DNA of 64,000 nucleotides. Source: Halosegnis longus (GTDB lineage: Archaea; Halobacteriota; Halobacteria; Halobacteriales; Haloarculaceae). The translations under genes were made by a program, and so were the position numbers. The stretch covers positions 1,240,001-1,304,000 of the forward strand of contig NZ_QKNW01000001.1 in assembly GCF_009663395.1 (NCBI RefSeq), given 5' to 3'. This document shows, piece by piece, positions 1-64,000 of this stretch (its first letter is position 1; each line of letters starts with the position of its first letter). The notes under the pieces are model-generated. The model searched no databases. It was not told the origin of the DNA and saw only the letters and a list, made by a program, of their open reading frames with translations.

Positions 1-577
1 CGACCGGCGTCTCGGGGTCCATCCCTGCCTCCCGCAACACCGCGGTGTAGTCGGGCAGTTTGCCGACGCCCATGTAGACGACGATGGTGCCACCGGTCGC
101 TGCAAGCGCCGGCCAGTCGACGGCCGATTCCTCCTTCGTCGGGTCCTCGTGGCCCGTGACGAAAGAAACGCTGGAGGTGTGGTCGCGGTGGGTGACCGGT
201 ATCCCGGCGACGCCCGGTCCCGCGACTCCTGCCGTCACGCCCGGTACGATCTCGAACTCGACGCCGTGGTCGGCGAGATACTCCATCTCTTCGCCGCCCC
301 TGCCGAAGACGAACGGGTCACCGCCCTTCAGTCGGACGACGGTCTTCCCCTCCTTCGCGAGTTCGACCAGCCGCTCGTTCGTGTACTGCTGGGAGGTGCG
401 TTCGCCGCCGGCGCGTTTGCCGACGTCTTCGGCCCGCTCGTCGTCGACGAGTTCGAGTGACGGCCCCGGAAGCTTGTCGTGGAGCACCACGTCGGCCTCC
501 TGAAGCAGCCGGTACGCCTTCCGGGTGAGCAGCTCCGGGTCGCCCGGGCCGCTCCCGACGAGATACACCTTACTCAT
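1..577 (-). CDS. sumT: Uroporphyrinogen-III C-methyltransferase (partial, 3' end outside window)
   Basis: Reading inward from an ATG at 577, the product starts MSKVYLVGSGPGDPELLTRK, the SAM-binding glycine-rich start of the CobA/SumT family. It continues with VRLKGGDPFVFGRGGEE and VPGVTAGVAGPG, both family hallmarks. The enzyme methylates uroporphyrinogen III twice to precorrin-2, the branch point to siroheme and cobalamin. The gene overlaps the end of hemC by 8 bases, so the two are probably co-transcribed and translationally coupled. The C-terminus lies beyond base 1; about 192 residues are visible of a usual 250 or so. Confidence 0.95.
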   Translation of the reverse strand, partial: MSKVYLVGSGPGDPELLTRKAYRLLQEADVVLHDKLPGPSLELVDDERAEDVGKRAGGERTSQQYTNERLVELAKEGKTVVRLKGGDPFVFGRGGEEMEYLADHGVEFEIVPGVTAGVAGPGVAGIPVTHRDHTSSVSFVTGHEDPTKEESAVDWPALAATGGTIVVYMGVGKLPDYTAVLREAGMDPETPV

Positions 578-1619
578 GGTTCTCGCGGGCCGTCTCGACC
601 AGTTCGTCCGCGCCGCGGTCGATGAGTTCCTCCGCCAGCCGGACGGCACCGCGCCCGTGGGTCGCGATGGGGATGTCGCGGCTCGTCTGTATCGACTCGG
701 TGCCGTCGACCGAGAGCACCCGCACCACGGTGTGGACGTACTGACCGCGAACGACGGCGTAGACGCCAATCGGGGCGATACAGCCGCCGTTCAGCTCTGC
801 CAGAATCGTCCGCTCGACGGTCGTCTCCACCCGCGTCCGCGGGTGGTCGATATCGGTGAGGAGTTCGGCCATCTCGCCGTCGGGAGCGGTCACGGCAATC
901 GCGCCCTGGCCCGCTGCGGGAACGAACGTCTCGGGGTCGAACCGCTCGAAGGGGACGTGGTGGAGCAGTCCGGAGCGTTCGAGTCCCGCCTCCGCCATCA
1001 CCAGCGCGTCGTACTCGGTGTCGACATCGCGTTCGAGCGCCCGCTGTTCGATCGGCGAGAGACCTTCGAACCACTCGTCGACCGCGCCCTGTCCCAGTTC
1101 GCCGTTTTCCACCTTCTCGACCCGGCGCTCGTGTTCGCGCTGGAGCGACGGAGCGAGCAGCTTCTCGATGCGCGTGTCGACGTTGCCGCGAATCGGCTCC
1201 ACGTTCACGTCGTCGCGCTGTGCGTTCAGCTGGGCGGTCCGTCGCAGACTCCCGGTGCCAATCGTCGCGCCCGCGGGCAGTTCCTCGAAGCTCGACCCGT
1301 CGGGCGTCACGAGCACGTCGCCCGCCGGTCCCCGTTCGAGGACGGCCCCGACGACGAGGTTCTCGGGAAACTCCGTCGGCATGTCCTTCATCGAGTGGAC
1401 GGCCGCGTCGAGTTCCCCCGCGAGCACCTGCTCGTCGAGCGCGCGCACGAACGCGCCCGTCTTGCCGAGTCGGTGGAGCAGTTCGTCCTGAATCTGGTCG
1501 CCTTTGGTCTCCACCTCGACCAACTCGACCGACCGCCGCCGGTTCGAGAGCCGGTCTTTCACCGTCCCCGCCTGTCGTACCGCCAACTCGGAGCCGCGAG
1601 TGGCGAGCCGTATGTCCAT
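570..1619 (-). CDS. hemC: Porphobilinogen deaminase (hydroxymethylbilane synthase)
   Basis: HemC polymerises four porphobilinogens to hydroxymethylbilane in the cytoplasm. The start MDIRLATRGSELAVRQAG is the family signature, and LPAGATIGTGSLRRTAQLNA and LNGGCIAPIGVYA (the dipyrromethane-cofactor cysteine) are clear. An in-frame ATG lies 9 bases upstream at 1628, but homologues begin at MDIRL, so 1619 is preferred. Length about 349 residues, slightly longer than bacterial HemC. The stop overlaps the downstream sumT start by 8 bases. With hemL and hemB nearby, this forms a tetrapyrrole gene neighbourhood. Confidence 0.95.
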   Translation of the reverse strand: MDIRLATRGSELAVRQAGTVKDRLSNRRRSVELVEVETKGDQIQDELLHRLGKTGAFVRALDEQVLAGELDAAVHSMKDMPTEFPENLVVGAVLERGPAGDVLVTPDGSSFEELPAGATIGTGSLRRTAQLNAQRDDVNVEPIRGNVDTRIEKLLAPSLQREHERRVEKVENGELGQGAVDEWFEGLSPIEQRALERDVDTEYDALVMAEAGLERSGLLHHVPFERFDPETFVPAAGQGAIAVTAPDGEMAELLTDIDHPRTRVETTVERTILAELNGGCIAPIGVYAVVRGQYVHTVVRVLSVDGTESIQTSRDIPIATHGRGAVRLAEELIDRGADELVETARENHE

Positions 1620-1750
1620 ACCCGGCATGGGTGGCCGACGCTCAAACCCCCTTCGGCTCTCGGACGATAAATCGCATGCCGCGATATCGAATACGTGGTA
1701 TCGGCAAACGGCTGCCGTCTCGGTCGCTGTAACTGGGCGTCTCGGGCCGA

Positions 1751-2002
1751 TTACCGCGTCTCGACGCCGGTGAACTCGAAGCGTGCGCCGCCGGTCGCGC
1801 TCTCGGTGGCGGTGAGCGACCAGCCGTGTGCCTCGGCGATGGAGTCGACGATGGCGAGCCCGAAACCGGTGCCGTCGTCGCTCGTCGAGAACCCCTGTTC
1901 GGTGACGCGCTCTCGCGACTGCTCGGGAATTCCGGGTCCGTCGTCGTCGACGCAGAAGCCGTCCGGGAGGGTGTCGACGGTGACGACCACGTCGGCGGCC
2001 GT
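1751..2002 (-). pseudogene. C-terminal relic of a sensor histidine kinase (HATPase_c fragment)
   Basis: The last 81 residues of this frame carry a recognisable kinase ATP-binding tail: FCVDDDGPGIPEQSRE (N/G1 box), FSTSDDGTGFGLAIVDSIAE (F/G2 box) and GGARFEFTGVETR at the end. No DHp, H box or N-terminal sensor precedes it. The upstream part of the frame runs antisense through the glutaredoxin gene and looks non-coding. It is probably a truncated kinase whose 5' part was lost; whether it is still translated cannot be told. The call rests on motifs only, and the left boundary is approximate. Confidence 0.7.
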
Positions 2003-2051
2003 GGTCGCCGCCACGGGAGCGCTTTTTGACCTGTGGCTCCTATCCGGCTCT

Positions 2052-2309
2052 ATGACGCTCGAACTGTACGAACTGGAAGGCTGTCCGTACTGCGCGAAGG
2101 TAATCGACAAGCTGGACGAACTCGACTTGGAGTACGAGTCCCACATGGTGCCGCGCTCGCACGACGAGCGCACCGAGGTGAAAGAGGTCAGCGGCCAGAC
2201 GGGCGTGCCGGTGCTCGTCGACCCCGAACACGACGTCGAGGGGATGCCGGAAAGCGACGACATCGTCGCGTATCTGGAGAAGACGTACGGTGCGAACGCC
2301 GGGGCCTGA
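2052..2309 (+). CDS. Glutaredoxin-like / GST-N-domain thioredoxin-fold protein
   Basis: Eighty-five residues with the redox motif CPYC near residue 10 (YELEGCPYCAKVIDKLDEL), a cis-proline segment TGVPVLVDPEH and the helical end ESDDIVAYLEKTYG, all typical of glutaredoxins. Haloarchaea use gamma-glutamylcysteine instead of glutathione, so the thiol partner is inferred. A TTTTTGACC box about 27 nt before the ATG supports a leaderless start. The gene sits directly against the opposite-strand kinase relic at 1751-2002. Confidence 0.9.
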   Translation: MTLELYELEGCPYCAKVIDKLDELDLEYESHMVPRSHDERTEVKEVSGQTGVPVLVDPEHDVEGMPESDDIVAYLEKTYGANAGA

Positions 2310-2507
2310 GCCGGTAGTCGGCCGAACTCCCACTCCGGCCACCCCAAGCATTAACACCGAGTAGTCCTCTGGATGAATGCGAGCGGGACTCGTGAGGCGG
2401 CAGTCGCCTGAACTGGCCGCCTCCTCATTTCGCTTTCTTCGACCCGACCGGACGGTCACTCGCGAGCGACGCCAGCGTCGCGACTGGCCGGCGGACAGTG
2501 GCCGCCC

Positions 2508-3845
2508 TCAGAGACAGTCGCGGTAGGCGTCGAGCGTCTCCTCGACGTCTTCCTCGGTGTGGGCATAGGAGACGAAGTTCGCCTCGAACTGGTTCTGTGA
2601 GACGAGGACGCCTGCATCCCGCATCGCCGGGCGGAACAAGCGAGCGTAGCGGTCGGTTTCCATGCGCTGGGCGTCGGTGCCGCGTTTCGGACACGCGCTG
2701 AAGCGCGCACACTCCGGGTTCTGCCGACAGCCGTTCACGCAGCAGTCGCTCTGTGGCGGCGCGTCGGCGCGGGTGAAGGCGACTTTGAAGATGGAGCCGG
2801 CTCCGACGACGGTGTACTCGGGCGCGCGTTCGGCCAGAATCTCGGTCAACCCCTCCCGGAGCTGGCGACCGAGGTCGTTGACGTGCTCGTACACGTCGTT
2901 CTCGGCGGCGTACTTCAGCCCCTCCAGGCCGGCGGCCATCGTCGCCGGGTGTCCGGAGAAGGTGCCGGCCTGGAACACCTCGCCGGAAGGAGTGAACTGC
3001 TCGATGTACTCCGTCTTCCCGCCGATTGCGCCGACCGGGAAGCCGCCGCCGATAATCTTCCCGAACGTCGTGATGTCGGGGTCGATACCGAACGCCGACT
3101 GGGCACAGCCGAGCCCGCCAATGCGGAAGCCGGTGATGACCTCGTCCCAGATCAGGAGCGCGCCCGAATCCTCACACAGCTGGGCGAGCGTCTCGTGGTA
3201 GCCGTCCTTGGGGTAGGCGATACCGGAGTTGGCCTGAATCGGCTCGACGAGGACGCCCGCGATCTCGTCGCCGTGTTCCTCGAACACCTCCTTGGCGGTC
3301 TCGATGTCGTTGAACGGGACGGGAATCGTCTCCTGTGCGAACGACTGGGGGATGCCGTGGGTGGAGGGTTTCGGGTGGTCGGGACCCCCCTCGACGAGCG
3401 TGGACTCCTGTGCGCCGTGGTAGCCACCCTGCATGATGACGATTTTGTTGCGCTCCGTGACGGCACGCGCCAATCGGACCGCGGAGACGGTCGCCTCGGT
3501 CCCGCTGTTGACGAACCGGAGCATCTCGACGGAGGGGACGTGGCGGGTGACGAACTCGGCGTGTTCCACCTCGAGTTCGGTCGGCATCCCGAAGATCGGA
3601 CCCTCCGAGACGCGACGCTGCACGGCGGCCGTCACCGGTTCGGGGAGGTCGTGACCGTACAGCAGCGGACCGAGTCCCTGAATCCAGTCGATGTAGCGGT
3701 TGCCGTCGGCGTCGATGACGTGGCCGCCGTCGCCCCGCTGTGCGAACACGGGGTACGGCTGCGGGGCGGCCCGGACCGCGGAGTTGACGCCCCCGGGCAA
3801 CACGGACAGCGCCCGGTCGTAGATGTCGCGTGACTCGTCGTGCAT
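2508..3845 (-). CDS. hemL: Glutamate-1-semialdehyde 2,1-aminomutase
   Basis: HemL converts glutamate-1-semialdehyde to 5-aminolevulinate (C5 pathway) with PLP. The start [16 protein letters not shown]-contact [12 protein letters not shown] (Asp234) and Schiff-base [13 protein letters not shown] (Lys263) are present. Length 445 residues. Residues about 367-386 hold a cysteine-rich insert with five cysteines (368, 369, 373, 379, 385) that bacterial enzymes generally lack; a metal site there is a guess. The gene is on the same strand as hemC/sumT but separated from them by the opposite-strand glutaredoxin. Confidence 0.96.
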
Positions 3846-3929
3846 ACACGCAGGTTCGGCCGGACGGCTGTTAGTAGTTTCTCGTCGCCTCCGACACGCT
3901 GATTACACGCGCACCTAACGTGGAGACAG

Positions 3930-4535
3930 ATGCTCCCCTCGTCGTGGAAACGAGACTTCGCCAGCGGTCTCGTGGTCCTCGTGCCGGTTCTCGCCACCGT
4001 CTTCGTCATCGCGTATCTGTACGACCTGGTCTTCGGTGTCATCACTCGAACCGGGATTCTCGACAACTACCCCACGATTCCGACCGCGGCGTACGTGCCG
4101 CTCGCGCTGGCATTTTTCCTCCTGCTCGTGCTCGCGGTCGGCTACCTGATGCGCACGACGGTCGGTGACATCATCGAGCGCGTGCTTGATGACGTGTTCA
4201 ACGCGATTCCCGGCCTCCGTATCGTCTACAACGCCTCGAAGATGGCCGCAGAAACCGCCTTTTCGGGCACCGGCGACCTCCAGTCGCCCGTCAAACTCGA
4301 AGTGTGGGACGGGCTCCGGATGACCGCGTTCAAGACCGGAAAAACGACTGAGGACGGCCGTGACGTGCTGTTTTTGCCCACCTCGCCGAACATCACCACC
4401 GGCTTCGTCATCGAGGTCGAGCCACACGAGTACGAGCAGACGGACGAGAGCGTCGAGGACGCGCTCACCCGCGTGTTGTCTGCGGGCTTCGGCGAGAACG
4501 AGCCGGATATCCCAGACGAGATGCTGCGCAACTAA
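3930..4535 (+). CDS. DUF502 family membrane protein
   Basis: A 201-residue protein. Two hydrophobic segments (about residues 10-33 and 50-70) are followed by the DUF502 core: IERVLDDVFNAIPGLRIVYN, SPVKLEVWDGLRMTAFKTGK and a LPTSPNITTGFVIEVE stretch. Family members are inner-membrane proteins of unknown function in bacteria, plants and archaea. The start is the first ATG, and the upstream gap to hemL is divergent. Its 3' end overlaps the convergent proline dehydrogenase by four bases. No function is assigned beyond the family. Confidence 0.9.
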   Translation: MLPSSWKRDFASGLVVLVPVLATVFVIAYLYDLVFGVITRTGILDNYPTIPTAAYVPLALAFFLLLVLAVGYLMRTTVGDIIERVLDDVFNAIPGLRIVYNASKMAAETAFSGTGDLQSPVKLEVWDGLRMTAFKTGKTTEDGRDVLFLPTSPNITTGFVIEVEPHEYEQTDESVEDALTRVLSAGFGENEPDIPDEMLRN

Positions 4536-5362
4536 GAGAGGAGCGCCCGCACCGCAAACAGCGCGTTCTCCTTGCGCTCGCGCACGCGACGGTAGAAGTA
4601 CGACAGCCACTTGTCGCCGAACGGAACGTACTGGTAGCTCTCGTAGCCCGCACTCGCGATGTCCCGCTGTTCGTCCTCGCGGACGCCCATCAGCATCTGA
4701 ATCTCGAAGCCGGTGCCGTACGCGTCGTGGAGCTCCTTCGCCCGCTCTATCATCTCGGGGTCGTGGCTCCCGACGGCGACGTGGTCTGCGTGCTCGAACA
4801 GGTAGGCCAGATTCTCGCGGTAGGCGCGGTTCACGTCGGCCTTGTCCGTGTAGGCGAGTCGCTTCGGCGGGTCGTAGGCCCCCTTCACGAGCCGGACGGT
4901 CACGGGCGTCTCGACGAGTCGCCGGAGGTCGTCGCGCGTCCGCTTCATGTTCGCCTGCACGCACAGTCCCATGTCGGGGTGGTCCTCGGCACAGTCGATG
5001 ACGGCGTCGAGGGTCGCGTCGATGGTCGTGTGGTCTTCCATGTCTACCCAGACGAAGACGCCGACATCGGCGGCCGTATCGACGATGCGCGCGAGGTTGT
5101 CGGCGAAGGTCTCGTCGCTGATGTCCAGCCCCACCTGACTCGGCTTCACGGAGATGCGGGCATCGAGGTCCGCCGCCGCAATCGCTTCGACGAGTTCGAT
5201 GTACGTCTCCGTGTCCTGTGTGGCCTTCTCGGGGTCGTCGTAGTGTTCGCCGAGGAGATTCAGTATCGCGCCGACGCCGTCGTCGTTGAGCGCACGGGTG
5301 TGGTCCAGCGCGGTCGAGATATCCTCGCCCGCGACGAACCGGTCTGCAATGGGCGGAAGCAT
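4532..5362 (-). CDS. putA: Proline dehydrogenase
   Basis: Monofunctional FAD-dependent proline dehydrogenase, oxidising proline to pyrroline-5-carboxylate. Motifs of the PRODH TIM barrel: [52 protein letters not shown] and the C-terminal [19 protein letters not shown] that binds FAD and substrate. The start is taken at ATG 5362 ([10 protein letters not shown], 276 residues) because a TTAA box lies 26 nt upstream, as expected for a leaderless haloarchaeal gene. A GTG at 5383 would add seven residues including two cysteines. No P5C dehydrogenase is adjacent. Confidence 0.92.
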
Positions 5363-5456
5363 ACCACATATAGGACAGCCCACGTTAAGCCAGTATCCCT
5401 CCCATGGTCACCGACGGACCACGGCGACTTTTATCGCTCCCCGCCAACCCGCCTGT

Positions 5457-5999
5457 ATGCTCGCCGAGACCGTCGCCGTCGCCCTCTGGACGATGCTGCC
5501 CGCGTACATCCCGAACAACGCGGCCGTCCTCTTCGGCGGTGGCCCACCCATCGACGGCGGCCGCACCTACGGCGGCACGCGCATCCTCGGCGACGGGAAG
5601 ACGTGGCGCGGCACCGCCGCCGGCACCCTCGCCGGCATCGCCGTCGCCCTCGGATTGAACGCCGTCAACGGCCCCGTCGCTGCCGCCACCGGTATCGACC
5701 TCCCGACGTTCCCGCTGCTTGCCGCCGTCGCGCTCGCCTTCGGCGCGATGCTCGGTGACATCCTCGCGTCGCTCATCAAGCGCCGGAGCGGCCGCGCCCG
5801 TGGCGCGTCGTTTCCGGGCCTCGACCAACTGGACTTCGTCGTCACGTCCCTGTTGCTCGCCTTCCTACTTGCTCCCGCGTGGGCGAGTGCCGTGTTCACG
5901 CTCCCGGTCATCCTCGCTATCGTCGTCGTGACGCCCGTGCTCCATCTGGTGACGAACGGAATTGCGTATCTGTTGGGGCTGAAAAACGAGCCATATTGA
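5457..5999 (+). CDS. carS: CDP-2,3-bis-(O-geranylgeranyl)-sn-glycerol synthase (CDP-archaeol synthase)
   Basis: CarS transfers CMP from CTP to the archaeal ether lipid DGGGP, the step before polar head-group attachment. The 180-residue integral membrane protein begins [20 protein letters not shown] and contains [23 protein letters not shown] and a [20 protein letters not shown] segment, matching the CarS/CdsA-like family. About five membrane helices are evident. ATG 5457 follows a TTTTATCG box by about 28 nt. In-frame upstream extensions to 5286 run through the antisense promoter region of putA and are not believed. Confidence 0.93.
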
Positions 6000-6147
6000 C
6001 GCGCACCGTTTCGCTGCGTCGGGTGCGCTTCGCGCACCGCCCCTTGCAAACATCTGCAGCAAAAACCGCAACGCAACCGCGCCTCCGGCGCGGTGAAACG
6101 CCTCGATTCGCTCGGCGTACGCTCTCAGCTTTCCGGTGGTGAGACAG

Positions 6148-6339
6148 TCACGACGTGACGGCTTGATACGTGAGCCCCAAGGCCAGCAGCGAGACGACCG
6201 TCGTGACGATGGCGACGAGACTCCCGGCGTCGAGGTAATCCGAGACGCCGACACCGAGCGCGACCGACATCCCGCCGAACAGCCACGACACCCGCGTCGG
6301 GATTTGGTCGTCCGACTCATCCGACTCGTCCGTAGACAT
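6148..6339 (-). CDS. Small two-helix membrane protein
   Basis: A 63-residue product. The acidic N-terminus MSTDESDESDDQIPTR is followed by a hydrophobic segment VSWLFGGMSVALGVGVSDYL and a second SLVAIVTTVVSLLALGLTYQ. The acidic leader and clean hydrophobic pattern argue that it is real. No family is recognised. It lies alone between carS (convergent) and the DedA gene upstream on the same strand. Confidence 0.65.
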   Translation of the reverse strand: MSTDESDESDDQIPTRVSWLFGGMSVALGVGVSDYLDAGSLVAIVTTVVSLLALGLTYQAVTS

Positions 6340-6381
6340 ACACCCGCTGTGGCTCGGACCACAAAGAGCGTTCGCGTGCGG

Positions 6382-6927
6382 TTAGACGCTCAACAGGAAC
6401 AGCGTCGCGCCGGCGAGGAGGCTCTCGAACGAGAGCGTGCCGATGGCGGACAGCAGAAGGAACTCGCGGTCGTCGAGTTCGGCCAGCCCCGCCGGAATCG
6501 TGAGCATCCCGCGCGTGAACAGCAGCGAGTTCGAGACGGGAACGACAATCGGCCCCCAGTTCTCGAACCAGCTATCGAAGCGGCCGAGCCGCTCGTCCCC
6601 GATTCGGACCCACCGCGAGTCGAGTAAGCGTTCACGACCGAGCCGTTTGGCGGCGGTAAAGAGGGCGAACTGCCCGGCCGTCGCGCCGACCACCGCGACC
6701 GTCAACAGGACGAACACGTCGAGCGGGCTGCCGTCGGTGAGAAACACCGCCGCCGGGATGATACCCTCACTCGGGATGAAATACAGCAACATCGCCCCTT
6801 CGAGAACGAAGATGCCGAGGACGATGGCGAGGCCGAACTCCGAGGAGAGGATCTCTCTGAGCACCGGCAGCGCCTCCTCGAGGCGCGCGGAGAGATACCC
6901 GACGATGTCGACTTGGAGGGGGACCAC
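6382..6927 (-). CDS. DedA / SNARE-associated family membrane protein
   Basis: About 181 residues. The DedA features visible are LLYFIPSEGIIPAAVFLTDG, the GATAGQFALFTAAKRLGRE segment, FDSWFENWGPIVVPVSNSLLF and RGMLTIPAGLAELDDREFLL. DedA proteins act as lipid-scrambling or half-transporter membrane proteins (lipid or proton-linked export). The start is a GTG at 6927 or 6933; a TTTA box lies 27 nt before 6927. A longer frame to 7212 is antisense to hemB and is rejected. The gene is divergent from hemB. Confidence 0.85.
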   Translation of the reverse strand: MVPLQVDIVGYLSARLEEALPVLREILSSEFGLAIVLGIFVLEGAMLLYFIPSEGIIPAAVFLTDGSPLDVFVLLTVAVVGATAGQFALFTAAKRLGRERLLDSRWVRIGDERLGRFDSWFENWGPIVVPVSNSLLFTRGMLTIPAGLAELDDREFLLLSAIGTLSFESLLAGATLFLLSV

Positions 6928-7007
6928 AGCCACGATTTCGGGGGTGATGGTAAATCCCTTTTCGTGTCGAACGACGCGGTTTTGGCCCGCGACCACCGAC
7001 TGTCGGT

Positions 7008-7988
7008 ATGCATCCGACCGACCGGCCGCGCCGACTCCGCGCGGACGGCATCCGCGATATCGTCGCCGAGACCAGACTCTCCCCGTCGGATTTCGTCGTC
7101 CCCGTCTTCGTGGACGCGACGACCGACGAGCGCGTGCCAATCGAGTCCATGCCCGGCCACGAGCGCGTCCCCGTCGACGAGGTCGTCGACCGCGTCGAGG
7201 AGATACTCGCAACGGGTATCGAGTCGGTCATGCTGTTCGGTATCCCCGAGTCGAAAGACGAGGTCGGCTCGCGCGCCGACGCCGAGGACGGCGTCGTCCA
7301 GCGCGCCCTCCGCCGGCTCGACGCCGAGACCGACGCCTACGTCATCGCCGACCTCTGTCTGTGTGAGTACACCGACCACGGTCACTGTGGCATCCTCGAA
7401 GCCGACGCCGAGTCCGACGCCCACCTGACGGTGCGCAACGACGCCACGCTCGACCGGTACGCGTCCATCGCGCAGTCGTACGCCGACGCCGGCGCGGACA
7501 TGATCGCTCCCTCCGGGATGATGGACGGCCAAGTCGAGACGATTCGGTCGGCGCTCGACGCCGAGGGGTACGCCGAGGTTCCCATCATGGCCTACGCCGC
7601 GAAGTACGAGTCCGCCTTCTACGGCCCGTTCCGCGACGCGGCCGACGGTGCGCCGGCGTTCGGTAACCGTCGCCACTACCAGATGGACCCCGCCAACCGC
7701 CGGGAGGCCAACCGGGAAGTGAGCCTCGACGCACAACAGGGAGCCGACGCCCTGCTCGTGAAGCCCGCGCTCCCGTATCTGGACATCGTCGCCGACGTGC
7801 GCGAGCACTTCGACCGCCCCGTCGCCGCCTACAACGTCTCCGGCGAGTACGCCATGCTGCACGCCGCCGCCGAGAAGGGCTGGCTCGACATCGAGGAGGT
7901 CGCCCACGAATCTCTGCTTTCTATCAAGCGTGCCGGCGCTGACCTCATCGTCACCTACTTCGGCGAAACGGTCGCCGAACGGCTCTGA
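7008..7988 (+). CDS. hemB: Porphobilinogen synthase (delta-aminolevulinate dehydratase)
   Basis: HemB condenses two 5-aminolevulinates into porphobilinogen. All active-site elements are present: the two Schiff-base lysines Lys199 (MAYAAKYESAFYGPF) and Lys252 (DALLVKPALPYLD), and the zinc cysteines 117, 119 and 127 in DLCLCEYTDHGHCG, so this is a zinc-type rather than a magnesium-only enzyme. Length 326, normal for the family. It completes, with hemL and hemC, most of the path from glutamate semialdehyde to hydroxymethylbilane in the first 8 kb. Confidence 0.97.
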   Translation: MHPTDRPRRLRADGIRDIVAETRLSPSDFVVPVFVDATTDERVPIESMPGHERVPVDEVVDRVEEILATGIESVMLFGIPESKDEVGSRADAEDGVVQRALRRLDAETDAYVIADLCLCEYTDHGHCGILEADAESDAHLTVRNDATLDRYASIAQSYADAGADMIAPSGMMDGQVETIRSALDAEGYAEVPIMAYAAKYESAFYGPFRDAADGAPAFGNRRHYQMDPANRREANREVSLDAQQGADALLVKPALPYLDIVADVREHFDRPVAAYNVSGEYAMLHAAAEKGWLDIEEVAHESLLSIKRAGADLIVTYFGETVAERL

Positions 7989-8054
7989 GTGTGGCAAGTA
8001 TTGTCGCGCGCCGGGGGTAAATCACCCCGATAGCGCCCACGGCGGGGTTGACGA

Positions 8055-8100
8055 CCGTCCAGAACCAGGGCGAAAACCGTCCAGCTTTTCGGCCAGAGAA
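8055..8100 (+). promoter_or_regulatory. Repeated CGTCCAG-type motifs upstream of amt1 (putative operator)
   Basis: Three related sites lie 120-170 nt before the amt1 upstream ORF: CCGTCCAGAACC at 8055-8066, AACCGTCCAGCT at 8075-8086 and GGCCAGAGAAC starting at 8091. The same words recur upstream of amt2 (10487-10572). Sharing between two otherwise unlike promoters of the same pathway suggests a common regulator. The binding protein is unknown. Confidence 0.5.
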
Positions 8101-8183
8101 CAACCTTATACACACTATACTCTGTGTTATTTTGGGCATACGTCCTCTTATCGAACCCGAAATTTGACCGTTTCAACCAAGGG

Positions 8184-8192
8184 ATTATATAC
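8184..8192 (+). promoter_or_regulatory. TATA box of the amt1-glnK1 operon
   Basis: ATTATATAC in the otherwise GC-rich sequence, about 39 nt before the ATG of the short upstream ORF (8224). Transcription would start near 8212-8216, giving a leader of roughly ten bases before the upstream ORF. The spacing is nearly the same in the amt2 promoter. Confidence 0.6.
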
Positions 8193-8223
8193 CTCTCTCC
8201 CATGCCACTCGTCTGTGTATAAC

Positions 8224-8292
8224 ATGACGAAACTGGGTGAAACGCGTTCGAACGTGAACGTTTGGGCAGCAAAATTCGAGGGTGGTAGCTGA
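8224..8292 (+). CDS. 22-residue upstream ORF coupled to amt1
   Basis: ATG 8224 opens a short frame, MTKLGETR...KFEGGS, whose TGA stop (8290-8292) overlaps the amt1 ATG (8292-8294) as TGATG. It lies just inside the predicted transcript start. The arrangement would allow ribosomes ending the short frame to re-initiate on amt1. The parallel ORF before amt2 supports function, although the two peptides are not alike in sequence. A leader-peptide role is inferred. Confidence 0.5.
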   Translation: MTKLGETRSNVNVWAAKFEGGS

Positions 8293-9692
8293 TGTCGGTA
8301 GCACTTCCGCTTCAGGCTGGCATCGAAGCCATCTCGTCGGGCGTGAACTACGTGTGGATTCTCGTAGTGTGTTTCCTGATCTTCTTCATGCAGCCGGGGT
8401 TCGCGCTGCTTGAGGCAGGACAGGTGCGTGCGAAGAACGTGGGCAACGTCCTGATGAAGAACATGACCGACTGGGTGGTCGGCGTGCTCGTGTTCTTCCT
8501 CTTCGGGGCGGCCTTCTCGGCGATGATCGGACAGCTGACCACGCCGGGGCTGGCATTCGACCCCGCAGGGGCGTTCGGCTACATCACCGACCCCGGGACG
8601 ACCGGCTGGATTGACTGGTTCTTCGGCGCGGTGTTCGCGATGACCGCGGCGACGATCGTCTCCGGTGCCGTGGCAGAACGCATGAACTTCACCGCCTACG
8701 TCTTCGTCGCCGTGGCGATGACGGCGGTCATCTACCCCGCGATGCCGGGCATCGCGTGGGGCGGCACGGGGCTACTCTCGTCGAACGGCTTCATCGGTGA
8801 CGCACTCGGCGTCGGCTACTTCGACTTCGCCGGTGCGACGGTCGTCCACATGTGCGGTGGCCTTGCAGGACTCGTCGGTGCGAAGATGGTCGGTGCACGC
8901 GCCGGCCGCTTCGACAGCAACGGGGACAGTCAGGCCATTCCGGGCCACTCGATGCTGCTTGCCGTGCTCGGGACGCTGTTCCTCGCGTTCGGCTGGTACG
9001 GCTTCAACGTCGGCACGCAGGCGACCGTCCTCACCGCGGAAGGTGAGTTCATGGGCGCTGCGCTCGGCCGTGTCGTGCTCAACACCACCCTCGGAATGGG
9101 TGCAGGCGGCGTCGCTGCGATGGTCGTCTCTGCCGCGTGGCAGGGGAAGCCGGACCCGCTGTGGACCGCAAACGGACTGCTCGCCGGCCTCGTCGCCGTG
9201 ACCGGTGCCGTCCCCCACGTCACGTGGTGGGGTGGTATCCTGCTGGGTCTCATCACCGGCGCGCTCGTCCTCCCGACCTTCCGCTGGGTCGTCGACTCGC
9301 TGAAGATTGACGACGTGTGTGGTGTGTTCGTCGTCCACGGGAGTTCCGGTGCCATCGGCACCATCCTCATCCCGGTCTTCGCCGCCCCCGGCGTGCTCTC
9401 TGCCGGCGTCGGCACCCACCTCGCGATGCAGGTCATCGGTGTCGCCGTCATCGGCATCTGGACCGTGCTCGCGTCCATCGTGGTCTTCGGCATCGCCGAC
9501 GCGCTGTTCGGACTGCGCGTCTCCGACGCCGAAGAGGAGGAAGGACTCGACAGCTCCGAACACGGTATCTCGGCGTACCCCGAGTTCGTTGGCGACAGCG
9601 GTGCCGGCAGCCCTAGTAGCGCAGTTTCGGTCGACGGCGGCCGCGTGGAGACGGACGGCGGTGTCGAAACAGACGGAGGTGACAACGAATGA
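8292..9692 (+). CDS. amt1: Ammonium transporter (Amt/MEP family)
   Basis: A 466-residue membrane channel for ammonium uptake with about eleven helices. Family marks: [20 protein letters not shown], the pore histidines in [18 protein letters not shown] and [13 protein letters not shown], and [13 protein letters not shown]. The cytosolic C-terminal tail [14 protein letters not shown] is the conserved Amt regulatory region, followed by a glycine/aspartate-rich extension. The stop overlaps the glnK1 ATG (ATGA), so the two are coupled. Start ATG 8292 is fixed by overlap with the upstream ORF stop. Confidence 0.96.
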
Positions 9693-10036
9693 GCGATATC
9701 AAACTCGTAATGGCGTACATTCGACCCGACAAGCTGAGTGACGTGAAAGAAGGACTCGCCGAGGTCGGCGCACCGTCGCTGACGGTGACGAACGTGTCGG
9801 GTCGCGGCTCGCAGCCGGCGAAGACGGGCCAGTGGCGCGGCGAGGAGTACTCCGTCGACCTCCACCAGAAGGTGAAGGTGGAGTGTGTCGTCGCCGACAT
9901 CCCCGCCGACGAGGTGGCCGAGGCCATCTGTGCGGCGGCGAAAACCGACGAGAAGGGCGACGGCAAGGTGTTCGTCCTTCCGGTGGACGAGGCGTACCAG
10001 ATTCGCACGGGGAAGACGGGGCCAGAGGCCGTCTGA
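9689..10036 (+). CDS. glnK: Nitrogen regulatory protein P-II
   Basis: A 115-residue P-II protein. The start [18 protein letters not shown]-loop [20 protein letters not shown] with the conserved tyrosine, and C-terminal [21 protein letters not shown] (B and C loops binding ATP/ADP) are all present. P-II trimers plug the Amt pore when nitrogen is plentiful and sense 2-oxoglutarate and nucleotides. The gene is coupled to amt1 by ATGA overlap. Long stretches are base-identical to the P-II part of the amt2 fusion. Confidence 0.96.
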
Positions 10037-10038
10037 CC

Positions 10039-10422
10039 GTGTCGGAGCCGTCTCCCCGGTCCGAGACCGACCCGGTCGGCCGGGCCGCTATCGACGGGGC
10101 GAGACGGGCTGAACGCGCGGGCTACGTCGAGGGATACGCCCCGCTCATCGACTTCGATGCGCTCGACGCCCGGACGGTCGTCGTCCGGCTGCAGGTCGCC
10201 CCGACCGCGCTCGACGGCGTCGTCGAGACGCTCGCCGACCACGCGGTCACGGTCTTCGAGACCACCGGCCGGCTGAACGTCTTCGCAATCTGTCGGTTCC
10301 CGACCGACGACCGCCGCGACGCGTTCCTCGCGACGCTGGCCGGCGACGACTGCGTGCGCGACGTACAGACGAACCCGGCGCTGCGGACGGTCGTCGAGGG
10401 GGACGCGACCAGTCTGCTGTAG
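10039..10422 (+). CDS. Lrp/AsnC-type ligand-binding (RAM) domain protein with degenerate HTH
   Basis: GTG 10039 starts two bases after the glnK1 stop. The 127-residue product reads ...AERAGYVEGYAPLIDFDALD, which aligns with the end of an AsnC recognition helix and linker. A complete RAM domain follows: VVVRLQVAPTALDGVVETLA, VTVFETTGRLNVFAICRFP and DCVRDVQTNPALRTVVEG. The first helices of the usual winged-helix DNA-binding domain are missing. Operon position suggests it senses an amino acid such as glutamine for nitrogen control; that is inference. Confidence 0.75.
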   Translation: MSEPSPRSETDPVGRAAIDGARRAERAGYVEGYAPLIDFDALDARTVVVRLQVAPTALDGVVETLADHAVTVFETTGRLNVFAICRFPTDDRRDAFLATLAGDDCVRDVQTNPALRTVVEGDATSLL

Positions 10423-10486
10423 TCGCGGCAACAATTGACGCGCGCACCCCTCTCGATCGAGGGACGCAGTCGTTTTTCGGTGTACG

Positions 10487-10572
10487 TTCGTCCAGAACGA
10501 GTGGCCAGAACTCCTGATTTCTGGGTACTCAACGACCTTAAACACGTAATGTTCTACCGTATTCTGGACGAC
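10487..10572 (+). promoter_or_regulatory. CGTCCAGAA-type motif array upstream of amt2 (putative operator)
   Basis: Sites TTCGTCCAGAACGA (10487-10500), GGCCAGAAC (10503-10511) and, inverted, ATTCTGGACGAC (10561-10572). The first and last form an inverted pair about 70 nt apart, 80-160 nt before the amt2 upstream ORF. The same words occur three times before amt1. A shared nitrogen-responsive operator is the simplest reading. Confidence 0.5.
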
Positions 10573-10615
10573 CGTTCGCGAGCAGTCGAAAAACCGTGCG
10601 GTTGTCTACCACACG

Positions 10616-10623
10616 CTTATGTA
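10616..10623 (+). promoter_or_regulatory. TATA-like box of amt2
   Basis: CTTATGTA lies about 34 nt before the ATG (10650) of the short upstream ORF, mirroring the amt1 promoter geometry. It is a weaker match to the haloarchaeal TATA consensus than the amt1 box. Confidence 0.45.
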
Positions 10624-10649
10624 GCTCTCTTCCATCACGGCCGGACGAG

Positions 10650-10721
10650 ATGCACGGGACAATCGTTGCAGAATCGAGTCGAAATTCGGACAATCACGAA
10701 CCGTTCGGGGGATGGGTATGA
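10650..10721 (+). CDS. 23-residue upstream ORF coupled to amt2
   Basis: ATG 10650 opens a frame [10 protein letters not shown]...PFGGWV. Its TGA (10719-10721) overlaps ATG 10718-10720 of amt2 as ATGA. It has the same length, position relative to TATA and stop/start overlap as the ORF before amt1, but a different peptide. This favours a role for the act of translation rather than the peptide. Not experimentally known. Confidence 0.5.
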
Positions 10722-12406
10722 CTGCGCTGGCCCAGGCGTCGCTCGACCCCGGTGCGGTGGTGAACGCCGTCAACGCCGTCTGGGTGCTCACCGTCACCTT
10801 CCTCATCTTCTTCATGCACGCCGGCTTTGCGATGCTCGAAGCGGGGCAGGTCCGCTCGAAGAACGTCGCGAACCAGCTCACGAAGAACATGCTCACGTGG
10901 AGTGTCGGTGTCACCGTCTTCTTCATCCTCGGCGTCACGGTCTCGGAGGTCGTCGCCGGTCTCACCGGCGGTCCCTCGTTCACCCTGTTTTCGGTGTTCG
11001 ACGCCTCCAACGCCGTCGCCGACGGGAGCGGCTGGGTGAACTGGCTCTTCGGTGCGGTGTTCGCGATGACCGCGGCGACAATCGTCTCGGGGGCCGTCGC
11101 CGGCCGCATGAAGCTCCGCGCGTACGTCACCTACACCATCACCCTCGCGGCCGTCATCTACCCCGTCGTCCTCGGCTTCACGTGGGGTGAAGGGTTCCTC
11201 TACCAGCTCGGCTTCACCGACTTCGCCGGCGGGATGATCGTCCACGGGATGGGCGGACTCGCCGGGCTGACCGCGGCGTACATCGTCGGGCCGCGGCTCG
11301 ACCGCTACAACACCGACGGCTCCGTGAACGTGATTCCGGGCCACTCGGTCAGCTTCGCCGTGCTCGGCACGCTGATTCTCGCCTTCGGCTGGTACGGCTT
11401 CAACGTCGGCACGGCAGCGACCCCGCTCGCCGGTGACGGTGCCGCGCTGGGTGCCTTCGCCGGTGTCGGCCGCGTCGCGCTCACCACCACGCTCGGGATG
11501 GCCGCCGGCGCGATGGGTGCCGGACTGGTCGCGCTGTACCGCACCGGTAAGGTCGACACGCTGTACGTCGCCAACGGGATGCTCGCCGGGCTGGTCGGCA
11601 TCACCTCGAACACGGACATCATCGTCTGGCCGGCCGCGCTCCTCATCGGCGGGCTGGCCGGCGCACAGCTTCCGATCGTCTTCTCGTTCGTCGAGAAGCG
11701 GCTCAAAATCGACGACGTGTGTGCGGTCTTCCCGGTTCACGGGAGCGCGGGCGTGCTCGGCACGCTGCTCGTCGCCGTCCCCGGGATGACTGTTTCCTCA
11801 GCGACTGTCGACCCCGTCGCACAGGTGACCGGCGTACTCGTCATCGGCGGCTGGACCGTCCTCGCCACGGCGGGCGTCTTCGGCGTGTTCAAGCTGCTGG
11901 GTGAGATTCGCGTCTCCCGCGAGCACGAACTCGAAGGGCTCGACATCTCCGAACACGGCGTCGACACCTACCCCGAGTTCGGCAAGCCCGAGACGGTCGC
12001 CGACGGCGGCTGGGTCGAGTCGAACGGCGTCGTCCGCCCCGACGGCGGCAATCCGAACGACGGCGGTATCAAGCTCGTCATGGGGTTCATCCGCCCGGAC
12101 AAGCTGAGCGACGTGAAGCAGGGGCTCGCCGAGGTCGGCGCGCCCTCGATTACCGTCACGAACGTGTCGGGCCGCGGCTCGCAGCCGGCGAAGACGGGCC
12201 AGTGGCGCGGCGAGGAGTACACGGTCGACCTCCACCAGAAGGTGAAGGTGGAGTGTGTCGTCGCCGATACTCCCGCCGACGAGGTGGCGGCGGCTATCTC
12301 CGATGCGGCCCACACCGGCGAGAAGGGCGACGGCAAGGTGTTCATCCTTCCCGTCGAGGGTGCCCACCAGATTCGCACGGGGAAGACCGGCACCGACGCG
12401 GTCTGA
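10718..12406 (+). CDS. amt2: Ammonium transporter fused to a C-terminal P-II (GlnK) domain
   Basis: About 562 residues. Residues 1 to about 430 are an Amt channel with [20 protein letters not shown], pore histidines in [14 protein letters not shown] and [13 protein letters not shown], and the tail [15 protein letters not shown]. After a glycine/aspartate-rich linker, a full P-II domain starts near residue 450 ([15 protein letters not shown]) with T-loop [20 protein letters not shown] and C-terminus [11 protein letters not shown]. There is no stop or frameshift between the parts. ATG 10718 is preferred because it overlaps the upstream ORF stop; ATG 10712 is six bases earlier. The channel would carry its own gate; trimer stoichiometry of one P-II per subunit fits. 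Confidence 0.95.
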
Positions 12407-12449
12407 GGCCGCCGGTACACTTTTCGAGCGTCCGTCGCTGTCGGCGCGT

Positions 12450-13106
12450 GTGACTCTCCTCCTCGTGCTCGGCGGACTCTGTCTTTGTTTTCTCGGCTTC
12501 GAGGGGATGAGCCGACTGCTTGACGCGGTCGGTGCCGAGAGCGACCGCGCCACACACCTCGGCAAGTGGGTCGTTCTGCTCGCGCTCGTCGCGTGGGTCC
12601 TCGGCGTCGAACAGCGCACGCTCGCGAGCATCGGCTGGCGACTCGCCGGCACGCCCGTCGAGTCGGTCTGGTGGGCGCTCGGAACGACGGTCGCGCTGCT
12701 CGCCGCGAACGTCGTGTTCGAACCGCTGTGGGCCCGACTCCCCGGCGAGCGCGCGATGGAGACCGGAATCGCCGAGTTCGCCGGCCTTTCGGTGGGTGAG
12801 AAGGTGTTCGTCTCGGTGACGGCGGGCGTGACGGAGGAACCCCCGTTCCGCGGCTACCCAATCGAGCGCATCGGCGAACTGACCGGCTTCCCGATTCTCG
12901 GCGCGGTCGTCGGTGGCGTCGCCTTCCTCGCGGGCCACGTCGGCGAGGTGTGGAGTCCGGCCGCTGCCGCCCGGATGGCCCAGCCGACTATCATCCTCAC
13001 CGCCGTCTATCTCGCCACGGGGTCGCTTCCGGTCGTGATGGCCGCCCACGCGCTCAACGACACGGTCGGCCTGCTGTTGGCCGAACGCTACGTCGACGCG
13101 GGCTGA
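12450..13106 (+). CDS. CPBP family intramembrane metalloprotease (CAAX/Abi type)
   Basis: GTG 12450 gives 218 residues with several membrane helices. The CPBP motifs are visible: GVTEEPPFRGYPIERIG (paired glutamates and arginine), FLAGHVGEVW (metal histidine) and MAAHALNDTVGLLL. Family members cleave membrane substrates such as prenylated proteins or bacteriocins; the substrate here is unknown. It starts 43 bases after amt2, ends 39 bases before pyrE, and may be co-transcribed. Confidence 0.85.
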   Translation: MTLLLVLGGLCLCFLGFEGMSRLLDAVGAESDRATHLGKWVVLLALVAWVLGVEQRTLASIGWRLAGTPVESVWWALGTTVALLAANVVFEPLWARLPGERAMETGIAEFAGLSVGEKVFVSVTAGVTEEPPFRGYPIERIGELTGFPILGAVVGGVAFLAGHVGEVWSPAAAARMAQPTIILTAVYLATGSLPVVMAAHALNDTVGLLLAERYVDAG

Positions 13107-13145
13107 AGCCGGCGCGCTTTTCTCCCGGTGCTCGCATACTCGGGT

Positions 13146-13664
13146 ATGACCGACGACCTCATCGCGGCGCTGCGAGCCGCCGACGCCGTCCAGTACGGCG
13201 AGTTCGAACTCTCACACGGCGGCACCTCGGAGTACTACGTCGACAAGTACCTCTTCGAGACGGACCCTCACTGTCTGCGGCTCATCGCGGAGGCGTTCGC
13301 CGAGCGACTCGACGGGACGCGCCTCGCCGGCGTCGCGCTCGGTGCGGTCCCGCTCGTCGCCGCCACCAGCGTCGAGACCGACACCCCGTACGTCATCGTC
13401 CGCAAGAAGGCCAAGGAGTACGGCACCGGGAACCAAATCGAAGGCCGCTTCGAGGACGGTGAGGAGGTCGTCGTCCTCGAAGATATCGCGACGACCGGCC
13501 AATCCGCCGTCGATGCAGTCGAGGCCCTGCGGGATGCCGGCGCGGTCGTGAATCGCGTGCTCGTGGTCGTCGATAGGGAGGAAGGCGGCCGCGAGAACCT
13601 GGCCGAGCACGACGTTGAGATGGAGGCGCTCGTCACCGCCTCGGAGTTGCTCGAAGATCGATAG
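13146..13664 (+). CDS. pyrE: Orotate phosphoribosyltransferase
   Basis: A 172-residue type I phosphoribosyltransferase of pyrimidine synthesis (orotate + PRPP to OMP). The PRPP loop [20 protein letters not shown] and the core [21 protein letters not shown] are clear, as is the N-terminal [20 protein letters not shown]. Start ATG 13146 ([10 protein letters not shown]) matches homologues; an upstream in-frame GTG at 13128 is less likely. Confidence 0.95.
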
Positions 13665-13744
13665 GCTGGCTCTGTTTCTGTTTGTTTTGGACGTTTGACC
13701 GGAGGAGCTGTTTTTGATTGGTGTTCCGTTGTCTGCTCTGCGTT

Positions 13745-13802
13745 CGACACCACCGCGACCACGCTCGTTGCTTGGCTTCGGGGAAACAGCCCCGCGACCG
13801 CA
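13745..13802 (-). repeat. Dispersed intergenic repeat, copy C (inverted)
   Basis: On the minus strand this reads ...GCTGTTTCCCCGAAGCC AAGCAACGAGCGTGGTCGC..., matching copies at 27028-27091, 27092-27140 and 59681-59734. It faces copy D (13828-13891) as an inverted pair. The 13665-13938 gap holds nothing else recognisable. Confidence 0.6.
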
Positions 13803-13827
13803 CCCTGGGGAGGCTCGTGGTGCTGTC

Positions 13828-13891
13828 GCGGTGCTGTCTCCGGGGCTACGCAATCAGGGCGGTGTCGGTGCTGTTGAAGCCGAGCGAAGCA
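13828..13891 (+). repeat. Dispersed intergenic repeat, copy D
   Basis: GCGGTGCTGTCTCCGGGGCT starts a stretch that aligns over about 64 bases with copy A at 27028-27091, including GGTGCTGTTGAAGCCGAGCGAAGCA against the matching end of copy A. It is moderately diverged and has no evident coding capacity. Confidence 0.6.
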
Positions 13892-13938
13892 CCACCCCTC
13901 CCGACAACCCCACGCGCAACTCCGCCAGAACAGCCAGT

Positions 13939-14709
13939 TCAGTTCTCGGGCTCTTCGACCCGGTCCTCGCCGCTGAAGTGCGCCGAGTTGTCCTTCGGCT
14001 CGTAGCCCAACGCCTCCTTGGCGCGCTCCAGCGAGTAGTACTTCCGGTCGTTGTCCGAAATCCCGTACACGATCTCGTACTCGTATTCTGCCTCCAGTGC
14101 ACGCTGGTGGAGGTGGGCACAGTCGCGGTGAGACAGCCACATCGCCTGCCCGCGCTCGTAGTCGATGGGTGGATGCGCCTTCGTCAGATTGCCGATGCGG
14201 ATGTTACAGACCGCCACGCCGTGTTCGTCGTGGTAGTAGCGCCCGAGGGTCTCGCCGGCGACCTTCGAGACGCCGTAGAAGTTCCCGGGACGGGGAAGCT
14301 CAGTCCCGTCGAGTTTGAAGTCGTCGTCCGTCCGGTAGAGGTCGGGCTTGCGCTCGGTCTCGAAGTGGCCGACGGCGTGGTTCGAGGAGGCGTAAACGAG
14401 CCTCTCGACGCCGGCGTCGATGGCCGCGTCGTAGAGGACTTTCGTCCCGTGGATGTTGTTCTGGAGCACCGACTCCCACGGGGCGTCGCGGCGGGGGTCG
14501 CCCGCGAGGTGGACGACGGAGTCGACGCCGGCACAGGCCTCGGCCATCAGCTCGGCGTCGGTCACGTCGCCGACGAAGTACTCCGCGTCCGGCTCCTCGG
14601 CCGGCTGGCTGTGGTACAACAGCGTCCAGTCGTACTCGTCGCCGATACCGTCGAGGATTGCCCCGCCGACGCGCCCACCCGCGCCGGTCAACAGGACGGG
14701 GTCGTTCAT
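13939..14709 (-). CDS. azf: NAD-dependent epimerase/dehydratase, likely NAD glucose-6-phosphate dehydrogenase (Azf type)
   Basis: 256-residue extended SDR. NAD-binding VLLTGAGGRVGGAILDGIG at the N-terminus, VVHLAGDPRRDAPWESVLQN, catalytic YGVSKVAGETLGRYY (YxxxK) and a short substrate domain MWLSHRDCAHLHQRALEA. Length and sequence resemble the haloarchaeal Azf enzyme of the oxidative pentose-phosphate pathway, but uronate dehydrogenase or a sugar epimerase cannot be excluded. Start ATG 14709; in-frame extension to 15471 is antisense to the enoyl-CoA hydratase. Confidence 0.75.
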   Translation of the reverse strand: MNDPVLLTGAGGRVGGAILDGIGDEYDWTLLYHSQPAEEPDAEYFVGDVTDAELMAEACAGVDSVVHLAGDPRRDAPWESVLQNNIHGTKVLYDAAIDAGVERLVYASSNHAVGHFETERKPDLYRTDDDFKLDGTELPRPGNFYGVSKVAGETLGRYYHDEHGVAVCNIRIGNLTKAHPPIDYERGQAMWLSHRDCAHLHQRALEAEYEYEIVYGISDNDRKYYSLERAKEALGYEPKDNSAHFSGEDRVEEPEN

Positions 14710-14802
14710 ACCCGAAGGTGGAGTGACCGAGACAAGAAACGTCCGGTTCGACCGCTCGCCCGGGGAGGATACCCTTATCGGCGCGCCGTCGAATCCACGG
14801 GT

Positions 14803-15540
14803 ATGTCCACCACCGACGGCCCGAACGGACTCGCGACGCTCACGGTCGAGGACGGCGTCGCGGAGCTTCGACTCGACAACCCCGACCGGAAGAACGTCTT
14901 CTCGCCCGGGCTCGGCGAGGATATCATGACACACCTGCTCGCCGTCGAGGACGACGAGTCGGTCGCCGCGCTCGTCCTGACGGCCGCCGGCGACGTGTTC
15001 TGTGCCGGACTCGATTTGGATGTCGTGACGGGTGAAGACGAGGACGCCGTCCACGCGCTGCTCGACCGACTCGACGCCGTCCGGCGCTGGCTGGCGTCGG
15101 CTCCCGTTCCCGTCATCGTCGGGGCGACCGGAGCCGCGCCTGGGGCCGGTGCGGTGCTCATCGCCCACACCGACATCCGCGTGCTCGGCGAGGGGACGCG
15201 GCTCTGGTGGCCCGAGGTCCGACTCGGCCTGCGCGCGTACCACGAGACGGTGAATCTCGCTGCCGCCGTCGGGCTTCCGAAGGCGACCGAACTGATGTTG
15301 CTCGGCGAGGACGCGGCGCTGTCGGCCGACGAGGCCCGACGGCTCGGCTTCGCGAACCGCGTCGTCGACCCCGACGAGGTGGACGCGACGGTGCGGGAGA
15401 TGGCGGCGACGGTCGCAACGCGGGACGCCGCTCACGGCCAGATTCGCGAGTACACGGAGGTACTGCGCCACGCCCGCCGGGAACAGCTGTCGGGCAGCGA
15501 GCAGTTCGCCCGCGAGCGCGCGAGTGAGTTTTCGCCCTGA
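14803..15540 (+). CDS. Enoyl-CoA hydratase/isomerase family protein
   Basis: 245-residue crotonase-fold protein. VAELRLDNPDRKNVFSPGL, ALVLTAAGDVFCAGLDLDVV (oxyanion hole) and TGAAPGAGAVLIAHTDIRV are family segments. The usual glutamate pair of true hydratases is not obvious, so substrate and exact chemistry are open. ATG 14803 has a CCTTATCG box about 30 nt upstream. It is divergent from the SDR gene. Confidence 0.88.
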   Translation: MSTTDGPNGLATLTVEDGVAELRLDNPDRKNVFSPGLGEDIMTHLLAVEDDESVAALVLTAAGDVFCAGLDLDVVTGEDEDAVHALLDRLDAVRRWLASAPVPVIVGATGAAPGAGAVLIAHTDIRVLGEGTRLWWPEVRLGLRAYHETVNLAAAVGLPKATELMLLGEDAALSADEARRLGFANRVVDPDEVDATVREMAATVATRDAAHGQIREYTEVLRHARREQLSGSEQFARERASEFSP

Positions 15541-15578
15541 GCCGGGACGACCAAGACGCCCGCGCCCGTGTGTCGGGT

Positions 15579-15929
15579 ATGGACGCCACCGACGCCGAGA
15601 CCGCCTGCTTCGAAGCCGGCATCAAGTTCGGCACGCTGTACCACCAGTTCGCGGGCACGCCCGTCGCACCCGACTCCACCGAGTCGCTCGAACGCGCGAT
15701 GGAGGAGGCAATCGAGAACCAACCGTTCTGTGAGTCGGTCACCGTCACCATCTACGAGTCACGCGTACGCGAGGCCATCGACCACGTCGAAGACTACACC
15801 GAACTCACCGGCTCCCTGATGGACGTACAGATGCAGATACGGTACGAGGGAATCGACGTGGCGACGGCGATGGAGATGGAGGACGGCTACCCCCGGATGC
15901 GGGTGGTCGACGTGTCAAACAACGACTAA
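15579..15929 (+). CDS. mptD: Archaeal dihydroneopterin aldolase family protein
   Basis: A 116-residue protein starting MDATDAETACFEAGIKFGTL, with HQFAGTPVAP and a C-terminal DVQMQIRYEGIDVATAMEME. It matches the short archaeal MptD family, which cleaves dihydroneopterin in pterin cofactor synthesis and forms tetramers. A GTG nine bases upstream (15570) is an alternative start. It follows the enoyl-CoA hydratase by 38 bases on the same strand. Confidence 0.8.
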   Translation: MDATDAETACFEAGIKFGTLYHQFAGTPVAPDSTESLERAMEEAIENQPFCESVTVTIYESRVREAIDHVEDYTELTGSLMDVQMQIRYEGIDVATAMEMEDGYPRMRVVDVSNND

Positions 15930-15953
15930 GCCGTTTCACGTTGAGTGGCCGAT

Positions 15954-16931
15954 ATGTCACTCAGTATTTTCGACCGGCTGGACGACGCGGTCGCGGCGGC
16001 GCGGTCGCTGCTGCTCCCGTTCGATTCCGGCCGCTGGCTCCGGCTGACGGTGCTTGCCCTGCTCGTCGGCGGCGGCAGCTCCGTCGGCGGGGGTGCAAGC
16101 GCGACCGCCGGAAACGTCCCCGGCTACACCAACGTCCCCGACCAACTCCCCGACGTCGACGTGCTCGTGCTCGTCGCCGCGGTCGTCGGAATACTCCTCC
16201 TGATTGGGCTTGTCGTCGGCTATCTGGCCTGCTGTTTCGAGTTCGCGCTCGTGGACGGACTGGCGACCCGAGAGGTGGCGATACGGGCGAACGTGCGCCG
16301 GTACGCCGGCCAGGCCGCCCGGCTGTTCGGGTTCCGACTCGTCCTCTTCGTGCTCGCCGCCGCGACCGTTCTGCTCCCGGTCGCCGCCATGTTCGACTTC
16401 TCGCTCGACGTTCGGCCGGGTGCGGTCACCGTCCTCGGCGTGCTCGGCATCGTCGCGACGCTGCTCGTCGTGGCTATCGTCGCCGGGACGGTTCATACCC
16501 TGACGACGATGTTCGTCGTCCCGACGATGTACGCGACCGACCGGGGTGTGCTCGCCTGCTGGCGACACCTCTGGAGCGACCTCACCGACCATCCGTTCGA
16601 GACGGTCGGCTTCGTTCTGCTGGCGACGTTTCTGTCGGGGGCGGCGCTGGCGATGGTCGGGACCGTCGCCGGCATCGTCGGACTCGTGGTCGTCGTCCCG
16701 GTCGCGATCGTGAGCATCGCCGCGCTCGGTCTCCTCGGCCCGCTCGGACTGGTGGTCGTCGTGCCGGTCGTCCTGCTGGGTCTCCTCTCGCTCGCCGTCG
16801 TCTCGGCGGCTCTCCGGGTGCCGGTCGTCGTCGGGATGCGCTACTACGCGCTGTTGGTGCTTTCGGACCTCGCCGGCGTCGACCTGCTGGAAGCGACCCG
16901 CGAGGCGACCAACATCGCCGCGCCGCGGTGA
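15954..16931 (+). CDS. Multi-pass membrane protein, haloarchaeal (DUF7544-like)
   Basis: 325 residues starting MSLSIFDRLDDAVAAARSLL. It has a short amphipathic N-terminus (FDSGRWLRLTVLALLVGGGSS) and about six long hydrophobic segments rich in valine and leucine, with a conserved-looking THTLTTMFVVPTMYA-type cytoplasmic loop (VHTLTTMFVVPTMYATDRG). No transport or enzyme motif is visible. The family assignment is by overall look only. Confidence 0.7.
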   Translation: MSLSIFDRLDDAVAAARSLLLPFDSGRWLRLTVLALLVGGGSSVGGGASATAGNVPGYTNVPDQLPDVDVLVLVAAVVGILLLIGLVVGYLACCFEFALVDGLATREVAIRANVRRYAGQAARLFGFRLVLFVLAAATVLLPVAAMFDFSLDVRPGAVTVLGVLGIVATLLVVAIVAGTVHTLTTMFVVPTMYATDRGVLACWRHLWSDLTDHPFETVGFVLLATFLSGAALAMVGTVAGIVGLVVVVPVAIVSIAALGLLGPLGLVVVVPVVLLGLLSLAVVSAALRVPVVVGMRYYALLVLSDLAGVDLLEATREATNIAAPR

Positions 16932-16986
16932 GTTCCACTTTCACTTTCGGGCGCGTTTATATGGTAACGCGTGACAACTGTGGCGT

Positions 16987-17391
16987 ATGAGCCAGACGAG
17001 CTTCGACGACGACGAGCTGTTCGGTGAGGCGGCCACGGAGATGCGCGCCGAGGTGGAGGACGCCCTCGCCGAGGCGTGGCGCGCGCTCCCCGACCCCGAC
17101 GACGTGTGGGACGTGGACGCCGACAACACGCTCGGGGTGCTGAACGCGCTGAAAGGCGCCCTCGACACCGGCGACGCGACTGAGCATCTGCGCGAGGCGA
17201 AAAAGCAGTTCGTCATCGGCCAGCGCGCCGACGCCTTCGAGGACGGCGACGACCTCGAAGCCGAAATCGAGGAGCTGGAAGCCCTCCTCGGCGACATCGA
17301 GACCGCCCACGAGGAAGCGTCGGACCTCGCCTCGACCCTGCCGGGGCTTCGCGGCGCACTCGACGACGCCGTCGACGACGACAGCGAGTAA
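16987..17391 (+). CDS. Haloarchaeal acidic helical protein (DUF5790-like)
   Basis: 134 residues, very acidic, mostly helical: MSQTSFDDDELFGEAATEMR, LGVLNALKGALDTGDATEHL and a coiled-coil region DDLEAEIEELEALLGDIETA. It resembles a conserved haloarchaeal family of unknown function. ATG 16987 has TTTATATGG about 32 nt upstream. Its stop abuts the convergent creatininase gene. Confidence 0.75.
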   Translation: MSQTSFDDDELFGEAATEMRAEVEDALAEAWRALPDPDDVWDVDADNTLGVLNALKGALDTGDATEHLREAKKQFVIGQRADAFEDGDDLEAEIEELEALLGDIETAHEEASDLASTLPGLRGALDDAVDDDSE

Positions 17392-18099
17392 TCAGCGCGC
17401 GACGACGGCGGCCATCACGTTCGCCAGCGCCGCCGCCGACTCGTCCAGTAGCTCTTCGCCCAGCGCCGCGCTCGCGTCGTTCGGGTCCCCGATGTTGCCC
17501 GACTCGGTGAACGCCTCGAAGTCGTAGGCGATGTTCGTCCCGTCGACGAAGACGCCGAAGTTCTCACCCATCCCCTCGGCCGCCTCGTCGAACCGCTCCT
17601 CGCGCACGAGTTCGGGGTACAGATGCAGCATGAGAGAGGTTTCGACGCCGCCGCCGTGACCGAGCGGCACGTCCGGCGCGACCACGTCGAACCACGTGAA
17701 CGGGACCGCGTAGCCGTCTCCGTCGCGGGTGACGCGACCGCAGAGTTCACGCAGCGCGTCGGTGTTGCCGCCGTGGCCGTTGACGACGACCACGCGGTCG
17801 AAGCTGTCGGCCAGCGACCGGACGCTGTCGCCGACGTAGGCCCGAAAGCTGTCTTCCGTCACCCACATCGTTCCGTCGAAGGCGCGGTGTTCCTCCGCGA
17901 CGCCGACCGGTATCGTCGGCCCGACGACCGCCTCGCCGTCGTAGGCGTCCGCGCCCGCCTCCGCGATGGCTTCAGCCGAGAGGTGGTCAACGCCCAGCGG
18001 TGCGTGGGGACCGTGCTGTTCGGTGCTCCCGACCGGAAGGAGGGCCACGTCGGCGTCGCTGTCCCGCGCGTCCGTCCACGACTGCTCGCTCAGCTTCAT
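17392..18099 (-). CDS. Creatininase family amidohydrolase (possible ArfB-type deformylase)
   Basis: 235 residues with the metal-binding motifs of the family: LLPVGSTEQHGPHAPLGVD, VVNGHGGNTDALRELCG and GHGGGVETSLMLHLYPE (glutamate ligand). Archaeal members include ArfB, the formamide hydrolase of riboflavin/F420 synthesis, and this is a plausible role here. Start ATG 18099 (MKLSEQSWTDARDS). A much longer open frame upstream is antisense to rpaC and is not used. Confidence 0.85.
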   Translation of the reverse strand: MKLSEQSWTDARDSDADVALLPVGSTEQHGPHAPLGVDHLSAEAIAEAGADAYDGEAVVGPTIPVGVAEEHRAFDGTMWVTEDSFRAYVGDSVRSLADSFDRVVVVNGHGGNTDALRELCGRVTRDGDGYAVPFTWFDVVAPDVPLGHGGGVETSLMLHLYPELVREERFDEAAEGMGENFGVFVDGTNIAYDFEAFTESGNIGDPNDASAALGEELLDESAAALANVMAAVVAR

Positions 18100-18140
18100 A
18101 CCGTATTCCCGACCACTGCGAGCAAGAAGCCGACGATTCC

Positions 18141-19586
18141 TCAGAAGAGTTCGTCGGCGTGAATCGTCCCGTCCTCGTCGCTCCCGCGGACGGTCACCTC
18201 CTGTCCCAGCCGGACCTCCTCGCTCGTCACGACCGTCCGGGCCTCCTCGCCGTTGTCGAGCATCACGGGGTCGCCCGTCTGGACGACCGTGCCGGTGAAC
18301 TCGACGGTGTCGCCGGCCGCCGCGGCCGAGCCGTCGTCTCCGGTCGCGTCCTCCGTGGTCGATTCGTCGCCCGCCGACGGCTCGGAGTCGGACGCTTCGT
18401 CGGAATCGCCGGCGAACGCGCCGAGACCGGTCTCGCTCGCTTCCTGTTCCTCTTTCTCGACGGCTCCCGACGCGGCGGTCGCCCCGTCTTCGAGCAGCGA
18501 GACGGTCGACTGCCAGCCGGCGGAGGCTTCGAGGTCGTCCTGCCAGCCGTCCTGAATCTCCACGTCGGTACAGGAGACCTCGTCGCCGGGCGCGATATCG
18601 AGGTCGGCCTTCTCGCCCCAGAGTGCGACCCGGATGTCGCCCGTCCCGTCCTGCACGCGGATGTTCCGGACCTGTCCCTCGCTGCCGTCGTCGCGGTCGA
18701 AGGTGCGTTTCGGGTCCGCGGAGCGAACGACGCCGGCGATATCGACGGTCTCGTCCATCTCCACGTCGGCGATGTCGGTCGTCTCGGGGACGTACTGCAC
18801 GTCGTCGTCGGTCTCCTCGACCGCGCCGCGGTCCCCGACGTGGAGTTCGAGCGAGCCGTCCCGCTCCCGGACGTAGCCGTCGATGACCTCGACGGTCGTG
18901 CCGGGTTCGAGCTCCTCGGCGCGGGCGGCTTGGTCGTCCCAGAGGGTGACGCGGACGCGGCCCGTCTCGTCGCCGAGGGTGAGATTCGACACGCGGCCCT
19001 CGCTGCCGTCGTCGCGGTCGAAGGTGCGGACGGTGTCGGTCGAGAGGACGCGCCCGAGCAGGTTCACGTCCGACTGGCCGATGGTGAGCGCCTCGATGGC
19101 CGAATCGTCGCCCACGTCCACGTCGATAGTGGCCTCGGCGTCCCCCTCGACGCGGTTGGCGCTGACCTCGAGGCCGTTGTACCCTTCCTTCGGGCGGCCG
19201 CTGATGCGGAGCACCTGGCCGGCTTCGAGTTTCTCCTCCGCGGCGGTGGCGTCCTCGTCCCACAGCGCGACGCGGACGCGGCCCGTCTCGTCTGCCACCT
19301 CGATGTTACACACCTGTCCGTCCTCGCCCTCGTCGCGCTCGAAGGTGCGGATGTCGCCGACGGACAACACCTTTGCTAAGAACTTCACCTCCTCCATGCC
19401 GGGTTCGATGTCGGCGATGCCCTCGACTTCCCCCTCGGTGAGTTCGTGTGCGAGCAGCATGGCCGCGGTCTCCTCGTCGGCGAGCCCGCCCATCTGCTCG
19501 ACCTTCGCCTCCACCGCCTCCTCGAACTCTTCGAGGGAAACGTCCTCGGCATCGAGGTCCTCGTAGACCTCCTCGATGTCGCTCAT
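18141..19586 (-). CDS. rpaC: Replication protein A, multi-OB-fold single-stranded DNA-binding protein
   Basis: 481-residue RPA-like protein. After an N-terminal helical domain (YEDLDAEDVSLEEFEEAV) come three clear OB folds, each marked by the repeat RTFxRDxGxxGxVxNI followed by DETGRVRVALWD. A weaker fourth OB fold (TVEFTGTVVQTGDPVMLDNG) follows a Ser/Asp/Glu-rich linker. This is the domain plan of the haloarchaeal RpaC needed for DNA replication and repair. ATG 19586 fits a TTAATC box 32 nt upstream better than ATG 19601. Confidence 0.93.
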   Translation of the reverse strand: MSDIEEVYEDLDAEDVSLEEFEEAVEAKVEQMGGLADEETAAMLLAHELTEGEVEGIADIEPGMEEVKFLAKVLSVGDIRTFERDEGEDGQVCNIEVADETGRVRVALWDEDATAAEEKLEAGQVLRISGRPKEGYNGLEVSANRVEGDAEATIDVDVGDDSAIEALTIGQSDVNLLGRVLSTDTVRTFDRDDGSEGRVSNLTLGDETGRVRVTLWDDQAARAEELEPGTTVEVIDGYVRERDGSLELHVGDRGAVEETDDDVQYVPETTDIADVEMDETVDIAGVVRSADPKRTFDRDDGSEGQVRNIRVQDGTGDIRVALWGEKADLDIAPGDEVSCTDVEIQDGWQDDLEASAGWQSTVSLLEDGATAASGAVEKEEQEASETGLGAFAGDSDEASDSEPSAGDESTTEDATGDDGSAAAAGDTVEFTGTVVQTGDPVMLDNGEEARTVVTSEEVRLGQEVTVRGSDEDGTIHADELF

Positions 19587-19725
19587 AGTTACAGATTCCA
19601 TGTGAGGGTCGCGATTAAGGATTGTCGTTGGTTGACGGTCACGCGGGGTGTGGCGCGGCCTCCCGTATCAACCTCCGGTCGGGGAATCGCAAGCCCTTTA
19701 GCCGAAACCGCGAATTGATAGGTAA

Positions 19726-19798
19726 GTCCGGTTAGGGTAGTGGACTATCCTCTTGGCTTGCGGAGCCAGGGACCAGCGTTCAAATCGCTGACCGGACG
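19726..19798 (+). tRNA. tRNA-Arg (GCG)
   Basis: Acceptor GTCCGGT pairs with ACCGGAC (19791-19797). The anticodon stem CTTGGC/GCCAGG encloses the loop TTGCGGA with anticodon GCG. The T arm is CAGCG-TTCAAAT-CGCTG. No CCA is encoded and no intron is seen. Unlike three other tRNAs in the window, no hairpin repeat follows it. Confidence 0.92.
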
Positions 19799-19921
19799 TA
19801 CTGTTACACGCCGAGCCGCTGGACTCCGTTTCGGTGTGCGTCTATTTGTCACAGTAGCGACCGCTATCCGAACAGTGGCCACATATCACGACTCTTGTGA
19901 GGCGACTGTCGAGACGCACGT

Positions 19922-20683
19922 ATGGCACAGACCGCCATCGAGTCGCTGGACGACGCCCGCGAGACCCTCCGGGAGGAGCGCCGTCGGGTCGCCGACGAGC
20001 GCGAGGCGTTCGACCGCTTCGCCCACCTGCTGGCCGGCGTCGAAGCCGAGACGCCGACCGCAGACACCGGGTCGCGCGCGCTCCTCGTCGACGGGGGTGC
20101 GTCGGCCGGCGCGCGTGCCGTCCGCGACCACTACCGGTCGACCGTGATGTCGGTCCCCCACTACGACAGCGACTACGGCGACAGCTACCGGGAGAGTCTC
20201 GCCATCGAGTTCGGTCCCGACGTGGCTGCCGCCCTCGATTCCGGCTTCGACGCCCGGACGAAACAGGCCGTCCACGCCGCGGCCCGCGACGCTCACGCCG
20301 ACCGCGACCGGTTCGTCGACGCCCTCGACGGGGAGGCCGTTGCACTCGCGAATCACCGAGAGCGCTGTCTCGCCATCGCCGAGGAGTGTCTCGATATCGC
20401 CGACGAGGCGCGCGACTGTGCGGACTACGGCACGCTCGACGCGCTCCGTACCCGGTGTCTCACCCTCGAAGCCGACTGTGACGACCTCGCCGGCGAGCGC
20501 CAGCGGGCGGTTCGTGCCTGCCGCGTCGACCTCGGTCTCCCTGACGCCTACCCGAACCTCCAGGAGTATCTGTACGCCCCGCTCGGTGTCGATTACCCCG
20601 TCCTCGCCGCGACGACCGACATCGCCGCCCGACTGCGCGACTGCCGGCAGACCGTCGAGCGTCGGCTCGCGCTCGCGAGCTAG
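19922..20683 (+). CDS. Haloarchaeal coiled-coil protein (DUF7260-like)
   Basis: 253 residues. The N-terminus is a long charged helix, DDARETLREERRRVADEREA, followed by FDRFAHLLAGV, and the rest is helical and acidic with several cysteines (about eight). It resembles a haloarchaeal family of unknown function whose members start with such a helix. It starts 123 bases after tRNA-Arg and is followed 40 bases later by a DUF309 gene on the same strand. Confidence 0.7.
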   Translation: MAQTAIESLDDARETLREERRRVADEREAFDRFAHLLAGVEAETPTADTGSRALLVDGGASAGARAVRDHYRSTVMSVPHYDSDYGDSYRESLAIEFGPDVAAALDSGFDARTKQAVHAAARDAHADRDRFVDALDGEAVALANHRERCLAIAEECLDIADEARDCADYGTLDALRTRCLTLEADCDDLAGERQRAVRACRVDLGLPDAYPNLQEYLYAPLGVDYPVLAATTDIAARLRDCRQTVERRLALAS

Positions 20684-20723
20684 CGACGACCGACGTTTTC
20701 AGCCTCCGGCCCGACGGGTCGAT

Positions 20724-21335
20724 ATGGACGTTCCGCTCGCCGACCGACTCCGCGCCGGGGTCGCCGTGTTCAACGCCGGCCACTACCACGCCGCCCACGA
20801 CGCGTGGGAACCGCCCTACCGCGAGGCGACCGGCGACCGGCGCGCGTATCTGCAGGGGCTCATCCAGTTTGCCGCCGCCGCCCACCACGTCACGACCGGC
20901 AACCGCGAGGGGGCACAGGGACTCGCCGACAGCGCGCTCGAATACCTCGACGGCCACGAGGGTGAAATCGACCTCGCGCCCGTCCGCGCCTGGCTCACCG
21001 CCTGTCGCGACGACTACGACCGCGTCGACGGCACGCGCCCGCCGGACCTCTCGTATGCGGGCGAGCGACTCGACGTGCGCGACCTCCAGTATCCCGCCGT
21101 GGCGGTGGCTGCGCCCCTCGTCGCCGGGGCGACCGGCTACGACGCCGACCTGCTCGACGCGGGAGCCGAGTTCGCCCTCGCCGACCTCCCCGACGAGCCG
21201 AGCAGCCCCTTCGTCACGCTCGTGCTCGATTTCCTCCACGGGGAACGGCGGGGCGTCATCGTCCACCGACTCGACCAGCACGTCACCCGCAGACAGGCCC
21301 GCGAGGACGACGTTGCGGGCCTGTTCGACCCGTGA
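20724..21335 (+). CDS. DUF309 domain protein
   Basis: 203 residues. The DUF309 core sits at the N-terminus: AGVAVFNAGHYHAAHDAWEP, YLQGLIQFAAAAHHVTTGNR (HxxxHxxxE-like with a YLQG/IQ motif). The C-terminal half has a VTLVLDFLHGERRGVIVHRL helix region. Function is unknown; the conserved histidines suggest a metal site. Its stop overlaps the following GTG start by four bases. Confidence 0.85.
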   Translation: MDVPLADRLRAGVAVFNAGHYHAAHDAWEPPYREATGDRRAYLQGLIQFAAAAHHVTTGNREGAQGLADSALEYLDGHEGEIDLAPVRAWLTACRDDYDRVDGTRPPDLSYAGERLDVRDLQYPAVAVAAPLVAGATGYDADLLDAGAEFALADLPDEPSSPFVTLVLDFLHGERRGVIVHRLDQHVTRRQAREDDVAGLFDP

Positions 21336-22051
21336 GCGAGTGCGTCGTCTGCGGCGATTCCGTCTCGGTGAGCGACGCCTGCGTCCACTGTGGCGCGCCG
21401 GTGTGTGCAACCCACCGCGACCCCGCCGCCCACGACTGTCCCGGCGTCGAGAGCGACAGCGACCGGTGGTACACGGACCCCGACGCCGGCCGCGTCGGAG
21501 CCGGGTCCGGCGAGTCGACCGGGGCGGGAGCGAGGGGAGCCGACCTCTCGAACCCGCGACGGGTGGCGGTCAGCGTCCTCGCCGTCGTCGCCGTCGCGCT
21601 CGTCGGAACCGCACTCCTGGCTGCGACGACCGGCCCGCTCGCGTTCGATGAATCACAAGCCGAATCGCGCATCGTCGCCGAGACGAACGAGGTGCGAAGC
21701 GAGCGCGGGCTGGGGCCGCTGGCCGGAAACGCCTCGCTTGCACGGGTCGCACGGGCACACAGCGCGGATATGGCCCGACAGGAGTACGTGGGCCACGTCG
21801 CGCCGAACGGCTCGACGCCGGCCGACCGGCTCGACCGCTTCGGCGTCGACTGCTACGCGGCAGAGAACATCTACTACACCGAGCAGGGGGGACTGCTCGT
21901 CACCGAGGGGACCTACGCAGAGCGCACGGTCCAGGAGTGGCTCGACTCGCCGCCACACCGCGAGACGCTGCTCGATTCCGGCGCCACCCGACAGGGTATC
22001 GGGCTGGTGCGGGCGAACGGCCACATCTACGTGACGCAGCTGGTGTGTTAG
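21332..22051 (+). CDS. Membrane-anchored CAP/SCP domain protein with N-terminal zinc finger
   Basis: 239 residues from GTG 21332. Residues 1-40 form an AN1/B-box-like zinc finger, CVVCGDSVSVSDACVHCGAP followed by CATHRDPAAHDC. A membrane helix follows (VAVSVLAVVAVALVGTALLA), then a CAP domain: NEVRSERGLGPLAGNASLAR, AHSADMARQEYVGHVAPNG, YAAENIYY, VQEWLDSPPHRETLL. The CAP domain probably faces outside. The four-base overlap with the DUF309 gene indicates one operon. Confidence 0.88.
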   Translation: MSECVVCGDSVSVSDACVHCGAPVCATHRDPAAHDCPGVESDSDRWYTDPDAGRVGAGSGESTGAGARGADLSNPRRVAVSVLAVVAVALVGTALLAATTGPLAFDESQAESRIVAETNEVRSERGLGPLAGNASLARVARAHSADMARQEYVGHVAPNGSTPADRLDRFGVDCYAAENIYYTEQGGLLVTEGTYAERTVQEWLDSPPHRETLLDSGATRQGIGLVRANGHIYVTQLVC

Positions 22052-22097
22052 CTTCGCCGGGCGAGTCACCTTTGCCGCTCGCGGGTGAGTTTCACGC

Positions 22098-22922
22098 GTG
22101 GACACCTTCGATATTGGCGGCGACCTGACGGTGAACAGACTCGGCTTCGGTGCGATGCGGCTCTGCGGTGCGGACATCATCGGCCGGCCGGACGACGAGG
22201 CGAACGCCCGCGCGGTCGTCGAGCGCGCACTCGAACTCGGCGTCGACTTCATCGACACCGCAGACTCCTACGGGCCGGGGACGAGCGAGCGCATCCTCCG
22301 GGAGGCGGGCGCGCCCGAGGATGCCGTCGTCGCGACGAAAGCCGGACTCCTGCGCGAGTCGGGCGGCGACTGGATACCCCACGGCGACCCCGACTACATC
22401 CGGAATCAGGTGCTCGTCTCCCGCGACCGACTCGGCGTCGACACCATCGACCTGTATCAGTTCCACCGGCCCGACCCGGACACCGACTTCGAGGCGTCCG
22501 TCGAGACGTTCGCGGAGCTGAAAGACGACGGCTTCATCGACCACGTCGGCCTCTCGAACGTGACCGTCGAGCAGCTGGAGACGGCCCGCGACATCGTCGA
22601 CATCGCGACGGTGCAAAACCAGTACAACGTCGCGCACCAGCCCGACGAGGACGAGCGCGTCCTCGACGCCTGCGAGGAGTACGACGTTGGCTTCATCCCG
22701 TGGTTCCCGCTCGCGGCGGGCGACCTCGACGAGGTGGAGGGTATCGACGAGATCGCCGACGCACACGACGCCTCCCGGTATCAGGTGGCGCTGGCGTGGA
22801 CGCTCCACCGGTCTGACGTGATGCTCCCGATCCCGGGCACGTCGAGCGTCGACCACCTCGAAGCCAACGTCGCGGCCGGCGACATCGACCTCTCGGCCGA
22901 CGAGATGGCGCGGCTCGGGTAG
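22098..22922 (+). CDS. Aldo/keto reductase
   Basis: 274 residues from GTG 22098. The catalytic tetrad is present: Asp and Tyr in FIDTADSYGPGTSE, Lys in VVATKAGLL and His in YQFHRPDPD. The NADPH-binding end reads MLPIPGTSSVDHLEANVAA. It resembles oxidoreductases of the AKR superfamily that act on small carbonyls. The physiological substrate is not indicated by its neighbours. Confidence 0.92.
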   Translation: MDTFDIGGDLTVNRLGFGAMRLCGADIIGRPDDEANARAVVERALELGVDFIDTADSYGPGTSERILREAGAPEDAVVATKAGLLRESGGDWIPHGDPDYIRNQVLVSRDRLGVDTIDLYQFHRPDPDTDFEASVETFAELKDDGFIDHVGLSNVTVEQLETARDIVDIATVQNQYNVAHQPDEDERVLDACEEYDVGFIPWFPLAAGDLDEVEGIDEIADAHDASRYQVALAWTLHRSDVMLPIPGTSSVDHLEANVAAGDIDLSADEMARLG

Positions 22923-22973
22923 TCAGACGCACGTCCGACTCGATTTTTTGTCCGCCGGGGCGCGAGTAGGGGT

Positions 22974-23702
22974 ATGACACGGTTCGTCGGGGCACACTGG
23001 ACGCGCGAGGGCTGGGTGGCGGTCGCCTTCGCCGACGGCTACGAGTCCACGACGGTGTACGCCGAGATTGGACAACTGTGGGGTGACCTCGAAGAGACGG
23101 CAGAGCGCATCCTCGTCGACGTGCCGATCGGACTCATCGAGGAGGGGGACCCGACCCGGGAGCCGGATGAACTCACCAGACGCGTCGTCGGTCCACAGGC
23201 CGACGAGGTCCGGACCCCGCCCGTTCGGGAGGCGACGCGCAAGCGACGGTATCCGGCCGCGACGAGGGTAATGGAGCGGAAAACCGGCCAGTCGCTCTCG
23301 GAGGCGGCCTTCGCCGCCAGTGAACCGATTGCCGCGGTCGATGAACTACTGCAGGAGGTCCCCGAGACGCGTGCGGTGTTCGGCGAGTCACATCCCGAAC
23401 TCTGCTTTCGCGCGTTCGCCGGCGAGCCGCTGGAGTACGACCGTCGCCACGCCGGCGGCTACGCCGAGCGGATGCGCGCGCTCGCGGAGTTCGACCACGA
23501 CGCGCCGCCGACGGTGCAGTCGGCCGCGGAGGCCGTCGCCGGCCACCCTGTTCGTATCGAGGCGGTGTTGGATGCGCTCGCGCTCGGGTACACCGCCCGC
23601 CCCGGGGACGACCCGCTCCGGACGCTTCCGGCGGAGCCAGCGACGGACGCGACGGGGTTGGAACTGTGTCACTACTATCGCGGGACCGACCCGTTGGCGT
23701 GA
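22974..23702 (+). CDS. DUF429 family protein
   Basis: 242 residues. An RNase H-like start, RFVGAHWTREGWVAVAFADG, then VDVPIGLIEEG, ELTRRVVGPQADEVRTPPVR, VFGESHPELCFRAFAG and a late AVLDALALGYTA: the acidic positions expected of the DUF429 nuclease-like fold. Enzymatic activity is undemonstrated for the family. ATG 22974 follows a short AT-rich box. Confidence 0.85.
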   Translation: MTRFVGAHWTREGWVAVAFADGYESTTVYAEIGQLWGDLEETAERILVDVPIGLIEEGDPTREPDELTRRVVGPQADEVRTPPVREATRKRRYPAATRVMERKTGQSLSEAAFAASEPIAAVDELLQEVPETRAVFGESHPELCFRAFAGEPLEYDRRHAGGYAERMRALAEFDHDAPPTVQSAAEAVAGHPVRIEAVLDALALGYTARPGDDPLRTLPAEPATDATGLELCHYYRGTDPLA

Positions 23703-23744
23703 GCCGCGGCTGGTCGGCGTGAAAAAACGAAGAAAGTCGTCAGT

Positions 23745-23939
23745 TTACAGTCGGGTGACGTTCGTCGCGCGCGGGCCCTTCTCGGCCTGCTCGATGTCGA
23801 ACTCCACTTCCTGTCCCTCTTCGAGGTCCGGACCGCCGACGTCCTCCATGTGGAAGAACACGTCCTCGTCTGCGTCCTCGGTGTCGATAAAGCCGTAGCC
23901 GCCGGTGTCGTTGAAGAAATCAACCTTACCTTGTGCCAT
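23745..23939 (-). CDS. cspA: Cold-shock domain protein
   Basis: 64 residues, one CSD beta-barrel. RNP1-like GYGFIDTEDADEDVFFHMED, with KVDFFNDTGG before it, and the end GPRATNVTRL. It binds single-stranded RNA/DNA as an RNA chaperone. It is much more acidic than bacterial CspA, as usual for halophiles. A short gene with its own promoter region, divergent from the next gene. Confidence 0.95.
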   Translation of the reverse strand: MAQGKVDFFNDTGGYGFIDTEDADEDVFFHMEDVGGPDLEEGQEVEFDIEQAEKGPRATNVTRL

Positions 23940-24033
23940 ACACCAGTCTCTGTCTTCCCACAGATAAGGCTGCGGATTCACGCCCCAAACCGTGTGAGGT
24001 ATTCTCTTGACCCTCCCTCTCGGAGTATGGCGC

Positions 24034-24561
24034 ATGCTCCGTCGGCTCCGCGCTACCGCCCCCGCCGGTCTCGTCCCGCTCGCGTGGCTGTTCACCCTTG
24101 CTGCCGCCCGCGGGTGGATTTCGACCCGAACCGTCGCCATCGGGCTCGGCGTGATGGCGACGCTGCTCGCGGTGTTTGCCGTCCTGTCGGCTCGCGAGAT
24201 GGCCCACTCTCGCGTGCTCCGGGCGTGGCTCGCCGTCGTCGTCGGTGGCTTCTTCCTGACCGCAGCGGGGCTGTACGCCGTCACGACGGCACAGCCACAG
24301 GTCGCGCGGTTCGCCGTCGCCGGCTGGATGCTCCTGCCCGCGATGGGACTGGTCTTCACCGGTCGGTTCGACGTGCCCTACGCGCGTGCGCATACGCTCG
24401 GTGGGTTCCTCGCCGGCGCTGGGACGGTCGCCTTTCTCGCCGCCGCCGACATCGCCGTGCTTGCTGGATTCGCGTGGGAAGCAGTCACCAGTGGTGGAAT
24501 TGTCCTCGTCGCCGTCGGACAGACCGCCGGAATTCTCGCCGCGACGCTCGGCGAGTCGTGA
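24034..24561 (+). CDS. Hypothetical multi-pass membrane protein
   Basis: 175 residues from ATG 24034 (MLRRLRATAPAGL). Five or six hydrophobic segments: LVPLAWLFTLAAARG, TVAIGLGVMATLLAVFAVLS, VLRAWLAVVVGGFFLTAAGL and so on. A TTGACCC-type AT pocket lies upstream. No motif points to a function. It runs convergently into the PPC-repeat protein gene. Confidence 0.65.
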   Translation: MLRRLRATAPAGLVPLAWLFTLAAARGWISTRTVAIGLGVMATLLAVFAVLSAREMAHSRVLRAWLAVVVGGFFLTAAGLYAVTTAQPQVARFAVAGWMLLPAMGLVFTGRFDVPYARAHTLGGFLAGAGTVAFLAAADIAVLAGFAWEAVTSGGIVLVAVGQTAGILAATLGES

Positions 24562-24562
24562 G

Positions 24563-26110
24563 CTACCGTTCTTCGACGGCGAGCGTGTAGACGCCCGTCG
24601 CGCTCCCGGTGTAGCTGCCCGCCCAGACGGTGTACGCGCCGTCGCTCGGGAGCGTCGCCGTGAGTTCACTCGCCTCGGCGGCGGGGCTGTCGTCGCTCCC
24701 CACGACGGAACCGTCGGGACCGACGAGCACGAGGAACGAATCGAACACGTCTGTCCCCATCACCACACGAACCCCATCGTCCGCCTTCCCGGTGAGTGTG
24801 ACCGGCTCGGCCAACCCGTCACGAACCGGGTCCGACGGGTCGTCTGCGTCGACGTAGCCGACCGCCCACGTCCCCGGCTCGATTGACCGGAGGTCGCGCG
24901 TCGAGCCCGGTACCGCGCCGTGTTTCGCGAGCGAGAGCTCGTACGCGCCGGTGTCGTCGCCGCTGTACGTTCCCGCCCACGCCGTGTAGACGCCGTCGTC
25001 GGGCAACACCGTCTCGATGCGGCTGTTCGTCCCCGCGCCGGAGTCGTCGTCGGTCGCGACCGCCGTCCCCTGCTCGTCGACGAGCACGAGATATGTGTCG
25101 ACGGCCTCCGAGGTGAGGTCGAGCCGTATCCAGTCGTTTCGGTTCCCCTCGAAGGTGACCGGCTCGGCGACGCCGTACCGGACGGGGTCGCGGCGGTCGC
25201 TCCGGTCGATTTCACCCTCGCGGGTCTGTCCGTACGCGATGGTGTGGAGGTTCTCGCCGCCCGCGTAGCTCCCGGTCTGTTCCAGCGTGAGTTCGTAGTC
25301 GCCGAGCCGCGCCGAGTCGTGCGTGCCGACCCAGAGCCGGTACTCGCCGTCCGCCGGGAGCACGGTCTCGATGCGGGTGGTGTTCGTGTCGTCGTTCTCG
25401 GTCACGTCGACGGTGCTCCCGTCGGGACCGACGAGCAGGAGGAACGGGTTGAGGTCGTCCGAGACGACGAGCGCGAGAATCTCGTCGCCCTCGCTCCCGT
25501 CGAAGTCGCGGGGCGTCGCGACGTTCCCGAACACCGGGTCGGTGTGTTGACCGGTCACCGTGCCCGTGGTGCGCGTTCCGTAGCCAATCGCCTCGCCCTC
25601 GACGCGCTCGCCGGTCTGCCGGAGACTCAGCGTGTACTCGCCCGTCGCGGAGCCGTCCCGTGACCCGACCCAGATGGTGTACTCGCCGTCGGTCGGCAGT
25701 CGGAGTTCCAGCCGTGCGCGCTCGTCGGTCGCGCTCTGGCCGACGAGTTTCCCGTCGGGGCCGGTGACGACGAGTCGCGCGTCGAACGCCTGACTCGCGG
25801 CCTCGACTGCGATTCGGTCGCCTGCACTCCCGGCGACTGAGACCGGTTCTGCGAGTCCGTCGTGCTCGGGGTCGCGCTCGTCGCCGGCGTCGACGGTCCC
25901 CTGTACCGTCTCGCCGTACTCGATGGCGCGCTGGTCGGCCGGCACGGGTGTCGGCGTCGCCGTCTCGGCTTCGCTCGTGTTCGACCCGCCGGGAATCGAC
26001 CCCGGCGACCCGCCGAGTCCCGCCGCTCCGAGTGCGAGCGCGGCTATCCCGCCCGCCTGGAGCAGTCGCCGCCGCGAGGTGGACCCCTCGTCGCTGTCGG
26101 CTGGTGTCAT
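24563..26110 (-). CDS. Tat-secreted protein with four PPC-type beta-sandwich repeats
   Basis: 515 residues. A twin-arginine signal, STSRRRLLQAGGIAALALGA, then a Thr/Pro linker and four tandem repeats of about 110 residues. Each repeat has a GLAEPVTL...-like start, a DxxLVLVGPDGS strand and a closing LPxDGxYTxWxGxxxGxxTGxYxLxL. These are bacterial pre-peptidase C-terminal domains, normally found on secreted proteases or surface proteins. No protease domain is present, so a binding or scaffold role outside the cell is more likely. Confidence 0.85.
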   Translation of the reverse strand: MTPADSDEGSTSRRRLLQAGGIAALALGAAGLGGSPGSIPGGSNTSEAETATPTPVPADQRAIEYGETVQGTVDAGDERDPEHDGLAEPVSVAGSAGDRIAVEAASQAFDARLVVTGPDGKLVGQSATDERARLELRLPTDGEYTIWVGSRDGSATGEYTLSLRQTGERVEGEAIGYGTRTTGTVTGQHTDPVFGNVATPRDFDGSEGDEILALVVSDDLNPFLLLVGPDGSTVDVTENDDTNTTRIETVLPADGEYRLWVGTHDSARLGDYELTLEQTGSYAGGENLHTIAYGQTREGEIDRSDRRDPVRYGVAEPVTFEGNRNDWIRLDLTSEAVDTYLVLVDEQGTAVATDDDSGAGTNSRIETVLPDDGVYTAWAGTYSGDDTGAYELSLAKHGAVPGSTRDLRSIEPGTWAVGYVDADDPSDPVRDGLAEPVTLTGKADDGVRVVMGTDVFDSFLVLVGPDGSVVGSDDSPAAEASELTATLPSDGAYTVWAGSYTGSATGVYTLAVEER

Positions 26111-26181
26111 CGTGTCTCCCTGCGACGATGGCTTCAGAAAAAAGCGTGCAGGGCCGTTTCTTCCGGACAGTAGCCCTCGGC

Positions 26182-26574
26182 TCACTCCCGCGTGTACCAC
26201 CACGCCCACGCCATCAGCGCGGGCTGAAACGGGAGTCGGAGCCACGCGGCCACCCGCGCGACGCCGGCGTACCCCTCGGGTACGAACTCGTTGAGCGCGT
26301 CGCTGCGCGCGAGATGGACGTTCGCCGGGAAGACCGCGGCCAACAGCGCGATGATGCCCCACGCCGACGGTCGCCGCGTTCGGTCGAATAACACGCCGAC
26401 GCCGAGCACGAGTTCGGCGACGCCCGATAGATACACGAGTCCGACCGGGCGCGAAAGCTGTGGCGGTACCGCCCGAGCGAACGATTTCGGCGCGAGAAAG
26501 TGTGCGATACCTGCGACGACGTAGACGAGTCCCATGACGTACCGGAGCGGGCGTTTCGCGCGCGTGAGTTGCAT
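26182..26574 (-). CDS. DoxX-like family membrane protein
   Basis: 130 residues, four hydrophobic helices. GLVYVVAGIAHFLAPKSFAR and YLSGVAELVLGVGVLFDRTR, then AVFPANVHLARS, fit the DoxX family. Members are linked with redox or thiosulfate functions but mostly uncharacterised. ATG 26574; it is upstream of, and on the same strand as, the PPC protein gene, 71 bases apart. Confidence 0.85.
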   Translation of the reverse strand: MQLTRAKRPLRYVMGLVYVVAGIAHFLAPKSFARAVPPQLSRPVGLVYLSGVAELVLGVGVLFDRTRRPSAWGIIALLAAVFPANVHLARSDALNEFVPEGYAGVARVAAWLRLPFQPALMAWAWWYTRE

Positions 26575-26674
26575 ACGCTGTGGTCGCAGCTCTGACCCAT
26601 GAGTATTGCTCTCTCACGGGCTCATGGTGCTCGCCAGCACCGTCAGAAATCCCGAGCGTAACTCACTGCAAAAG

Positions 26675-26756
26675 TATGCCGCCTCCCCGATTTGAACAGA
26701 GCAAGACAGTCCTGCTCGCTTCGCTGTGCGGGCTGTGACTTGCAGGCTCAAATCGG
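26675..26756 (-). repeat. tRNA-3'-end hairpin repeat downstream of tRNA-Phe
   Basis: Bases 26675-26697 repeat, base for base over 23 positions, the 3' end of tRNA-Phe (26804-26826). From 26687 the sequence folds on itself: CCGATTTGAAC against GCTCAAATCGG (26746-26756), GCAAGACAGTCCTGC (26701-26715) against 26726-26743, with loop TCGCTTCGCT. This gives a long hairpin ending in a copied T-arm and acceptor strand. The rest of the 26575-26805 gap holds no gene. Confidence 0.75.
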
Positions 26757-26805
26757 CTCGGCGTCGTTTCTGCGACTCCTCGCTGTTGCTCGGAGTCGTA
26801 GAATA

Positions 26806-26879
26806 TGCCGCCTCCCCGATTTGAACGGGGGACAGCTCGATCTTCAGTCGAGTGCTCTCCCAGTCTGAGCTAAGGCGGC
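26806..26879 (-). tRNA. tRNA-Phe (GAA)
   Basis: Read on the minus strand the gene starts GCCGCCTTAGCTCAGA and ends ATCGGGGAGGCGGCA. The anticodon loop is CTGAAGA with anticodon GAA. The T arm is CCCCG-TTCAAAT-CGGGG. Its 3' part is duplicated 129 bases downstream. Confidence 0.96.
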
Positions 26880-27027
26880 TCAACTCGAACGACACGACGG
26901 GCGTGAAAAAGCGTTTCTATCCGAGATAGAATCGCTGTGGGCAAGCCGGTCGACCGGGCAGCCGAGGCGGTGGCCTACCGCACCGCGCGCCAGCGCGTGT
27001 GCGGTCCGGGGGAGGGTTGGCGCGGTT

Positions 27028-27091
27028 GCGGTGCTGTATCCGGAGCCAAGCAACGAGCGTGGTGCTGTCGCTGTTGAAACCAGAGCAAATA
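27028..27091 (+). repeat. Dispersed intergenic repeat, copy A
   Basis: GCGGTGCTGTATCCGGAGCC followed by AAGCAACGAGCGTGGTGCTG. It aligns with copies at 13745, 13828, 27092 and 59681. It lies between tRNA-Phe and tRNA-Val; the 26880-27145 gap holds only this and copy B. Confidence 0.6.
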
Positions 27092-27140
27092 GTGCGGTGT
27101 TGTGTCTTGGGCCAAGTAACGAGAGTGGTGTTGTCGAAGA
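27092..27140 (+). repeat. Dispersed intergenic repeat, copy B
   Basis: GTGCGGTGTTGTGTCTTGGG then CCAAGTAACGAGAGTGGTGT. A second, more diverged copy directly after copy A, giving a tandem pair. Confidence 0.55.
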
Positions 27141-27145
27141 CAACG

Positions 27146-27219
27146 GGGTCTGGGCGGAATGTGAACCACGAGAAGACGTGCTCGCTTCGCTCGTCGTGTA
27201 GGATTCAATTCCGTCCGGC
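27146..27219 (-). repeat. tRNA-3'-end hairpin repeat downstream of tRNA-Val
   Basis: GGGTCTGGGCGGAATGTGAA at 27146 is a slightly altered copy of the tRNA-Val 3' end (27261 onward), 115 bases away. It pairs with the inverted GGATTCAATTCCGTCCGGC (27201-27219). The centre contains GTGCTCGCTTCGCTCGTCG, the same loop words as in the tRNA-Phe element. Confidence 0.65.
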
Positions 27220-27259
27220 AAACGATTCGCTCGTCACGTCCGTTCCTCGCAGAATCGTA

Positions 27260-27331
27260 TGGGTCCGGGCGGAATTGAACCACCGATCTCCTCCTTGTAA
27301 GGGAGGCGTCATACCACTAGACCACGAACCC
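27260..27331 (-). tRNA. tRNA-Val (TAC)
   Basis: Minus-strand gene GGGTTCGTGGTCTAGTGG... with anticodon loop CTTACAA, anticodon TAC. The T arm closes on GGTGGTTCAATTCCGCC and the acceptor CGGACCC pairs with GGGTTCG. 72 bases, no encoded CCA. Confidence 0.95.
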
Positions 27332-27418
27332 GCTATCTGACGGCAATCGACCCGCGCGAATAGGCCTTGCGTTCACCGGCGGCGGAACGCTTAGCCTCCC
27401 TCGTTCCCACCTCCGGAT

Positions 27419-27988
27419 ATGAACCGCCGACAGATTCTCCCCGCGCTCGGTCTCCTCCTCGCGCTGGCCGTCGTCGGCTACGCCGCCGGGCTGTTCACCC
27501 CGCTCCTGACGACCGGCGGCTACCAGCCCGTCGCCGGCCCGACCGCCACGCCGGCGGACGACCCGACGGCGACGAGCACCCCGTACGCGGACGGGTACGC
27601 GCGCACGTCCGTCACCGTCCGCGACAGCGAGACGAACGAGACGCTCGGGTCGGTCAGGGTCGCAGTCGCGGAGACACGCGATGAAAAGATCACCGGGCTA
27701 TCAAAAACAGCATCACTCCCCGAAGACCGGGGTATGTTGTTCCCGTACGACGCCCCCGCTGACCGCACCTACGTCATGCGCGGGATGGACTTCGGTATCG
27801 ACATCATCTACATCGACAGCGACGGGCGAATCACGACAATCCACCACGCGCCCGAACCCCCCGAGGGCGAGGACGGCGAGCAGTACGAGTACCCCGGCTA
27901 CGGCCAGTACGTCCTCGAAGTGAACTACGAGTGGACGACGCGCCACGACGTGGAGGAAGGCGACAGCGTCGACATCGGTGAGTGGTAA
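27419..27988 (+). CDS. DUF192 family exported protein
   Basis: 189 residues with an N-terminal membrane anchor (LPALGLLLALAVVGYAAGLF), a Thr/Ala-rich linker and a DUF192 domain: AETRDEKITGLSKTASLPED, GMLFPYDAPADRTYVMRGMD, IDIIYIDSDGRITTIHHAPE. The family has an unknown role, sometimes linked to the cell envelope. ATG 27419. It precedes the ABC exporter on the same strand by 74 bases. Confidence 0.9.
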   Translation: MNRRQILPALGLLLALAVVGYAAGLFTPLLTTGGYQPVAGPTATPADDPTATSTPYADGYARTSVTVRDSETNETLGSVRVAVAETRDEKITGLSKTASLPEDRGMLFPYDAPADRTYVMRGMDFGIDIIYIDSDGRITTIHHAPEPPEGEDGEQYEYPGYGQYVLEVNYEWTTRHDVEEGDSVDIGEW

Positions 27989-28062
27989 CGTCTCTCTGTC
28001 AGCTTCCTTACCGAATCTGGTTTTGGCGAACGCTTTTGCGCGCGAGTAGCCACGAACGTACA

Positions 28063-30000
28063 ATGGGAGTTTCTGCTGTCGAAGACGACGACGACCCGTT
28101 CGAGGAGCAACGGGAGAAGGCCGAGAATCCGATGCGGCGGCTCTTCTTGCAGTACGGTGCAGAAAAGAAGGTCGCGTTCGTGGTCGGCGTGTTCTCCAGC
28201 ATCGTCGCCCGGGCGCTCGACCTCCTGCCGCCGATTCTGCTGGGCGTGGCCGTCGACGCCATCTTCGAGGCGCAAGGCGCAGCAGACCAGGAGTACTCGC
28301 TGTTTCTCGTCCCCGACGCGTGGATTCCGGCGACCGAACAGGGCCAACTCTACTTCACCGTCGGTATCATCGCGTTTGCGTTCTTCGGCGGCGCGGCGTT
28401 CCACTACTCGCGCAACTGGGGGTGGAACGCCTTCTCGCAGCATATCCAACACCAGATTCGGACGGACACCTACGACAAGATGCAGCGGCTCAACATGGAC
28501 TTCTTCGCCGACAAGCAGACCGGCGAGATGATGTCCATCCTCTCGAACGACGTGAACCGGCTGGAGCGATTCTTGAACGACGGGATGAACTCCGCGTTCC
28601 GGCTGGGCGTGATGGTCATCGGTATCGCCATCATCCTGCTCGCGGTCAACTGGCAGCTCGCGATGATTACCCTCGTCATCGTGCCGCTCATCGGCGTGTT
28701 CACCTACTACTTCATCAAGACCATCCAGCCGAAGTACGCCGACGTGCGCTCGTCGGTCGGGAAGGTGAACTCCCGGCTGGAGAACAACCTCGGCGGGATT
28801 CAGGTCATCAAGACCTCCAACACGGAGACGTTCGAGTCCGACCGCGTCGACGACGTGTCACAGGGCTACTTCGACGCCAACTGGGACGCCATCAGCACGC
28901 GAATCAAGTTCTTCCCCGGACTGCGGATGCTCGCGGGCGTCGGCTTCGTGCTCACCTTCTTCATCGGCGGGCTGATGGTGCTCGGCGACGGCGTCGGCCC
29001 GTTCACGAGCGACCTCCAGGCCGGTGAGTTCGTCACCTTCATCCTGCTGTCACAGCGGTTCATCTGGCCGATGGCCCAGTTCGGACAGATTATCAACATG
29101 TACCAGCGCGCGTACGCCTCCTCTGCGCGCATCTTCGGGCTGATGGACGAGCCGTCGCGTATCGTCGAGGACCCCGACGCGGACGAACTGACCGTCTCCG
29201 ACGGCGAGGTCGTCTACGACGACGTGCGCTTCGGATACGACGACACCGAGACGATTGTCGAGGACGTGAGCTTCGAGGTCGACGGCGGCGACACGCTCGC
29301 GCTCGTCGGTCCCACCGGTGCGGGAAAGTCGACGGTGCTCAAGCTTCTGCTCCGCATGTACGACGTGGACGAAGGCTCGATTACCATCGACGGACAGGAC
29401 CTGCGTGACGTGACGATTCCGAGCCTGCGCCGGCAGGTGGGCTACGTCAGCCAGGACACGTTCATGTTCTACGGGACGGTCGAGGAGAACATCTCCTACG
29501 GCACCTTCGACTCCGACCGAGAGTCCGTCGTCGAGGCGGCGAAGGCAGCGGAGGCCCACGAGTTCATCACGAACCTGCCGGAGGGGTACGACACCGAGGT
29601 CGGCGAGCGGGGCGTGAAGCTGTCGGGCGGCCAGCGCCAGCGCATCTCCATCGCCCGCGCGATTCTGAAAGACCCCGAGATTCTCATCCTCGACGAGGCG
29701 ACCTCCGACGTGGACACGGAGACGGAGATGCTGATTCAGCGGTCGCTCGACCGGCTGACGGCCGACCGGACGACCTTCTCCATCGCCCACCGGCTCTCGA
29801 CCATCAAGGACGCGGACAAGATCATCGTGCTCGAGGACGGCAAAATCGTCGAGCGCGGAACCCACGACGACCTCATCGCCGAGGACGGGCTGTACGCGCA
29901 CCTGTGGGGCGTCCAGGCGGGCGAAATCGACGAGCTCCCCGACGAGTTCATCGAGCGCGCCCAACAGCGCGATGCCAACCGCATCGAAGCAGGGGAGTAA
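28063..30000 (+). CDS. ABC exporter, fused permease and ATPase (ABCB/MsbA type)
   Basis: 645-residue half-transporter. Residues about 45-350 hold six membrane helices of the exporter type; the ATPase follows with Walker A LVGPTGAGKSTVLKLLLRMY, Q-loop VGYVSQDTFMFYG, signature KLSGGQRQRISIARA, Walker B ILILDEATSDVDTETE and switch FSIAHRLSTIKDADK. It would act as a homodimer exporting lipids, drugs or peptides. Start ATG 28063 (MGVSAVEDDDDPFEEQ) with an AT-poor leader; the frame is open upstream to 27982 but not conserved-looking. Confidence 0.93.
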   Translation: MGVSAVEDDDDPFEEQREKAENPMRRLFLQYGAEKKVAFVVGVFSSIVARALDLLPPILLGVAVDAIFEAQGAADQEYSLFLVPDAWIPATEQGQLYFTVGIIAFAFFGGAAFHYSRNWGWNAFSQHIQHQIRTDTYDKMQRLNMDFFADKQTGEMMSILSNDVNRLERFLNDGMNSAFRLGVMVIGIAIILLAVNWQLAMITLVIVPLIGVFTYYFIKTIQPKYADVRSSVGKVNSRLENNLGGIQVIKTSNTETFESDRVDDVSQGYFDANWDAISTRIKFFPGLRMLAGVGFVLTFFIGGLMVLGDGVGPFTSDLQAGEFVTFILLSQRFIWPMAQFGQIINMYQRAYASSARIFGLMDEPSRIVEDPDADELTVSDGEVVYDDVRFGYDDTETIVEDVSFEVDGGDTLALVGPTGAGKSTVLKLLLRMYDVDEGSITIDGQDLRDVTIPSLRRQVGYVSQDTFMFYGTVEENISYGTFDSDRESVVEAAKAAEAHEFITNLPEGYDTEVGERGVKLSGGQRQRISIARAILKDPEILILDEATSDVDTETEMLIQRSLDRLTADRTTFSIAHRLSTIKDADKIIVLEDGKIVERGTHDDLIAEDGLYAHLWGVQAGEIDELPDEFIERAQQRDANRIEAGE

Positions 30001-30047
30001 CCCCAAAAAGCGGGATTTTAAGACACTCTCGCTCACTCTTGGATAGT

Positions 30048-30485
30048 ATGAGCGTCGAGCTACCGTTCGCCCCGGTAGATACTATCATCCGTCGGAACGC
30101 GGGAGAGCTTCGCGTGAGCGCCGAGGCGGCAGCGGAACTTGCCGCCCGTATTCAGGACCGCGGCGCGGCGCTGGCGACGACTGCCGCCGAGCACGCCACC
30201 GCCGACGGACGCAAGACCCTGATGGTCGAGGACTTCGCGTTCGAGGCGTCGCCGGACCCCGAACTCGAACTCCCCATCGCCCCCGTCGACCGCATCGCCC
30301 GACTCGATATCGACGACCGGTATCGCGTCTCGAAGGACGCCCGCATCGCGCTCGCGGCCGAACTGGAGTCGTTCGCCGACACCGTCGCGGCGGCGGCCGC
30401 GATACTTACTCGCCACGCCGCACGCCGGACCGTCAAGGAGGCCGACGTGGCCGCGTACTTCGAACTCCAGCCGTACTACGAATGA
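30048..30485 (+). CDS. hstA: Doublet archaeal histone
   Basis: 145 residues made of two histone folds in tandem: ELPFAPVDTIIRRNAGELRV... and ELPIAPVDRIARLDIDDRYR..., each ending in a VEDF/KEADV helix (TLMVEDFAFEA; TVKEADVAAYF). The end-to-end doublet is typical of haloarchaea, where the protein is unusually acidic and may act more as a regulator than a genome packager. The stop overlaps the histone-deacetylase ATG by four bases. ATTTTAAGAC lies about 30 nt before the ATG. Confidence 0.95.
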   Translation: MSVELPFAPVDTIIRRNAGELRVSAEAAAELAARIQDRGAALATTAAEHATADGRKTLMVEDFAFEASPDPELELPIAPVDRIARLDIDDRYRVSKDARIALAAELESFADTVAAAAAILTRHAARRTVKEADVAAYFELQPYYE

Positions 30486-31486
30486 GATTCGGCTACCGCG
30501 AGGTGTGTCTCCGCCACGACACCGGCTCCCGCCACCCCGAGAGCGCGGACCGACTCCGGGCCATCAAGCGCGGCCTCTCGAAGGAGCACGGCGTCGCCTA
30601 CGAGGAGGGACGCCTCGCCTCGCCAGAAGAGATTCTCGCCGTCCACGAGTCGGCGTACGTCGACGAACTCGAACAGTTCTGTGCCGACGGCGGCGGCACC
30701 TGGGACGCGGACACCGTCGCCGTCGAGGCGAGCTGGGAGGCGGCCCGCGCCGCTGCCGGTCTCTCGCTGTGGGCCGGCGACGCCGCCCTCGACGGCGACG
30801 GCGGCCGCGAGACGCCCTTCGCGATCGGTCGCCCTCCCGGCCACCACGCCGAGGCCGACGACGCCATGGGGTTTTGCCTGTTCAACAACGTCGCCGTCGC
30901 GGCCGCGGGCGCGCTCGACCGCGACGACGTGGACCGCGTCGCCGTCTTCGACTGGGACGTCCACCACGGCAACGGCACCCAACACATCTTCGAGGACGAC
31001 CCGGAGGTGTTCTACGCCTCGACCCACGAGCGCGGACTGTTCCCCGGAACCGGTGACCTCCGGGAGACCGGAACCGGAGAGGGACAGGGGACGACGATGA
31101 ATATCCCGTTCCCCGGTGGGTGTGGCGACGCCGAGTATCTCGCCGCGGTCGACGAGGCCATCGCGCCGGCCTTCGAGCAGTACGACCCGGACCTGCTGTT
31201 CGTCTCCGCGGGCTTTGACGCCCACCGGAAAGACCCGATTTCCCGCCAGCGCGTCTCGACCGAGGGGTACGGACTACTCACCGACCGGATGGTCGACCTC
31301 GCGGACCGGTGTGGCGCGGGACTGGCGTTCGTCCTCGAAGGCGGCTACGGGTTAGAGGCGCTTTCCGAGTCGATTCGGAAGGTGAACAGTGTCTTCGACG
31401 GCTACACGCCGGCGGCAAACGAGGAGGAGGTCGCCGCGCGCGGTCGCTCGACAATCGACGACGTGCGGGACGTTCACGACCTCTAG
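30482..31486 (+). CDS. hdaI: Histone deacetylase family protein (AcuC/AphA/HDAC)
   Basis: 334 residues. Catalytic features: IGRPPGHHAEADDAMGFCLF (tandem histidines), AVFDWDVHHGNGTQHIFED (zinc Asp/His), FVSAGFDAHRKDPIS (zinc Asp) and LEGGYGLEAL (active-site tyrosine). It removes acetyl groups from lysines or polyamines. Overlap with the histone gene (ATGA) makes co-translation likely; whether the histone is the substrate is inference. Confidence 0.94.
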   Translation: MRFGYREVCLRHDTGSRHPESADRLRAIKRGLSKEHGVAYEEGRLASPEEILAVHESAYVDELEQFCADGGGTWDADTVAVEASWEAARAAAGLSLWAGDAALDGDGGRETPFAIGRPPGHHAEADDAMGFCLFNNVAVAAAGALDRDDVDRVAVFDWDVHHGNGTQHIFEDDPEVFYASTHERGLFPGTGDLRETGTGEGQGTTMNIPFPGGCGDAEYLAAVDEAIAPAFEQYDPDLLFVSAGFDAHRKDPISRQRVSTEGYGLLTDRMVDLADRCGAGLAFVLEGGYGLEALSESIRKVNSVFDGYTPAANEEEVAARGRSTIDDVRDVHDL

Positions 31487-32229
31487 AGCGTCGCGGCGAC
31501 GGACTCGATGGCGTCGACCCGCTCTCGGTCAAACGTCCACAGCCCGTCCCACTCGTTTTCATTCGTCTGGAGACAGAGGAGAGCGGCCGGGCTGTCGGTG
31601 CCGGTGTGGATGACGAACCACGAATCGCGGTAGGCCGGGGTCCGGCCGTCGTGAACGGTCAGGTTCGGCAGCGTCCCGTCCGTCGGCATCCCGTAGACGT
31701 GGGTGTCGACGTTGCTGTCTGCGAGCCGTTCGTACACCGCGCGGGTGCCGCGCTCGTCGTTGAGCCGCGAGAGCCGCTGGAAGGACGTTCGGAGGGTGCC
31801 GGCGTCGTCATCGAGTGCCGTCTGTTCGATGTATCGCGAGAGCACGATGAGCAGCAGCTTCTCCTTGTTCGAGGCGGGAAAGCCGCGCATCCGGAACTTC
31901 GTGTCGGCGAGCGCCGTCAGCACGTCCGGGGCCTGTTGGGTGTCGATACCCGCCATCCCCGTCCGGTAGCTGTCGCTGTTGACGAGCAGGAACGCGTCCA
32001 TCAGCGCGTCGAGCGAGGAGCGGGCGACGATATCACCCGCCTCCACGACGAGCACCTGCGGTTCGCCGTCGACGGTGGTGTCCGTCTCGATGTCGACCGG
32101 CTGCCCCGCGAACGCTCCCTCCAACAGCCGCATCAGCGGTGCCGGCTCGTCCGAGTCGCGAACCAGCACCGTCCGCTCCGGCGGCTCCACGTCCAAGAGG
32201 TCGCGGAACTGTTCGACCGGCGTAGCCAT
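31483..32229 (-). CDS. DICT sensory domain protein
   Basis: 248 residues, MATPVEQFRDLLDVEPPERT at the start and RDSWFVIHTGTDSPAALLCL, NEWDGLWTFDRERVDAIESV near the end, resembling the DICT domain linked with light and signalling proteins in haloarchaea and cyanobacteria. There is no kinase or output domain. ATG 32229 is placed by leaderless logic. The gene converges with the deacetylase, overlapping its end by four bases. Confidence 0.75.
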   Translation of the reverse strand: MATPVEQFRDLLDVEPPERTVLVRDSDEPAPLMRLLEGAFAGQPVDIETDTTVDGEPQVLVVEAGDIVARSSLDALMDAFLLVNSDSYRTGMAGIDTQQAPDVLTALADTKFRMRGFPASNKEKLLLIVLSRYIEQTALDDDAGTLRTSFQRLSRLNDERGTRAVYERLADSNVDTHVYGMPTDGTLPNLTVHDGRTPAYRDSWFVIHTGTDSPAALLCLQTNENEWDGLWTFDRERVDAIESVAATL

Positions 32230-32263
32230 ACACCACTGTGTTGTCACCGACGGTAATAAGATA

Positions 32264-33622
32264 CTACCCCCAGACGGACGGATAGAAGTACGCCCGAAGC
32301 TCCGGGCCGAACTCCGCGGCGAGCGTGGCGATTTCCTCTCCAGCCAGGACGGTGTAGCCGTCGTCCAGCGAACGCTCGATAGCCGGCCCGAGCGCGACGG
32401 AAAACAGCGCGTCCTCGGCGAACGCCTCGGGCGTCCGGTAGTCGCGCTCGCGCTCGACGACGTACCGGTCGCCGTCGAGATACGGGCCGGTCTCCGGGCC
32501 GTCGGCGTAGGCGTCGTAGAACCCTTCGGCGTGGTCGCGCACCCCGACCGGCGGCCCCTCGTGGCGTTCGATTGCCGGCAGCCGCGCAATCTGACACTCG
32601 ACGAGCAGCGCCGCCGTCTCGTCGGCGACGCAGGTCGACCGCAGCGGGTCGAACCCCCGGCGGCCGAGTTCCGACTCCAGTCCCGACAGCGACTTCTCCA
32701 ACTGCGGGTAGAGCTGGTCGTCCACGATGTCGGGGGCGTCGAACCGGACGGCGACGGGGTGGGTACCGCGCTCCTCGACGGCCGCCCCGACCGCGTCGGC
32801 TGACATCGGGTCGACGCTGCGCGGCTCGAACAGCGACTCTCGCGGCTCGCCGAGCAGGTCGCGGCTGTAGTGGATGAGCCGGGCGAGATTCTCCGCCGAG
32901 AGCGAGGCGGCGACGTTGCGGTCGGGGTCCGTCGGGTCGATGACGACGAGCCCGTCCTCGAAATCGCTGGTCGCGTGGGACTCGGGGTCGAAGCCGACGG
33001 GTGGGTCCCAGTCTGCCGCCGCGTGCACGAGCGGGACGAAGCCGCCGTGTTCCAAGACGAGTAGCTCCGCGAGATACCCCGCGAAGCCGCGGGTCCGGAG
33101 GTCAGAGCCGTACGCGCCGATTCCCTTCAGGAACGCCTTCGTGACGCGGGCGTCGCCCCGGAGGTCGTCGTCCAATCGGGCCTCCAGATACTCCGTGTGG
33201 AACGGCGTCCGGTCGACGGCCGACTGGATGTCGCCGGCGGACTCGACGGCGAAACAGGGGACGCAGTCGACGGCAAAGCCCTCGACCTCCCCCTTGACGT
33301 AGGGGTGTTCGGCGAACTCCTCGTGACCGTCGGGGACGACGGCGTGGCCCACCTGCAGGCCGTAGCGTTCGAGGTCGGCCCGCGGGAGGTCCGGCGGAAA
33401 CCGGACGAAGAGGTCGATGTCGCGGTCGCCAGCGAGCCACGTCCCGCGTGCGGTGGAGCCGACGAGCTGCACGTCGGCGTCGACACCGAGGTCGGCGATG
33501 GCGTCGCGGGCACGCTCGCGGAGTCGGTCGGCGACGGCGTGGAGCCGCTCGCGCTCCTCGTCGGTTGGGGTCACGCGGTCGTGGATGCGCTCGACGACCG
33601 TCTCGACCGACGCGTCTGTCAT
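32264..33622 (-). CDS. cca: CCA-adding tRNA nucleotidyltransferase (class I)
   Basis: 452 residues. The nucleotidyltransferase signature VQLVGSTARGTWLAGDRDID with the DxD aspartates, then VDCVPCFAVESAGDIQSAVD, RVTKAFLKGIGAYGSDLRTR and GFAGYLAELLVLEHGGF, matches archaeal class I Cca. It adds CCA to tRNA 3' ends, which are not encoded in any of the tRNA genes here. It lies next to tRNA-Asn, divergently, 90 bases apart. Confidence 0.95.
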   Translation of the reverse strand: MTDASVETVVERIHDRVTPTDEERERLHAVADRLRERARDAIADLGVDADVQLVGSTARGTWLAGDRDIDLFVRFPPDLPRADLERYGLQVGHAVVPDGHEEFAEHPYVKGEVEGFAVDCVPCFAVESAGDIQSAVDRTPFHTEYLEARLDDDLRGDARVTKAFLKGIGAYGSDLRTRGFAGYLAELLVLEHGGFVPLVHAAADWDPPVGFDPESHATSDFEDGLVVIDPTDPDRNVAASLSAENLARLIHYSRDLLGEPRESLFEPRSVDPMSADAVGAAVEERGTHPVAVRFDAPDIVDDQLYPQLEKSLSGLESELGRRGFDPLRSTCVADETAALLVECQIARLPAIERHEGPPVGVRDHAEGFYDAYADGPETGPYLDGDRYVVERERDYRTPEAFAEDALFSVALGPAIERSLDDGYTVLAGEEIATLAAEFGPELRAYFYPSVWG

Positions 33623-33712
33623 ATCCCGGCTTCGGCGGCGGCTGTAAAACCCGTGTCGGTGTCCGTTCCGAAGCGAAAGCCCTATCTTGCAAATCGCGCT
33701 ACGTGGGAGTGA

Positions 33713-33785
33713 GCCGCCTTAGCTCAGTTGGTAGAGCACCACGCTGTTAACGTGGTTGTCCCAGGTTCGAGCCCTGGAGGTGGCG
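33713..33785 (+). tRNA. tRNA-Asn (GTT)
   Basis: GCCGCCTTAGCTCAGTTGGT start, anticodon loop CTGTTAA with anticodon GTT, T arm CCAGG-TTCGAGC-CCTGG, acceptor AGGTGGC with one G-T pair, discriminator G. No hairpin repeat follows. Confidence 0.95.
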
Positions 33786-33835
33786 TTCTCGGTCATTCGG
33801 TACGCTGAAGTTCGACGCCTGCCGACGACAGATAA

Positions 33836-33909
33836 GGGCCCTTAGCTTAGTCTGGTATAGCACTCCGCTCATAACGGAGCGGTCGTTGGTTCAAATCCGA
33901 CAGGGCCCA
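33836..33909 (+). tRNA. tRNA with CAT anticodon (elongator Met or Ile2)
   Basis: GGGCCCTTAGCTTAGTCTGG start, anticodon stem CTCCG/CGGAG with loop CTCATAA, T arm GTTGG-TTCAAAT-CCGAC, acceptor AGGGCCC and discriminator A. It is not the initiator by its acceptor end. Methionine elongator and isoleucine-2 (modified CAT) cannot be separated with certainty by eye. Confidence 0.9.
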
Positions 33910-33953
33910 TGCAGTTTCTCGGGGAGCGAACGCGACGAGTGAACTGGTCGTCT

Positions 33954-34029
33954 GTCGATTTGAAACGGGGCAGTCGCGCGCAGCGGAGTGAGCACGTCTG
34001 CCCGTGGTTCACAATCCGACAGGGCCCAT
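33954..34029 (+). repeat. tRNA-3'-end hairpin repeat downstream of the CAT tRNA
   Basis: AATCCGACAGGGCCCAT at 34013-34029 duplicates the tRNA 3' end (33894-33910), offset 119. GTCGATTTGAAACGGGGCAG (33954-33973) pairs with the inverted sequence at 33998-34020. The loop carries GCAGCGGAGTGAGCAC, the complement of the loop words in the other two elements. The remaining 34030-34175 stretch shows nothing coding. Confidence 0.7.
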
Positions 34030-34175
34030 CCGGTTTTCGCGACCGACTCCGACAGGATATGCAGCGTTTCGAAAACCGAACCGGTGAGGGGGTCGTCCGA
34101 CCGTCAATTCGACGTGCGCCCGCGTACCAGTGTCTCGGCCCGTCTCGTCGGCTTTCAGGGTCGCTGACACACTGC

Positions 34176-34186
34176 TTTTTATATAC
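34176..34186 (+). promoter_or_regulatory. TATA box of first pilin gene
   Basis: TTTTTATATAC about 120 nt before the pilin ATG (34302). It predicts a leader of roughly 90 bases, unusual among the mostly leaderless genes of the window. Confidence 0.55.
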
Positions 34187-34301
34187 GATTCCTGTGTACT
34201 CCGCGGTATGCGACCCACCCGTGACGGCGGTGGCAGTTGCCGTAGCCGTCGGCCGTTTGTAGAACCCCCCCGCCAGTGAGGTGGCGTCGCTGGTGATACC
34301 A

Positions 34302-34787
34302 ATGAATATCAAGAACCTATTTGACGACGATTCGGCTGTGTCGCCAGTTATAGGCGTCATTCTGATGGTCGCTATTACGGTTATTCTTGCGGCCGTCATC
34401 GGAACGTTCGTGCTCGGACTCGGCAGTAACGTCGAGAGCGCGCCAACAACGCAGTTCTCCGTCGACTACGAGGATGCAACGACCAGTAATGGACAAATCA
34501 CCGTCACGCACGACGGTGGTGACACCATTCCGGCGAGTGCACTAAGTGTGAGCGTCGGGTCCGTTGGGACCGCTGACTTTGATGGTACCAACGGATACGG
34601 CTCTGAGAGTTCCATTACGAGTGGCAAATCCTTCGTCGTCTACACCGGCGGTGCACCTGGTAGCCCGAGTGCAAGCAACTACGGCGCTGTCAGTGGCACT
34701 CCCTCTTCTGGTGACGATGTCCGCGTCATCTGGGCACCGGAAGACAGTGACACCTCCCAGACGCTGACGACGAGCCAGGTCCCGTAA
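34302..34787 (+). CDS. Type IV pilin (archaeal PilA-type)
   Basis: 161 residues. MNIKNLFDDDSA is a short prepilin leader cut by PibD, followed by the archaeal pilin hydrophobic core VSPVIGVILMVAITVILAAV and GTFVLGLGSNV. The rest is Ser/Thr/Gly-rich with a low-charge, beta-type look, expected to be glycosylated on the pilus surface. The end DTSQTLTTSQVP resembles the next gene's end. An upstream in-frame ATG at 34281 would spoil the leader, so 34302 is chosen. Confidence 0.92.
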   Translation: MNIKNLFDDDSAVSPVIGVILMVAITVILAAVIGTFVLGLGSNVESAPTTQFSVDYEDATTSNGQITVTHDGGDTIPASALSVSVGSVGTADFDGTNGYGSESSITSGKSFVVYTGGAPGSPSASNYGAVSGTPSSGDDVRVIWAPEDSDTSQTLTTSQVP

Positions 34788-34922
34788 CGCGGCGACCTGC
34801 CCCGTCTCTCGATTCTTTTTTATTCGACGCTCCCACGTGTAGTGTCAACATAGTGTACAGCATAAACGCCGCTCAGGCCGTTATTTCTTGATTCCGCTTA
34901 TCAAAATGTGAACATACTCACC

Positions 34923-34933
34923 TATATTTATAT
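34923..34933 (+). promoter_or_regulatory. TATA box of second pilin gene
   Basis: TATATTTATAT in an AT-rich pocket, 67-77 nt before the ATG at 35000. It indicates that the second pilin has its own promoter. The rest of the 34788-34999 gap shows no gene. Confidence 0.6.
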
Positions 34934-34999
34934 CTCAGTACTGCATTGTATAATGTAAGCGGCAGCCCCTCTCCGACGGCGGCGTCGCTGGACACAACA

Positions 35000-35410
35000 A
35001 TGAACATCAAAAACCTATTCGACGATGACTCGGCCGTTTCGCCGGTCATCGGCGTGATCCTGATGGTTGCCATCACAGTGATTCTGGCAGCCGTCATCGG
35101 CACGTTCGTGCTCGGACTCGGTAGCAACGTCCAGAGCGCGCCAACAACGCAATTCAGTTTCGACTACGACACTGGTGCCACTGAAGTAACCGTCACCCAT
35201 GACGGCGGTGACACGATTGACGCAGATGCGCTCTTCGTCAATGCTGCCGGTACCAATGAAGGATGGAATACTGGCACCGCTACGGATGTTACCGATGTGG
35301 CTTCCGGAAACTCCGCGACCTTCACCTACGGCGGTGACGAGGTCCGTGTCATCTGGCAACCGCCAAGCGGTGACACCTCCCAGACGCTTGCGACCAGCCA
35401 GACCCCGTAA
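35000..35410 (+). CDS. Type IV pilin (archaeal PilA-type), tandem paralogue
   Basis: 136 residues. Its first 44 residues are identical to those of the first pilin (leader MNIKNLFDDDSA and the whole hydrophobic core), while the C-terminal domain is shorter and diverged: TQFSFDYDTGATEVTVTHDG and a DTSQTLATSQTP end. ATG 35000 keeps the prepilin leader; a frame start at 34946 is rejected. It probably builds adhesion pili with different surface properties. Confidence 0.92.
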   Translation: MNIKNLFDDDSAVSPVIGVILMVAITVILAAVIGTFVLGLGSNVQSAPTTQFSFDYDTGATEVTVTHDGGDTIDADALFVNAAGTNEGWNTGTATDVTDVASGNSATFTYGGDEVRVIWQPPSGDTSQTLATSQTP

Positions 35411-35517
35411 CCCGGCAAACTAACCCGTTTTCCGGCTTTCTTTCACCACCGACCAGCCGTGCCTGTCGGCCACGCAATTTTATTCCTTATCGACCCGGAC
35501 TTGTGAGATACGTGTCG

Positions 35518-35649
35518 ATGAACGTCGAGACTCCCGACGACGACCGCGAGGCGTCCATGGCCGTGACCGTGCTCGCCGCGGCCGCGGTGAGCGCACTGCT
35601 CACGACGCTGCTGTTGACGCTCGCCGTCGCGCCGTTCGTGGTCGGGTAG
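35518..35649 (+). CDS. Small single-helix membrane protein
   Basis: 43 residues: an acidic head ([16 protein letters not shown]) and one membrane helix ([20 protein letters not shown]) ending FVVG. ATTTTATTCC lies about 35 nt upstream. The acidic head and clean helix suggest a real gene; no function is known. It lies between the pilins and aIF-1A. Confidence 0.6.
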
Positions 35650-35722
35650 CCGCGGCGTGTCGCGGGACGGCGCTCGCGCCAGAGACAACCGCTTTATCAG
35701 GCTGGACACTGTACAACCGACA

Positions 35723-36010
35723 ATGAGTGACGATAGTGGCGGGCGCAAGCCCCTACGGATGCCCGACGAGAACCAGCAGTTCGCCGTCGTGACGAACATG
35801 CTGGGCGGCGGGCGCGTCGAGGTTCGGTGTGCAGACGGAAAAGAACGGATGGGTCGCATCCCCGGTCGGATGCGCTTCCGGACGTGGATTAACGAGGGCG
35901 ACGTGGTGCTCATCGAGCCGTGGGACTGGCAGGACGGGAAGGGCGACATCGAGTGGCGCTACGACGAGCAGGACGCCCAGCAACTGCGCGAAGAAGGCCA
36001 CATCGAGTAA
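35723..36010 (+). CDS. eif1A: Translation initiation factor aIF-1A
   Basis: 95 residues with the S1-like OB fold: [60 protein letters not shown] and the end [12 protein letters not shown]. It helps subunit joining and scanning of the ribosomal A site. ATG 35723 gives the normal family length. It converges with a small opposite-strand gene. Confidence 0.96.
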
Positions 36011-36011
36011 T

Positions 36012-36185
36012 CTACCGAGTAAAATCCTCGTCGTCGAACTCTTCGAGGACCCACTCCAGTTCTTCGATGGCGCGCAACAGCGCCACCTCCGTTTCGTCTT
36101 CCAGCTGCGAGACGGGCGGGTCGTGACGGTCGTACTCGGCTTCGAGTGCGGCGATTCGCTCGCGAATCGTCTCCTCTGTTCGCAT
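36012..36185 (-). CDS. Small acidic helical protein
   Basis: 57 residues, MRTEETIRERIAALEAEYDR then EDETEVALLRAIEELEWVLE, a probable coiled coil. It is found in the two-base gap after aIF-1A, convergent. ATG 36185. No family is recognised with confidence; it is likely a conserved haloarchaeal small protein. Confidence 0.6.
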   Translation of the reverse strand: MRTEETIRERIAALEAEYDRHDPPVSQLEDETEVALLRAIEELEWVLEEFDDEDFTR

Positions 36186-36276
36186 ACTCGCTCGTGTACA
36201 CCGGGAGTATTCAGCGTACCGCTTGCTACCACGTCTCACCCCCGGAACCCAAGCAACTCGAACACGTACACGGGGT

Positions 36277-36669
36277 ATGAGCAACATTCCGCAAAGCGAC
36301 GAGGAGTGGCGTGACCAACTCACCGAGGAGGAGTATGAGATTCTCCGCGAGCAGGGGACCGACCCGAAGTTCTCCGGCGAGTACATCGGCAAGGACGACG
36401 ACGGAGCCTACCGGTGTGCCGGCTGTGGCGCGCTGCTGTTCGATTCGGACACGAAGTTCGACGAGGAGGGCTCGGGGTGGCCCTCCTTCTACGACGCCGT
36501 CGAGGGCGCAATCGAGTTCCGCGAGGACGACTCGCTCGGGATGACCCGAACCGAGACGGTGTGTGCAGAGTGTGGCGGGCACCTCGGTCATGTCTTCGAG
36601 GATGGCCCCGAGCCGACGGGCAAACGCTACTGTATCAACTCCACGGCCATCGACTTCGACGACGAGTAG
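36277..36669 (+). CDS. msrB: Peptide-methionine (R)-S-oxide reductase
   Basis: 130 residues. Two zinc CxxC pairs (YRCAGCGALLF; TVCAECGGHLGHVF), SGWPSFYDAV and the catalytic cysteine in GKRYCINSTAIDF. It repairs the R epimer of methionine sulfoxide in proteins. ATG 36277; an open frame to 36223 is not conserved. No msrA lies nearby. Confidence 0.96.
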   Translation: MSNIPQSDEEWRDQLTEEEYEILREQGTDPKFSGEYIGKDDDGAYRCAGCGALLFDSDTKFDEEGSGWPSFYDAVEGAIEFREDDSLGMTRTETVCAECGGHLGHVFEDGPEPTGKRYCINSTAIDFDDE

Positions 36670-37983
36670 CTACCACCGCCGGAGCGCGCCCGCGCCGTGC
36701 TGGCTCGCCAACACGAGCACGAAGACGGCGACCGCAGAGAAGGCCGCCCCGCCGCCGAGATAAAACACCCAGTCGATGCCGACGTTGGTCTGGAGCCAGC
36801 CGCCGACGAACGGCGCGCCGATGGAGCCGGGTCGCCAAACGAACTCCCGAATCCCAAACGACGACGCGACGCCGCCTCCTTCCGTGTTCTCGCCTTCGTC
36901 CGCGAACAGCGCCATGCTCGCCGGCTCGCGGAAGGCGTCGGCGACACCCAACAGCGCGTTACACGCGATGAGGGGGAGAAATGCGGGCGAGAGATTGCCG
37001 AGCCCCGCGACCGCACTCTCGACACCGACCCACTGCACGGGTGCGGTCGAGGCCAGCCACTCCATCCCCGGAATCCCGGGTGGGAGCGCGAGCGCGGTGC
37101 CGACGCCGGGCGTGAACGGTACTCCGAGTGCGATGGCCCCGTAGCCCGCGCCACCGAGTGCGATGAACGCCGACCGACCGAATCTGTCCGAGAGTTGCCC
37201 GGTGTACGGCTGAAACAGCATGTTCGCTCCCCGCTCGGCCGTGATGACGACGCCGACGGCGAAGGGTGCATAGGCCAGCCCACCCTGTGCGACCTCGACG
37301 CCGGCGTAGATAGGGACCCACGTCCGGACGAGCGTGACGGCGACCGCGTACTGGCCGCGGAACGTCGTCAGCGTCCGGAGTCGTTCGTTCACCGACAGCG
37401 ACGTGAACGGGAACCCCTCGATACGGACGGGGTCGGGCCGAACGAACAGGACGACGGCGACCATCGAGACCACCAACAGCGCGACGAGCAGCGCGTACAC
37501 CGTCTGGAAGCCGTACACCTCGTACAACGCTCCGACCGAGAGCGCGCCGACGATACCCGAGGCGAGCCGCGCTGCGTTCGCCTTCCCGATGTGGTTGGCG
37601 CGTTCTCCCGTCGGCGCGAGTTCGCCCACGAGTGAGAGTGAGAGCAGCGACGCGCCCGTCGCGGCAAAGCCCTGCATCGCCCGCGCGCCGACGAACTGCC
37701 ACGACCCGGAGACGAAGGCGAAGGCCGTGTACGCGAGCGCCGCGATACCGATGGCGACGACGAGTGCCGTCCGCTTGTCGCCGGCGTCACCGCCCCACGC
37801 GAACGGGACGATGGCGAGCGTTGAGGCGAGCGTATACCCCGACGTGAACAACCCAAGCAACAGCGCGGACGGGTCGTAGAGATTGATGTACGTCGGCAGC
37901 AGCGTCGTGAGGGCGGCCAGCCCGAAGCCGCCGGCAAAGCGGACGAGATACAGACTCAGAAACTGGAGCCGGTCGTCGTTCAC
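36670..37983 (-). CDS. MFS transporter
   Basis: 437 residues from GTG 37983, twelve helices. It starts DRLQFLSLYLVRFAGGFGLA; loop motifs GGDAGDKRTALVV and GQLSDRFGRSAFIALGGAG are the classic DxxGRR-like loops 2-3 and 8-9. Substrate unknown. The start lies 22 bases after the brp stop on the same strand, so it may be the last gene of the bop-crtY-brp operon. Confidence 0.9.
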   Translation of the reverse strand: MNDDRLQFLSLYLVRFAGGFGLAALTTLLPTYINLYDPSALLLGLFTSGYTLASTLAIVPFAWGGDAGDKRTALVVAIGIAALAYTAFAFVSGSWQFVGARAMQGFAATGASLLSLSLVGELAPTGERANHIGKANAARLASGIVGALSVGALYEVYGFQTVYALLVALLVVSMVAVVLFVRPDPVRIEGFPFTSLSVNERLRTLTTFRGQYAVAVTLVRTWVPIYAGVEVAQGGLAYAPFAVGVVITAERGANMLFQPYTGQLSDRFGRSAFIALGGAGYGAIALGVPFTPGVGTALALPPGIPGMEWLASTAPVQWVGVESAVAGLGNLSPAFLPLIACNALLGVADAFREPASMALFADEGENTEGGGVASSFGIREFVWRPGSIGAPFVGGWLQTNVGIDWVFYLGGGAAFSAVAVFVLVLASQHGAGALRRW

Positions 37984-38005
37984 ACCGACGGTTTTCCCGT
38001 CCGCC

Positions 38006-39046
38006 TCAAGCGCGTTCCGATACGGGCCGCGTCCAGACCCCCTGTTTCGCGTCCATCCACGCCACGACGCCGACGTGTGGAAGCGTCAGCGCCGCAATCA
38101 AGACGAGATACAGCCCGACGACGCCGGCGGCGGTCGTCGGCGGCTCCGGCACCAGCAGGTAGAACACGCCGAGGAAGGCGAGCGAAACGGCCGTCAGGGG
38201 TGCAGCTTGCCACGCGAACCGCCGGAGTGGCGTCCACAGGTCGCCGGTCGCAAACGCCGCGACCGACGGCTCGTCGGCCAGTGCTAGCCGGCCCACGTGT
38301 CTGAGCGCGTGCCACAGACAGAAGTAGAGCCCGACGGCAAACAGCGGTGGCACCGTCGTGAAAAACGCCCCGAGCAGCAGCGTCTCGCCGGCGTCGCGCC
38401 GCCACCCGTCGCCCGCCCGCCGCCAGTAGCCGACGCCCAAATGAACGGCTACGAGCGCACCGAATCCCACGCCGACCGCGAGCCGGCTCTCGGGTGTGAA
38501 CACGGGTGCGAGCAGCGATGCGTCGCCGGCGAAGGGAGCGACGAGGAGTTGCGCCACGCGCTCGTACTGGGTCGGGAACGCGACAAGCGGGACCAGCATC
38601 GGGAAGCCCCCGCGAACGACCGCGGCCAGCGCGCGTTGTGGCACCGAACACAGGTGATTCGCCCCGGCAAAGGCGACGAGCGCGTGCATATCACCCTGTC
38701 CCCAGTGGGCCAGCGTCAGGAGGATGAACGAGACGAACCCGACGGTCGGCGCGAGAAACCACACCACGGTGTAGCCGACCCCGAGGAGGAGATACACGCC
38801 ACCGACGACGAGGGCACCGCGCAGGGTCGAGACGGACCCCAGCCGTCCGGGAACGAGGTGGTCGATTGCGCCGTGGGGAAGTCCGACGAGCACGACGGAG
38901 ACGACGAGCGGCACCAGCTGAAGCGACTGGGGGACCTGCGGGTCGAAGACGAACGCGAGCGCGAGCAGGCCACAGCAGGCCCAGCCGGGCCACAAGGTGA
39001 GCCGACGGACCGTCTCCTCACCACCGGCAGGCGGAAACAGCGTCAT
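38006..39046 (-). CDS. brp: Beta-carotene 15,15'-dioxygenase (Brp/Blh family)
   Basis: 346-residue membrane enzyme that cleaves beta-carotene into two retinals. The conserved histidine motifs are visible: VGLPHGAIDHLVPGRL, LTLAHWGQGDMHAL, CLWHALRHVGRLAL and LTLPHVGVVAWMD. Start ATG 39046 overlaps the end of crtY by four bases. It supplies retinal for the bacteriorhodopsin encoded two genes upstream. Confidence 0.93.
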   Translation of the reverse strand: MTLFPPAGGEETVRRLTLWPGWACCGLLALAFVFDPQVPQSLQLVPLVVSVVLVGLPHGAIDHLVPGRLGSVSTLRGALVVGGVYLLLGVGYTVVWFLAPTVGFVSFILLTLAHWGQGDMHALVAFAGANHLCSVPQRALAAVVRGGFPMLVPLVAFPTQYERVAQLLVAPFAGDASLLAPVFTPESRLAVGVGFGALVAVHLGVGYWRRAGDGWRRDAGETLLLGAFFTTVPPLFAVGLYFCLWHALRHVGRLALADEPSVAAFATGDLWTPLRRFAWQAAPLTAVSLAFLGVFYLLVPEPPTTAAGVVGLYLVLIAALTLPHVGVVAWMDAKQGVWTRPVSERA

Positions 39047-39786
39047 GGTACGGTGTCGATGCCGAGTTGGTCGGTCACCCACAGCCAGAGGACGAGCCCC
39101 TGGACGACGAACAGATTCGTGAAGAAGAAAAACAGCGCCTCCTCGATGGGGAGACCGGCGAGGGTCACGCCGGTCGTGTAGGTCGGCGACAGCTTCCAGA
39201 TGCCGAGCGTAATGGCGACCATGTCGGCCGCACACAGATACACCGTCGGGAGTCCGACGCCGATGACGACCGTCTTGGCGTGCTCGTACAGATACGGCCA
39301 GCCGAACGCCCACTGAATCGCGAGCACCGGGCCGGCCCACCCGAGTAGCGCACCCAGATACGTCGTCTGGCCGCCGCCGAGATACAGCCAGATGCCGACG
39401 CCACTAATCGTGAAGCCGGCGAGCGCACCGATCAGTCGGTTCGACAGCGACACCGCGAGCGGCCGGTCGGTCGTCTCGACGAACTGGTACAGCCACAGCG
39501 CCGTGATGAACGGCTGGACGAGGATGAAGAGCAACTCCTCGACGGGGATGTTGACGAACCGCGCGAGGACGACCCCTTCGCCGTACGACCAGACGCCCTT
39601 CCCGATGAGGAGAATCTCCCACGGGATGGTGTAGGTGAGCGCGATGGTCGCGAGGATGACGATACCAGCCCACTGGACCCGAGCGCGAGGGAGTCGGAAT
39701 TGGCGCACCCACACCGACAAGAGGAGGATGAACAGGAACGGGGCCAGAAAGACGAGGTGAAACCCCAGATACGAGGGAACGGCCAT
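39043..39786 (-). CDS. crtY: Lycopene beta-cyclase (CrtYc-CrtYd fusion type)
   Basis: 247 residues, seven hydrophobic helices, made of two repeated lycopene cyclase domains. Each has the marker PxEE: VNIPVEELLFILVQPFITAL and LAGLPIEEALFFFFTNLFVV. It turns lycopene into beta-carotene, the substrate of Brp. It starts 51 bases after the bop stop and overlaps brp by ATGA. Order bop-crtY-brp follows the reverse of pathway logic, pump to pigment. Confidence 0.93.
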   Translation of the reverse strand: MAVPSYLGFHLVFLAPFLFILLLSVWVRQFRLPRARVQWAGIVILATIALTYTIPWEILLIGKGVWSYGEGVVLARFVNIPVEELLFILVQPFITALWLYQFVETTDRPLAVSLSNRLIGALAGFTISGVGIWLYLGGGQTTYLGALLGWAGPVLAIQWAFGWPYLYEHAKTVVIGVGLPTVYLCAADMVAITLGIWKLSPTYTTGVTLAGLPIEEALFFFFTNLFVVQGLVLWLWVTDQLGIDTVP

Positions 39787-39837
39787 ACGGCTGGTCGTCG
39801 TGGAAGAAATAAAAAGACGGCTGTCTGCGGTGACTCG

Positions 39838-40566
39838 TCAGTCGGCGGCCTGTGCGGACGTGGACGCGTCTTCCAGTGCGTCACGGCTGCGCAGCAGGAC
39901 GAAGCCGAAGCCGACCTTCGCAGTCACGTCGAGGATGGCGAAGGCGATGGTCTCCTGTGTGAGCGTCAGTGCGCCGATGGTGGATTCGGTGCCGAGCACC
40001 CAGACGACGGGGTACAGCGACCACAACACCAGAATCATCGTGCGGAGCTTCGAGAACGTCGCCGCGACGGCGCTGGACTTGCGTGCCGCCTGTCCACTCA
40101 GCGTGCGGACGAGGAAGAACAGCACAGCAATCATGAAGGCAGTGCTGATTCCCCACCAGAGCATACGGTTCAGCGCGCTGGAGCGCGCGAGTGCACCTGC
40201 GAGACCCGTCAGAATCATCGCAACGTCGAGACCGACGAGCGTCGCGATGGTGTTGCGGTCTGCGCCCGCAAGGAGTGCGATGTCGAGCAGGAGCAGCGGC
40301 GTGGTGAACAGCCAGTCAGCGTAGCGTGCCCAGTAGATATCGAGCGTCTCACCACCCACCGGCACCTCGATCAGGCCATAGCCCGTTGCCATACTGAAGT
40401 ACGACACGGACGCGATGGCCGTGATGAAGATCGTGATGATGTAGAACTCCTGTTTTCGTTCGTTCTTCTCCCCCCAGCCCATCGCGATGAACGCGACGGT
40501 ACCGAGTGCCATGAGGGCCGTTCCGACCCACAGGATTAGCGACTGCGTATCCGTTGGTTGGACCAT
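39838..40566 (-). CDS. bop: Bacteriorhodopsin-type light-driven proton pump
   Basis: 242 residues, seven helices. Helix C YWARYADWLFTTPLLLLDIA carries Arg81, proton acceptor Asp84 and donor Asp95 (Asp85 and Asp96 in the classic protein). Asp213 and retinal lysine Lys217 lie in ILDVTAKVGFGFVLLRSR. The proton-release glutamates Glu194 and Glu205 are kept. Leu92 at the tuning site suggests green absorption. All residues needed for outward proton pumping are present. ATG 40566 begins MVQPTDTQSL. Confidence 0.97.
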   Translation of the reverse strand: MVQPTDTQSLILWVGTALMALGTVAFIAMGWGEKNERKQEFYIITIFITAIASVSYFSMATGYGLIEVPVGGETLDIYWARYADWLFTTPLLLLDIALLAGADRNTIATLVGLDVAMILTGLAGALARSSALNRMLWWGISTAFMIAVLFFLVRTLSGQAARKSSAVAATFSKLRTMILVLWSLYPVVWVLGTESTIGALTLTQETIAFAILDVTAKVGFGFVLLRSRDALEDASTSAQAAD

Positions 40567-40596
40567 AATCCACTTCGTACTAATACCGGGTGGCCC

Positions 40597-40624
40597 ATAA
40601 TAACACGCCAAAAAAGTTATATGG
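40597..40624 (-). promoter_or_regulatory. AT-rich promoter region of bop
   Basis: On the minus strand the upstream sequence reads CCCATATAACTTTTTTGGCG then TGTTATTATGGG. Two TATA-like boxes lie about 35 and 52 bases before the ATG. I cannot see a convincing Bat-type upstream activating site by eye. It is the most AT-rich spot between the divergent bop and ubaA. Confidence 0.4.
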
Positions 40625-40731
40625 GAATACGAATTCTCTCTGTGGGACACTGCTCTGTGAGTGCCGGGAGACGGTCCCGTCGTCGGGGTGTCGGGGGACG
40701 CGTTTAGGTGGTCGTCGCCCCGAGTCGAGGT

Positions 40732-41535
40732 ATGTCACTCTCGCTCGACGCCACCCAGCTCGACCGCTACTCCAGACACATCATCATGGACGAAATCGGG
40801 CCCGAGGGACAGTCGACTCTCCTCGACTCGCGGGTGCTGTGTATCGGTGCGGGCGGGCTCGGTTCGCCGGTCATCCAGTACCTCGCCGCCGCGGGCGTCG
40901 GCACGCTCGGTATCGCCGACGACGACGTCGTGGAGCGGTCGAACCTCCAGCGGCAGATCATCCACGCCGACGCCGACGTCGGAACCCCGAAGGTGGACTC
41001 CGCACGCGGCTACGTCGAGCGACTCAACCCCGACGTGACCGTCGACCCCCACGAGGTGCGCGTCACCAGCGAGAACGTCGAGTCGCTCATCGCCGACTAC
41101 GACATCGTCGTCGACGGCTCCGACAACTTCGCGACCCGGTATCTCGTCAACGACGCCTGTACGCTCGCCGGGATTCCCTTCACGCACGGCGCGATTCTCC
41201 GATTCGAGGGACAGGTGACCACCTTCGAGGGCGGGGACGGTCCCTGCTACCGGTGTCTGTTTCCCGAAGCGCCCGAACCCGGGACCGTTCCGAACTGCGC
41301 CGAGGTCGGGGTCCTCGGTGTCCTGCCGGGCGTCGTCGGCTCGATTCAGGCGACGGAGACGCTGAAGCTCGCGCTCGAGTACGGTGACACCCTCGACGGC
41401 CGACTGCTCTTTTACGACGCCGGCGACACCAGCTTCGACGAGGTACCCATCCAGCGCCGGCCCGACTGTCCGGTCTGTGGCGACGGTATCGACTCCGTCC
41501 ACGAGGTGGAGTACACCGACAGCTGTGCGATTTAA
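40732..41535 (+). CDS. ubaA: E1-like activating enzyme UbaA (SAMP activation / sulfur carrier)
   Basis: 267 residues of the MoeB/ThiF/E1 family. The adenylate fold VLCIGAGGLGSPVIQYLAAA, DDDVVERSNLQRQIIHADAD, VDGSDNFATRYLVNDACT, zinc CxxC pairs CYRC and CPVC, and the candidate active cysteine in VPNCAEVGVLGVLPGVVGS. Haloarchaeal UbaA adenylates small ubiquitin-like SAMPs for protein conjugation and for tRNA/molybdopterin sulfur transfer. A JAMM protease gene lies one gene away. Confidence 0.93.
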   Translation: MSLSLDATQLDRYSRHIIMDEIGPEGQSTLLDSRVLCIGAGGLGSPVIQYLAAAGVGTLGIADDDVVERSNLQRQIIHADADVGTPKVDSARGYVERLNPDVTVDPHEVRVTSENVESLIADYDIVVDGSDNFATRYLVNDACTLAGIPFTHGAILRFEGQVTTFEGGDGPCYRCLFPEAPEPGTVPNCAEVGVLGVLPGVVGSIQATETLKLALEYGDTLDGRLLFYDAGDTSFDEVPIQRRPDCPVCGDGIDSVHEVEYTDSCAI

Positions 41536-41828
41536 CGCTCCGAGACGACCTCGTACACGCCGTGGAGGTCGGTCTCTCTCACGGTCACGTCGATGTCGAT
41601 TCCCTCCTCGCGCGGCTCCTCGCTGATGAGCGTGATGGCCTCGATGGCCTCCCGCCGGAAGAACATCTTCACGCGCTCGAACCACGAGGGCGACCCACCT
41701 TTTCGGCAGACGAGCAGGTACTTGCCGGTCGCGCGCTCGGTCAGTTCCGGCTGGAGCTCGTACTCGTCGAACTCGTCGGGCGCAACGACGTGGATGACCT
41801 CCGCGCGGACGGGGGCTGGCTCGCTCAC
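41532..41828 (-). CDS. Small haloarchaeal protein of unknown function
   Basis: 98 residues from GTG 41828. AEVIHVVAPDEFDEYELQPE, ATGKYLLVCRKGGSPSWFER and an end ETDLHGVYEVVSER. Mixed alpha/beta, acidic. No family is recognised for certain. It sits between ubaA (convergent, four-base overlap) and the JAMM gene (same strand, 24 bases). Confidence 0.65.
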   Translation of the reverse strand: MSEPAPVRAEVIHVVAPDEFDEYELQPELTERATGKYLLVCRKGGSPSWFERVKMFFRREAIEAITLISEEPREEGIDIDVTVRETDLHGVYEVVSER

Positions 41829-41852
41829 GCCCGCTGTAGACCCCCGAGACAG

Positions 41853-42239
41853 TTAGTCGAGTCGGACCGACTCGAACCGCTCGCCCGTCCAGCGGTACGC
41901 GGCGAGCGACGATTCGTCCGGGGAGACGATGAGGTACACGTAGCCGTCCCACGTCGCCAGCCGCTCGTCGGTCGCGCTCGGCACCGGCGGGTCACGCGGG
42001 TGTGAGTGGTAGAAGCCGACGACCGTCTCCCCCCGCGTTTCCACTGCGTCGAGAATCTCGGCCTGCTCCACGGGGTCGAGTTCGTACCGTCGCCGGGGGT
42101 CGTCGGCGACGTTCTCGGCCCGCTCGACGCGCGTCACCGTCTCCGAATCCGGCCCGGCCAACACGCCAGCCACCTCCTCGGGTCGTCCGTCGCGAGCGTG
42201 TGTGAAAAGCGCCCCACGGGCCTCGTCGGTGAGTCGCAT
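41853..42239 (-). CDS. JAMM/MPN+ metalloprotease (candidate desampylase)
   Basis: 128 residues. The JAMM zinc site is complete: Glu22 in PEEVAGVLAG, His78 and His80 in VVGFYHSHPRDPPVPSATDE, Ser88 and Asp91. It resembles archaeal JAMM enzymes that cut SAMP isopeptide bonds. Closeness to ubaA supports that role; the specific substrate is inferred. ATG 42239 (MRLTDEARGAL) is preferred over 42263. Confidence 0.88.
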   Translation of the reverse strand: MRLTDEARGALFTHARDGRPEEVAGVLAGPDSETVTRVERAENVADDPRRRYELDPVEQAEILDAVETRGETVVGFYHSHPRDPPVPSATDERLATWDGYVYLIVSPDESSLAAYRWTGERFESVRLD

Positions 42240-42246
42240 CCGCTGT

Positions 42247-43155
42247 TCAGAGCTGTTCTGCAACGTCGCCGGCTGGTCGGTCGAACTCCTCGGGATAGAG
42301 ACACCACGCCAGCGCCTCCAGCGATTCCACCAGTCGCGGGCCGGGCCGGTTCATCAGGCTGTGGCCGTCGACGGCGTAGACGCGGTCGTTCTGGACCGCG
42401 GTTAACTCGTTCCAGCCGTCGCGCCCGGTCACGTCGCCCAGATTCTCGTGGGTCTGCTCCAAGTCGAAGCCACAGGGTGCGACGACGACGACCTCGGGGT
42501 CGTACTCGCGGACGGTGTCCCACTCCAGCGGGCGGGAGGCTGCCTCCTGCTCCTGTAACCCGAACTCGCCGCCGAGTCGCTCCACCATCCCCGGTATCCA
42601 GTGGCCGGCGACCATCACGGGGTCGGTCCAGTCGAAGACGGCGACGCGCTTCGGCTCCCGGTCCGGGACGCGTGACTCGATGGCCGCCACGCGCGACCGG
42701 AGGCGGTCCACGAGTTCGCGGGCGCGCTCCTCGCGGCCCAGCGCCTCGCCCACCTGCTCGATGTCGCGATACAGGTCCGCGAGCGAGTGTGGGTCCGTCG
42801 TCAACAGCTCACAGTCGAGGTCGTACTCCTCGATGGCATCGCGCACGAGCACCTCGTCGACGGCACACACGTCACAGATGCCCTGCGAGACGACGATATC
42901 CGGCGCGGCCTCCGCGAGTACGTCGCCGCGAATCTCGTAGACACCGCCGGAGTCGTCGGCCTCCTGTACCTGCGCGTCGATTTCGCCGGCCTCGGCCGTC
43001 GGGTCGACCCGCGCCCGGTTGGCGTTCGGCTTGCCCGCGGCTGCCGGCGGGTGGTCACACTCGTGTGAGGTGGCGACCGGCTCCGCTCCCAGCGCGTAGA
43101 CGATTTCCGTCGCCGAGGGAAGCAGGGTCGCGATGCGTCGGTCGCTGCTGCTCAT
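42247..43155 (-). CDS. BtuF/FepB-type periplasmic-binding-fold protein without signal peptide
   Basis: 302 residues of the helical-backbone metal/cobalamin receptor superfamily: RIATLLPSATEIVYALGAEP, DIVVSQGICDVCAVDEVLVR, RVAVFDWTDPVMVAGHWIPG, MVERLGGEFGLQ and a conserved MNRPGPRLVESLEALAWCLY. Normally these are exported solute-binding proteins of ABC importers. Here there is no signal peptide or lipobox and no ABC partner genes adjacent, so it may be cytosolic. Confidence 0.8.
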   Translation of the reverse strand: MSSSDRRIATLLPSATEIVYALGAEPVATSHECDHPPAAAGKPNANRARVDPTAEAGEIDAQVQEADDSGGVYEIRGDVLAEAAPDIVVSQGICDVCAVDEVLVRDAIEEYDLDCELLTTDPHSLADLYRDIEQVGEALGREERARELVDRLRSRVAAIESRVPDREPKRVAVFDWTDPVMVAGHWIPGMVERLGGEFGLQEQEAASRPLEWDTVREYDPEVVVVAPCGFDLEQTHENLGDVTGRDGWNELTAVQNDRVYAVDGHSLMNRPGPRLVESLEALAWCLYPEEFDRPAGDVAEQL

Positions 43156-43192
43156 ACTCCCACTACGGACGCCTGCGTGTTCGGTGTTCCGC

Positions 43193-43594
43193 TTACTGGA
43201 CCGCGACCGCGTTCCCCGTGATGACCGGCTCGTCGTCCTGATTCACCACTGTCACGGACGCCTCGATTCGCCTCTCGTCGTCTCCTTCGTCGATGGCCTC
43301 GATTTCGACGGTCGTGGTGAGGGTGTCGCCGGGCCACACCTGCGCGACGAACCGCGTGTCGAACTCGGCGAGCGCGTGGAGTCCGAACACCTCACGCACC
43401 AGCCCGGAGGCGACGCCCGCGGTGAACATCCCCTGTCCGAAGACGGAGTCGTACCCGGCGTCGGTGACGAACGGCTCGTCGTAGTGGATGCGGTTGAAGT
43501 CGCCGCTCGCGCCGGCGTACTTCACGAAGTCCGCCCGGTCGACGGGACCGGTCGTCTCGGTGAACGTATCGCCGACGGCGTAGGCGGTGCTCAT
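43193..43594 (-). CDS. MaoC-like dehydratase (hydratase 2), C subunit type
   Basis: 133 residues. Hot-dog fold hydratase motif FNRIHYDEPFVTDAGYDSVFGQG (shown in part: SGDFNRIHYDEPF; Asp and His catalytic dyad), MFTAGVASGLVREVF. It pairs with the upstream gene, whose stop overlaps its ATG by four bases. Together they form a heterodimeric enoyl-CoA hydratase as in 3-hydroxyacyl-ACP/CoA dehydratases. Confidence 0.88.
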   Translation of the reverse strand: MSTAYAVGDTFTETTGPVDRADFVKYAGASGDFNRIHYDEPFVTDAGYDSVFGQGMFTAGVASGLVREVFGLHALAEFDTRFVAQVWPGDTLTTTVEIEAIDEGDDERRIEASVTVVNQDDEPVITGNAVAVQ

Positions 43595-44085
43595 TCGTCG
43601 CCCTCCGAGATGGCCTGGCCCGTCTCGATCGAGGTGCCGGTCGCGGTGAGCACTAGCTCGCCCGACTCGTCGGTGAAGGCGGTTTCGAGCACGGCGAAGG
43701 TCATCGTCCCGCCGCCCTCGCCGTCGCGCTGGTACACGTCCGTCAGGGTAGTGTCGCCGGTGAGCGTGTCACCGACGTACAGCGGGCGCTCGTACTCGTA
43801 GGCCTGTTCGCCGTGGATGACGCGTGCGGGGTCGAAGCCGAGGTCGAACCCCTCGTCGTCGGGGACGTACCGGGGGAACTCCGCGGTCCGAGTGAACGTC
43901 GGCGGCGCGGGAATCGTCTCGTAGCCCGCCTCCTTGGCGGCGGTCTCGTCCAGATAGATGTCGGCGGGGTCGTGGATGGCGCGGGCGAACTCCGCGACCT
44001 TCCCGCGCTCGATGGCGAGGTCGGTCGCAGTCCGGTGGGTATCCCCGACCTGCGCTTGCAGTTCCGCGAGCGGTCTCGATGGCAT
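43591..44085 (-). CDS. MaoC-like / FAS1-like dehydratase domain protein
   Basis: 164 residues, MPSRPLAELQAQVGDTHRTA, ARAIHDPADIYLDETAAKEA, AGYETIPAPPTFTRTAEFP, HGEQAYEYERPLYVGDTLTG. This is the N-type hot-dog partner that binds acyl-CoA but often lacks the catalytic dyad. Pairing with the next MaoC gene suggests a role in fatty-acid or polyhydroxyalkanoate metabolism. Upstream gap faces uvrB divergently. Confidence 0.85.
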   Translation of the reverse strand: MPSRPLAELQAQVGDTHRTATDLAIERGKVAEFARAIHDPADIYLDETAAKEAGYETIPAPPTFTRTAEFPRYVPDDEGFDLGFDPARVIHGEQAYEYERPLYVGDTLTGDTTLTDVYQRDGEGGGTMTFAVLETAFTDESGELVLTATGTSIETGQAISEGDE

Positions 44086-44239
44086 ACCCGATAGCTTCCG
44101 GCCGGGGAGAAAAAACTACGCCTCAAGCGCGGTCGGACGCCGCGTTCGCGGGCGCGATTCGCTCACCCGTCCCGTGCCGGCAGGGTGGACGCGTCCCCGG
44201 CCGCACGCCTGAAGTAGCCGCCACGCCTACGCTCGCACA

Positions 44240-46294
44240 ATGAGCGACGCCGAGACCGGACCCCTGCGTCCGGACCGTCCCGACGCCGAGAAGCCGTTTC
44301 GGGTCGACGCCCCCTTCGACCCCGCCGGCGACCAGCCCGACGCCATCCGACAGCTCGTCGACGGCTACGAGTCGGGCGCGACCGAACAGACCTTGCTCGG
44401 CGTCACCGGCTCCGGGAAGACGAACACCGTCGCGTGGACCATCGAAGAGCTTCAACAGCCGACGCTCGTCATCGCCCACAACAAGACCCTCGCCGCTCAA
44501 CTGTACGAGGAGTTTCGCTCCCTGTTTCCGGACAACGCCGTCGAGTACTTCGTCTCCTACTACGACTACTACCAGCCCGAGGCGTACGTCGAGTCGACGA
44601 ACACCTACATCGACAAGGAGCTCTCCATCAACGACGAAATCGACCGGCTGCGCCACTCCGCCACCCGGTCGCTGCTCACCCGCGACGACGTCATCGTCGT
44701 CGCCTCCGTCTCCGCCATCTACGGGCTGGGTGACCCGGGCAACTACACCGAACTGTCGCTGGAACTCGACCGCGGCCAGCGAATCGACCGCGACGAACTG
44801 CTGGCGGAGCTCGTCGACCTGAACTACGAGCGCAACGACGTGGACTTCCAGCAGGGCACCTTCCGGGTGCGGGGTGACACGGTCGAAATCTTCCCGATGT
44901 ACGGCCGCTACGCCGTCCGCGTGGAGTTCTGGGGCGACGAAATCGACCGGCTGACGAAGGTGGACACCGTCGCCGGCGAAGTGAAAAGCGAGGAACCGGC
45001 CGTGATGATTCACCCCGCGGAACACTACTCCATCCCCGAGCAGACGCTGGCGGAGGCGACGAGCGAGATTGAGGAGCTGATGGAACAGCGGGTCAACTAC
45101 TTCGAGCGACAGGGCGACTTGGTCGCGGCCCAGCGCATCGAGGAGCGCACCACCTTCGACCTCGAGATGCTCCGGGAGTCGGGCTACTGTTCGGGCATCG
45201 AGAACTACTCGCTGCACATGTCCGACCGCGAGAGCGGCGACCCGCCGTACACGCTCCTCGACTACTTCCCCGACGACTTCCTCACCGTCGTCGACGAGTC
45301 CCACCAGACGCTCCCCCAGATCAAGGGCCAGTTCGCGGGCGACAAGTCCCGCAAGGACTCGCTGGTCGAGAACGGGTTCCGGCTCCCGACCGCCTACGAC
45401 AATCGCCCGCTCACCTTCGAGGAGTTCACCGAGAAGACCGACCGCAGACTCTACGTCTCCGCGACGCCCGGCGACTACGAGCGCGAGCACTCCAGCCAAA
45501 TCGTCGAACAGATCGTCCGCCCCACCCACCTCGTCGACCCGGAAATCGAGGTGACCGAGGCGCAGGGACAGGTCGAGGACCTCCTCGACCGCATCGACGA
45601 GCGCATCGAGCGCGGCGAGCGCGCACTCGTCACGACGCTCACCAAGCGGATGGCCGAGGACCTCACCGAGTATCTGGAGGAGGCCGGCGTCTCGGTGTCG
45701 TACATGCACGACGAGACGGACACGCTCGAACGCCACGAAATCATCCGTGACCTCCGGCTCGGCAACATCGACGTGCTCGTCGGCATCAATCTCCTGCGCG
45801 AGGGGTTGGACCTCCCCGAGGTGAGTCTGGTCGCCATCCTCGACGCCGACCAGGAGGGATTCCTGCGCTCGACGACGACGCTCGTCCAGACGATGGGGCG
45901 GGCGGCCAGAAACGAGAACGGACAGGTCGTGTTGTACGCGGACTCGATGACCGACGCGATGCTCGACGCCATCGAGGAGACAGAGCGCCGCCGTCGGATC
46001 CAGGAGCGGTACAACGAGGAGCACGGCTACACGCCGACGACAATCGACAAGGAGGTCGGCGAAACCTCGCTCCCCGGCTCGAAGACGGACACCGGCGGCG
46101 CGGCGAACCTCGAGGCCGACACCACGGACGAAGCCGAGGCGTTGATCGAGTCGCTGGAAGCCCGGATGGACGACGCGGCGGCGAACCTGGAGTTCGAACT
46201 CGCGGCCGATATCCGCGACCGCATCCAGCGGCTGGAAGCCGAGTTCGAACTCGACGTGACCGACGACGGCGTCCCGACGCCCGACGAGCTGTAG
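44240..46294 (+). CDS. uvrB: Excinuclease ABC subunit B
   Basis: 684 residues. Walker [21 protein letters not shown], the beta-hairpin [24 protein letters not shown]-like [16 protein letters not shown], helicase motif [20 protein letters not shown] and C-terminal UVR domain [20 protein letters not shown]. It loads UvrC and verifies damage in nucleotide excision repair. Bacterial-type Uvr in haloarchaea came by ancient transfer. uvrA and uvrC are not in the window. Confidence 0.97.
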
Positions 46295-46310
46295 GACAAG
46301 CTGACTTGTC
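46295..46310 (+). terminator. Stem-loop after uvrB
   Basis: GACAAG-CTGA-CTTGTC, a perfect six-base stem starting one base after the uvrB stop. It is followed by TTAGCACAAA rather than a clear T-run. It may mark transcript ending or stability. Confidence 0.4.
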
Positions 46311-46496
46311 TTAGCACAAACGTCACAACCTTTTTGCTCCACTCGCGGTAGGAGTCGGTACGGCCGCCCCGACCCGACCGCCGTTTGGTACACGGTGGAT
46401 GGGCTCGTGTGGGTCGGGCGGGCCGTCACTCACGCCCGCGAGCCGCCGGCTCGCCGGGCCGTCGATTTCATACCGGTCGCGCCCGTCCGGTTGGGT

Positions 46497-47357
46497 GTGT
46501 CCGCCGACATCCGTCTCGCCGTCGCGACGAACGCCGAGACGCTCGCCCGCATCCGCCAGCCGCTCGCCAACCGCGACATCTACGCCGAACACGTCCGGGT
46601 CTCCGAGCGTACCCTCCCGCTCGACGGCTCGCTCGGCGAGTTCGACGCCGGCTTCGTCTTCCCCTCGCGGCTGATGGAGGGTGGCGTCGCCGACGCCATG
46701 CTTGACGTGCCGTGGGTGAACGGCCGCGAGGATATCCTCCGGTCGCGCAACAAGGCCGGCGCGCTCGCTCGCCTCTCGGCCGCCGACGTTCCCACTCCGA
46801 AGTCGGTGCTCGTCTCGAACCCCGTGGGCGACGGTGACCTCGAAGCCGTCTGGGAGCGGTTCGACGCGCCGGTGGTCGTGAAGCCGAACTCCACGACCCG
46901 CGGGACGGGTATCGCGAAGGTCTCCGACCTCGATTCCCTGCTCGGCGTGACGGATTATCTCGAGTTGGTCCACGACTACCGGGCGACGGGCGACCGCTCG
47001 TATCTGATTCAGGAGTATCTCCCCGACGCGCGCGACTACCGGGTCATGACCGTCGACGGCGACTACGTCGGCGCGGTCGAGCGGCGGCTCCCCGAGGGGA
47101 GTCTCGCCGAGGGTCGGTGGAAACACAACGTCCACCGGGGGGCGGAGGCGACGGGGGTGGACCTCGACGCCGACCTCCGCGAGCTGGCAGAACAGGCGGC
47201 CCGGGCGCTCGGTATCGACTGGCTCGGCGTCGACATCCTCGCCACCGAGGAGGGTGCGGTGGTCAACGAGACGAACGCGCGACCCACGGTGGATACGGCG
47301 ACGAAGTACGAGTCCGACTTCTACGACCGGCTGGCGGCGCTGATTCGGCGACTGTAG
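46497..47357 (+). CDS. RimK-like ATP-grasp ligase
   Basis: 286 residues from GTG 46497 (VSADIRLAVATNAET). ATP-grasp motifs: DAPVVVKPNSTTRGTGIAKV, SYLIQEYLPDARDYRVMTVD, VERRLPEGSLAEGRWKHNVH, LGVDILATEEGAVVNETNAR. Family members join an amino acid such as glutamate to proteins or cofactors (RimK, LysX, MptN). Which one is unclear. An ATG at 46395 opens an extra 34 poorly conserved-looking residues and is less likely. Confidence 0.85.
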   Translation: MSADIRLAVATNAETLARIRQPLANRDIYAEHVRVSERTLPLDGSLGEFDAGFVFPSRLMEGGVADAMLDVPWVNGREDILRSRNKAGALARLSAADVPTPKSVLVSNPVGDGDLEAVWERFDAPVVVKPNSTTRGTGIAKVSDLDSLLGVTDYLELVHDYRATGDRSYLIQEYLPDARDYRVMTVDGDYVGAVERRLPEGSLAEGRWKHNVHRGAEATGVDLDADLRELAEQAARALGIDWLGVDILATEEGAVVNETNARPTVDTATKYESDFYDRLAALIRRL

Positions 47358-47747
47358 CTACTCTAATCCGATGTCGGCCGAGGTGTCGAGACGCTCCAAG
47401 GTCACGTCGAGCACGCCGTTGTTGAACGAGGCGCTGGCGGTGTGTTCGTCCACGCGCGCCGGGAGGTCGAGGTGTTCCTCGTACTGGCGGTGGGCGGTGT
47501 CGGCCGCGACGGTGAGCGTCTGGCCGTCACACCGGATGTCGATGTCGTCTTTCTCGATGCCGGGAAGGTCACCGACGACCCGAATCGTGTCCCCCTCCTC
47601 GTAGACGGAAAAGTGGGCGTCAGCGCCGAAGCCGGCGTCGCTGGACCGTGCGGAGATGTCGACGTTTTCGCCCGTCATCTCCTCCATCATGCGCTCGATT
47701 TCGCTGAAGATATCGTCGAACGGGTCGTCGCGGTCGTCTCTTCGCAT
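47358..47747 (-). CDS. hsp20: Small heat-shock protein (Hsp20/alpha-crystallin)
   Basis: 129 residues. N-terminus MRRDDRDDPFDDIFSEIERM, alpha-crystallin domain FSVYEEGDTIRVVGDLPGIE, LTVAADTAHRQYEEHLDLPA, VDEHTASASFNNGVLDVTLE (the GVL motif). It is an ATP-independent chaperone. The C-terminal IxI motif is replaced by TSADIGLE. ATG 47747 is preferred over an upstream frame start. Confidence 0.92.
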   Translation of the reverse strand: MRRDDRDDPFDDIFSEIERMMEEMTGENVDISARSSDAGFGADAHFSVYEEGDTIRVVGDLPGIEKDDIDIRCDGQTLTVAADTAHRQYEEHLDLPARVDEHTASASFNNGVLDVTLERLDTSADIGLE

Positions 47748-47804
47748 ACACACGGATAGGTGAGTTCGGTGGAAAAGCCTTCTGTCCGTGTCAACGAGTG
47801 ACAA

Positions 47805-48818
47805 TCAAAAGCCGAGACCCATCGCGTCGTTCGTCCGCTGGATGGACGTTTCGGCGTCCGTCTCGCCGAGGACGGCACGCACCGCGTCGACGTTCTCCGG
47901 CACCACGTCAGACTCCTGGTGAATCGCCTGGAACAGATACAGGTCGTCGTCCTCGACGGAGATGGACCGCTCCCAGACCGCGTTCTCCCAGATGTCCCCC
48001 CGCGGGCGGTCGCGGTCCATCGCGAACTCCTTGAGTTTGCCCGCGCCGTCGATGTCGTGTTCGGGCGGAATCAGGAAGAGCCGGGATTCGTCGGCTAACA
48101 GCTCGCGAACCTCGTCGGCGGTCGGCACCGTTTCGAGTTGGACGTTCACCGAGTGGGTGTGCATCAGCGTCGCGGGCACCTTCATCCCGAGTGTGTCGAT
48201 GTTCAACTCGGGGAAGATGGTGTTCACGTCCGGACCGTGGTGGGAGGGGAGCGTCACCGGGTCCGGCAGGGTGTCGTTGATGGGACCGCGACCGGTCTGG
48301 GCGGGGTCGCCGCCGCGGCGAACGAGCGTGACGCGCGCCTTCTCGACGCCGTACGCCTCCTGCAGCGGTGCGAGCAGCCGCGAGAGTCCGGTCGTGTTAC
48401 AGGAGACGACGCGGACGTGGTCGGCTCCTTCGACCGCCTCGAAGTTCGACCGGGCGTTGAAGCTCCCGTCCACGAGGTCGGCGTCCTCGCCGCCCTGATA
48501 CAGCGCGGGCGTGTCGTGTTCCTCGTACAGCGACTTGTTCTCCGCGCCGATGCCCGAGGGTGTCGCGTCGACCACGACATCCGCGTCGGCGACGAGGTCC
48601 TCGACCGGCCCGGCCACCTCGATGCCCGCCTCGGCGAACAGCTCCCGCCGCTCGGGGATGGCGGCGTAGAGGTCGTAGCCGTTCGCGACGGCGGTTTCCG
48701 CCTCGTGGTTCGGGCGGGTCTTCGCGACGCCGACCAGCTCCATGTCCGGCTGGGCCACGACCGCGTCCGCGACCCGCTTGCCAATCGTTCCGTAGCCGTT
48801 GACGCCGACCTGAATCAT
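47805..48818 (-). CDS. gapB: Glyceraldehyde-3-phosphate dehydrogenase, archaeal type II
   Basis: 337 residues, archaeal-type phosphorylating [45 protein letters not shown], catalytic cysteine in [19 protein letters not shown], and [20 protein letters not shown]. It reversibly oxidises glyceraldehyde-3-phosphate with NAD(P); in haloarchaea it serves mainly gluconeogenesis. ATG 48818. Confidence 0.97.
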
Positions 48819-48900
48819 ACGCGCTACTCGCAGTGGTGTGCCGTTAATCGTTTCGAGGCCGCTCCGAAAGTGTTGAACCCCGTGCGTGACAACGAGAACC

Positions 48901-49851
48901 ATGACCGACCGCTCCGCGCCCGCCCGCACCGCCGTCGAGCAGTGTCTCGCCCTCCAGCCCGACGAGACGTGTCTCGTCGTCACCGACGACGAGCGTGAAC
49001 CCATCGGCCGCGCGCTGTACGAGGCCGCGAGCGAGATTGCGAACGACGCGAGCATCGTCCAGTTCCCGCCCCGCGAGCAACACGCCGAGGAGCCGCCCGA
49101 GCCGGTCGCCGCCGCGATGCGCGAGGCCGACACCTTCCTCGCCCCGACGACGAAATCCCTCTCGCACACGCGCGCTCGCTCGGCCGCCTGCGAGGCCGGA
49201 GCACGCGGCGCGACCCTCCCCGGCATCACCGACGAGGTGTTCACCGTCGGGCTTGATGCCGACTACGAGGAGATCGCCGCCGAGTGTGCCGCCATGCTCG
49301 AACAGGTGGCCGACGCCGAGGAGATCCGCATCACGGCGGACAACGGCACCGACTTCACCGTCGAGCCGGGCGAGCGCGAGTGGCACGACGACACCGGCAT
49401 CATCCACGAGCCGGGCGACTTCTCGAATCTCCCGGCGGGCGAGGTGTTCATCGCTCCCGAGACGGCCTCGGGCACGTACGTCGTGGACGGCACCATCAGC
49501 CCGCACGGCCTGCTCGACGAGGGTCACACCGTCGAGGTGACCGTCGAGGACGGCTACGTCACCAATTTCTCGGACGACGAGGTGGCCGCGGAATTCGAGC
49601 GCGCCAGCGAGGACGTCGGGCGCGACGCCTACAACCTCGCGGAACTGGGAATCGGGACGAACGTCGCCGTCACCGACCTCGTCGGCTCCGTCCTCTTAGA
49701 CGAGAAGGCGGCCGGCACGGTCCACATCGCCGTCGGCGACAACGCCTCCATCGGCGGCGACACCGACGCGCCGATTCACTCCGACGGCGTCATCCGGGAC
49801 CCGACGGTGTACGTGGACGGCGAGGAGATTTCGCTCCCGCAGCCGGAGTGA
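48901..49851 (+). CDS. Aminopeptidase, M29-like (thermophilic metalloprotease family)
   Basis: 316 residues. [40 protein letters not shown]-like segment ([18 protein letters not shown]), [20 protein letters not shown], then [20 protein letters not shown] and [20 protein letters not shown] near the end, matching M29/AmpS leucyl aminopeptidases with a Glu/His metal site. ATG 48901 ([10 protein letters not shown]) rather than 48886. Divergent from gapB. Confidence 0.88.
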
Positions 49852-50047
49852 GCTACCGCCACTGGTCGAGTCAAACGATTTCGTTACGCAGTGCGTCACG
49901 ACTGTACTGCTCGCGTACGCGAGTGAGCGCAGTCACCGTAGCCGACGGGCTGTCGCGAACCCATATAAGTATCAGCCGAACGTGAGTCAGTCCCTCTCGC
50001 GGCAGTAGCCACAGAAAGCATTTACTCGTGTCGGCGAACGCACAGCT

Positions 50048-51184
50048 ATGTCTCCGTCTCGCCGGCGGTCGTTTCTCGCTACCGTCGCGGCGGTTACCGT
50101 TGCAGGCTGTACGGCGAACCGTCCCACGTCCCCGACACTAACTTCACCCTCAACTATCGACGGCGAGTGGCCGATGCCCGCACACGACGCCGGGCTGTCG
50201 AACGCGACGACCGAAGCTGGACCGACCGAGTCGGTCGAGGGTCTGTGGTCCACAGCGACCGACGGTGCGGCGAGCCAGCCGATACTGGTGGACGAGACGC
50301 TCTACTTCGGAACCACGACCGGAACGCTCACCGCGCTCGACGGTGCCACCGGCGAGGAGCGCTGGACCGCCTCCCCCGGCGACGCCGTCGCCGCGCCGTG
50401 GTACGCGAGCGACCAACTGTACGTTCCTCTCGACGGCGAACTCGCGGCGTTCTCACCCGACGGCACCGAGCGGTGGCGCGTCGAAACCCCAACTCGGAGC
50501 GGCTTCGTCGCCGCGAGTCGCGGGAGCTACTACGTCGCCGATAGCGACACACCGACCGTCGTCGCCCTCAACACCGACGGCGAAGTTCGGTGGCGAACCG
50601 ACATCGCCGACCCGTGGCAGCCCCGACTGTTCGCCACGGACGACCGCGTCGGCATCTCTTCTGGCTCCCGCGACTCGCGCTACTGGACGCTCGATGCGAC
50701 CACCGGCGACCGACTCGGCGAGCCGCCACGCCCTGGCAATGACTTCCCTACAGAACTGTGTCTCCGCGACGGGACGATGTACGCCGTTGAGGCCTTCTTT
50801 GGTGGAATCGACGCCACGGCGGCGACCGAGGCAGGCCACAGTTGGAACGCCGGTGTCCCCGGCGGTGCCGACCCGAGCGTTAGTGCGACCGCCGACACGC
50901 TCTACTACGCGGTGAACGGTTCCGACGGGCCGGTCGTGATTGCATTCGACGCCGAGACCGGAACGGAGCGCTGGCGGCGTTCGCTTGCCGGCGATATCGA
51001 CGGACAGGTGGTCGCCGGGACGGCGTGCGTGCTCGTCCCGACGACCGAGACTACGGTGTGTTTGACGCGAGACGGTGGCTCTCGACTGTGGCGGCAGCCG
51101 GGGCTCACCGCGCCGCTCACCCTCACCGACGATATCGTCTTCACGACGACGAGCGAAGGTGTGCGGGCGCTTCGCGCACGGTAG
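50048..51184 (+). CDS. Tat lipoprotein with PQQ-type beta-propeller
   Basis: 378 residues. Twin-arginine and lipobox SRRRSFLATVAAVTVAGCTA, so exported folded and lipid-anchored. Propeller repeats typical of PQQ-binding-like blades: LYFGTTTGTLTALDGATGEE, VVALNTDGEVRWRTDIAD, VIAFDAETGTERWRRSLAG. These domains often bind partner proteins in outer-surface complexes. No catalytic residues were seen. CATATAAGT lies about 80 nt upstream of the ATG; the 49852-50047 gap holds only this. Confidence 0.88.
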   Translation: MSPSRRRSFLATVAAVTVAGCTANRPTSPTLTSPSTIDGEWPMPAHDAGLSNATTEAGPTESVEGLWSTATDGAASQPILVDETLYFGTTTGTLTALDGATGEERWTASPGDAVAAPWYASDQLYVPLDGELAAFSPDGTERWRVETPTRSGFVAASRGSYYVADSDTPTVVALNTDGEVRWRTDIADPWQPRLFATDDRVGISSGSRDSRYWTLDATTGDRLGEPPRPGNDFPTELCLRDGTMYAVEAFFGGIDATAATEAGHSWNAGVPGGADPSVSATADTLYYAVNGSDGPVVIAFDAETGTERWRRSLAGDIDGQVVAGTACVLVPTTETTVCLTRDGGSRLWRQPGLTAPLTLTDDIVFTTTSEGVRALRAR

Positions 51185-51226
51185 GCTAGTCCACGCGCTT
51201 TTGTGCGCACACACGAACTACCGGTA

Positions 51227-51868
51227 ATGAGCCAGTCACGCGTCGCGCTCGCCTGTCCGTCGTGTTCGCCGGACGGGCCGACCGCACACGAGATACTGAA
51301 GCAGGCCGACCCCGCCACCGTCCGGTGTGGCGAATGTGGCCACGTCCACAAAGAGTCGCTCCCCGAAGACGAGAGCATCGAACGCCGCGTCGTCGTCTCG
51401 CAGTCGGGCGACTCCTTCTCCGCGCGCCACAGCGGCGACCCAGACGAGCAGTTCGAGGTCGGCCAGGAGTTCCTGCTCGACGCGCCCGAGGCGCTGATGC
51501 AGGTGCGTGTCACCTCCATCGAGACCGACGAGGGCCGCGTCGAGGAAGCGCGCTTCGAAGACGTGGGGACGCTGTGGACTCGCGCGGTCGGCAACGTCAC
51601 GGTGAACGTGACGGTCAATCCGAAGGACGGCAAGCGCGAGGAGACGCGCTCTATCGAGCTTCAGGTGCCGGGCGACGAGCAGTTCATGATCGACGAGACG
51701 GTCGAGTACGGCGACGAGAAGTTCACGGTCACGAGCTTCGTCGTCCGCGACGGCATCGACCGCTACGACCGCGAACAGTACCACTACACCGGCGACGCCG
51801 CGCTCGCGAAGGACCTCAAGCGGGTGTACGCCCGCGACGAGAAGACCACGGCGTGGTCCGCCTGGTAG
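51227..51868 (+). CDS. Zinc-finger protein of haloarchaeal HVO_0476 type
   Basis: 213 residues. An N-terminal zinc ribbon, LACPSCSPDGPTAHEILKQA then VRCGECGHVHKESLPEDE, followed by a beta-rich domain with VNVTVNPKDGKREETRSIEL and FTVTSFVVRDGIDRYDREQY. It matches a conserved haloarchaeal family of unknown function, possibly nucleic-acid binding. It ends eight bases before pcm, so co-transcription is likely. Confidence 0.88.
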   Translation: MSQSRVALACPSCSPDGPTAHEILKQADPATVRCGECGHVHKESLPEDESIERRVVVSQSGDSFSARHSGDPDEQFEVGQEFLLDAPEALMQVRVTSIETDEGRVEEARFEDVGTLWTRAVGNVTVNVTVNPKDGKREETRSIELQVPGDEQFMIDETVEYGDEKFTVTSFVVRDGIDRYDREQYHYTGDAALAKDLKRVYARDEKTTAWSAW

Positions 51869-51875
51869 GCCGACA

Positions 51876-52496
51876 ATGGGGGAGTACGCGACCGAACGCG
51901 CCCGGCTCCGGGAACGGCTCGCCGCGCGAACGGACGCGAGCGACCGCGTGCTCGACGCCGTCGAGCGCGTCCCGCGCCACGAGTTCGTCTCCGACGCGCG
52001 GGCGAGCGAGGCGTACGCAGACCGGCCCCTTCCCATCGGCGACGACCAGACCATCTCCGCGCCGCACATGGTGGCGGTGATGTGTGACCTCCTCGCCCCC
52101 GAACCGGGCGACGCCGTCCTCGAAATCGGCACCGGCTGTGGCTATCACGCTGCGGTCATGGCCGAACTCGGAGCCGACGTGTTCTCCGTCGAGTATCACG
52201 ACTCGCTCGCCGACGAGGCGCGCGCTCGACTCGCCCGACTCGGCTACGACGTGCGCGTCCGGCAGGGCGACGGCCGCGAGGGGTGGTCCGAGCACGCCCC
52301 CTACGACGCCGCGTATCTCACCTGTGCCGCGTCCGAGATTCCCGAGGCGGTGCTCGACCAGACCCGACCAGGCGAGACGGTCGTTGCTCCGGTCGGTCGC
52401 GGCGTCCAGCGGCTCACCGCGGTGACGGTCGGCGAGGACGGCGGGATTCGCGACCGGACCGACCACGGGGGCGTCCGGTTCGTCCCGCTGCTTTAG
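51876..52496 (+). CDS. pcm: Protein-L-isoaspartate O-methyltransferase
   Basis: 206 residues. RVPRHEFVSDARASEAYADR, PIGDDQTISAPHMVAVMCDL, SAM motif I VLEIGTGCGYHAAVMAELGA and post-motif YDAAYLTCAASEIPEAVLDQ. It methylates isoaspartyl residues to start protein repair. The end overlaps the convergent DyP-like gene by four bases. Confidence 0.94.
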   Translation: MGEYATERARLRERLAARTDASDRVLDAVERVPRHEFVSDARASEAYADRPLPIGDDQTISAPHMVAVMCDLLAPEPGDAVLEIGTGCGYHAAVMAELGADVFSVEYHDSLADEARARLARLGYDVRVRQGDGREGWSEHAPYDAAYLTCAASEIPEAVLDQTRPGETVVAPVGRGVQRLTAVTVGEDGGIRDRTDHGGVRFVPLL

Positions 52497-53782
52497 CGGG
52501 GTCGCGGGAGCGCGCGCTTCGATAGCGGCGGGACGAGCCAGTTCCCGCGGTTCGCGACGAAGATGTACTCCAGGATGCCGTTGTTGACGCGCTGGCGGAT
52601 GACGGGCGTCGCCTCGGTGAGGTCGGTCCCGTTCATCGCTGCCCGCACGGCGTCGAAGCTGCTCATCTCGCGCTGGAGCGAGGGGAAATGCAGTGAGGCG
52701 ACGTTCTCGTCGGTCGACTCGAAGTGCCGGCGCAGGAGTTTGACGCTGCCGTCCTCGTCGCGGTTGGCGCGGGCGGCCTTCTGTGCGTGGCCGACGCGGC
52801 CCGACTCGCTGGCCTGCTCGCGAATCGTATCGAGCGTCTCGTCCACGCGGGAGTTGTCGCCCAGGTTCTCGCCGATCCCCTCGACCCACCCCTCGTCGGC
52901 GTGTTCGGGCGAGAACATCTCCGCGACCCGCTCCGCGAAGTTCTGCTCGCCGTACCAGTCGTCCAGTCGCTGGCGGATGCGCGCGACGTGTTTCGTCGTC
53001 CCGTCGGCGAAGGGTCCCGATCGGATGGTGACGCGGTCCTCGGTGGCCTGATTCTGCGCGAAGCCGGCTTTGAATCCCATGAACAGCGGGCTGGCGTCGG
53101 GGACCGGCCCGTCGTCTGGCACCCCTTCGAGGTCCGACTGCCGGTCGGCGGGCATCCCGCTGCCGACGAAGCCGGTGCGTCTGTCCGCGTCGCTGGCGAG
53201 ACTCGCAACGCCCGACAGGGAGGCGTCGAACTCCACGCCGTTTGCGCTCTCGCGGTTGCCCCGCAGCGCCTCCTCGGCCGCGATGACGGCGTCGGCGTGG
53301 TCGCTCGCGAGGTGGACGAGCATATCCTGCTCGTCGAAGGTGGGCTGTTCGAACGGCGACAGCGAGTGTGGCGGCGGACAGTCGATGTCTTCGGGTAGCG
53401 ACTCGTCGTAGCGGTCGAAGTACGCCGGTGAGTAGGCGACCGACCAGACGACGCCCTCGTGGCTCCACTCGAAGGCGCGATTCAGGGAGCCGAAGGCGCG
53501 CTCGACCTGTCGTCTGTCGGCGTCGGTCGGCTGGCCGTCGCGCTCCAGCGTGAGATACAGCAGTATCTGGTGGCGCGGCAGCTGCTCGTTGCCGTACTCG
53601 TCGTGGCGCACCACGTCGTCCCACGCGAACTGCCGATTCGGCAGGGTAGAGAGGTCGTCGGTCCCGGTCGGACGGTCGACCGACTCCTCCCCTATCGCGT
53701 CGAGACAGGCCGAGAGACTCGCCGCGCCGCCGGCCGCGACGGCCGCCTTCAGCACCTGCCGGCGGCTCCGACCGTCGGTCAC
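52493..53782 (-). CDS. Tat lipoprotein related to DyP-type peroxidase (EfeB-like, DUF7405-like)
   Basis: 429 residues from GTG 53782, overlapping the P19-like gene by GTGA. Twin-arginine and lipobox: GRSRRQVLKAAVAAGGAASLSAC. The fold shows DyP-like stretches FMGFKAGFAQNQATEDRVTI (the place of the usual GFxDG) and a KHVARIRQRLDDWYGEQNFA helix that could carry the heme histidine. The catalytic aspartate of GFxDG appears replaced (GFKAG). Bacterial EfeB partners iron uptake; a similar link is inferred from the operon. Confidence 0.8.
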   Translation of the reverse strand: MTDGRSRRQVLKAAVAAGGAASLSACLDAIGEESVDRPTGTDDLSTLPNRQFAWDDVVRHDEYGNEQLPRHQILLYLTLERDGQPTDADRRQVERAFGSLNRAFEWSHEGVVWSVAYSPAYFDRYDESLPEDIDCPPPHSLSPFEQPTFDEQDMLVHLASDHADAVIAAEEALRGNRESANGVEFDASLSGVASLASDADRRTGFVGSGMPADRQSDLEGVPDDGPVPDASPLFMGFKAGFAQNQATEDRVTIRSGPFADGTTKHVARIRQRLDDWYGEQNFAERVAEMFSPEHADEGWVEGIGENLGDNSRVDETLDTIREQASESGRVGHAQKAARANRDEDGSVKLLRRHFESTDENVASLHFPSLQREMSSFDAVRAAMNGTDLTEATPVIRQRVNNGILEYIFVANRGNWLVPPLSKRALPRPR

Positions 53783-54813
53783 AGCGACACCTCCATCGGG
53801 TCGAACGCGAGGAAGGCGGTCTCGTACCCTTCGTGGCGGGCGGTCTGTGGCGGGACCGTCGGGGTTACCGTCACCGAATCGCCCGGCGAGTCGACGACGG
53901 TGCCGTAGTGGTAGCCCAACTCGGAGTCGAGCGTCCGGGTGAGTTCACCGTCGAAGCCGCCCGTCGCCGCCTCGACGGTCATCGCGGGAAGCGTCATCTG
54001 ATTGTACGGTGTCCGCGGGGAGACATAGAGGTAGGTGTCCGACCCGTCGATACCCGCGGGCGGGGAGTCGAGCGTCCCGACGACGAACTCGGCGTCGCCG
54101 CTGGTCGCGGAGCCGCGGACGTTGGGCAGGGAGTCGCGCGCCGGCGCGGTGCCGGTGGGCATCATCTCCATGTCCATCGGGTCGACCGCGGCACGCTCGC
54201 CGGCGCGGTCCGGCGTTAGCTCCCGTGAGAGACCGTCGCGGGCTCCCTGCGAGTAGTCGAACTCGATGGTCGCGCTCGCCGGCTCTCCGAACCGGCCCTC
54301 GAACGCCCCCGTTCGACGGGTGGACATCCCGCCGACCGAGACGGTCACCTCGTAGGTGCCGTCGCCGTCGAGGCCGGCGTTCGCGCCGTAGTGTGTGCCC
54401 ATCCGCTGTGAGAGCATCGGGTAGACGACTTCCTCGAAGACGATGTCGCCGTCGCGCCGGATGGTGAGCGACAGCCCCGTGTCGGGGAGCACCTGCATCG
54501 TCTCGCTGTCCCAGACGCTCGCCATGATGTGTACGTCGTCGCCGGAGCCGATACCCGTGCGCGTCGTCTCCGTGCCGGTCACGTTCCAGAACCGGTGGGG
54601 GTACGAGTACATCAGCCCGAACCGGTAGTCGCCGCTCTCGCCCATCCCGACCATGTCCATCCCCTCGACGTGGGTCGGATAGTAGACCGCGGCGGGGCGG
54701 TCATCGATGACGGGTGGATTGCCGGCCGGCTGCGTCGAGATGAGATTCGAACAGCCGGCAAGCGCCGCGGCTCCGAGCGCGCCACCGGCCTGCAGGAGGG
54801 TGCGTCGATTCAT
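53779..54813 (-). CDS. P19/Tp34-like lipoprotein, metal-binding (iron transporter family)
   Basis: 344 residues. Signal RRTLLQAGGALGAAALAGCS with lipobox. The P19-like domain has MDMVGMGESGDYRFGLMYSY, VVYPMLSQRMGTHYGANAG and a second half SELGYHYGTVV, QTARHEGYETAFLAFDPMEV. Methionine/histidine clusters suggest copper-assisted or iron binding as in bacterial P19. ATG 54813. A paralogue is encoded four genes upstream in the same operon. Confidence 0.85.
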   Translation of the reverse strand: MNRRTLLQAGGALGAAALAGCSNLISTQPAGNPPVIDDRPAAVYYPTHVEGMDMVGMGESGDYRFGLMYSYPHRFWNVTGTETTRTGIGSGDDVHIMASVWDSETMQVLPDTGLSLTIRRDGDIVFEEVVYPMLSQRMGTHYGANAGLDGDGTYEVTVSVGGMSTRRTGAFEGRFGEPASATIEFDYSQGARDGLSRELTPDRAGERAAVDPMDMEMMPTGTAPARDSLPNVRGSATSGDAEFVVGTLDSPPAGIDGSDTYLYVSPRTPYNQMTLPAMTVEAATGGFDGELTRTLDSELGYHYGTVVDSPGDSVTVTPTVPPQTARHEGYETAFLAFDPMEVSL

Positions 54814-54860
54814 TGCGCGAGGTAGGCGCTCCCGGCAAAAACCGATTCTGGTCCGACCGT

Positions 54861-55343
54861 CTAGTCGAGCAGGTCGTCGACGAGCCGGGTGAACCGGTCG
54901 ACGAGCCGCTCGGGAATCGACGGGTCCGCGCGGTCGAGCAGCGCGGCCGTCCGCTCCGGCTCCGGGACGACGAGCCGCCCGTCCTCGCTCGCGAGCAGGC
55001 CGGCCTCGGCCAACCGACCGCGGTGCCACGAGAGCGTCGAGGCCGCGATGCCGACGCGGTCTGCGGTTTCGGTCGCGGTGAGCGGCCCTTCGTCCAAGAG
55101 GACGGCGACGATGTCGGCTGCCGTCTCCCGCCGCAGGAGCGCGAGCGCCGCCCGCTCCCACGCGTCGTAGCCGGGCGGGTAGTAGTGGGTGCGGCCGAAC
55201 TGCTCGTCGCCGACCACGTCCAGCCGGCGGAGGTGATACTGCACCTGTCCGGGCGCGAGGTCGAGGTCGCGAACGAGCGCGTTGACGTGGATGCCGGGGT
55301 CGCTGCGGATGCGGGCGGCGATACGGTCGCGCGTGCTCGTCAC
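54861..55343 (-). CDS. Transcriptional regulator with two winged-helix domains
   Basis: 160 residues from GTG 55343. First HTH IHVNALVRDLDLAPGQVQYH LRRL-type; second LTATETADRVGIAASTLSWH followed by RGRLAEAGLLASED. Helix-turn-helix pairs like this occur in haloarchaeal ArsR/MarR-like regulators. It overlaps the upstream membrane-protein gene by GTGA, so it likely regulates this operon. No effector domain or metal cysteines are seen. Confidence 0.85.
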   Translation of the reverse strand: MTSTRDRIAARIRSDPGIHVNALVRDLDLAPGQVQYHLRRLDVVGDEQFGRTHYYPPGYDAWERAALALLRRETAADIVAVLLDEGPLTATETADRVGIAASTLSWHRGRLAEAGLLASEDGRLVVPEPERTAALLDRADPSIPERLVDRFTRLVDDLLD

Positions 55344-55627
55344 TCACCGACACCTCCGCGGCGGGCGGTGTAGACGGCCGCGATGACGAGGCCGACCATC
55401 ACGGCGTCGAGCGCGTGTTCGAGGGTGTGGTGCGTCTGGTCGGGGAAGACGCTGAGCGCGAGCGCGACCCCCACGAGCGCCCGCGCGAACACCGTCGCGA
55501 GCGCGAGCGTGACGAGCAGATACGGTATCGACCGGCGCTGGAGCAGCGCGGCCAGCGCCACCGCGACGACCAGCCCCGCGGCTACCGTGCCGACGCCGAG
55601 CAGGAGCGAGAGCAGGACCGTCGCCAT
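55340..55627 (-). CDS. Three-helix membrane protein (DUF7471-like)
   Basis: 95 residues from ATG 55627 (GTG at 55633 is alternative). TVLLSLLLGVGTVAAGLVVA, YLLVTLALATVFARALVGVA, and a HHTLEHALDAVMVGLVIAAV helix containing three histidines. The histidine cluster at the membrane edge could bind metal. Overlaps the regulator by four bases. The family is known mainly from haloarchaea next to similar regulators. Confidence 0.8.
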   Translation of the reverse strand: MATVLLSLLLGVGTVAAGLVVAVALAALLQRRSIPYLLVTLALATVFARALVGVALALSVFPDQTHHTLEHALDAVMVGLVIAAVYTARRGGVGE

Positions 55628-55669
55628 CCTCACCCCCTCGGTCGCGCGCCGAAAAGAGGGTGTCGCCGG

Positions 55670-56548
55670 TCATCGGCGACCGACCCCGGCGAGTACGAGC
55701 GCGAGTGCCCCCGCCGCGGCCAAGAGTCCGAATCCGGGCTGGCTCCCCGTCGTCGTCCCGGTTGGCCGTGGCGTCTCGGTCGCCGTGACCGTCTCACTCG
55801 GCGTCGTGACGAGCGGCGGCGTCGGGGTCGCGCTCTCGCCGGCGTCCGGGGGCGCGGCGATGGTGGTGTTCGTCGCAATCGGGCTCTCGCCAGCGAGCAT
55901 CGGCGACTCCCCTGCGGCGTCGTCGGCCAACAGCACGTGGGCGTCAGCCCGCGCCGTCGCGTTCACGGCGAGCGTCACCGACTCGTGCGTGCCGGCGTCG
56001 AGCGGTGTCGTTCCGAGCGTCCGGCCGGTCGTCGCGTTCTGGACGACCAGATGGCCGGCTTCGGGGAGCGTCGCCCGCCGGACCGTCACCGTCCCGTCGG
56101 CGTCCGGGTTCAGTGTCTCGCTCGCCGTGACGACCGCCTGCGGTCCCTTCGCGACCGTCAGCCGCTCCGTGGCCGCCGAGCCGAACGACTCGACGACGGG
56201 GTCGTCCTCGGGGTCGAACTCGTCGTCGCCGTCGTCGCGCCGCAGGACGACGTGGACGGGTTGTGTCTCCCACTCCGCCCACACGGCGTCGTCGATGGTG
56301 ATGCCCACGTCGATTCGGTACCGCTGGCTCCGTATCGAGGTGACGCCGATGACCTCCCCCGGTTCGCCGCCGTCGTCGCGCTGGACGGTGAGATAGCCGT
56401 CGTTCGACGCGAAGCTGGACTCGACGACGACCGTTCCGTCGGGCGTCTGCTGTGTGCCCGCGGTGACGTGGTTCAGGTGTGCGGCGACCGGGAGCGGAAC
56501 GCTCGCGAGCACGAGCACGAGCGCGACGGCGACGACGAGCCGCCGCAT
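55670..56548 (-). CDS. Secreted PGF-CTERM anchored protein
   Basis: 292 residues. N-terminal signal RLVVAVALVLVLASVPLPVAA, a beta-rich domain (DGTVVVESSFASNDGYLTVQ; HLVVQNATTGRTLGTTPLDA), a Thr/Pro-rich stalk and a C-terminal PGFGLLAAAGALALVLAGVG with final arginines. This is the PGF-CTERM signal processed by archaeosortase and lipid-anchored. It directly follows the first P19-like gene (one base apart). Confidence 0.85.
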   Translation of the reverse strand: MRRLVVAVALVLVLASVPLPVAAHLNHVTAGTQQTPDGTVVVESSFASNDGYLTVQRDDGGEPGEVIGVTSIRSQRYRIDVGITIDDAVWAEWETQPVHVVLRRDDGDDEFDPEDDPVVESFGSAATERLTVAKGPQAVVTASETLNPDADGTVTVRRATLPEAGHLVVQNATTGRTLGTTPLDAGTHESVTLAVNATARADAHVLLADDAAGESPMLAGESPIATNTTIAAPPDAGESATPTPPLVTTPSETVTATETPRPTGTTTGSQPGFGLLAAAGALALVLAGVGRR

Positions 56549-57607
56549 TCAGACGGTCACCGTCACCGGCGACATCTGTCTGAACGCCCGCTCGTACCCC
56601 TCGTGGCGGGCGGTCTGTGGCGGTACGTCCGTGACGACCCGGAGCTGTTCGCCCGAATCGAGCGCGGGGACGCTCGCGCCGTAGTGGTAGCCCAACTCGG
56701 GGTCGAGCGTCCGCGTGAGCTCGACCGTCTCGCCGCCCCGCTCGACGGACAGCGCCATCGCGGGCAACACCATCCCGTGGTAGCGGGTGCGCGCCGAGAC
56801 GTAGAGGTAGGTGTCGCCGCCGTCGGCGCGGGCGGGAGCCGCCCCGGTCGCGAGTATCGCGTCGTCGCTGTTGGGGGTCCCGAACACGGTGCCCGGAAGC
56901 GCGTCGACGGCTGGTGCGGTCGCCTGCGGAACGCCCTCCATCTGCATCGGTCGGAGCGCCCCCGGCTGGCCGGCCTGGTCGATGGACTCGGAGCGAACCT
57001 CGTCGCGGTCGGTCTCGGTAAAGGAGAAATCGAGGTCTGCGGTCGCCGGCTCGCGGAACCGGCCCGCGTAGCTGCCGGTGAGTTCGACGCCGTCCGGGAC
57101 GCCGCCGACCGAGATGCGCGCGGTGTACTCCCCGTCGGTCGGCGTCTCGCCCGAGTCGGCAAGCGAGAAGTTCCCGCCGTAGTGGTACCCCATCGTCTGT
57201 GAGAGCATCGGGTAGATGACTTCCTCGGAGACGAGCTCGCCGTCGCGCCGGACGGTGAGCGACAGTCCCGTCTCGGGGACGATACGGCCGGTGTCGCGGT
57301 CCCAGACGACCGCCATCGCGTGGATATCACCCGACCGCGGCGTCCGCGACCGGTCGCGGCCGGTCATGTTCCAGAAGACGTGCGGCGAGGTGTACATGAA
57401 CGCGACCTCGTAGGGGCCGGCCGCTGTGACGCCCTGCATCGACATCGACTCGCGGAACGACTGGACGTAGATGCCGCCCGGAAGCGAGGTGTCCGTTCCG
57501 GTCTGTGTCGACGCGGGCGTGGCTGTCGACTCCGTGCTGGTGTTCGAACAGCCGGCGAGAACTGCTGTGCCCGCCGCTACGGTCTGGAGAAGCCGCCGGC
57601 GATCCAT
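56549..57607 (-). CDS. P19/Tp34-like lipoprotein paralogue, first gene of the operon
   Basis: 352 residues. DRRRLLQTVAAGTAVLAGCS Tat/lipobox signal, then RESMSMQGVTAAGPYEVAFM, VIYPMLSQTMGYHYGGNFSL and PELGYHYGASV, VPPQTARHEGYERAFRQMSP. It shares the YPMLSQxMGxHYG and PQTARHEGYE motifs with the P19-like protein at 53779. Probable metal capture at the cell surface. ATG 57607. The duplication within one operon suggests two metals or a relay. Confidence 0.85.
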   Translation of the reverse strand: MDRRRLLQTVAAGTAVLAGCSNTSTESTATPASTQTGTDTSLPGGIYVQSFRESMSMQGVTAAGPYEVAFMYTSPHVFWNMTGRDRSRTPRSGDIHAMAVVWDRDTGRIVPETGLSLTVRRDGELVSEEVIYPMLSQTMGYHYGGNFSLADSGETPTDGEYTARISVGGVPDGVELTGSYAGRFREPATADLDFSFTETDRDEVRSESIDQAGQPGALRPMQMEGVPQATAPAVDALPGTVFGTPNSDDAILATGAAPARADGGDTYLYVSARTRYHGMVLPAMALSVERGGETVELTRTLDPELGYHYGASVPALDSGEQLRVVTDVPPQTARHEGYERAFRQMSPVTVTV

Positions 57608-57662
57608 ACCATCAGAAGGTTACCGCCGGCAAAAATGATTCTGGTCCAACGCGATGCCGTGA

Positions 57663-57806
57663 CTACAGCTCGATTTCCTCGTCATAGAGCTGGTCGAAGT
57701 CGAGCTCCTCCTCTCGCGTCGAGGCCGCCCGCTCCATGTCCGCTCGACGACGCTGCTCGCGCTTGCTTCGACCTTTCCGTTCACGGCCGCGTTTGGTATC
57801 TCCCAT
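57663..57806 (-). CDS. Small basic/acidic bipartite protein
   Basis: 47 residues: MGDTKRGRERKGRSKREQRR, then ADMERAASTREEELDFDQLY and DEEIEL. The lysine/arginine-rich head is rare in a haloarchaeal proteome and suggests RNA or DNA binding. CTTATTACC lies about 33 nt before ATG 57806. No family is assigned. Confidence 0.6.
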   Translation of the reverse strand: MGDTKRGRERKGRSKREQRRRADMERAASTREEELDFDQLYDEEIEL

Positions 57807-57892
57807 TGCAACCGTGTCAACACCTCACACGGTAATAAGTGTGTTGGTGGTTGCCACGGGTGTGCGTACCGTGGGTCGCTGCGGGTCCGTTG

Positions 57893-58849
57893 CTACTCGC
57901 TCTGGAGGCGTGCCCGGTCGTGGTCGGCGTGGAAGTCGAGGTCGGGACCGACGCCGATGAACTGGGTCGGATTGATGTCGGTGTGGGTGGTGTAGTAGTG
58001 CTCCTTGATGTGGTCCATGTTCATCGTCTGCTCGATGCCCGGCGTCTGGTAGATGTCGCGCACGTACGGCCAGAGGTTGTCGTACTCGCGGATGAGCCGG
58101 ACGTTGCACTTGAAGTGGGTGTGGTACACGTTGTCGAACCGGACGAGCGTGGCGAACAGCCGGAGGTCCGCGAGCGTGAGTTGGTCGCCGACGAGGTATC
58201 GCTGATCGGCGAGTCGCTCGTCGTAGGCGTCGAGCGCGTCGAACAGGTCCGCGACGGCGTTCTCGTAGGCCTCCTGCGTGCCCGCGAAGCCCGCGCGGTA
58301 GACGCCGTTGTTGATTGGGTCGTAGATGTCGTCGACGACCTCGTCGATCTCCTCGCGCAGGTGTTCGGGGTAAAGCTCCGTCCCGTTCCCCTCGAAGGCG
58401 GTCGCGAACTGACGCATCACCTCGATGGATTCGTTGTTGACGATGGTCTCCGCCTCGCGGTCCCAGAGGACGGGGACGGTCACGCGACCCGTGTAGTTCG
58501 GGTCCGCCGCGACGTAAGTCTCGCCCAGATAGTCGTGGCCGCTGATCGAGTCGGCGGTGCAGTCGTCCTTTTGCGGCGTGAACTGCCAGCCCCGGTCGTC
58601 GCGGTACGGGTCGACGATATCCATCGAGATGTCGTCTTCCAGGCCCATCAGCGAGCGGACCATCGCCGCGCCGTGTGCCCACGGGCACGCGCGCGAGATG
58701 TACAGGTGATAGCGGCCGGACTCGGCGGGGAACTGCTCGGTGCCGAGTTCGTTCCGGAACGTCGTCTCCGAGCGGTCGAACTCGCCGTCGTCGTTGCTGA
58801 ACTCGTAGGTGTCCGTCTTCCACTCCCCGTCGACGTACATGTTGACCAT
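57893..58849 (-). CDS. Glutathione S-transferase family, Xi-class (glutathionyl-hydroquinone reductase-like)
   Basis: 318 residues. The catalytic cysteine in [39 protein letters not shown] (thiol-binding NES) and C-terminal [40 protein letters not shown] fit the Xi-GST/EcfG4 family. Haloarchaea would use gamma-glutamylcysteine. ATG 58849 has CATATACGG about 26 nt upstream, supporting a leaderless start. Confidence 0.9.
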
Positions 58850-58986
58850 ACGCCGCATTCGCACGCAGACCGTATATGCGTGTGGCGACACGCGTGTCAC
58901 CAGCCAACAGCATCGTTACGGCGTCGGAGGGGCCGAGACGGGGTTTCGAAGGCTTCAAATGCGTAGTCGGCGTTCTCTCCGATAAT

Positions 58987-59520
58987 ATGAGCGACAAGCC
59001 TGCCTCGATGTACCGTGACATCGACAAGCCGTCGTACACGCGACGCGAGTACATCACGGGCATCCCGGGTTCGAAAATCGCCCAGTACAAGATGGGCCGC
59101 ACCGACAAGGACGAAGACGAGTACGAAGTCCAGATTAGCCTCGTCGTCGAGGAAGACGTCCAGATTCGCCACGGCTCGCTCGAGGCCTCCCGCCTCTCCG
59201 CGAACCGTCGGATGCTGAAGATCCTCGGCGAGGAGGGCGATTACAAGATGATTCTGCGCAAGTTCCCACACCAGGTCCTGCGCGAGAACAAGCAGGCGAC
59301 GGGCGCAGGCGCAGACCGTGTCTCCGACGGGATGCGACAGGCGTTCGGCAAGATCGTCGGCACGGCCGCGCGCATCCAGAAGGGCGACCAGCTGTTCACC
59401 GCATGGTGTCACCCGGAGGACGCCGACACGCTGAAAGACGCCTTCCGCCGTGCGTACAACAAGGTCACGCCGCCGTGCCGCATCAAGGTCGAGCGCGGAC
59501 AGGAACTGCTCGTCTCGTAG
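58987..59520 (+). CDS. rpl10e: 50S ribosomal protein uL16 (L10e)
   Basis: 177 residues. [60 protein letters not shown] (the conserved glycine loop near the peptidyl-transferase centre). It binds between the 50S P and A sites. ATG 58987 follows GATAAT directly; the frame is open upstream to 58876 but unused. Confidence 0.97.
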
Positions 59521-59607
59521 AGTCGCGGTTTCTCTCGGTTTTCTCTGCCCGGTGAGTTACGACGCTCCGGTTTTGCTTTCGGTCGCTTCGATTTTCCTGT
59601 CACGTCC

Positions 59608-59676
59608 GGCTTGCAAGCCCCGGCGTGTCGCTTACCGACTCTAACTACGTCGGTGAGCACGGCTTGCAAGCCCCGG
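59608..59676 (+). repeat. Palindromic direct repeats flanking a stem-loop
   Basis: GGCTTGCAAGCCCCGG occurs at 59608-59623 and 59661-59676. Each holds the palindrome GGCTTGCAAGCC. Between them CGTGTCGCTTACCGAC (59624-59639) pairs with GTCGGTGAGCACG (59649-59661). The 59521-59848 gap holds this and the dispersed repeat copy E. Confidence 0.6.
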
Positions 59677-59680
59677 GGGT

Positions 59681-59734
59681 GCGGTGTTGTTTCCCCGAAG
59701 CCAAGCGTCGAGAGTGTGGCGGTGCTGTCGAGCG
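59681..59734 (+). repeat. Dispersed intergenic repeat, copy E
   Basis: GCGGTGTTGTTTCCCCGAAG then CCAAGCGTCGAGAGTGTGGC and GGTGCTGTCGA, aligning with copies A-D. It follows the palindromic repeat block directly. Confidence 0.6.
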
Positions 59735-59848
59735 CATCTCAAACAGCACGCCAAGCCAACTGGACCGTCGAACGAGAACCGGGCAACCACACCGACCGAA
59801 ACGCCACACACGGCTGACACCTATGGCCGGTGAGTTCCAAGCGAGGGT

Positions 59849-60391
59849 ATGCGAACGTTCGTCTCCGTTCCACTCGGCGGGCTCTCCGACGCGGTCGCGG
59901 ACGCACAGACCCCACTCGACATGTCGGGTGTGGACCCGATCGACCCGACGCAGGCGCACGTCACGCTCAAATTTCTGGGCGAGACCGACGACCCCGACGC
60001 CGTCGTCGAGGCAATCGAGCGCGCCGTCGCAGCCAGCGAGGTCCAGCCCTTCGACTGCACCGTCGCCGGCTACGGCGTCTTCCCCTCCCTCGAGTACATC
60101 TCGGTCATCTGGGCCGGCATCACCGAGGGAAGCGAACAGCTCACCACGCTCCACGAGCACGTCGAACGGGAGACGACGGCGCTCGGCTTCGACGCCGCGG
60201 AGCACAACTTCACGCCGCACGCGACGCTCGCGCGGATGCGCGACGCGCGGAGCAAATCCGTGATTCAGGAAGTGGTCGCCGAACGCGACCCGAACGTCGG
60301 GACGGTTCGGGTCGACGGCGTCGAACTCACGCAGTCGATGCCCACCGACGGGGGGCCGGAGTACGAGACCGTCGCCGAGGTTCCGCTGTGA
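59849..60391 (+). CDS. thpR: RNA 2',3'-cyclic phosphodiesterase
   Basis: 180 residues of the 2H family. Two HxTx motifs: TQAHVTLKFLGETDDPD and HNFTPHATLARMRDARS. The enzyme opens 2',3'-cyclic phosphates on RNA, as in tRNA splicing intermediates. ATG 59849 (MRTFVSVPLGGLSDAV). It stands alone before the ZIP transporter, 64 bases apart. Confidence 0.94.
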   Translation: MRTFVSVPLGGLSDAVADAQTPLDMSGVDPIDPTQAHVTLKFLGETDDPDAVVEAIERAVAASEVQPFDCTVAGYGVFPSLEYISVIWAGITEGSEQLTTLHEHVERETTALGFDAAEHNFTPHATLARMRDARSKSVIQEVVAERDPNVGTVRVDGVELTQSMPTDGGPEYETVAEVPL

Positions 60392-60455
60392 TTCGGCGCA
60401 CCTAAACCTATAGACAATCCGATAGGTACAGGCGTCGCGGGGCCGTACCGCCGGC

Positions 60456-61238
60456 GTGGTCGCGTGGCAGGCGTTCGGACTGGTGTTCGTCGCCGGGCTC
60501 GTGACGGCGGTAGCCACGGGACTCGGCGCGCTCCCCTTCTTCCTCGTCAGGGAGGTGAGCCGTCGGCTCAACGTCGCACTCTGGGGGGTCGCGTCGGGCA
60601 TCATGCTCACGGCGAGCGCGCTCGGTCTCGTTCCCGAGGGGCTGACCCACGGTGGCTGTGTGGCGGTCGTTGCGGGGCTGCTCGCTGGCGTCGTCCTTGT
60701 CGTGCTCGCCCACCGGCTGCTCGACGACCACGAGTTCGACCCCGGCGAGTACGAGGCCGCCGACGTGCGCCAGCTCGCGCTCATTCTCGGGGTGTTGACG
60801 GTCCACTCCTTCCCCGAGGGGATCGCCATCGGGGTCTCGTTCGCGGCACTGAATCTCGATGCCGGCGTCGTGCCGCCGCTGGCGGTGGCGATGACCGTCG
60901 CCATCTCCGTCCACAACATCCCCGAGGGCGTGGCCATCTCGATACCGCTGCGCGAGATGGAGGTCTCCCCGTGGCGGATGGTCGGCTGGTCGGTGTTTTC
61001 GAGTCTGCCACAGCCGCTGGGTGCGGTGCTCGCGTTCGCGTTCGTCAGGGTCGCGGCCCCGTTGCTTCCCGTCGGCTTCGGGTTCGCGGCGGGAGCGATG
61101 GCGGCGCTGGTGGTTGTCGAGTTCGTGCCCGAGGCGCTGGAGACGGGGAAGCCGCTCGCGCGGAACGGCTACGATGCCTTCGCGGGCGGAACCGCACTCG
61201 GCGCGGCGGGGATGTGGCTGCTGTTGGTGGCCGTGTGA
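60456..61238 (+). CDS. ZIP family metal transporter
   Basis: 260 residues from GTG 60456, eight helices. The metal-site motifs are [16 protein letters not shown] and [18 protein letters not shown] short His/Asp loop [20 protein letters not shown] lies between helices 3 and 4. It imports zinc or other divalent metals. Separated from the ribosomal operon by 53 bases on the same strand. Confidence 0.92.
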
Positions 61239-61291
61239 CTCCGGCGAGAAAGGACAGCGATAAATGCCCGGGCGTCAAATCCTCGTGCACT

Positions 61292-61444
61292 ATGGGTAAG
61301 AAGTCGAAGGCGCAAAAGAAGCGACTCGGGAAGCTGGAGCGACAGAACAGTCGCGTGCCGGCGTGGGTCATCATGAAGACCGACCAGGACACCGTCCGCA
61401 ACCCGAAGCGACGCAACTGGCGGCGTAACGACACGGACGAATGA
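61292..61444 (+). CDS. rpl39e: 50S ribosomal protein eL39
   Basis: 50 residues, very basic: [30 protein letters not shown] and [14 protein letters not shown]. It lines the archaeal peptide exit tunnel. ATGA overlap with rpl31e. TTAAATGCCC lies before it at about 30 nt. Confidence 0.97.
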
Positions 61445-61716
61445 GCGCGAGCGATTTCGAGGAGCGTGTCGTCACCGTTCCGCTCCGCGACGCGAAGGCG
61501 GAAGCGAAGACGGCTCGCGCCGACAAGGCGATGAGCATCGTTCGCGAGCATCTCGCGAAGAACTTCGCCGTCGACGAGGCGGACGTTCGACTCGACCCGT
61601 CCATCAACGAGAAAATCTGGGAGCGCGGTCGTGCAAAGCCCCCGTCGAAGCTCCGCGTTCGCGCGGCGCGATTCGACGAGGACGGCGAGACGGTCGTCGA
61701 AGCGGAGACCGCATAA
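61441..61716 (+). CDS. rpl31e: 50S ribosomal protein eL31
   Basis: 91 residues. [60 protein letters not shown]: the eL31 pattern. It lies at the exit-tunnel rim near the SRP/chaperone docking site, which fits its downstream neighbours pfdA and ftsY. Confidence 0.96.
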
Positions 61717-61717
61717 C

Positions 61718-62380
61718 GTGCTCCGGGCGGCCCTCTCTGGCTCGTCAGCCGTCGGCGTCTTCGCGCGCGCCACCGACGACGTTCTGCTGGTCCGCCCCGA
61801 CACGGCCGAGTCACAACGCGAGCAGCTCGGCGAGGAGCTCGACGTGCCCGTGTGTCCGACAACCGTCGCCGGCTCCGGCACCGTCGGCTCGCTCGCGACC
61901 GGCAACGAGAACGGACTCCTCGTTTCCAGCAACGTCACCGAGAACGAACTCGACCGCATCGGCGCGGTCACGGAGCTCCCGGTCCACGAGATGCCGGGGA
62001 ACATCAACGCCGTCGGCAACGTCGTCTTGTGTAACGACGCCGGCGCGTACGTCCACCCGGACCTGACCCGCGAGGCGGTCAGTGCCGTCAAGACGGCCCT
62101 CGACGTGCCCGTCGAGCGTGGCACCGTCGCCGACATCAACACCGTCTCGATGGCGGCAGTCGCGACCAACGACGGCGTGCTCTGTCACCCGAAGACGAGC
62201 GACGAGACGCTGGATTTCCTCGCGGACCACCTCGATGTCCCCGCCGACATCGGCACTATCAACTACGGCGGCGCGCTCGTCGGCTCGGGGCTCGTCGCCA
62301 ACGAAGCCGGCTTCGTCTGCGGCGAGTCGACCACCGGTCCGGAACTCGGTCGCATCGAGTCGGCGCTGGGCTATCTGTAG
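61718..62380 (+). CDS. eif6: Translation initiation factor aIF6
   Basis: 220 residues from GTG 61718. The five-fold repeat (pentein) protein: [80 protein letters not shown]. It binds the 50S subunit to prevent early joining. Same order (rpl39e-rpl31e-eif6) occurs widely in archaea. Confidence 0.96.
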
Positions 62381-62428
62381 TCGTCGCAGGTCGGAAGGTA
62401 CTTCCCGCTCGCGCGGTCTTTTCCGGGT

Positions 62429-62602
62429 ATGAGTGAGTACACAGTGAGCGGTCGATTCGTCGCCCGCGATGGGTGGCAGGCGTTCGAGACAGCAATCGAG
62501 GCGGAAAACGAGTCGGTCGCGAAGGAGCGGACCTACGCGAACCTCGGCTCCCAGCACGGGCTCAACCGGACCCAAATCGAGATCGACGGGGTGGACGCAT
62601 GA
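62429..62602 (+). CDS. rplX: 50S ribosomal protein eL20/L18a (LX)
   Basis: 57 residues: YTVSGRFVARDGWQAFETAI, EAENESVAKERTYANLGSQH, LNRTQIEIDGVDA. The short archaeal L18Ae/LX protein. Its stop overlaps the prefoldin ATG (ATGA), so they are coupled. Confidence 0.93.
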   Translation: MSEYTVSGRFVARDGWQAFETAIEAENESVAKERTYANLGSQHGLNRTQIEIDGVDA

Positions 62603-63078
62603 GCCTCGGTGGTGGCGGTGGCGGCGGCCAGATGCAGGAGATTCAACAGCAGATCGAGGCGATGAACGCGGAAGTCGAGTCCATCGAGGGCGAAATCCAG
62701 GACCTGCGCGACGAGCAGTCCGAGATTGATGAGGCCACCGAGGCCATCGACACGCTCGAGGACGACGACACGGTCCAGGTCCCGCTCGGCGGCGACGCGT
62801 ACGTTCGCGCCAGCATCGAGGACATGGACGAGATAATCGTCTCGCTCGGCGGCGGCTACGCGGCCGAACACGAGCAGGACGACGCCATCGACACGCTCGA
62901 GCGCAAGCGCGACTCCATCGACGACCGCATCGAGGAGCTGCAGGAGGAGGTCTCCGAGGTCGAAGCCCAGATTCAGGACCTCGAACAGCAGGCCCAGCAG
63001 ATGCAACAACAGCAGATGCAGCAGATGCAACAGCAGATGGGCGGGCTCGGCGGCGAGGAAGGCGGCGACGAGGAGTAA
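62599..63078 (+). CDS. pfdA: Prefoldin alpha subunit
   Basis: 159 residues with two long coiled-coil helices and the central beta-hairpins VQVPLGGDAYVRASIEDMDE. A glycine-rich head (SLGGGGGGG) and a Gln/Met-rich low-complexity tail (residues about 135-150) precede GGLGGEEGGDEE. It captures unfolded proteins for the thermosome. Coupled to rplX. Confidence 0.94.
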   Translation: MSLGGGGGGGQMQEIQQQIEAMNAEVESIEGEIQDLRDEQSEIDEATEAIDTLEDDDTVQVPLGGDAYVRASIEDMDEIIVSLGGGYAAEHEQDDAIDTLERKRDSIDDRIEELQEEVSEVEAQIQDLEQQAQQMQQQQMQQMQQQMGGLGGEEGGDEE

Positions 63079-63081
63079 GCG

Positions 63082-64000
63082 ATGTTCGACTCCCTGAAGG
63101 AGAAGCTCGGCAACTTCAAAGACGACGTCGAGGAGGAAGCCGACGAGCCGGAGCCGGACGCGGAACCCGAAGACGCCGCCGTGGAGTCCGACGGCGATGC
63201 CGCCGACGCGCCGGCAGCCGACGCGTCCGAGGAACCGGACGACGCCGGCGACCCGGACGTGAACCCGAAGGGAGATTCGCTCACCGAGCGGGCGAAGCTG
63301 TTCGCCTCCGGACAGGCGAAGATAACCGAAGCGGAGCTCGAAGAGCCGCTCGAACAGCTCGAGTTCGCGCTGCTCGAAGGCGACGTGGAGATGAGCGTCG
63401 CCCGCGACATCGTCGAGCAGCTGCGCGAGGAGCTGGTCGGGACGGCCCGCGCACAGGTGAAGACGGGTGAAATCGTCGTCGAGGAAGCTATCGGCAACGC
63501 TCTGCTCGATGTCATCGACGTGGGCGGGATGGACTTCGACGAGGAGATTGCCGCCCGCGAGAAGCCGGTCACCATCATCTTCACCGGCGTCAACGGCGTC
63601 GGGAAGACGACGACGATTGCAAAGCTCGGGAAGTACCTCGACGACCGCGGCTACGACGTGGTGTTGGCGAACGGCGACACCTACCGCGCCGGGGCGAACG
63701 AACAGCTCCAGGAGCACGCCGACAACCTCGGCTTAAAGCTCATCAGCCACGAGCAGGGTGGTGACCCGGCGGCCGTCATCTACGACGCCGTCGAGTACGC
63801 CGAGGCCAACGAGGTCGACGTGGTGCTCGGCGACACGGCCGGTCGACTCCACACCGCCGACGACCTGATGGCGCAGTTGGAGAAGATCGACCGCGTCGTC
63901 GGGCCGGACATGACTATCTTCGCCGACGAGGCGGTCGCCGGACAGGACGCGACCCACCGCGCCAAGCAGTTCAACGACGCGGCGGAGATCGACGGCGTCG
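63082..64000 (+). CDS. ftsY: Signal recognition particle receptor FtsY (partial, 3' end outside window)
   Basis: 306 residues visible. An acidic A domain (DEPEPDAEPEDAAVESDGDA) is followed by the helical N domain and GTPase: IIFTGVNGVGKTTTIAKLGK (G1), NGDTYRAGANEQLQEHADNL (G2-like), VVLGDTAGRLHTADDLMAQL (G3). It docks SRP-ribosome complexes at the membrane. The gene starts three bases after the prefoldin stop. The C-terminus lies past base 64000. Confidence 0.96.
   Translation, partial: MFDSLKEKLGNFKDDVEEEADEPEPDAEPEDAAVESDGDAADAPAADASEEPDDAGDPDVNPKGDSLTERAKLFASGQAKITEAELEEPLEQLEFALLEGDVEMSVARDIVEQLREELVGTARAQVKTGEIVVEEAIGNALLDVIDVGGMDFDEEIAAREKPVTIIFTGVNGVGKTTTIAKLGKYLDDRGYDVVLANGDTYRAGANEQLQEHADNLGLKLISHEQGGDPAAVIYDAVEYAEANEVDVVLGDTAGRLHTADDLMAQLEKIDRVVGPDMTIFADEAVAGQDATHRAKQFNDAAEIDGV

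Follow-up and report, generated by a model that had tools for sequence, protein, structure and literature searches.

Why should the 3' end of a tRNA gene recur, letter for letter, a short distance downstream of that gene? The question arises at tRNA-Phe of Halosegnis longus, within a 64,000-nt stretch of the genome that we refer to as the window. A sequence-only reading had pointed out a perfect 23-base copy of the tRNA-Phe 3' end 129 bases downstream, forming one arm of a long imperfect hairpin, had seen the same design after tRNA-Val and a tRNA with a CAT anticodon, and had proposed a small mobile or regulatory non-coding element. We find that these units belong to a mobile, non-autonomous, non-coding mini-cassette family of about 120 bp at tRNA 3' ends in Halobacteriales: a gene-less cassette, often present as tandem arrays, lies downstream of many haloarchaeal tRNA genes and carries the tail of its host tRNA twice, once in direct and once in inverted orientation.

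Units of one design follow three tRNA genes in the window

Each unit begins with a variable hairpin (hp1), followed by the host T-arm in inverted orientation (T'), a conserved imperfect stem-loop (hp2) and the direct copy of the tRNA 3' end. Two covariance models were used: R1, built from six units that all come from the window's genome, and R2, for which 138 units were taken exclusively from other genomes, the window's genome being left out. The first unit (129 bp, 26677..26805, minus strand, as are all of its parts), delimited by repeat search, lies downstream of tRNA-Phe(GAA) (26806..26879, minus strand; ARAGORN and Rfam RF00005). Its hp1 is an inverted repeat in the sequence, GACTCC..GGAGTC, at 26771..26799; T', located by repeat search at 26748..26763, is the left foot of hp2, which the independent model R2 matched at 26686..26757 (E 8.3e-13). 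The direct copy (26677..26696) reproduces tRNA-Phe positions 54-73 at 20/20 and falls within the 23-base perfect repeat, which is found as described at 26675-26697.

The second unit (115 bp, 27145..27259, minus strand with all its parts; repeat search) follows tRNA-Val(TAC) (27260..27331, minus strand; ARAGORN). Its hp1, ACGATTC..GAATCGT, is read from the sequence at 27222..27258, hp2 is matched by R2 at 27155..27213 (E 3.1e-7), and its T' (GGAATTGAA) agrees with the AATT T-loop of the host; the direct copy of the tRNA-Val 3' end (27145..27164, repeat search) matches 14/18 over the last 18 nt at a spacing of 115. The third (119 bp, 33910..34028, plus strand throughout; repeat search) lies downstream of tRNA-Met(CAT) (33836..33909, plus strand; ARAGORN), with an hp1 that is imperfect in the sequence (33913..33945), an hp2 matched by R2 (33954..34019, E 1.2e-14) and a direct copy of the tRNA-Met 3' end found by repeat search (34009..34028, 16/18, spacing 119), in which the T-loop reads TTCACAATCC and not TTCAAATCC.

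Run on the 64-kb window, R2 returned three matches with E < 0.05, the Phe, Val and Met units, the next standing at 0.066; the shared design is thus recovered by a model that never saw this genome, and the window units are not chance. Each of the three folds into an imperfect hairpin that outdoes almost every dinucleotide shuffle (z -2.5 to -2.8 as DNA), and RNA folds of the units are also good. The other two tRNAs of the window have no unit: Asn directly precedes Met, and repeat search around Arg(gcg) was empty. In an Rfam scan of the window, gathering scores were reached by tRNAs alone, and the units match no curated family.

Across the whole genome, a downstream copy of the 3' end (within 400 nt) was found at 9 of the 41 surveyed tRNAs and an upstream copy at none, the best upstream match reaching at most 12/18, in agreement with the earlier observation that the element always lies 3' of the tRNA. 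The hp2 structure is present at eight of these nine tRNAs, and the eight whole-genome R2 matches with E < 1e-3 are all at these eight; Leu-caa, the remaining one, instead has a partial duplication of greater extent. At that locus (G000:C1:161873-163956), tRNA-Leu(CAA) is followed by a partial self-duplicate with a GTGAGCGAAGCGAACGAGAG hairpin inserted in its variable arm, the copy lying at 196 nt. The spacing of 115-129 bases, initially taken to be invariant, is local to the window: it extends to 99-157 genome-wide, and the family median is 120 (5-95% 87-189).

The family is restricted to Halobacteriales

A covariance scan of haloarchaeal genomes had been suggested as a check, and it returned order-wide matches in Halobacteriales. 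R1 matches were present in 36 of 39 relatives, and a phylum-wide search of 296 genomes gave 56 positives, every one of them Halobacteriales, with 0 positive genomes outside this order. Among the genomes listed in that search, only four Halobacteriales had no match (G144, G307, G125 and G031). These are near-complete genomes in which units were not detected; first-look candidates were far fewer in G031, G125 and G307, where base composition could differ rather than units being truly missing. Our catalogue comprises 338 units, located at 215 tRNAs that represent 18 amino-acid classes.

We also searched GTDB genomes with a plain 22-nt hp2-core pattern lacking any T-arm. This yielded 80 loci, each in a named GTDB genome; two are alphaproteobacterial and almost all belong to Halobacteria. 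In 60 of 82 core-pattern occurrences a tRNA lay within 700 nt with its 3' end copied (at least 14/18), the remainder being mostly degenerate copies, contig ends or copies behind a provirus. When the matches of two genomes were examined one by one, each listed match was tRNA-associated, at most a few hundred bp away.

Some sequences share only the core or its tip. An alphaproteobacterial intergenic repeat (CTCCCC...GTGGGGAGGTCGACGCGCGCAGCGAAGCGAGCACGTCGGGTGGGGG; L210, L274, L103) holds the identical 22-nt core and has no tRNA. On haloarchaeal megaplasmids including pNRC100 (L317, L319 and L321, around position 1500), a different conserved palindrome, GTGGCTGCGCGCGCAGCGAAGCGAGCACGGAGCGGAGGG, has a 22-nt tip in common with hp2 and in two of the three is close to a gene annotated as a DNA-binding protein. 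Scanning IMG/VR with the core gave a single match, on a bacterial phage-like contig without a tRNA, which we regard as chance; in blastn searches of INPHARED and PLSDB, phage matches were tRNA or chance, and the plasmid matches examined were mostly another palindrome, common to megaplasmids.

Units carry no genes, which makes the family easily overlooked. No earlier description of tRNA-tail cassettes was found in the open-licence papers searched, and the novelty of the family is accordingly provisional.

Direct and inverted copies follow the host tRNA

Over the 338 units, length has a median of 120 bp, an IQR of 112-139 and a 5-95% range of 87-189. The cassette starts exactly after tRNA position 73 and ends with a second copy of host positions ~57-73. 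Host specificity of this direct copy sets in at about position 57 and stops exactly at 73, corresponding to a duplication of 17-20 nt: most positions 57-73 show an excess identity to the host of 0.74-1.0, against about 0 at 44-51 and a near-background level past 73, and the 5' T-stem strand gives no host signal. T' is host-specific over positions 57 to 64. A pyrimidine at nt 74 proved general to these tRNAs and not unit-specific.

Within hp2, compensatory change was found at 18 of 21 pairs, a count as high in 0 of 500 shuffles, although related rows inflate such covariation counts. Internal C.A and often T.T mismatches recur, and the tip reads GC-GAA-GC; conservation of this core is biased, because many loci were fetched via the core, and the outer helices are unaffected. 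Both the loop and the pairing are shared across the genome and across the order. Covariation alone is no proof of a selected structure, because fold-back correction of a quasi-palindrome could also create it.

The two ends of a unit, TTTT/TTCT... and ...GTGG, do not form inverted repeats. No protein-coding gene lies within units, and a search for units with kilobase cargo found none: what looked like gaps of 1.1 kb turned out to be a pair of adjacent tRNA arrays, and ordinary flanking genes with a chance terminal copy account for two 'units' of 665-735 bp. Variants occur elsewhere. On plasmid NZ_CP119561.1 of Haloarcula halophila (L318, 1380-1640), hp2 lies within a tRNA-Cys-like gene, between T-stem and T-loop; the proximal 3' end is not intact and a second tRNA-like 3' end lies beyond. 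One genome (G006; L149, L154, L152, L153, L167) has two more classes of tRNA-tail insert, one of 330-430 nt that starts near ACCACCTTTTT and contains TGGACCAAAAA, the other (GAGAGAGC...GAGGACG) inside the T-stem 3' strand of array copies.

Near-identical cassettes at different tRNAs differ in their inverted arm. In G033, the T' of paired units (Leu-gag/Val-cac and Met/Val-cac) differs at the sites where the hosts differ. Across 473 pairs at different tRNAs whose hp2 cores are at least 90% identical, the pairs not being independent, T' at differing sites matched its own host 1337 times, the partner 247 times and neither 356 times; at T-loop position 57 alone, own host and partner were matched 416 and 18 times, respectively. 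With one partner per unit, the corresponding counts were 179 own, 38 partner and 42 neither. T' thus carries the sequence of the current host at otherwise near-identical cassettes, and the direction of the effect is clear.

Units are polymorphic, spread between tRNAs and form polarised arrays

Presence per tRNA, whose polymorphism the sequence-only reading had proposed to examine, differs between related genomes. Four clean empty/filled site pairs were found between Halosegnis genomes, one empty and the other filled, at Arg-tct, Pro-tgg, Ser-tga and Ser-gga. In each, the flank that follows the tRNA at the empty site resumes past the last copy in the filled genome, with orthologous DNA beyond; flank identity was 404-440 of 500 at the three sites scored (Arg-tct, Pro-tgg and Ser-tga). 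The second 57-73 copy closes the cassette, and the old flank therefore continues after that copy. At a single locus, an empty/filled pair reads equally as insertion or as precise loss, and loss via the 17-nt repeats can mimic insertion.

Movement between tRNAs is shown by nearly identical units that one genome carries at different tRNAs: in G033, Leu-gag and Val-cac have a near-identical whole unit and Met and Val-cac a near-identical hp2, and in G218 the Val-tac and Phe units have 45/46 nt in common. The direction and place of unit entry are what we infer from these patterns. The mobile half of the original proposal thus stands, given the empty/filled sites, near-identical units at different tRNAs and near-order-wide presence. 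Its regulatory half is speculative, and an essential regulatory role is disfavoured because occupancy is patchy and polymorphic; the cassette appears selfish or neutral. The T-arm hairpin of the original description also stands, to which we add hp1, between the tRNA and that hairpin, and the tandem arrays of other genomes, both of which it had missed.

There are 85 arrays with two or more units, with a maximum of five. Preservation favours the tRNA-proximal repeat over the last one in 38 arrays, with the reverse in 6 (p = 3e-5). Entry of units beside the tRNA would be expected to leave this polarity, which gene conversion from the tRNA could also generate. The modules hp1 and hp2 are exchanged separately: units 1 and 3 of the L345 Phe array have a common hp1 and different hp2, and both units of L347 Arg share hp1 and not hp2. 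Perfect tandem multiplication is seen at L348.

A candidate mechanism and its known relatives

Cassettes would spread by being copied to other tRNA ends and inserted beside the tRNA. A tyrosine recombinase acting in trans may recognise the T-arm together with folded hp2, as the integron integrase uses the folded attC hairpin, and T' would stay matched to the host T-arm via selection for pairing, fold-back repair of the quasi-palindrome, or both. Recombinase-driven insertion that recognises a folded hairpin is the explanation we prefer; it is unproven, and we give it about an even chance. The enzyme is proposed as a hypothesis, whereas the duplication, the arrays, the polymorphism and the retuned arm are observed.

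Tyrosine recombinase genes occur in 13/13 genomes tested, unit-less genomes included, and the association is therefore non-discriminating: such enzymes are permitted, not implicated. No integrase gene lies inside a unit or consistently adjoins one, and we found no autonomous partner element; an integrase near L079/L301 belongs to the upstream tRNA-Val and not to the array, and one 9 kb from an array in G218 sits at another tRNA. An IMG/VR search for the SNJ2-type integrase gave no confirmed relative. At three loci (L201, L232 and L304) the tRNA remnant is separated from the unit array by a provirus that encodes an SNJ2-type integrase, and SNJ2-type enzymes therefore use the same tRNA end. At L200 and L263, another element precedes the unit array. 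Since a classical crossover brings in donor acceptor sequence, the host-specific copy needs a staggered insertion or a copying step, which to our knowledge no known tyrosine recombinase performs.

The units miss the definition of SNJ2-type elements, attC, MITE, PATE, SMR and casposon in at least one point each. An attC site is a folded imperfect hairpin with conserved mismatches and a foot of inverted recombination-site copies, in arrays with recipient-proximal polarity. Like attC sites and CALINs, the units have a folded imperfect hairpin with conserved unpaired bases (core conservation being partly search-biased), tandem arrays and tRNA-proximal polarity; unlike them, they have no gene cassettes and no integron integrase nearby, their foot adopts the sequence of each host tRNA, and T-arm GTTCRAAT replaces the R'/R'' boxes GTTRRRY. 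SNJ2-type (pleolipovirus) integrative elements have the same target, the last ~13-14 nt of the tRNA, where units duplicate 57-73, but these elements are 12-17 kb with an integrase gene, whereas units are gene-less and ~120 bp; the att regions of SNJ2 and Halfgib1 have neither hp2 nor T', and R1 had no match in L351-L356. Haloquadratum SMRs, PATEs and MITEs are likewise ~110 bp, transposase-free and haloarchaeal, SMR mobilisation being enigmatic (PMC3119063). SMRs, however, target PATEs and have inverted termini and no target duplication (PMC3119063), where units have no inverted termini and a 17-20 nt duplication; PATEs are IS605-derived without target duplication, none of the three is tied to tRNA 3' ends, and units lack the terminal inverted repeats matching a transposase-bearing element that define a MITE. 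Casposons and CRISPR arrays resemble the units in that casposase uses the 3' ends of tRNA genes, the target is duplicated on insertion and arrays grow beside a leader; unlike casposons, units have no TIRs, need no Cas1 and have a longer duplication ending at N73.

Alternative explanations

The main rival, which we consider rather unlikely, dispenses with a dedicated enzyme and has units move from one tRNA 3' end to another by ectopic gene conversion or by template switching during replication. A fork would exit the acceptor tRNA at its T-rich trailer, copy a unit elsewhere and come back through the T-loop, whose GGTTCRAAT is universal, so that positions 57-73 of the acceptor itself are duplicated; the stable hairpin would provoke the switch and fold-back synthesis retune T'. 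The duplication does begin at near-universal T-loop sequence and stop where pyrimidine-rich trailers start, T' tracks the host, and both the reshuffled modules (L345 Phe, L347 Arg) and the perfect tandem multiplications (L348) fit; haloarchaea are, moreover, polyploid with active gene conversion. Fold-back correction should nevertheless erase the conserved C.A and often T.T core mismatches unless these are selected, their conservation being partly biased by how loci were fetched, and restriction to one archaeal order and to tRNAs is left unexplained. We prefer the recombinase over template switching. That the unit instead serves the host as RNA, acting within the tRNA primary transcript in 3' processing, termination or attenuation with T' pairing to the tRNA T-arm or its copy, we judge improbable. 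Units are always 3' and on the same strand, T' is complementary to the T-arm and RNA folds are good, but only 8 of 41 tRNAs are occupied in the window's genome, close relatives occupy different tRNAs, and multi-unit arrays would be redundant for a regulator. G.U pairs are rare (65 of about 2500), and in the free helix B their number does not exceed that of A.C (7 versus 11); this pattern is unlike that of typical structural RNAs, and a selected structural RNA is not favoured.

The remaining explanations invoke known elements. Haloarchaeal proviruses use the last 13-14 nt of a tRNA as att core (PMC7911831; PMC8371274), the very place that units occupy, and units might be attL/attR scars left when ordinary integrated viruses or plasmids lost their interior. 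This is quite improbable given the narrow length distribution (median 120, IQR 112-139), the same hp2 at many isotypes and provirus att regions (SNJ2, Halfgib1) without hp2; among the listed matches of two genomes, none lay at the far end of a large element. Full-size elements, the other origin considered at the outset, do not explain the copies, because these matches are tRNA-adjacent and the two provirus att sites lack the structure. Very unlikely, finally, is that units are mini-casposons or PATE-like elements whose mobility depends on a Cas1-type casposase or on a Y1 transposase (IS200/IS605). The tRNA 3' end is indeed a casposase target, with 14-15 bp duplicated on insertion (PMC6977970), and PATEs bear terminal palindromes (PMC3119063); yet the M. 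mazei casposon duplicates the last 4 bp of the tRNA and 10 bp beyond (PMC6977970), where unit duplications of 17-20 nt end at position 73. Cas1 was not detected in the unit-rich G002, G033, G242 and G218, nor Y1 in the carriers G000 and G223, and each is therefore dispensable. Neither is needed for unit maintenance, though a since-lost enzyme may have mobilised units earlier.

Implications for tRNA loci of haloarchaea

Returning to the preferred recombinase, its fullest form would be a self-retuning, gene-less cassette that can use any tRNA 3' end, duplicates the new host's tail on one side, has its inverted arm rewritten and builds CRISPR- or integron-like arrays through an archaeal recombinase working on folded single-stranded DNA. 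This composite we hold only tentatively, as somewhat less than an even prospect; we know of no such mode from archaea. The family is best placed as a variant of transposase-free mobile repeats, and there is a fair chance that the retuning mechanism is categorically new.

The family amounts to a nearly order-wide repeat at essential genes. Its units serve as strain-level markers of tRNA-locus turnover and offer a reason for the clustering of haloarchaeal genome islands at tRNA 3' ends. The same ~45-nt core recurs at various tRNAs, and its arm is re-matched to the host each time; this constitutes a natural experiment, through which the origin of host-matched hairpin arms, whether by recombinase, fold-back repair or selection, becomes directly testable.

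Follow-up and report, generated by a model that had tools for sequence, protein, structure and literature searches.

A bop-crtY-brp retinal-pump cassette beside ubaA in a Halosegnis genome and its downstream MFS transporter gene, a probable older neighbour of ubaA

Haloarchaeal bop loci described previously include ones in which bop, crtY and brp/blh are flanked by the genes for V-type ATPase B and D (PMC7755889), and the bop region of Halobacterium salinarum, which contains brp-bat, brz-brb and crtB1 (PMC3184054). The locus that we analyzed lies in a 64,000-nucleotide stretch of DNA, referred to here as the window, and shares features with both. As in the loci of PMC7755889, pump, lycopene cyclase and dioxygenase genes are clustered, and as in Halobacterium salinarum, bop has its own upstream control region with retinal genes nearby. 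In contrast to the V-type ATPase site, the cassette in the window is arranged head-to-head with ubaA, as it is in 10 other genomes of the family (genera g1, g6 and g21), and unlike in Halobacterium salinarum, no bat was found among the six genes scanned at the locus, a scan outside which small open reading frames such as brz (60 aa) fall; five BAT-domain matches are located elsewhere in the genome. The parts of the haloarchaeal bop-locus literature covered by a limited search mention neither the ubaA site nor the MFS gene studied here.

The window belongs to a haloarchaeal genome of 2.77 Mb (G000). Among named organisms, its closest relative is Halosegnis rubeus F17-44 (brp identity of 91%). 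Within 3.9 kb of the minus strand, bop is followed by crtY, brp and an MFS transporter gene (Table 1), with 51 nt separating bop from crtY, a 4-nt overlap between crtY and brp, and 22 nt between brp and the MFS gene. The original prediction had described this order in one direction, with overlap or short gaps and the 22-base spacing, and our recheck of coordinates and strand agrees with it. On the plus strand, ubaA begins 165 nt upstream of bop, and the end of msrB abuts the MFS gene. The proteins encoded by bop, crtY, brp and the MFS gene all passed their Pfam cut-offs.

Table 1. Genes and intergenic features at the locus (positions in the window)
Feature	Position	Strand	Description	Basis
bop	39838..40566	-	bacteriorhodopsin-type proton pump (predicted), 242 aa, deltarhodopsin-like	PF01036, PDB 4fbz, motifs
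crtY	39043..39786	-	haloarchaeal lycopene cyclase, 247 aa	PF18916, TIGR03462
brp	38006..39046	-	beta-carotene 15,15'-dioxygenase, Brp/Blh family, 346 aa	PF15461, TIGR03753
MFS transporter gene	36670..37983	-	437 aa, GTG start	PF07690
ubaA	40732..41535	+	E1-like enzyme activating SAMPs, head-to-head with bop, landmark of the site	NF047750, 483 bits
msrB	36277..36669	+	methionine-R-sulfoxide reductase, convergent with MFS gene	TIGR00357, 160.7 bits
bop upstream region	40567..40680	-	TATTAT box	alignment
bop-crtY gap	39787..39837	-	T-rich stretch TTTTTATTT	
brp-MFS spacer	37984..38005	-	22 nt, short G+C hairpin, no AT-rich box	

In the established pathway, CrtY converts lycopene to beta-carotene, Brp cleaves beta-carotene to retinal, and retinal together with bacterio-opsin forms a light-driven proton pump. 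The families and residues observed here suggest that bop-crtY-brp would carry out this pathway in the window's genome. The bop product matched PF01036 with 221.4 bits (cut-off, 24.6; 1.4e-65), and its closest solved relative by sequence is deltarhodopsin (4fbz; E of 4.9e-80), from which we noted no function-relevant difference. It carries the RYADWLFTTPLLLLD and DVTAK motifs, which line up with those of deltarhodopsin and cruxrhodopsin-3 and which give the pump residues as R81, D84, D95, E194, E205, D213 and K217. We take these to include the equivalents of bacteriorhodopsin D85 and D96 (acceptor and donor aspartates), E194 and E204 (release-group glutamates) and K216 (Schiff-base lysine). The protein retains the motifs of proton-pumping bacteriorhodopsins, and light-driven proton export is predicted. 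The crtY product matched PF18916 (32.4 bits; cut-off, 27) and, in two stretches, the CarR-type domain TIGR03462 (127.9 bits; cut-off, 39.4), and the brp product exceeded the cut-offs of both PF15461 (256.6 bits; 4.1e-76) and TIGR03753 (239.7 bits). Together with a pair of phytoene/squalene synthase-family genes found elsewhere in the genome, the family matches, pump motifs and deltarhodopsin relative back the earlier view of bop-crtY-brp as a retinal-pump set. The same genome also encodes a second rhodopsin (34% identity), which by its motif looks like a halorhodopsin.

This set is an ordinary, common haloarchaeal retinal-pump cassette. The distance between bop and brp was below 3 kb in at least 53 of the 97 family genomes with both coordinates listed (bop at E ≤ 1e-50), covering 17 of 20 genera, indicating that the genes of the cassette have not come together by chance; in 44 of the 97, mostly from g3 (28), g13 (7) and g10 (4), the two genes were not within 3 kb among the matches listed. 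We further read the window's bop locus and 27 others, a nonrandom choice in which many loci were taken for a nearby brp. The order bop, crtY, brp on one strand was present in 24 of these 28 loci, from 12 genera, the exceptions being three loci with bop alone (L130, L145 and L151) and L153; crtY of L103 was in two pieces. In sampled relatives, V-type ATPase B and/or D genes were located close to bop or the cassette at six loci (L127, L145, L147, L149, L155 and L157). The head-to-head arrangement of bop with ubaA was seen in 11 of 101 family genomes having both genes, namely, all six of the window's genus g1, all four of g6 and one of g21 (G143), and the closest remaining pair was 16 kb apart. 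In the bop tree, the ubaA-linked genes form a single clade (99/95) composed of g1 and g6+g21. The ubaA site is an additional location of the retinal cassette in three related genera, beside the published V-type ATPase one.

The protein encoded downstream of brp passed the cut-off of the MFS_1 superfamily (PF07690; 106.1 bits; cut-off, 33.4; 2.3e-30) and has the DRxGR and RxxQG motifs, which are invariant across 18 MFS homologues, but it reached no specific NCBIfam cut-off. No solved relative was found by sequence at E ≤ 0.01, and a structure predicted from two sequences had a mean pLDDT of 31.5. The gene is under purifying selection, with dN/dS values of 0.05 against G084 and 0.23 against G083, and is probably functional. 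The G000 and G083 copies have many synonymous differences (dS of 0.69). As a guess at the level of the family, its product perhaps exports a small molecule.

By sequence, the MFS gene is a member of a widespread haloarchaeal family. Homologues were found in 56 of 146 genomes of the window's family at E ≤ 1e-30 (48 at 1e-60) and, in a class-wide draw, in 208 of 391 genomes at E ≤ 1e-60. Genomes that carry the MFS gene frequently lack brp: this was the case for 11 of the 48 family genomes and, outside the family, for 61 of the 127 genomes tested (the best 127 of 177 MFS-bearing genomes by score), with brp present in the other 66. The MFS gene is so often present without brp that dependence on retinal is unlikely. 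We then compared distances in 36 of the 37 family genomes with both genes, leaving out G068. The two lay together in 4 of them, with their matched parts 68 nt (G000), 68 nt (G084), 71 nt (G083) and 1.0 kb (G143) apart, and were separated by more than 20 kb or on separate contigs in 32, among the brp matches listed. The four-gene order with the 22-nt gap occurred beyond the window only in G084 and G083; in G143, about 1 kb that includes a halocyanin-like gene on the opposite strand separates brp from the MFS gene downstream. Outside the family, none of the 66 genomes with both genes had them within 50 kb, the nearest pair being 54 kb apart. Linkage of MFS and brp conserved beyond one site was therefore not found, as the two were together in 4 of the 102 genomes with both that were compared, all four at ubaA.

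Gene content at the ubaA site itself indicated that the MFS gene and the cassette are separable. In g1, the cassette is followed by the MFS gene in G000, G084 and G083 and directly by msrB, with no MFS gene, in G085, G086 and G087. The four g6 genomes likewise carry the cassette at ubaA and lack an MFS homologue. Conversely, five of eight g7 genomes (G051, G053, G054, G056 and G057) and G066 of g9 have an MFS gene close to ubaA but no cassette at the site, and G067 of g9 has a broken MFS copy there, also with no cassette. The distance from MFS to ubaA is 0.9 to 1.3 kb in g7, an interval that holds an EthD-family gene and a small gene (their families were tested in one locus and assigned by clustering in the rest); in G066 the MFS gene is flanked by ubaA and msrB, and a subtilase-type gene also lies in this interval. 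At ubaA, the three g15 genomes sampled had neither the cassette nor an MFS gene. The original prediction had allowed that the MFS gene might be a passenger, and both the distribution of homologues and the scarce linkage point that way. Its alternative, that the protein exports or imports something used under phototrophy, finds no support, given homologues that are common without brp, linkage at one site only, and the separability of gene and cassette at that site.

We consider it likely that an ordinary retinal-pump cassette was inserted once between ubaA and an older MFS neighbour, and that the MFS gene does not contribute to its function. The passenger reading is favored because MFS genes are common without brp and because the MFS gene and the cassette each occur at ubaA without the other. 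The insertion history is favored since the ubaA-linked bop genes form one clade, the g1 and g9 MFS genes form one clade (100/99), and g7 falls outside g1, g9, g6 and g21. In a tree of ubaA and uvrB from 17 genomes, g1 grouped with g9 (100/100) and g21 with g6 (99/96), with g7 outside (94/93, midpoint root); the ubaA tree (35 rows) likewise placed g7 outside a group of g1, g9, g6, g21 and g15 (100/97), the branching inside which was not resolved. From trees and gene order, the insertion would predate the parting of g1, g9, g6 and g21 and would have put brp in front of the MFS gene. The simplest history would then include loss of the cassette in g9 and three losses of the MFS gene, one in g6 and two in g1. 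Consistent with loss rather than gain, the 86-nt brp-msrB gap of G086 weakly matches the 3' end of the MFS gene in a local alignment, at the position expected for a remnant (2 of 500 shuffles were as good), although global alignment of this gap with the MFS gene was scattered.

Several observations count against this history. Genus g15 falls in the same group as g1, g9, g6 and g21 in the ubaA tree, yet the genomes sampled have neither the cassette nor the MFS gene at ubaA, so that it would need its own explanation or further losses. The positions of G143 and g15 in the MFS tree were not resolved, and g7 was basal when the distant paralogue L153 served as outgroup. Across g7 and g9, the MFS gene is 0.9 to 4.4 kb from ubaA with other genes between, and the scattered G086 alignment also has to be set against it. 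The g15 and G143 points in particular lowered our confidence. A recent arrival of the MFS gene in Halosegnis only is disfavored, since copies close to ubaA also occur in g7, g9 and G143 and those of g1 and g9 form one clade.

If the cassette was inserted in this way, the MFS gene would now probably ride on the crtY-brp transcript while being kept for a job of its own; it can be missing where the cassette remains. Upstream of bop, the TATTAT box is identical in the alignment of all six genomes of the genus. The T-rich stretch TTTTTATTT in the bop-crtY gap lies 21 to 29 nt before the crtY start, has TTTTT in all six genomes of the genus, and is a candidate bop terminator, crtY TATA box or both; an AT octamer at the TATA-box position of crtY scored 8/8, as did 33 of 2,000 random windows. 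Before the MFS start we saw no promoter box, the best AT octamer having 5/8 A/T, which is the commonest random value (1,041 of 2,000 windows of the stretch), in a test that is weak, as ubaA also scored 5. The hairpin in the brp-MFS spacer is at best weak (z of -1.5, -2.4 and -0.9 in the three species), a sigma-70 promoter scan, with a model not suited to archaea, gave no site, and terminator-like sites numbered 2 against 2.8 expected. Since the 22-nt gap is kept in all three species (G000, G084 and G083) and no promoter is visible, cotranscription of brp and the MFS gene is likely, and the MFS gene is likely, if only suggestively, transcribed from the crtY-brp side. Of the two findings that the original prediction had named as refuting it, a lack of conserved linkage largely holds; a separate MFS promoter was not seen.

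The conserved spacing despite a dS of 0.69 between G000 and G083, combined with the missing promoter box, is what a functional operon would show and thus counts against the insertion of a mere neighbour. It would also suit secondary co-option in Halosegnis, in which a chance MFS neighbour became the fourth gene of a crtY-brp-MFS transcript, with a product that is made together with the retinal enzymes and either draws on the light-driven proton gradient or transports a by-product of retinoid or carotenoid type. Purifying selection on the MFS gene (dN/dS of 0.05 against G084) could be read in the same sense. We regard such co-option as unlikely, however, because half of the genus (three of six genomes) has the cassette without the MFS gene and because homologues are common in genomes without brp.

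Similarly, there is only a small chance that the full order of ubaA, bop-crtY-brp, MFS and msrB predates g7 as well and that g7 lost the cassette, in which case the adjacency would be ancient and still not functional. Presence and absence alone are compatible with such an order, our preference for insertion over loss in g7 depends on midpoint rooting and on the 94/93 branches, and loss of the cassette from the site in g9 is required under insertion as well. More events would be needed, however, and in G058 of g7 the cassette is located near V-type ATPase B and D genes, with its bop outside the ubaA-linked clade.

In g11, the cassette was divergent from thiI in all three loci inspected, with a small gene between in one. 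It is very improbable that such sulfur-transfer neighbours (ubaA in g1, g6 and g21; thiI in g11) reflect more than chance, with shared control coupling the capture of light energy to the thiolation of tRNA or the sampylation of proteins, for example, via 4-thiouridine in tRNA, which is near-UV sensitive in bacteria. Finally, a conserved four-gene phototrophy operon with an MFS protein needed for the supply or use of retinal, as the order and spacing in three Halosegnis-type genomes and the MFS gene 1 kb after brp in G143 might suggest, is largely refuted and scarcely credible, given the class-wide distribution and distances of MFS and brp (not together in 98 of the 102 genomes compared, 36 in the family and 66 outside), the cassette without MFS in g6 and half of g1, and MFS with no cassette linked to it in g7 and g9.

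If the cassette was inserted next to an older neighbour, a transporter that is tempting, but unlikely, to be linked to retinal or phototrophy would drop out as a candidate, and the locus would provide an example of a gene that resembles an operon member after a cassette has landed upstream. At 64 loci, a survey of hydrophobic open reading frames of 250 to 650 aa no farther than 3.5 kb from a bop, brp or crtY match yielded 21, of which 10 were scanned with Pfam; four of the other 11 were MFS homologues (L003, L099, L100 and L104). One open reading frame in Natronorubrum bangense (L017), starting 76 nt downstream of the brp match, was TctA-like and unrelated to the MFS protein, and an MFS gene following bop in G070 (L153) was a distant paralogue with 29% identity. 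The MFS gene was also observed adjoining or near ileS in two g3 and two g12 loci.

In all three loci inspected from genus g11 of the family (L133, L135 and L138), the bop-crtY-brp cassette lies divergent from thiI, which was identified by a Pfam test in L133 and by similarity in L135 and L138. In the window's own genus (g1) and in genera g6 and g21, the cassette is arranged head-to-head with ubaA, the gene for the SAMP-activating E1-like enzyme. Both neighbors are sulfur-transfer genes, thiI acting in tRNA 4-thiouridine synthesis.

In genome G067 the MFS gene close to ubaA is a broken remnant, and in G143 it is separated from brp by a halocyanin-like copper protein gene on the opposite strand. 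In Natronorubrum bangense, a different transporter is the downstream neighbor of brp, with a TctA-like permease ORF starting at most 76 nt past the matched part of brp. In G070, a distant MFS paralogue (29% identical) lies about 100 nt downstream of bop in the same orientation, and crtY occupies the opposite strand.

Retinal genes were also observed on a contig labeled Candidatus Nanohalarchaeota (L030); this gene set could be genuine or could reflect a binning error. Elsewhere in the window, two tandem ORFs share a near-identical N-terminal stretch (41 residues) and resemble archaeal pilins.

Coordinates of features within the window or the respective locus
Source	Positions	Feature
L123 (G067, g9)	4154-4651	MFS remnant
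L104 (G143)	8920-9648	halocyanin-like gene
L017 (N. bangense)	6928-8169	TctA-like permease ORF
L153 (G070, g10)	3580-4875	MFS paralogue
L030	5233-13004	crtY, brp, rhodopsin, Na/H exchanger, V-ATPase D and B genes
Window	34281-34787	first tandem ORF
Window	34946-35410	second tandem ORF
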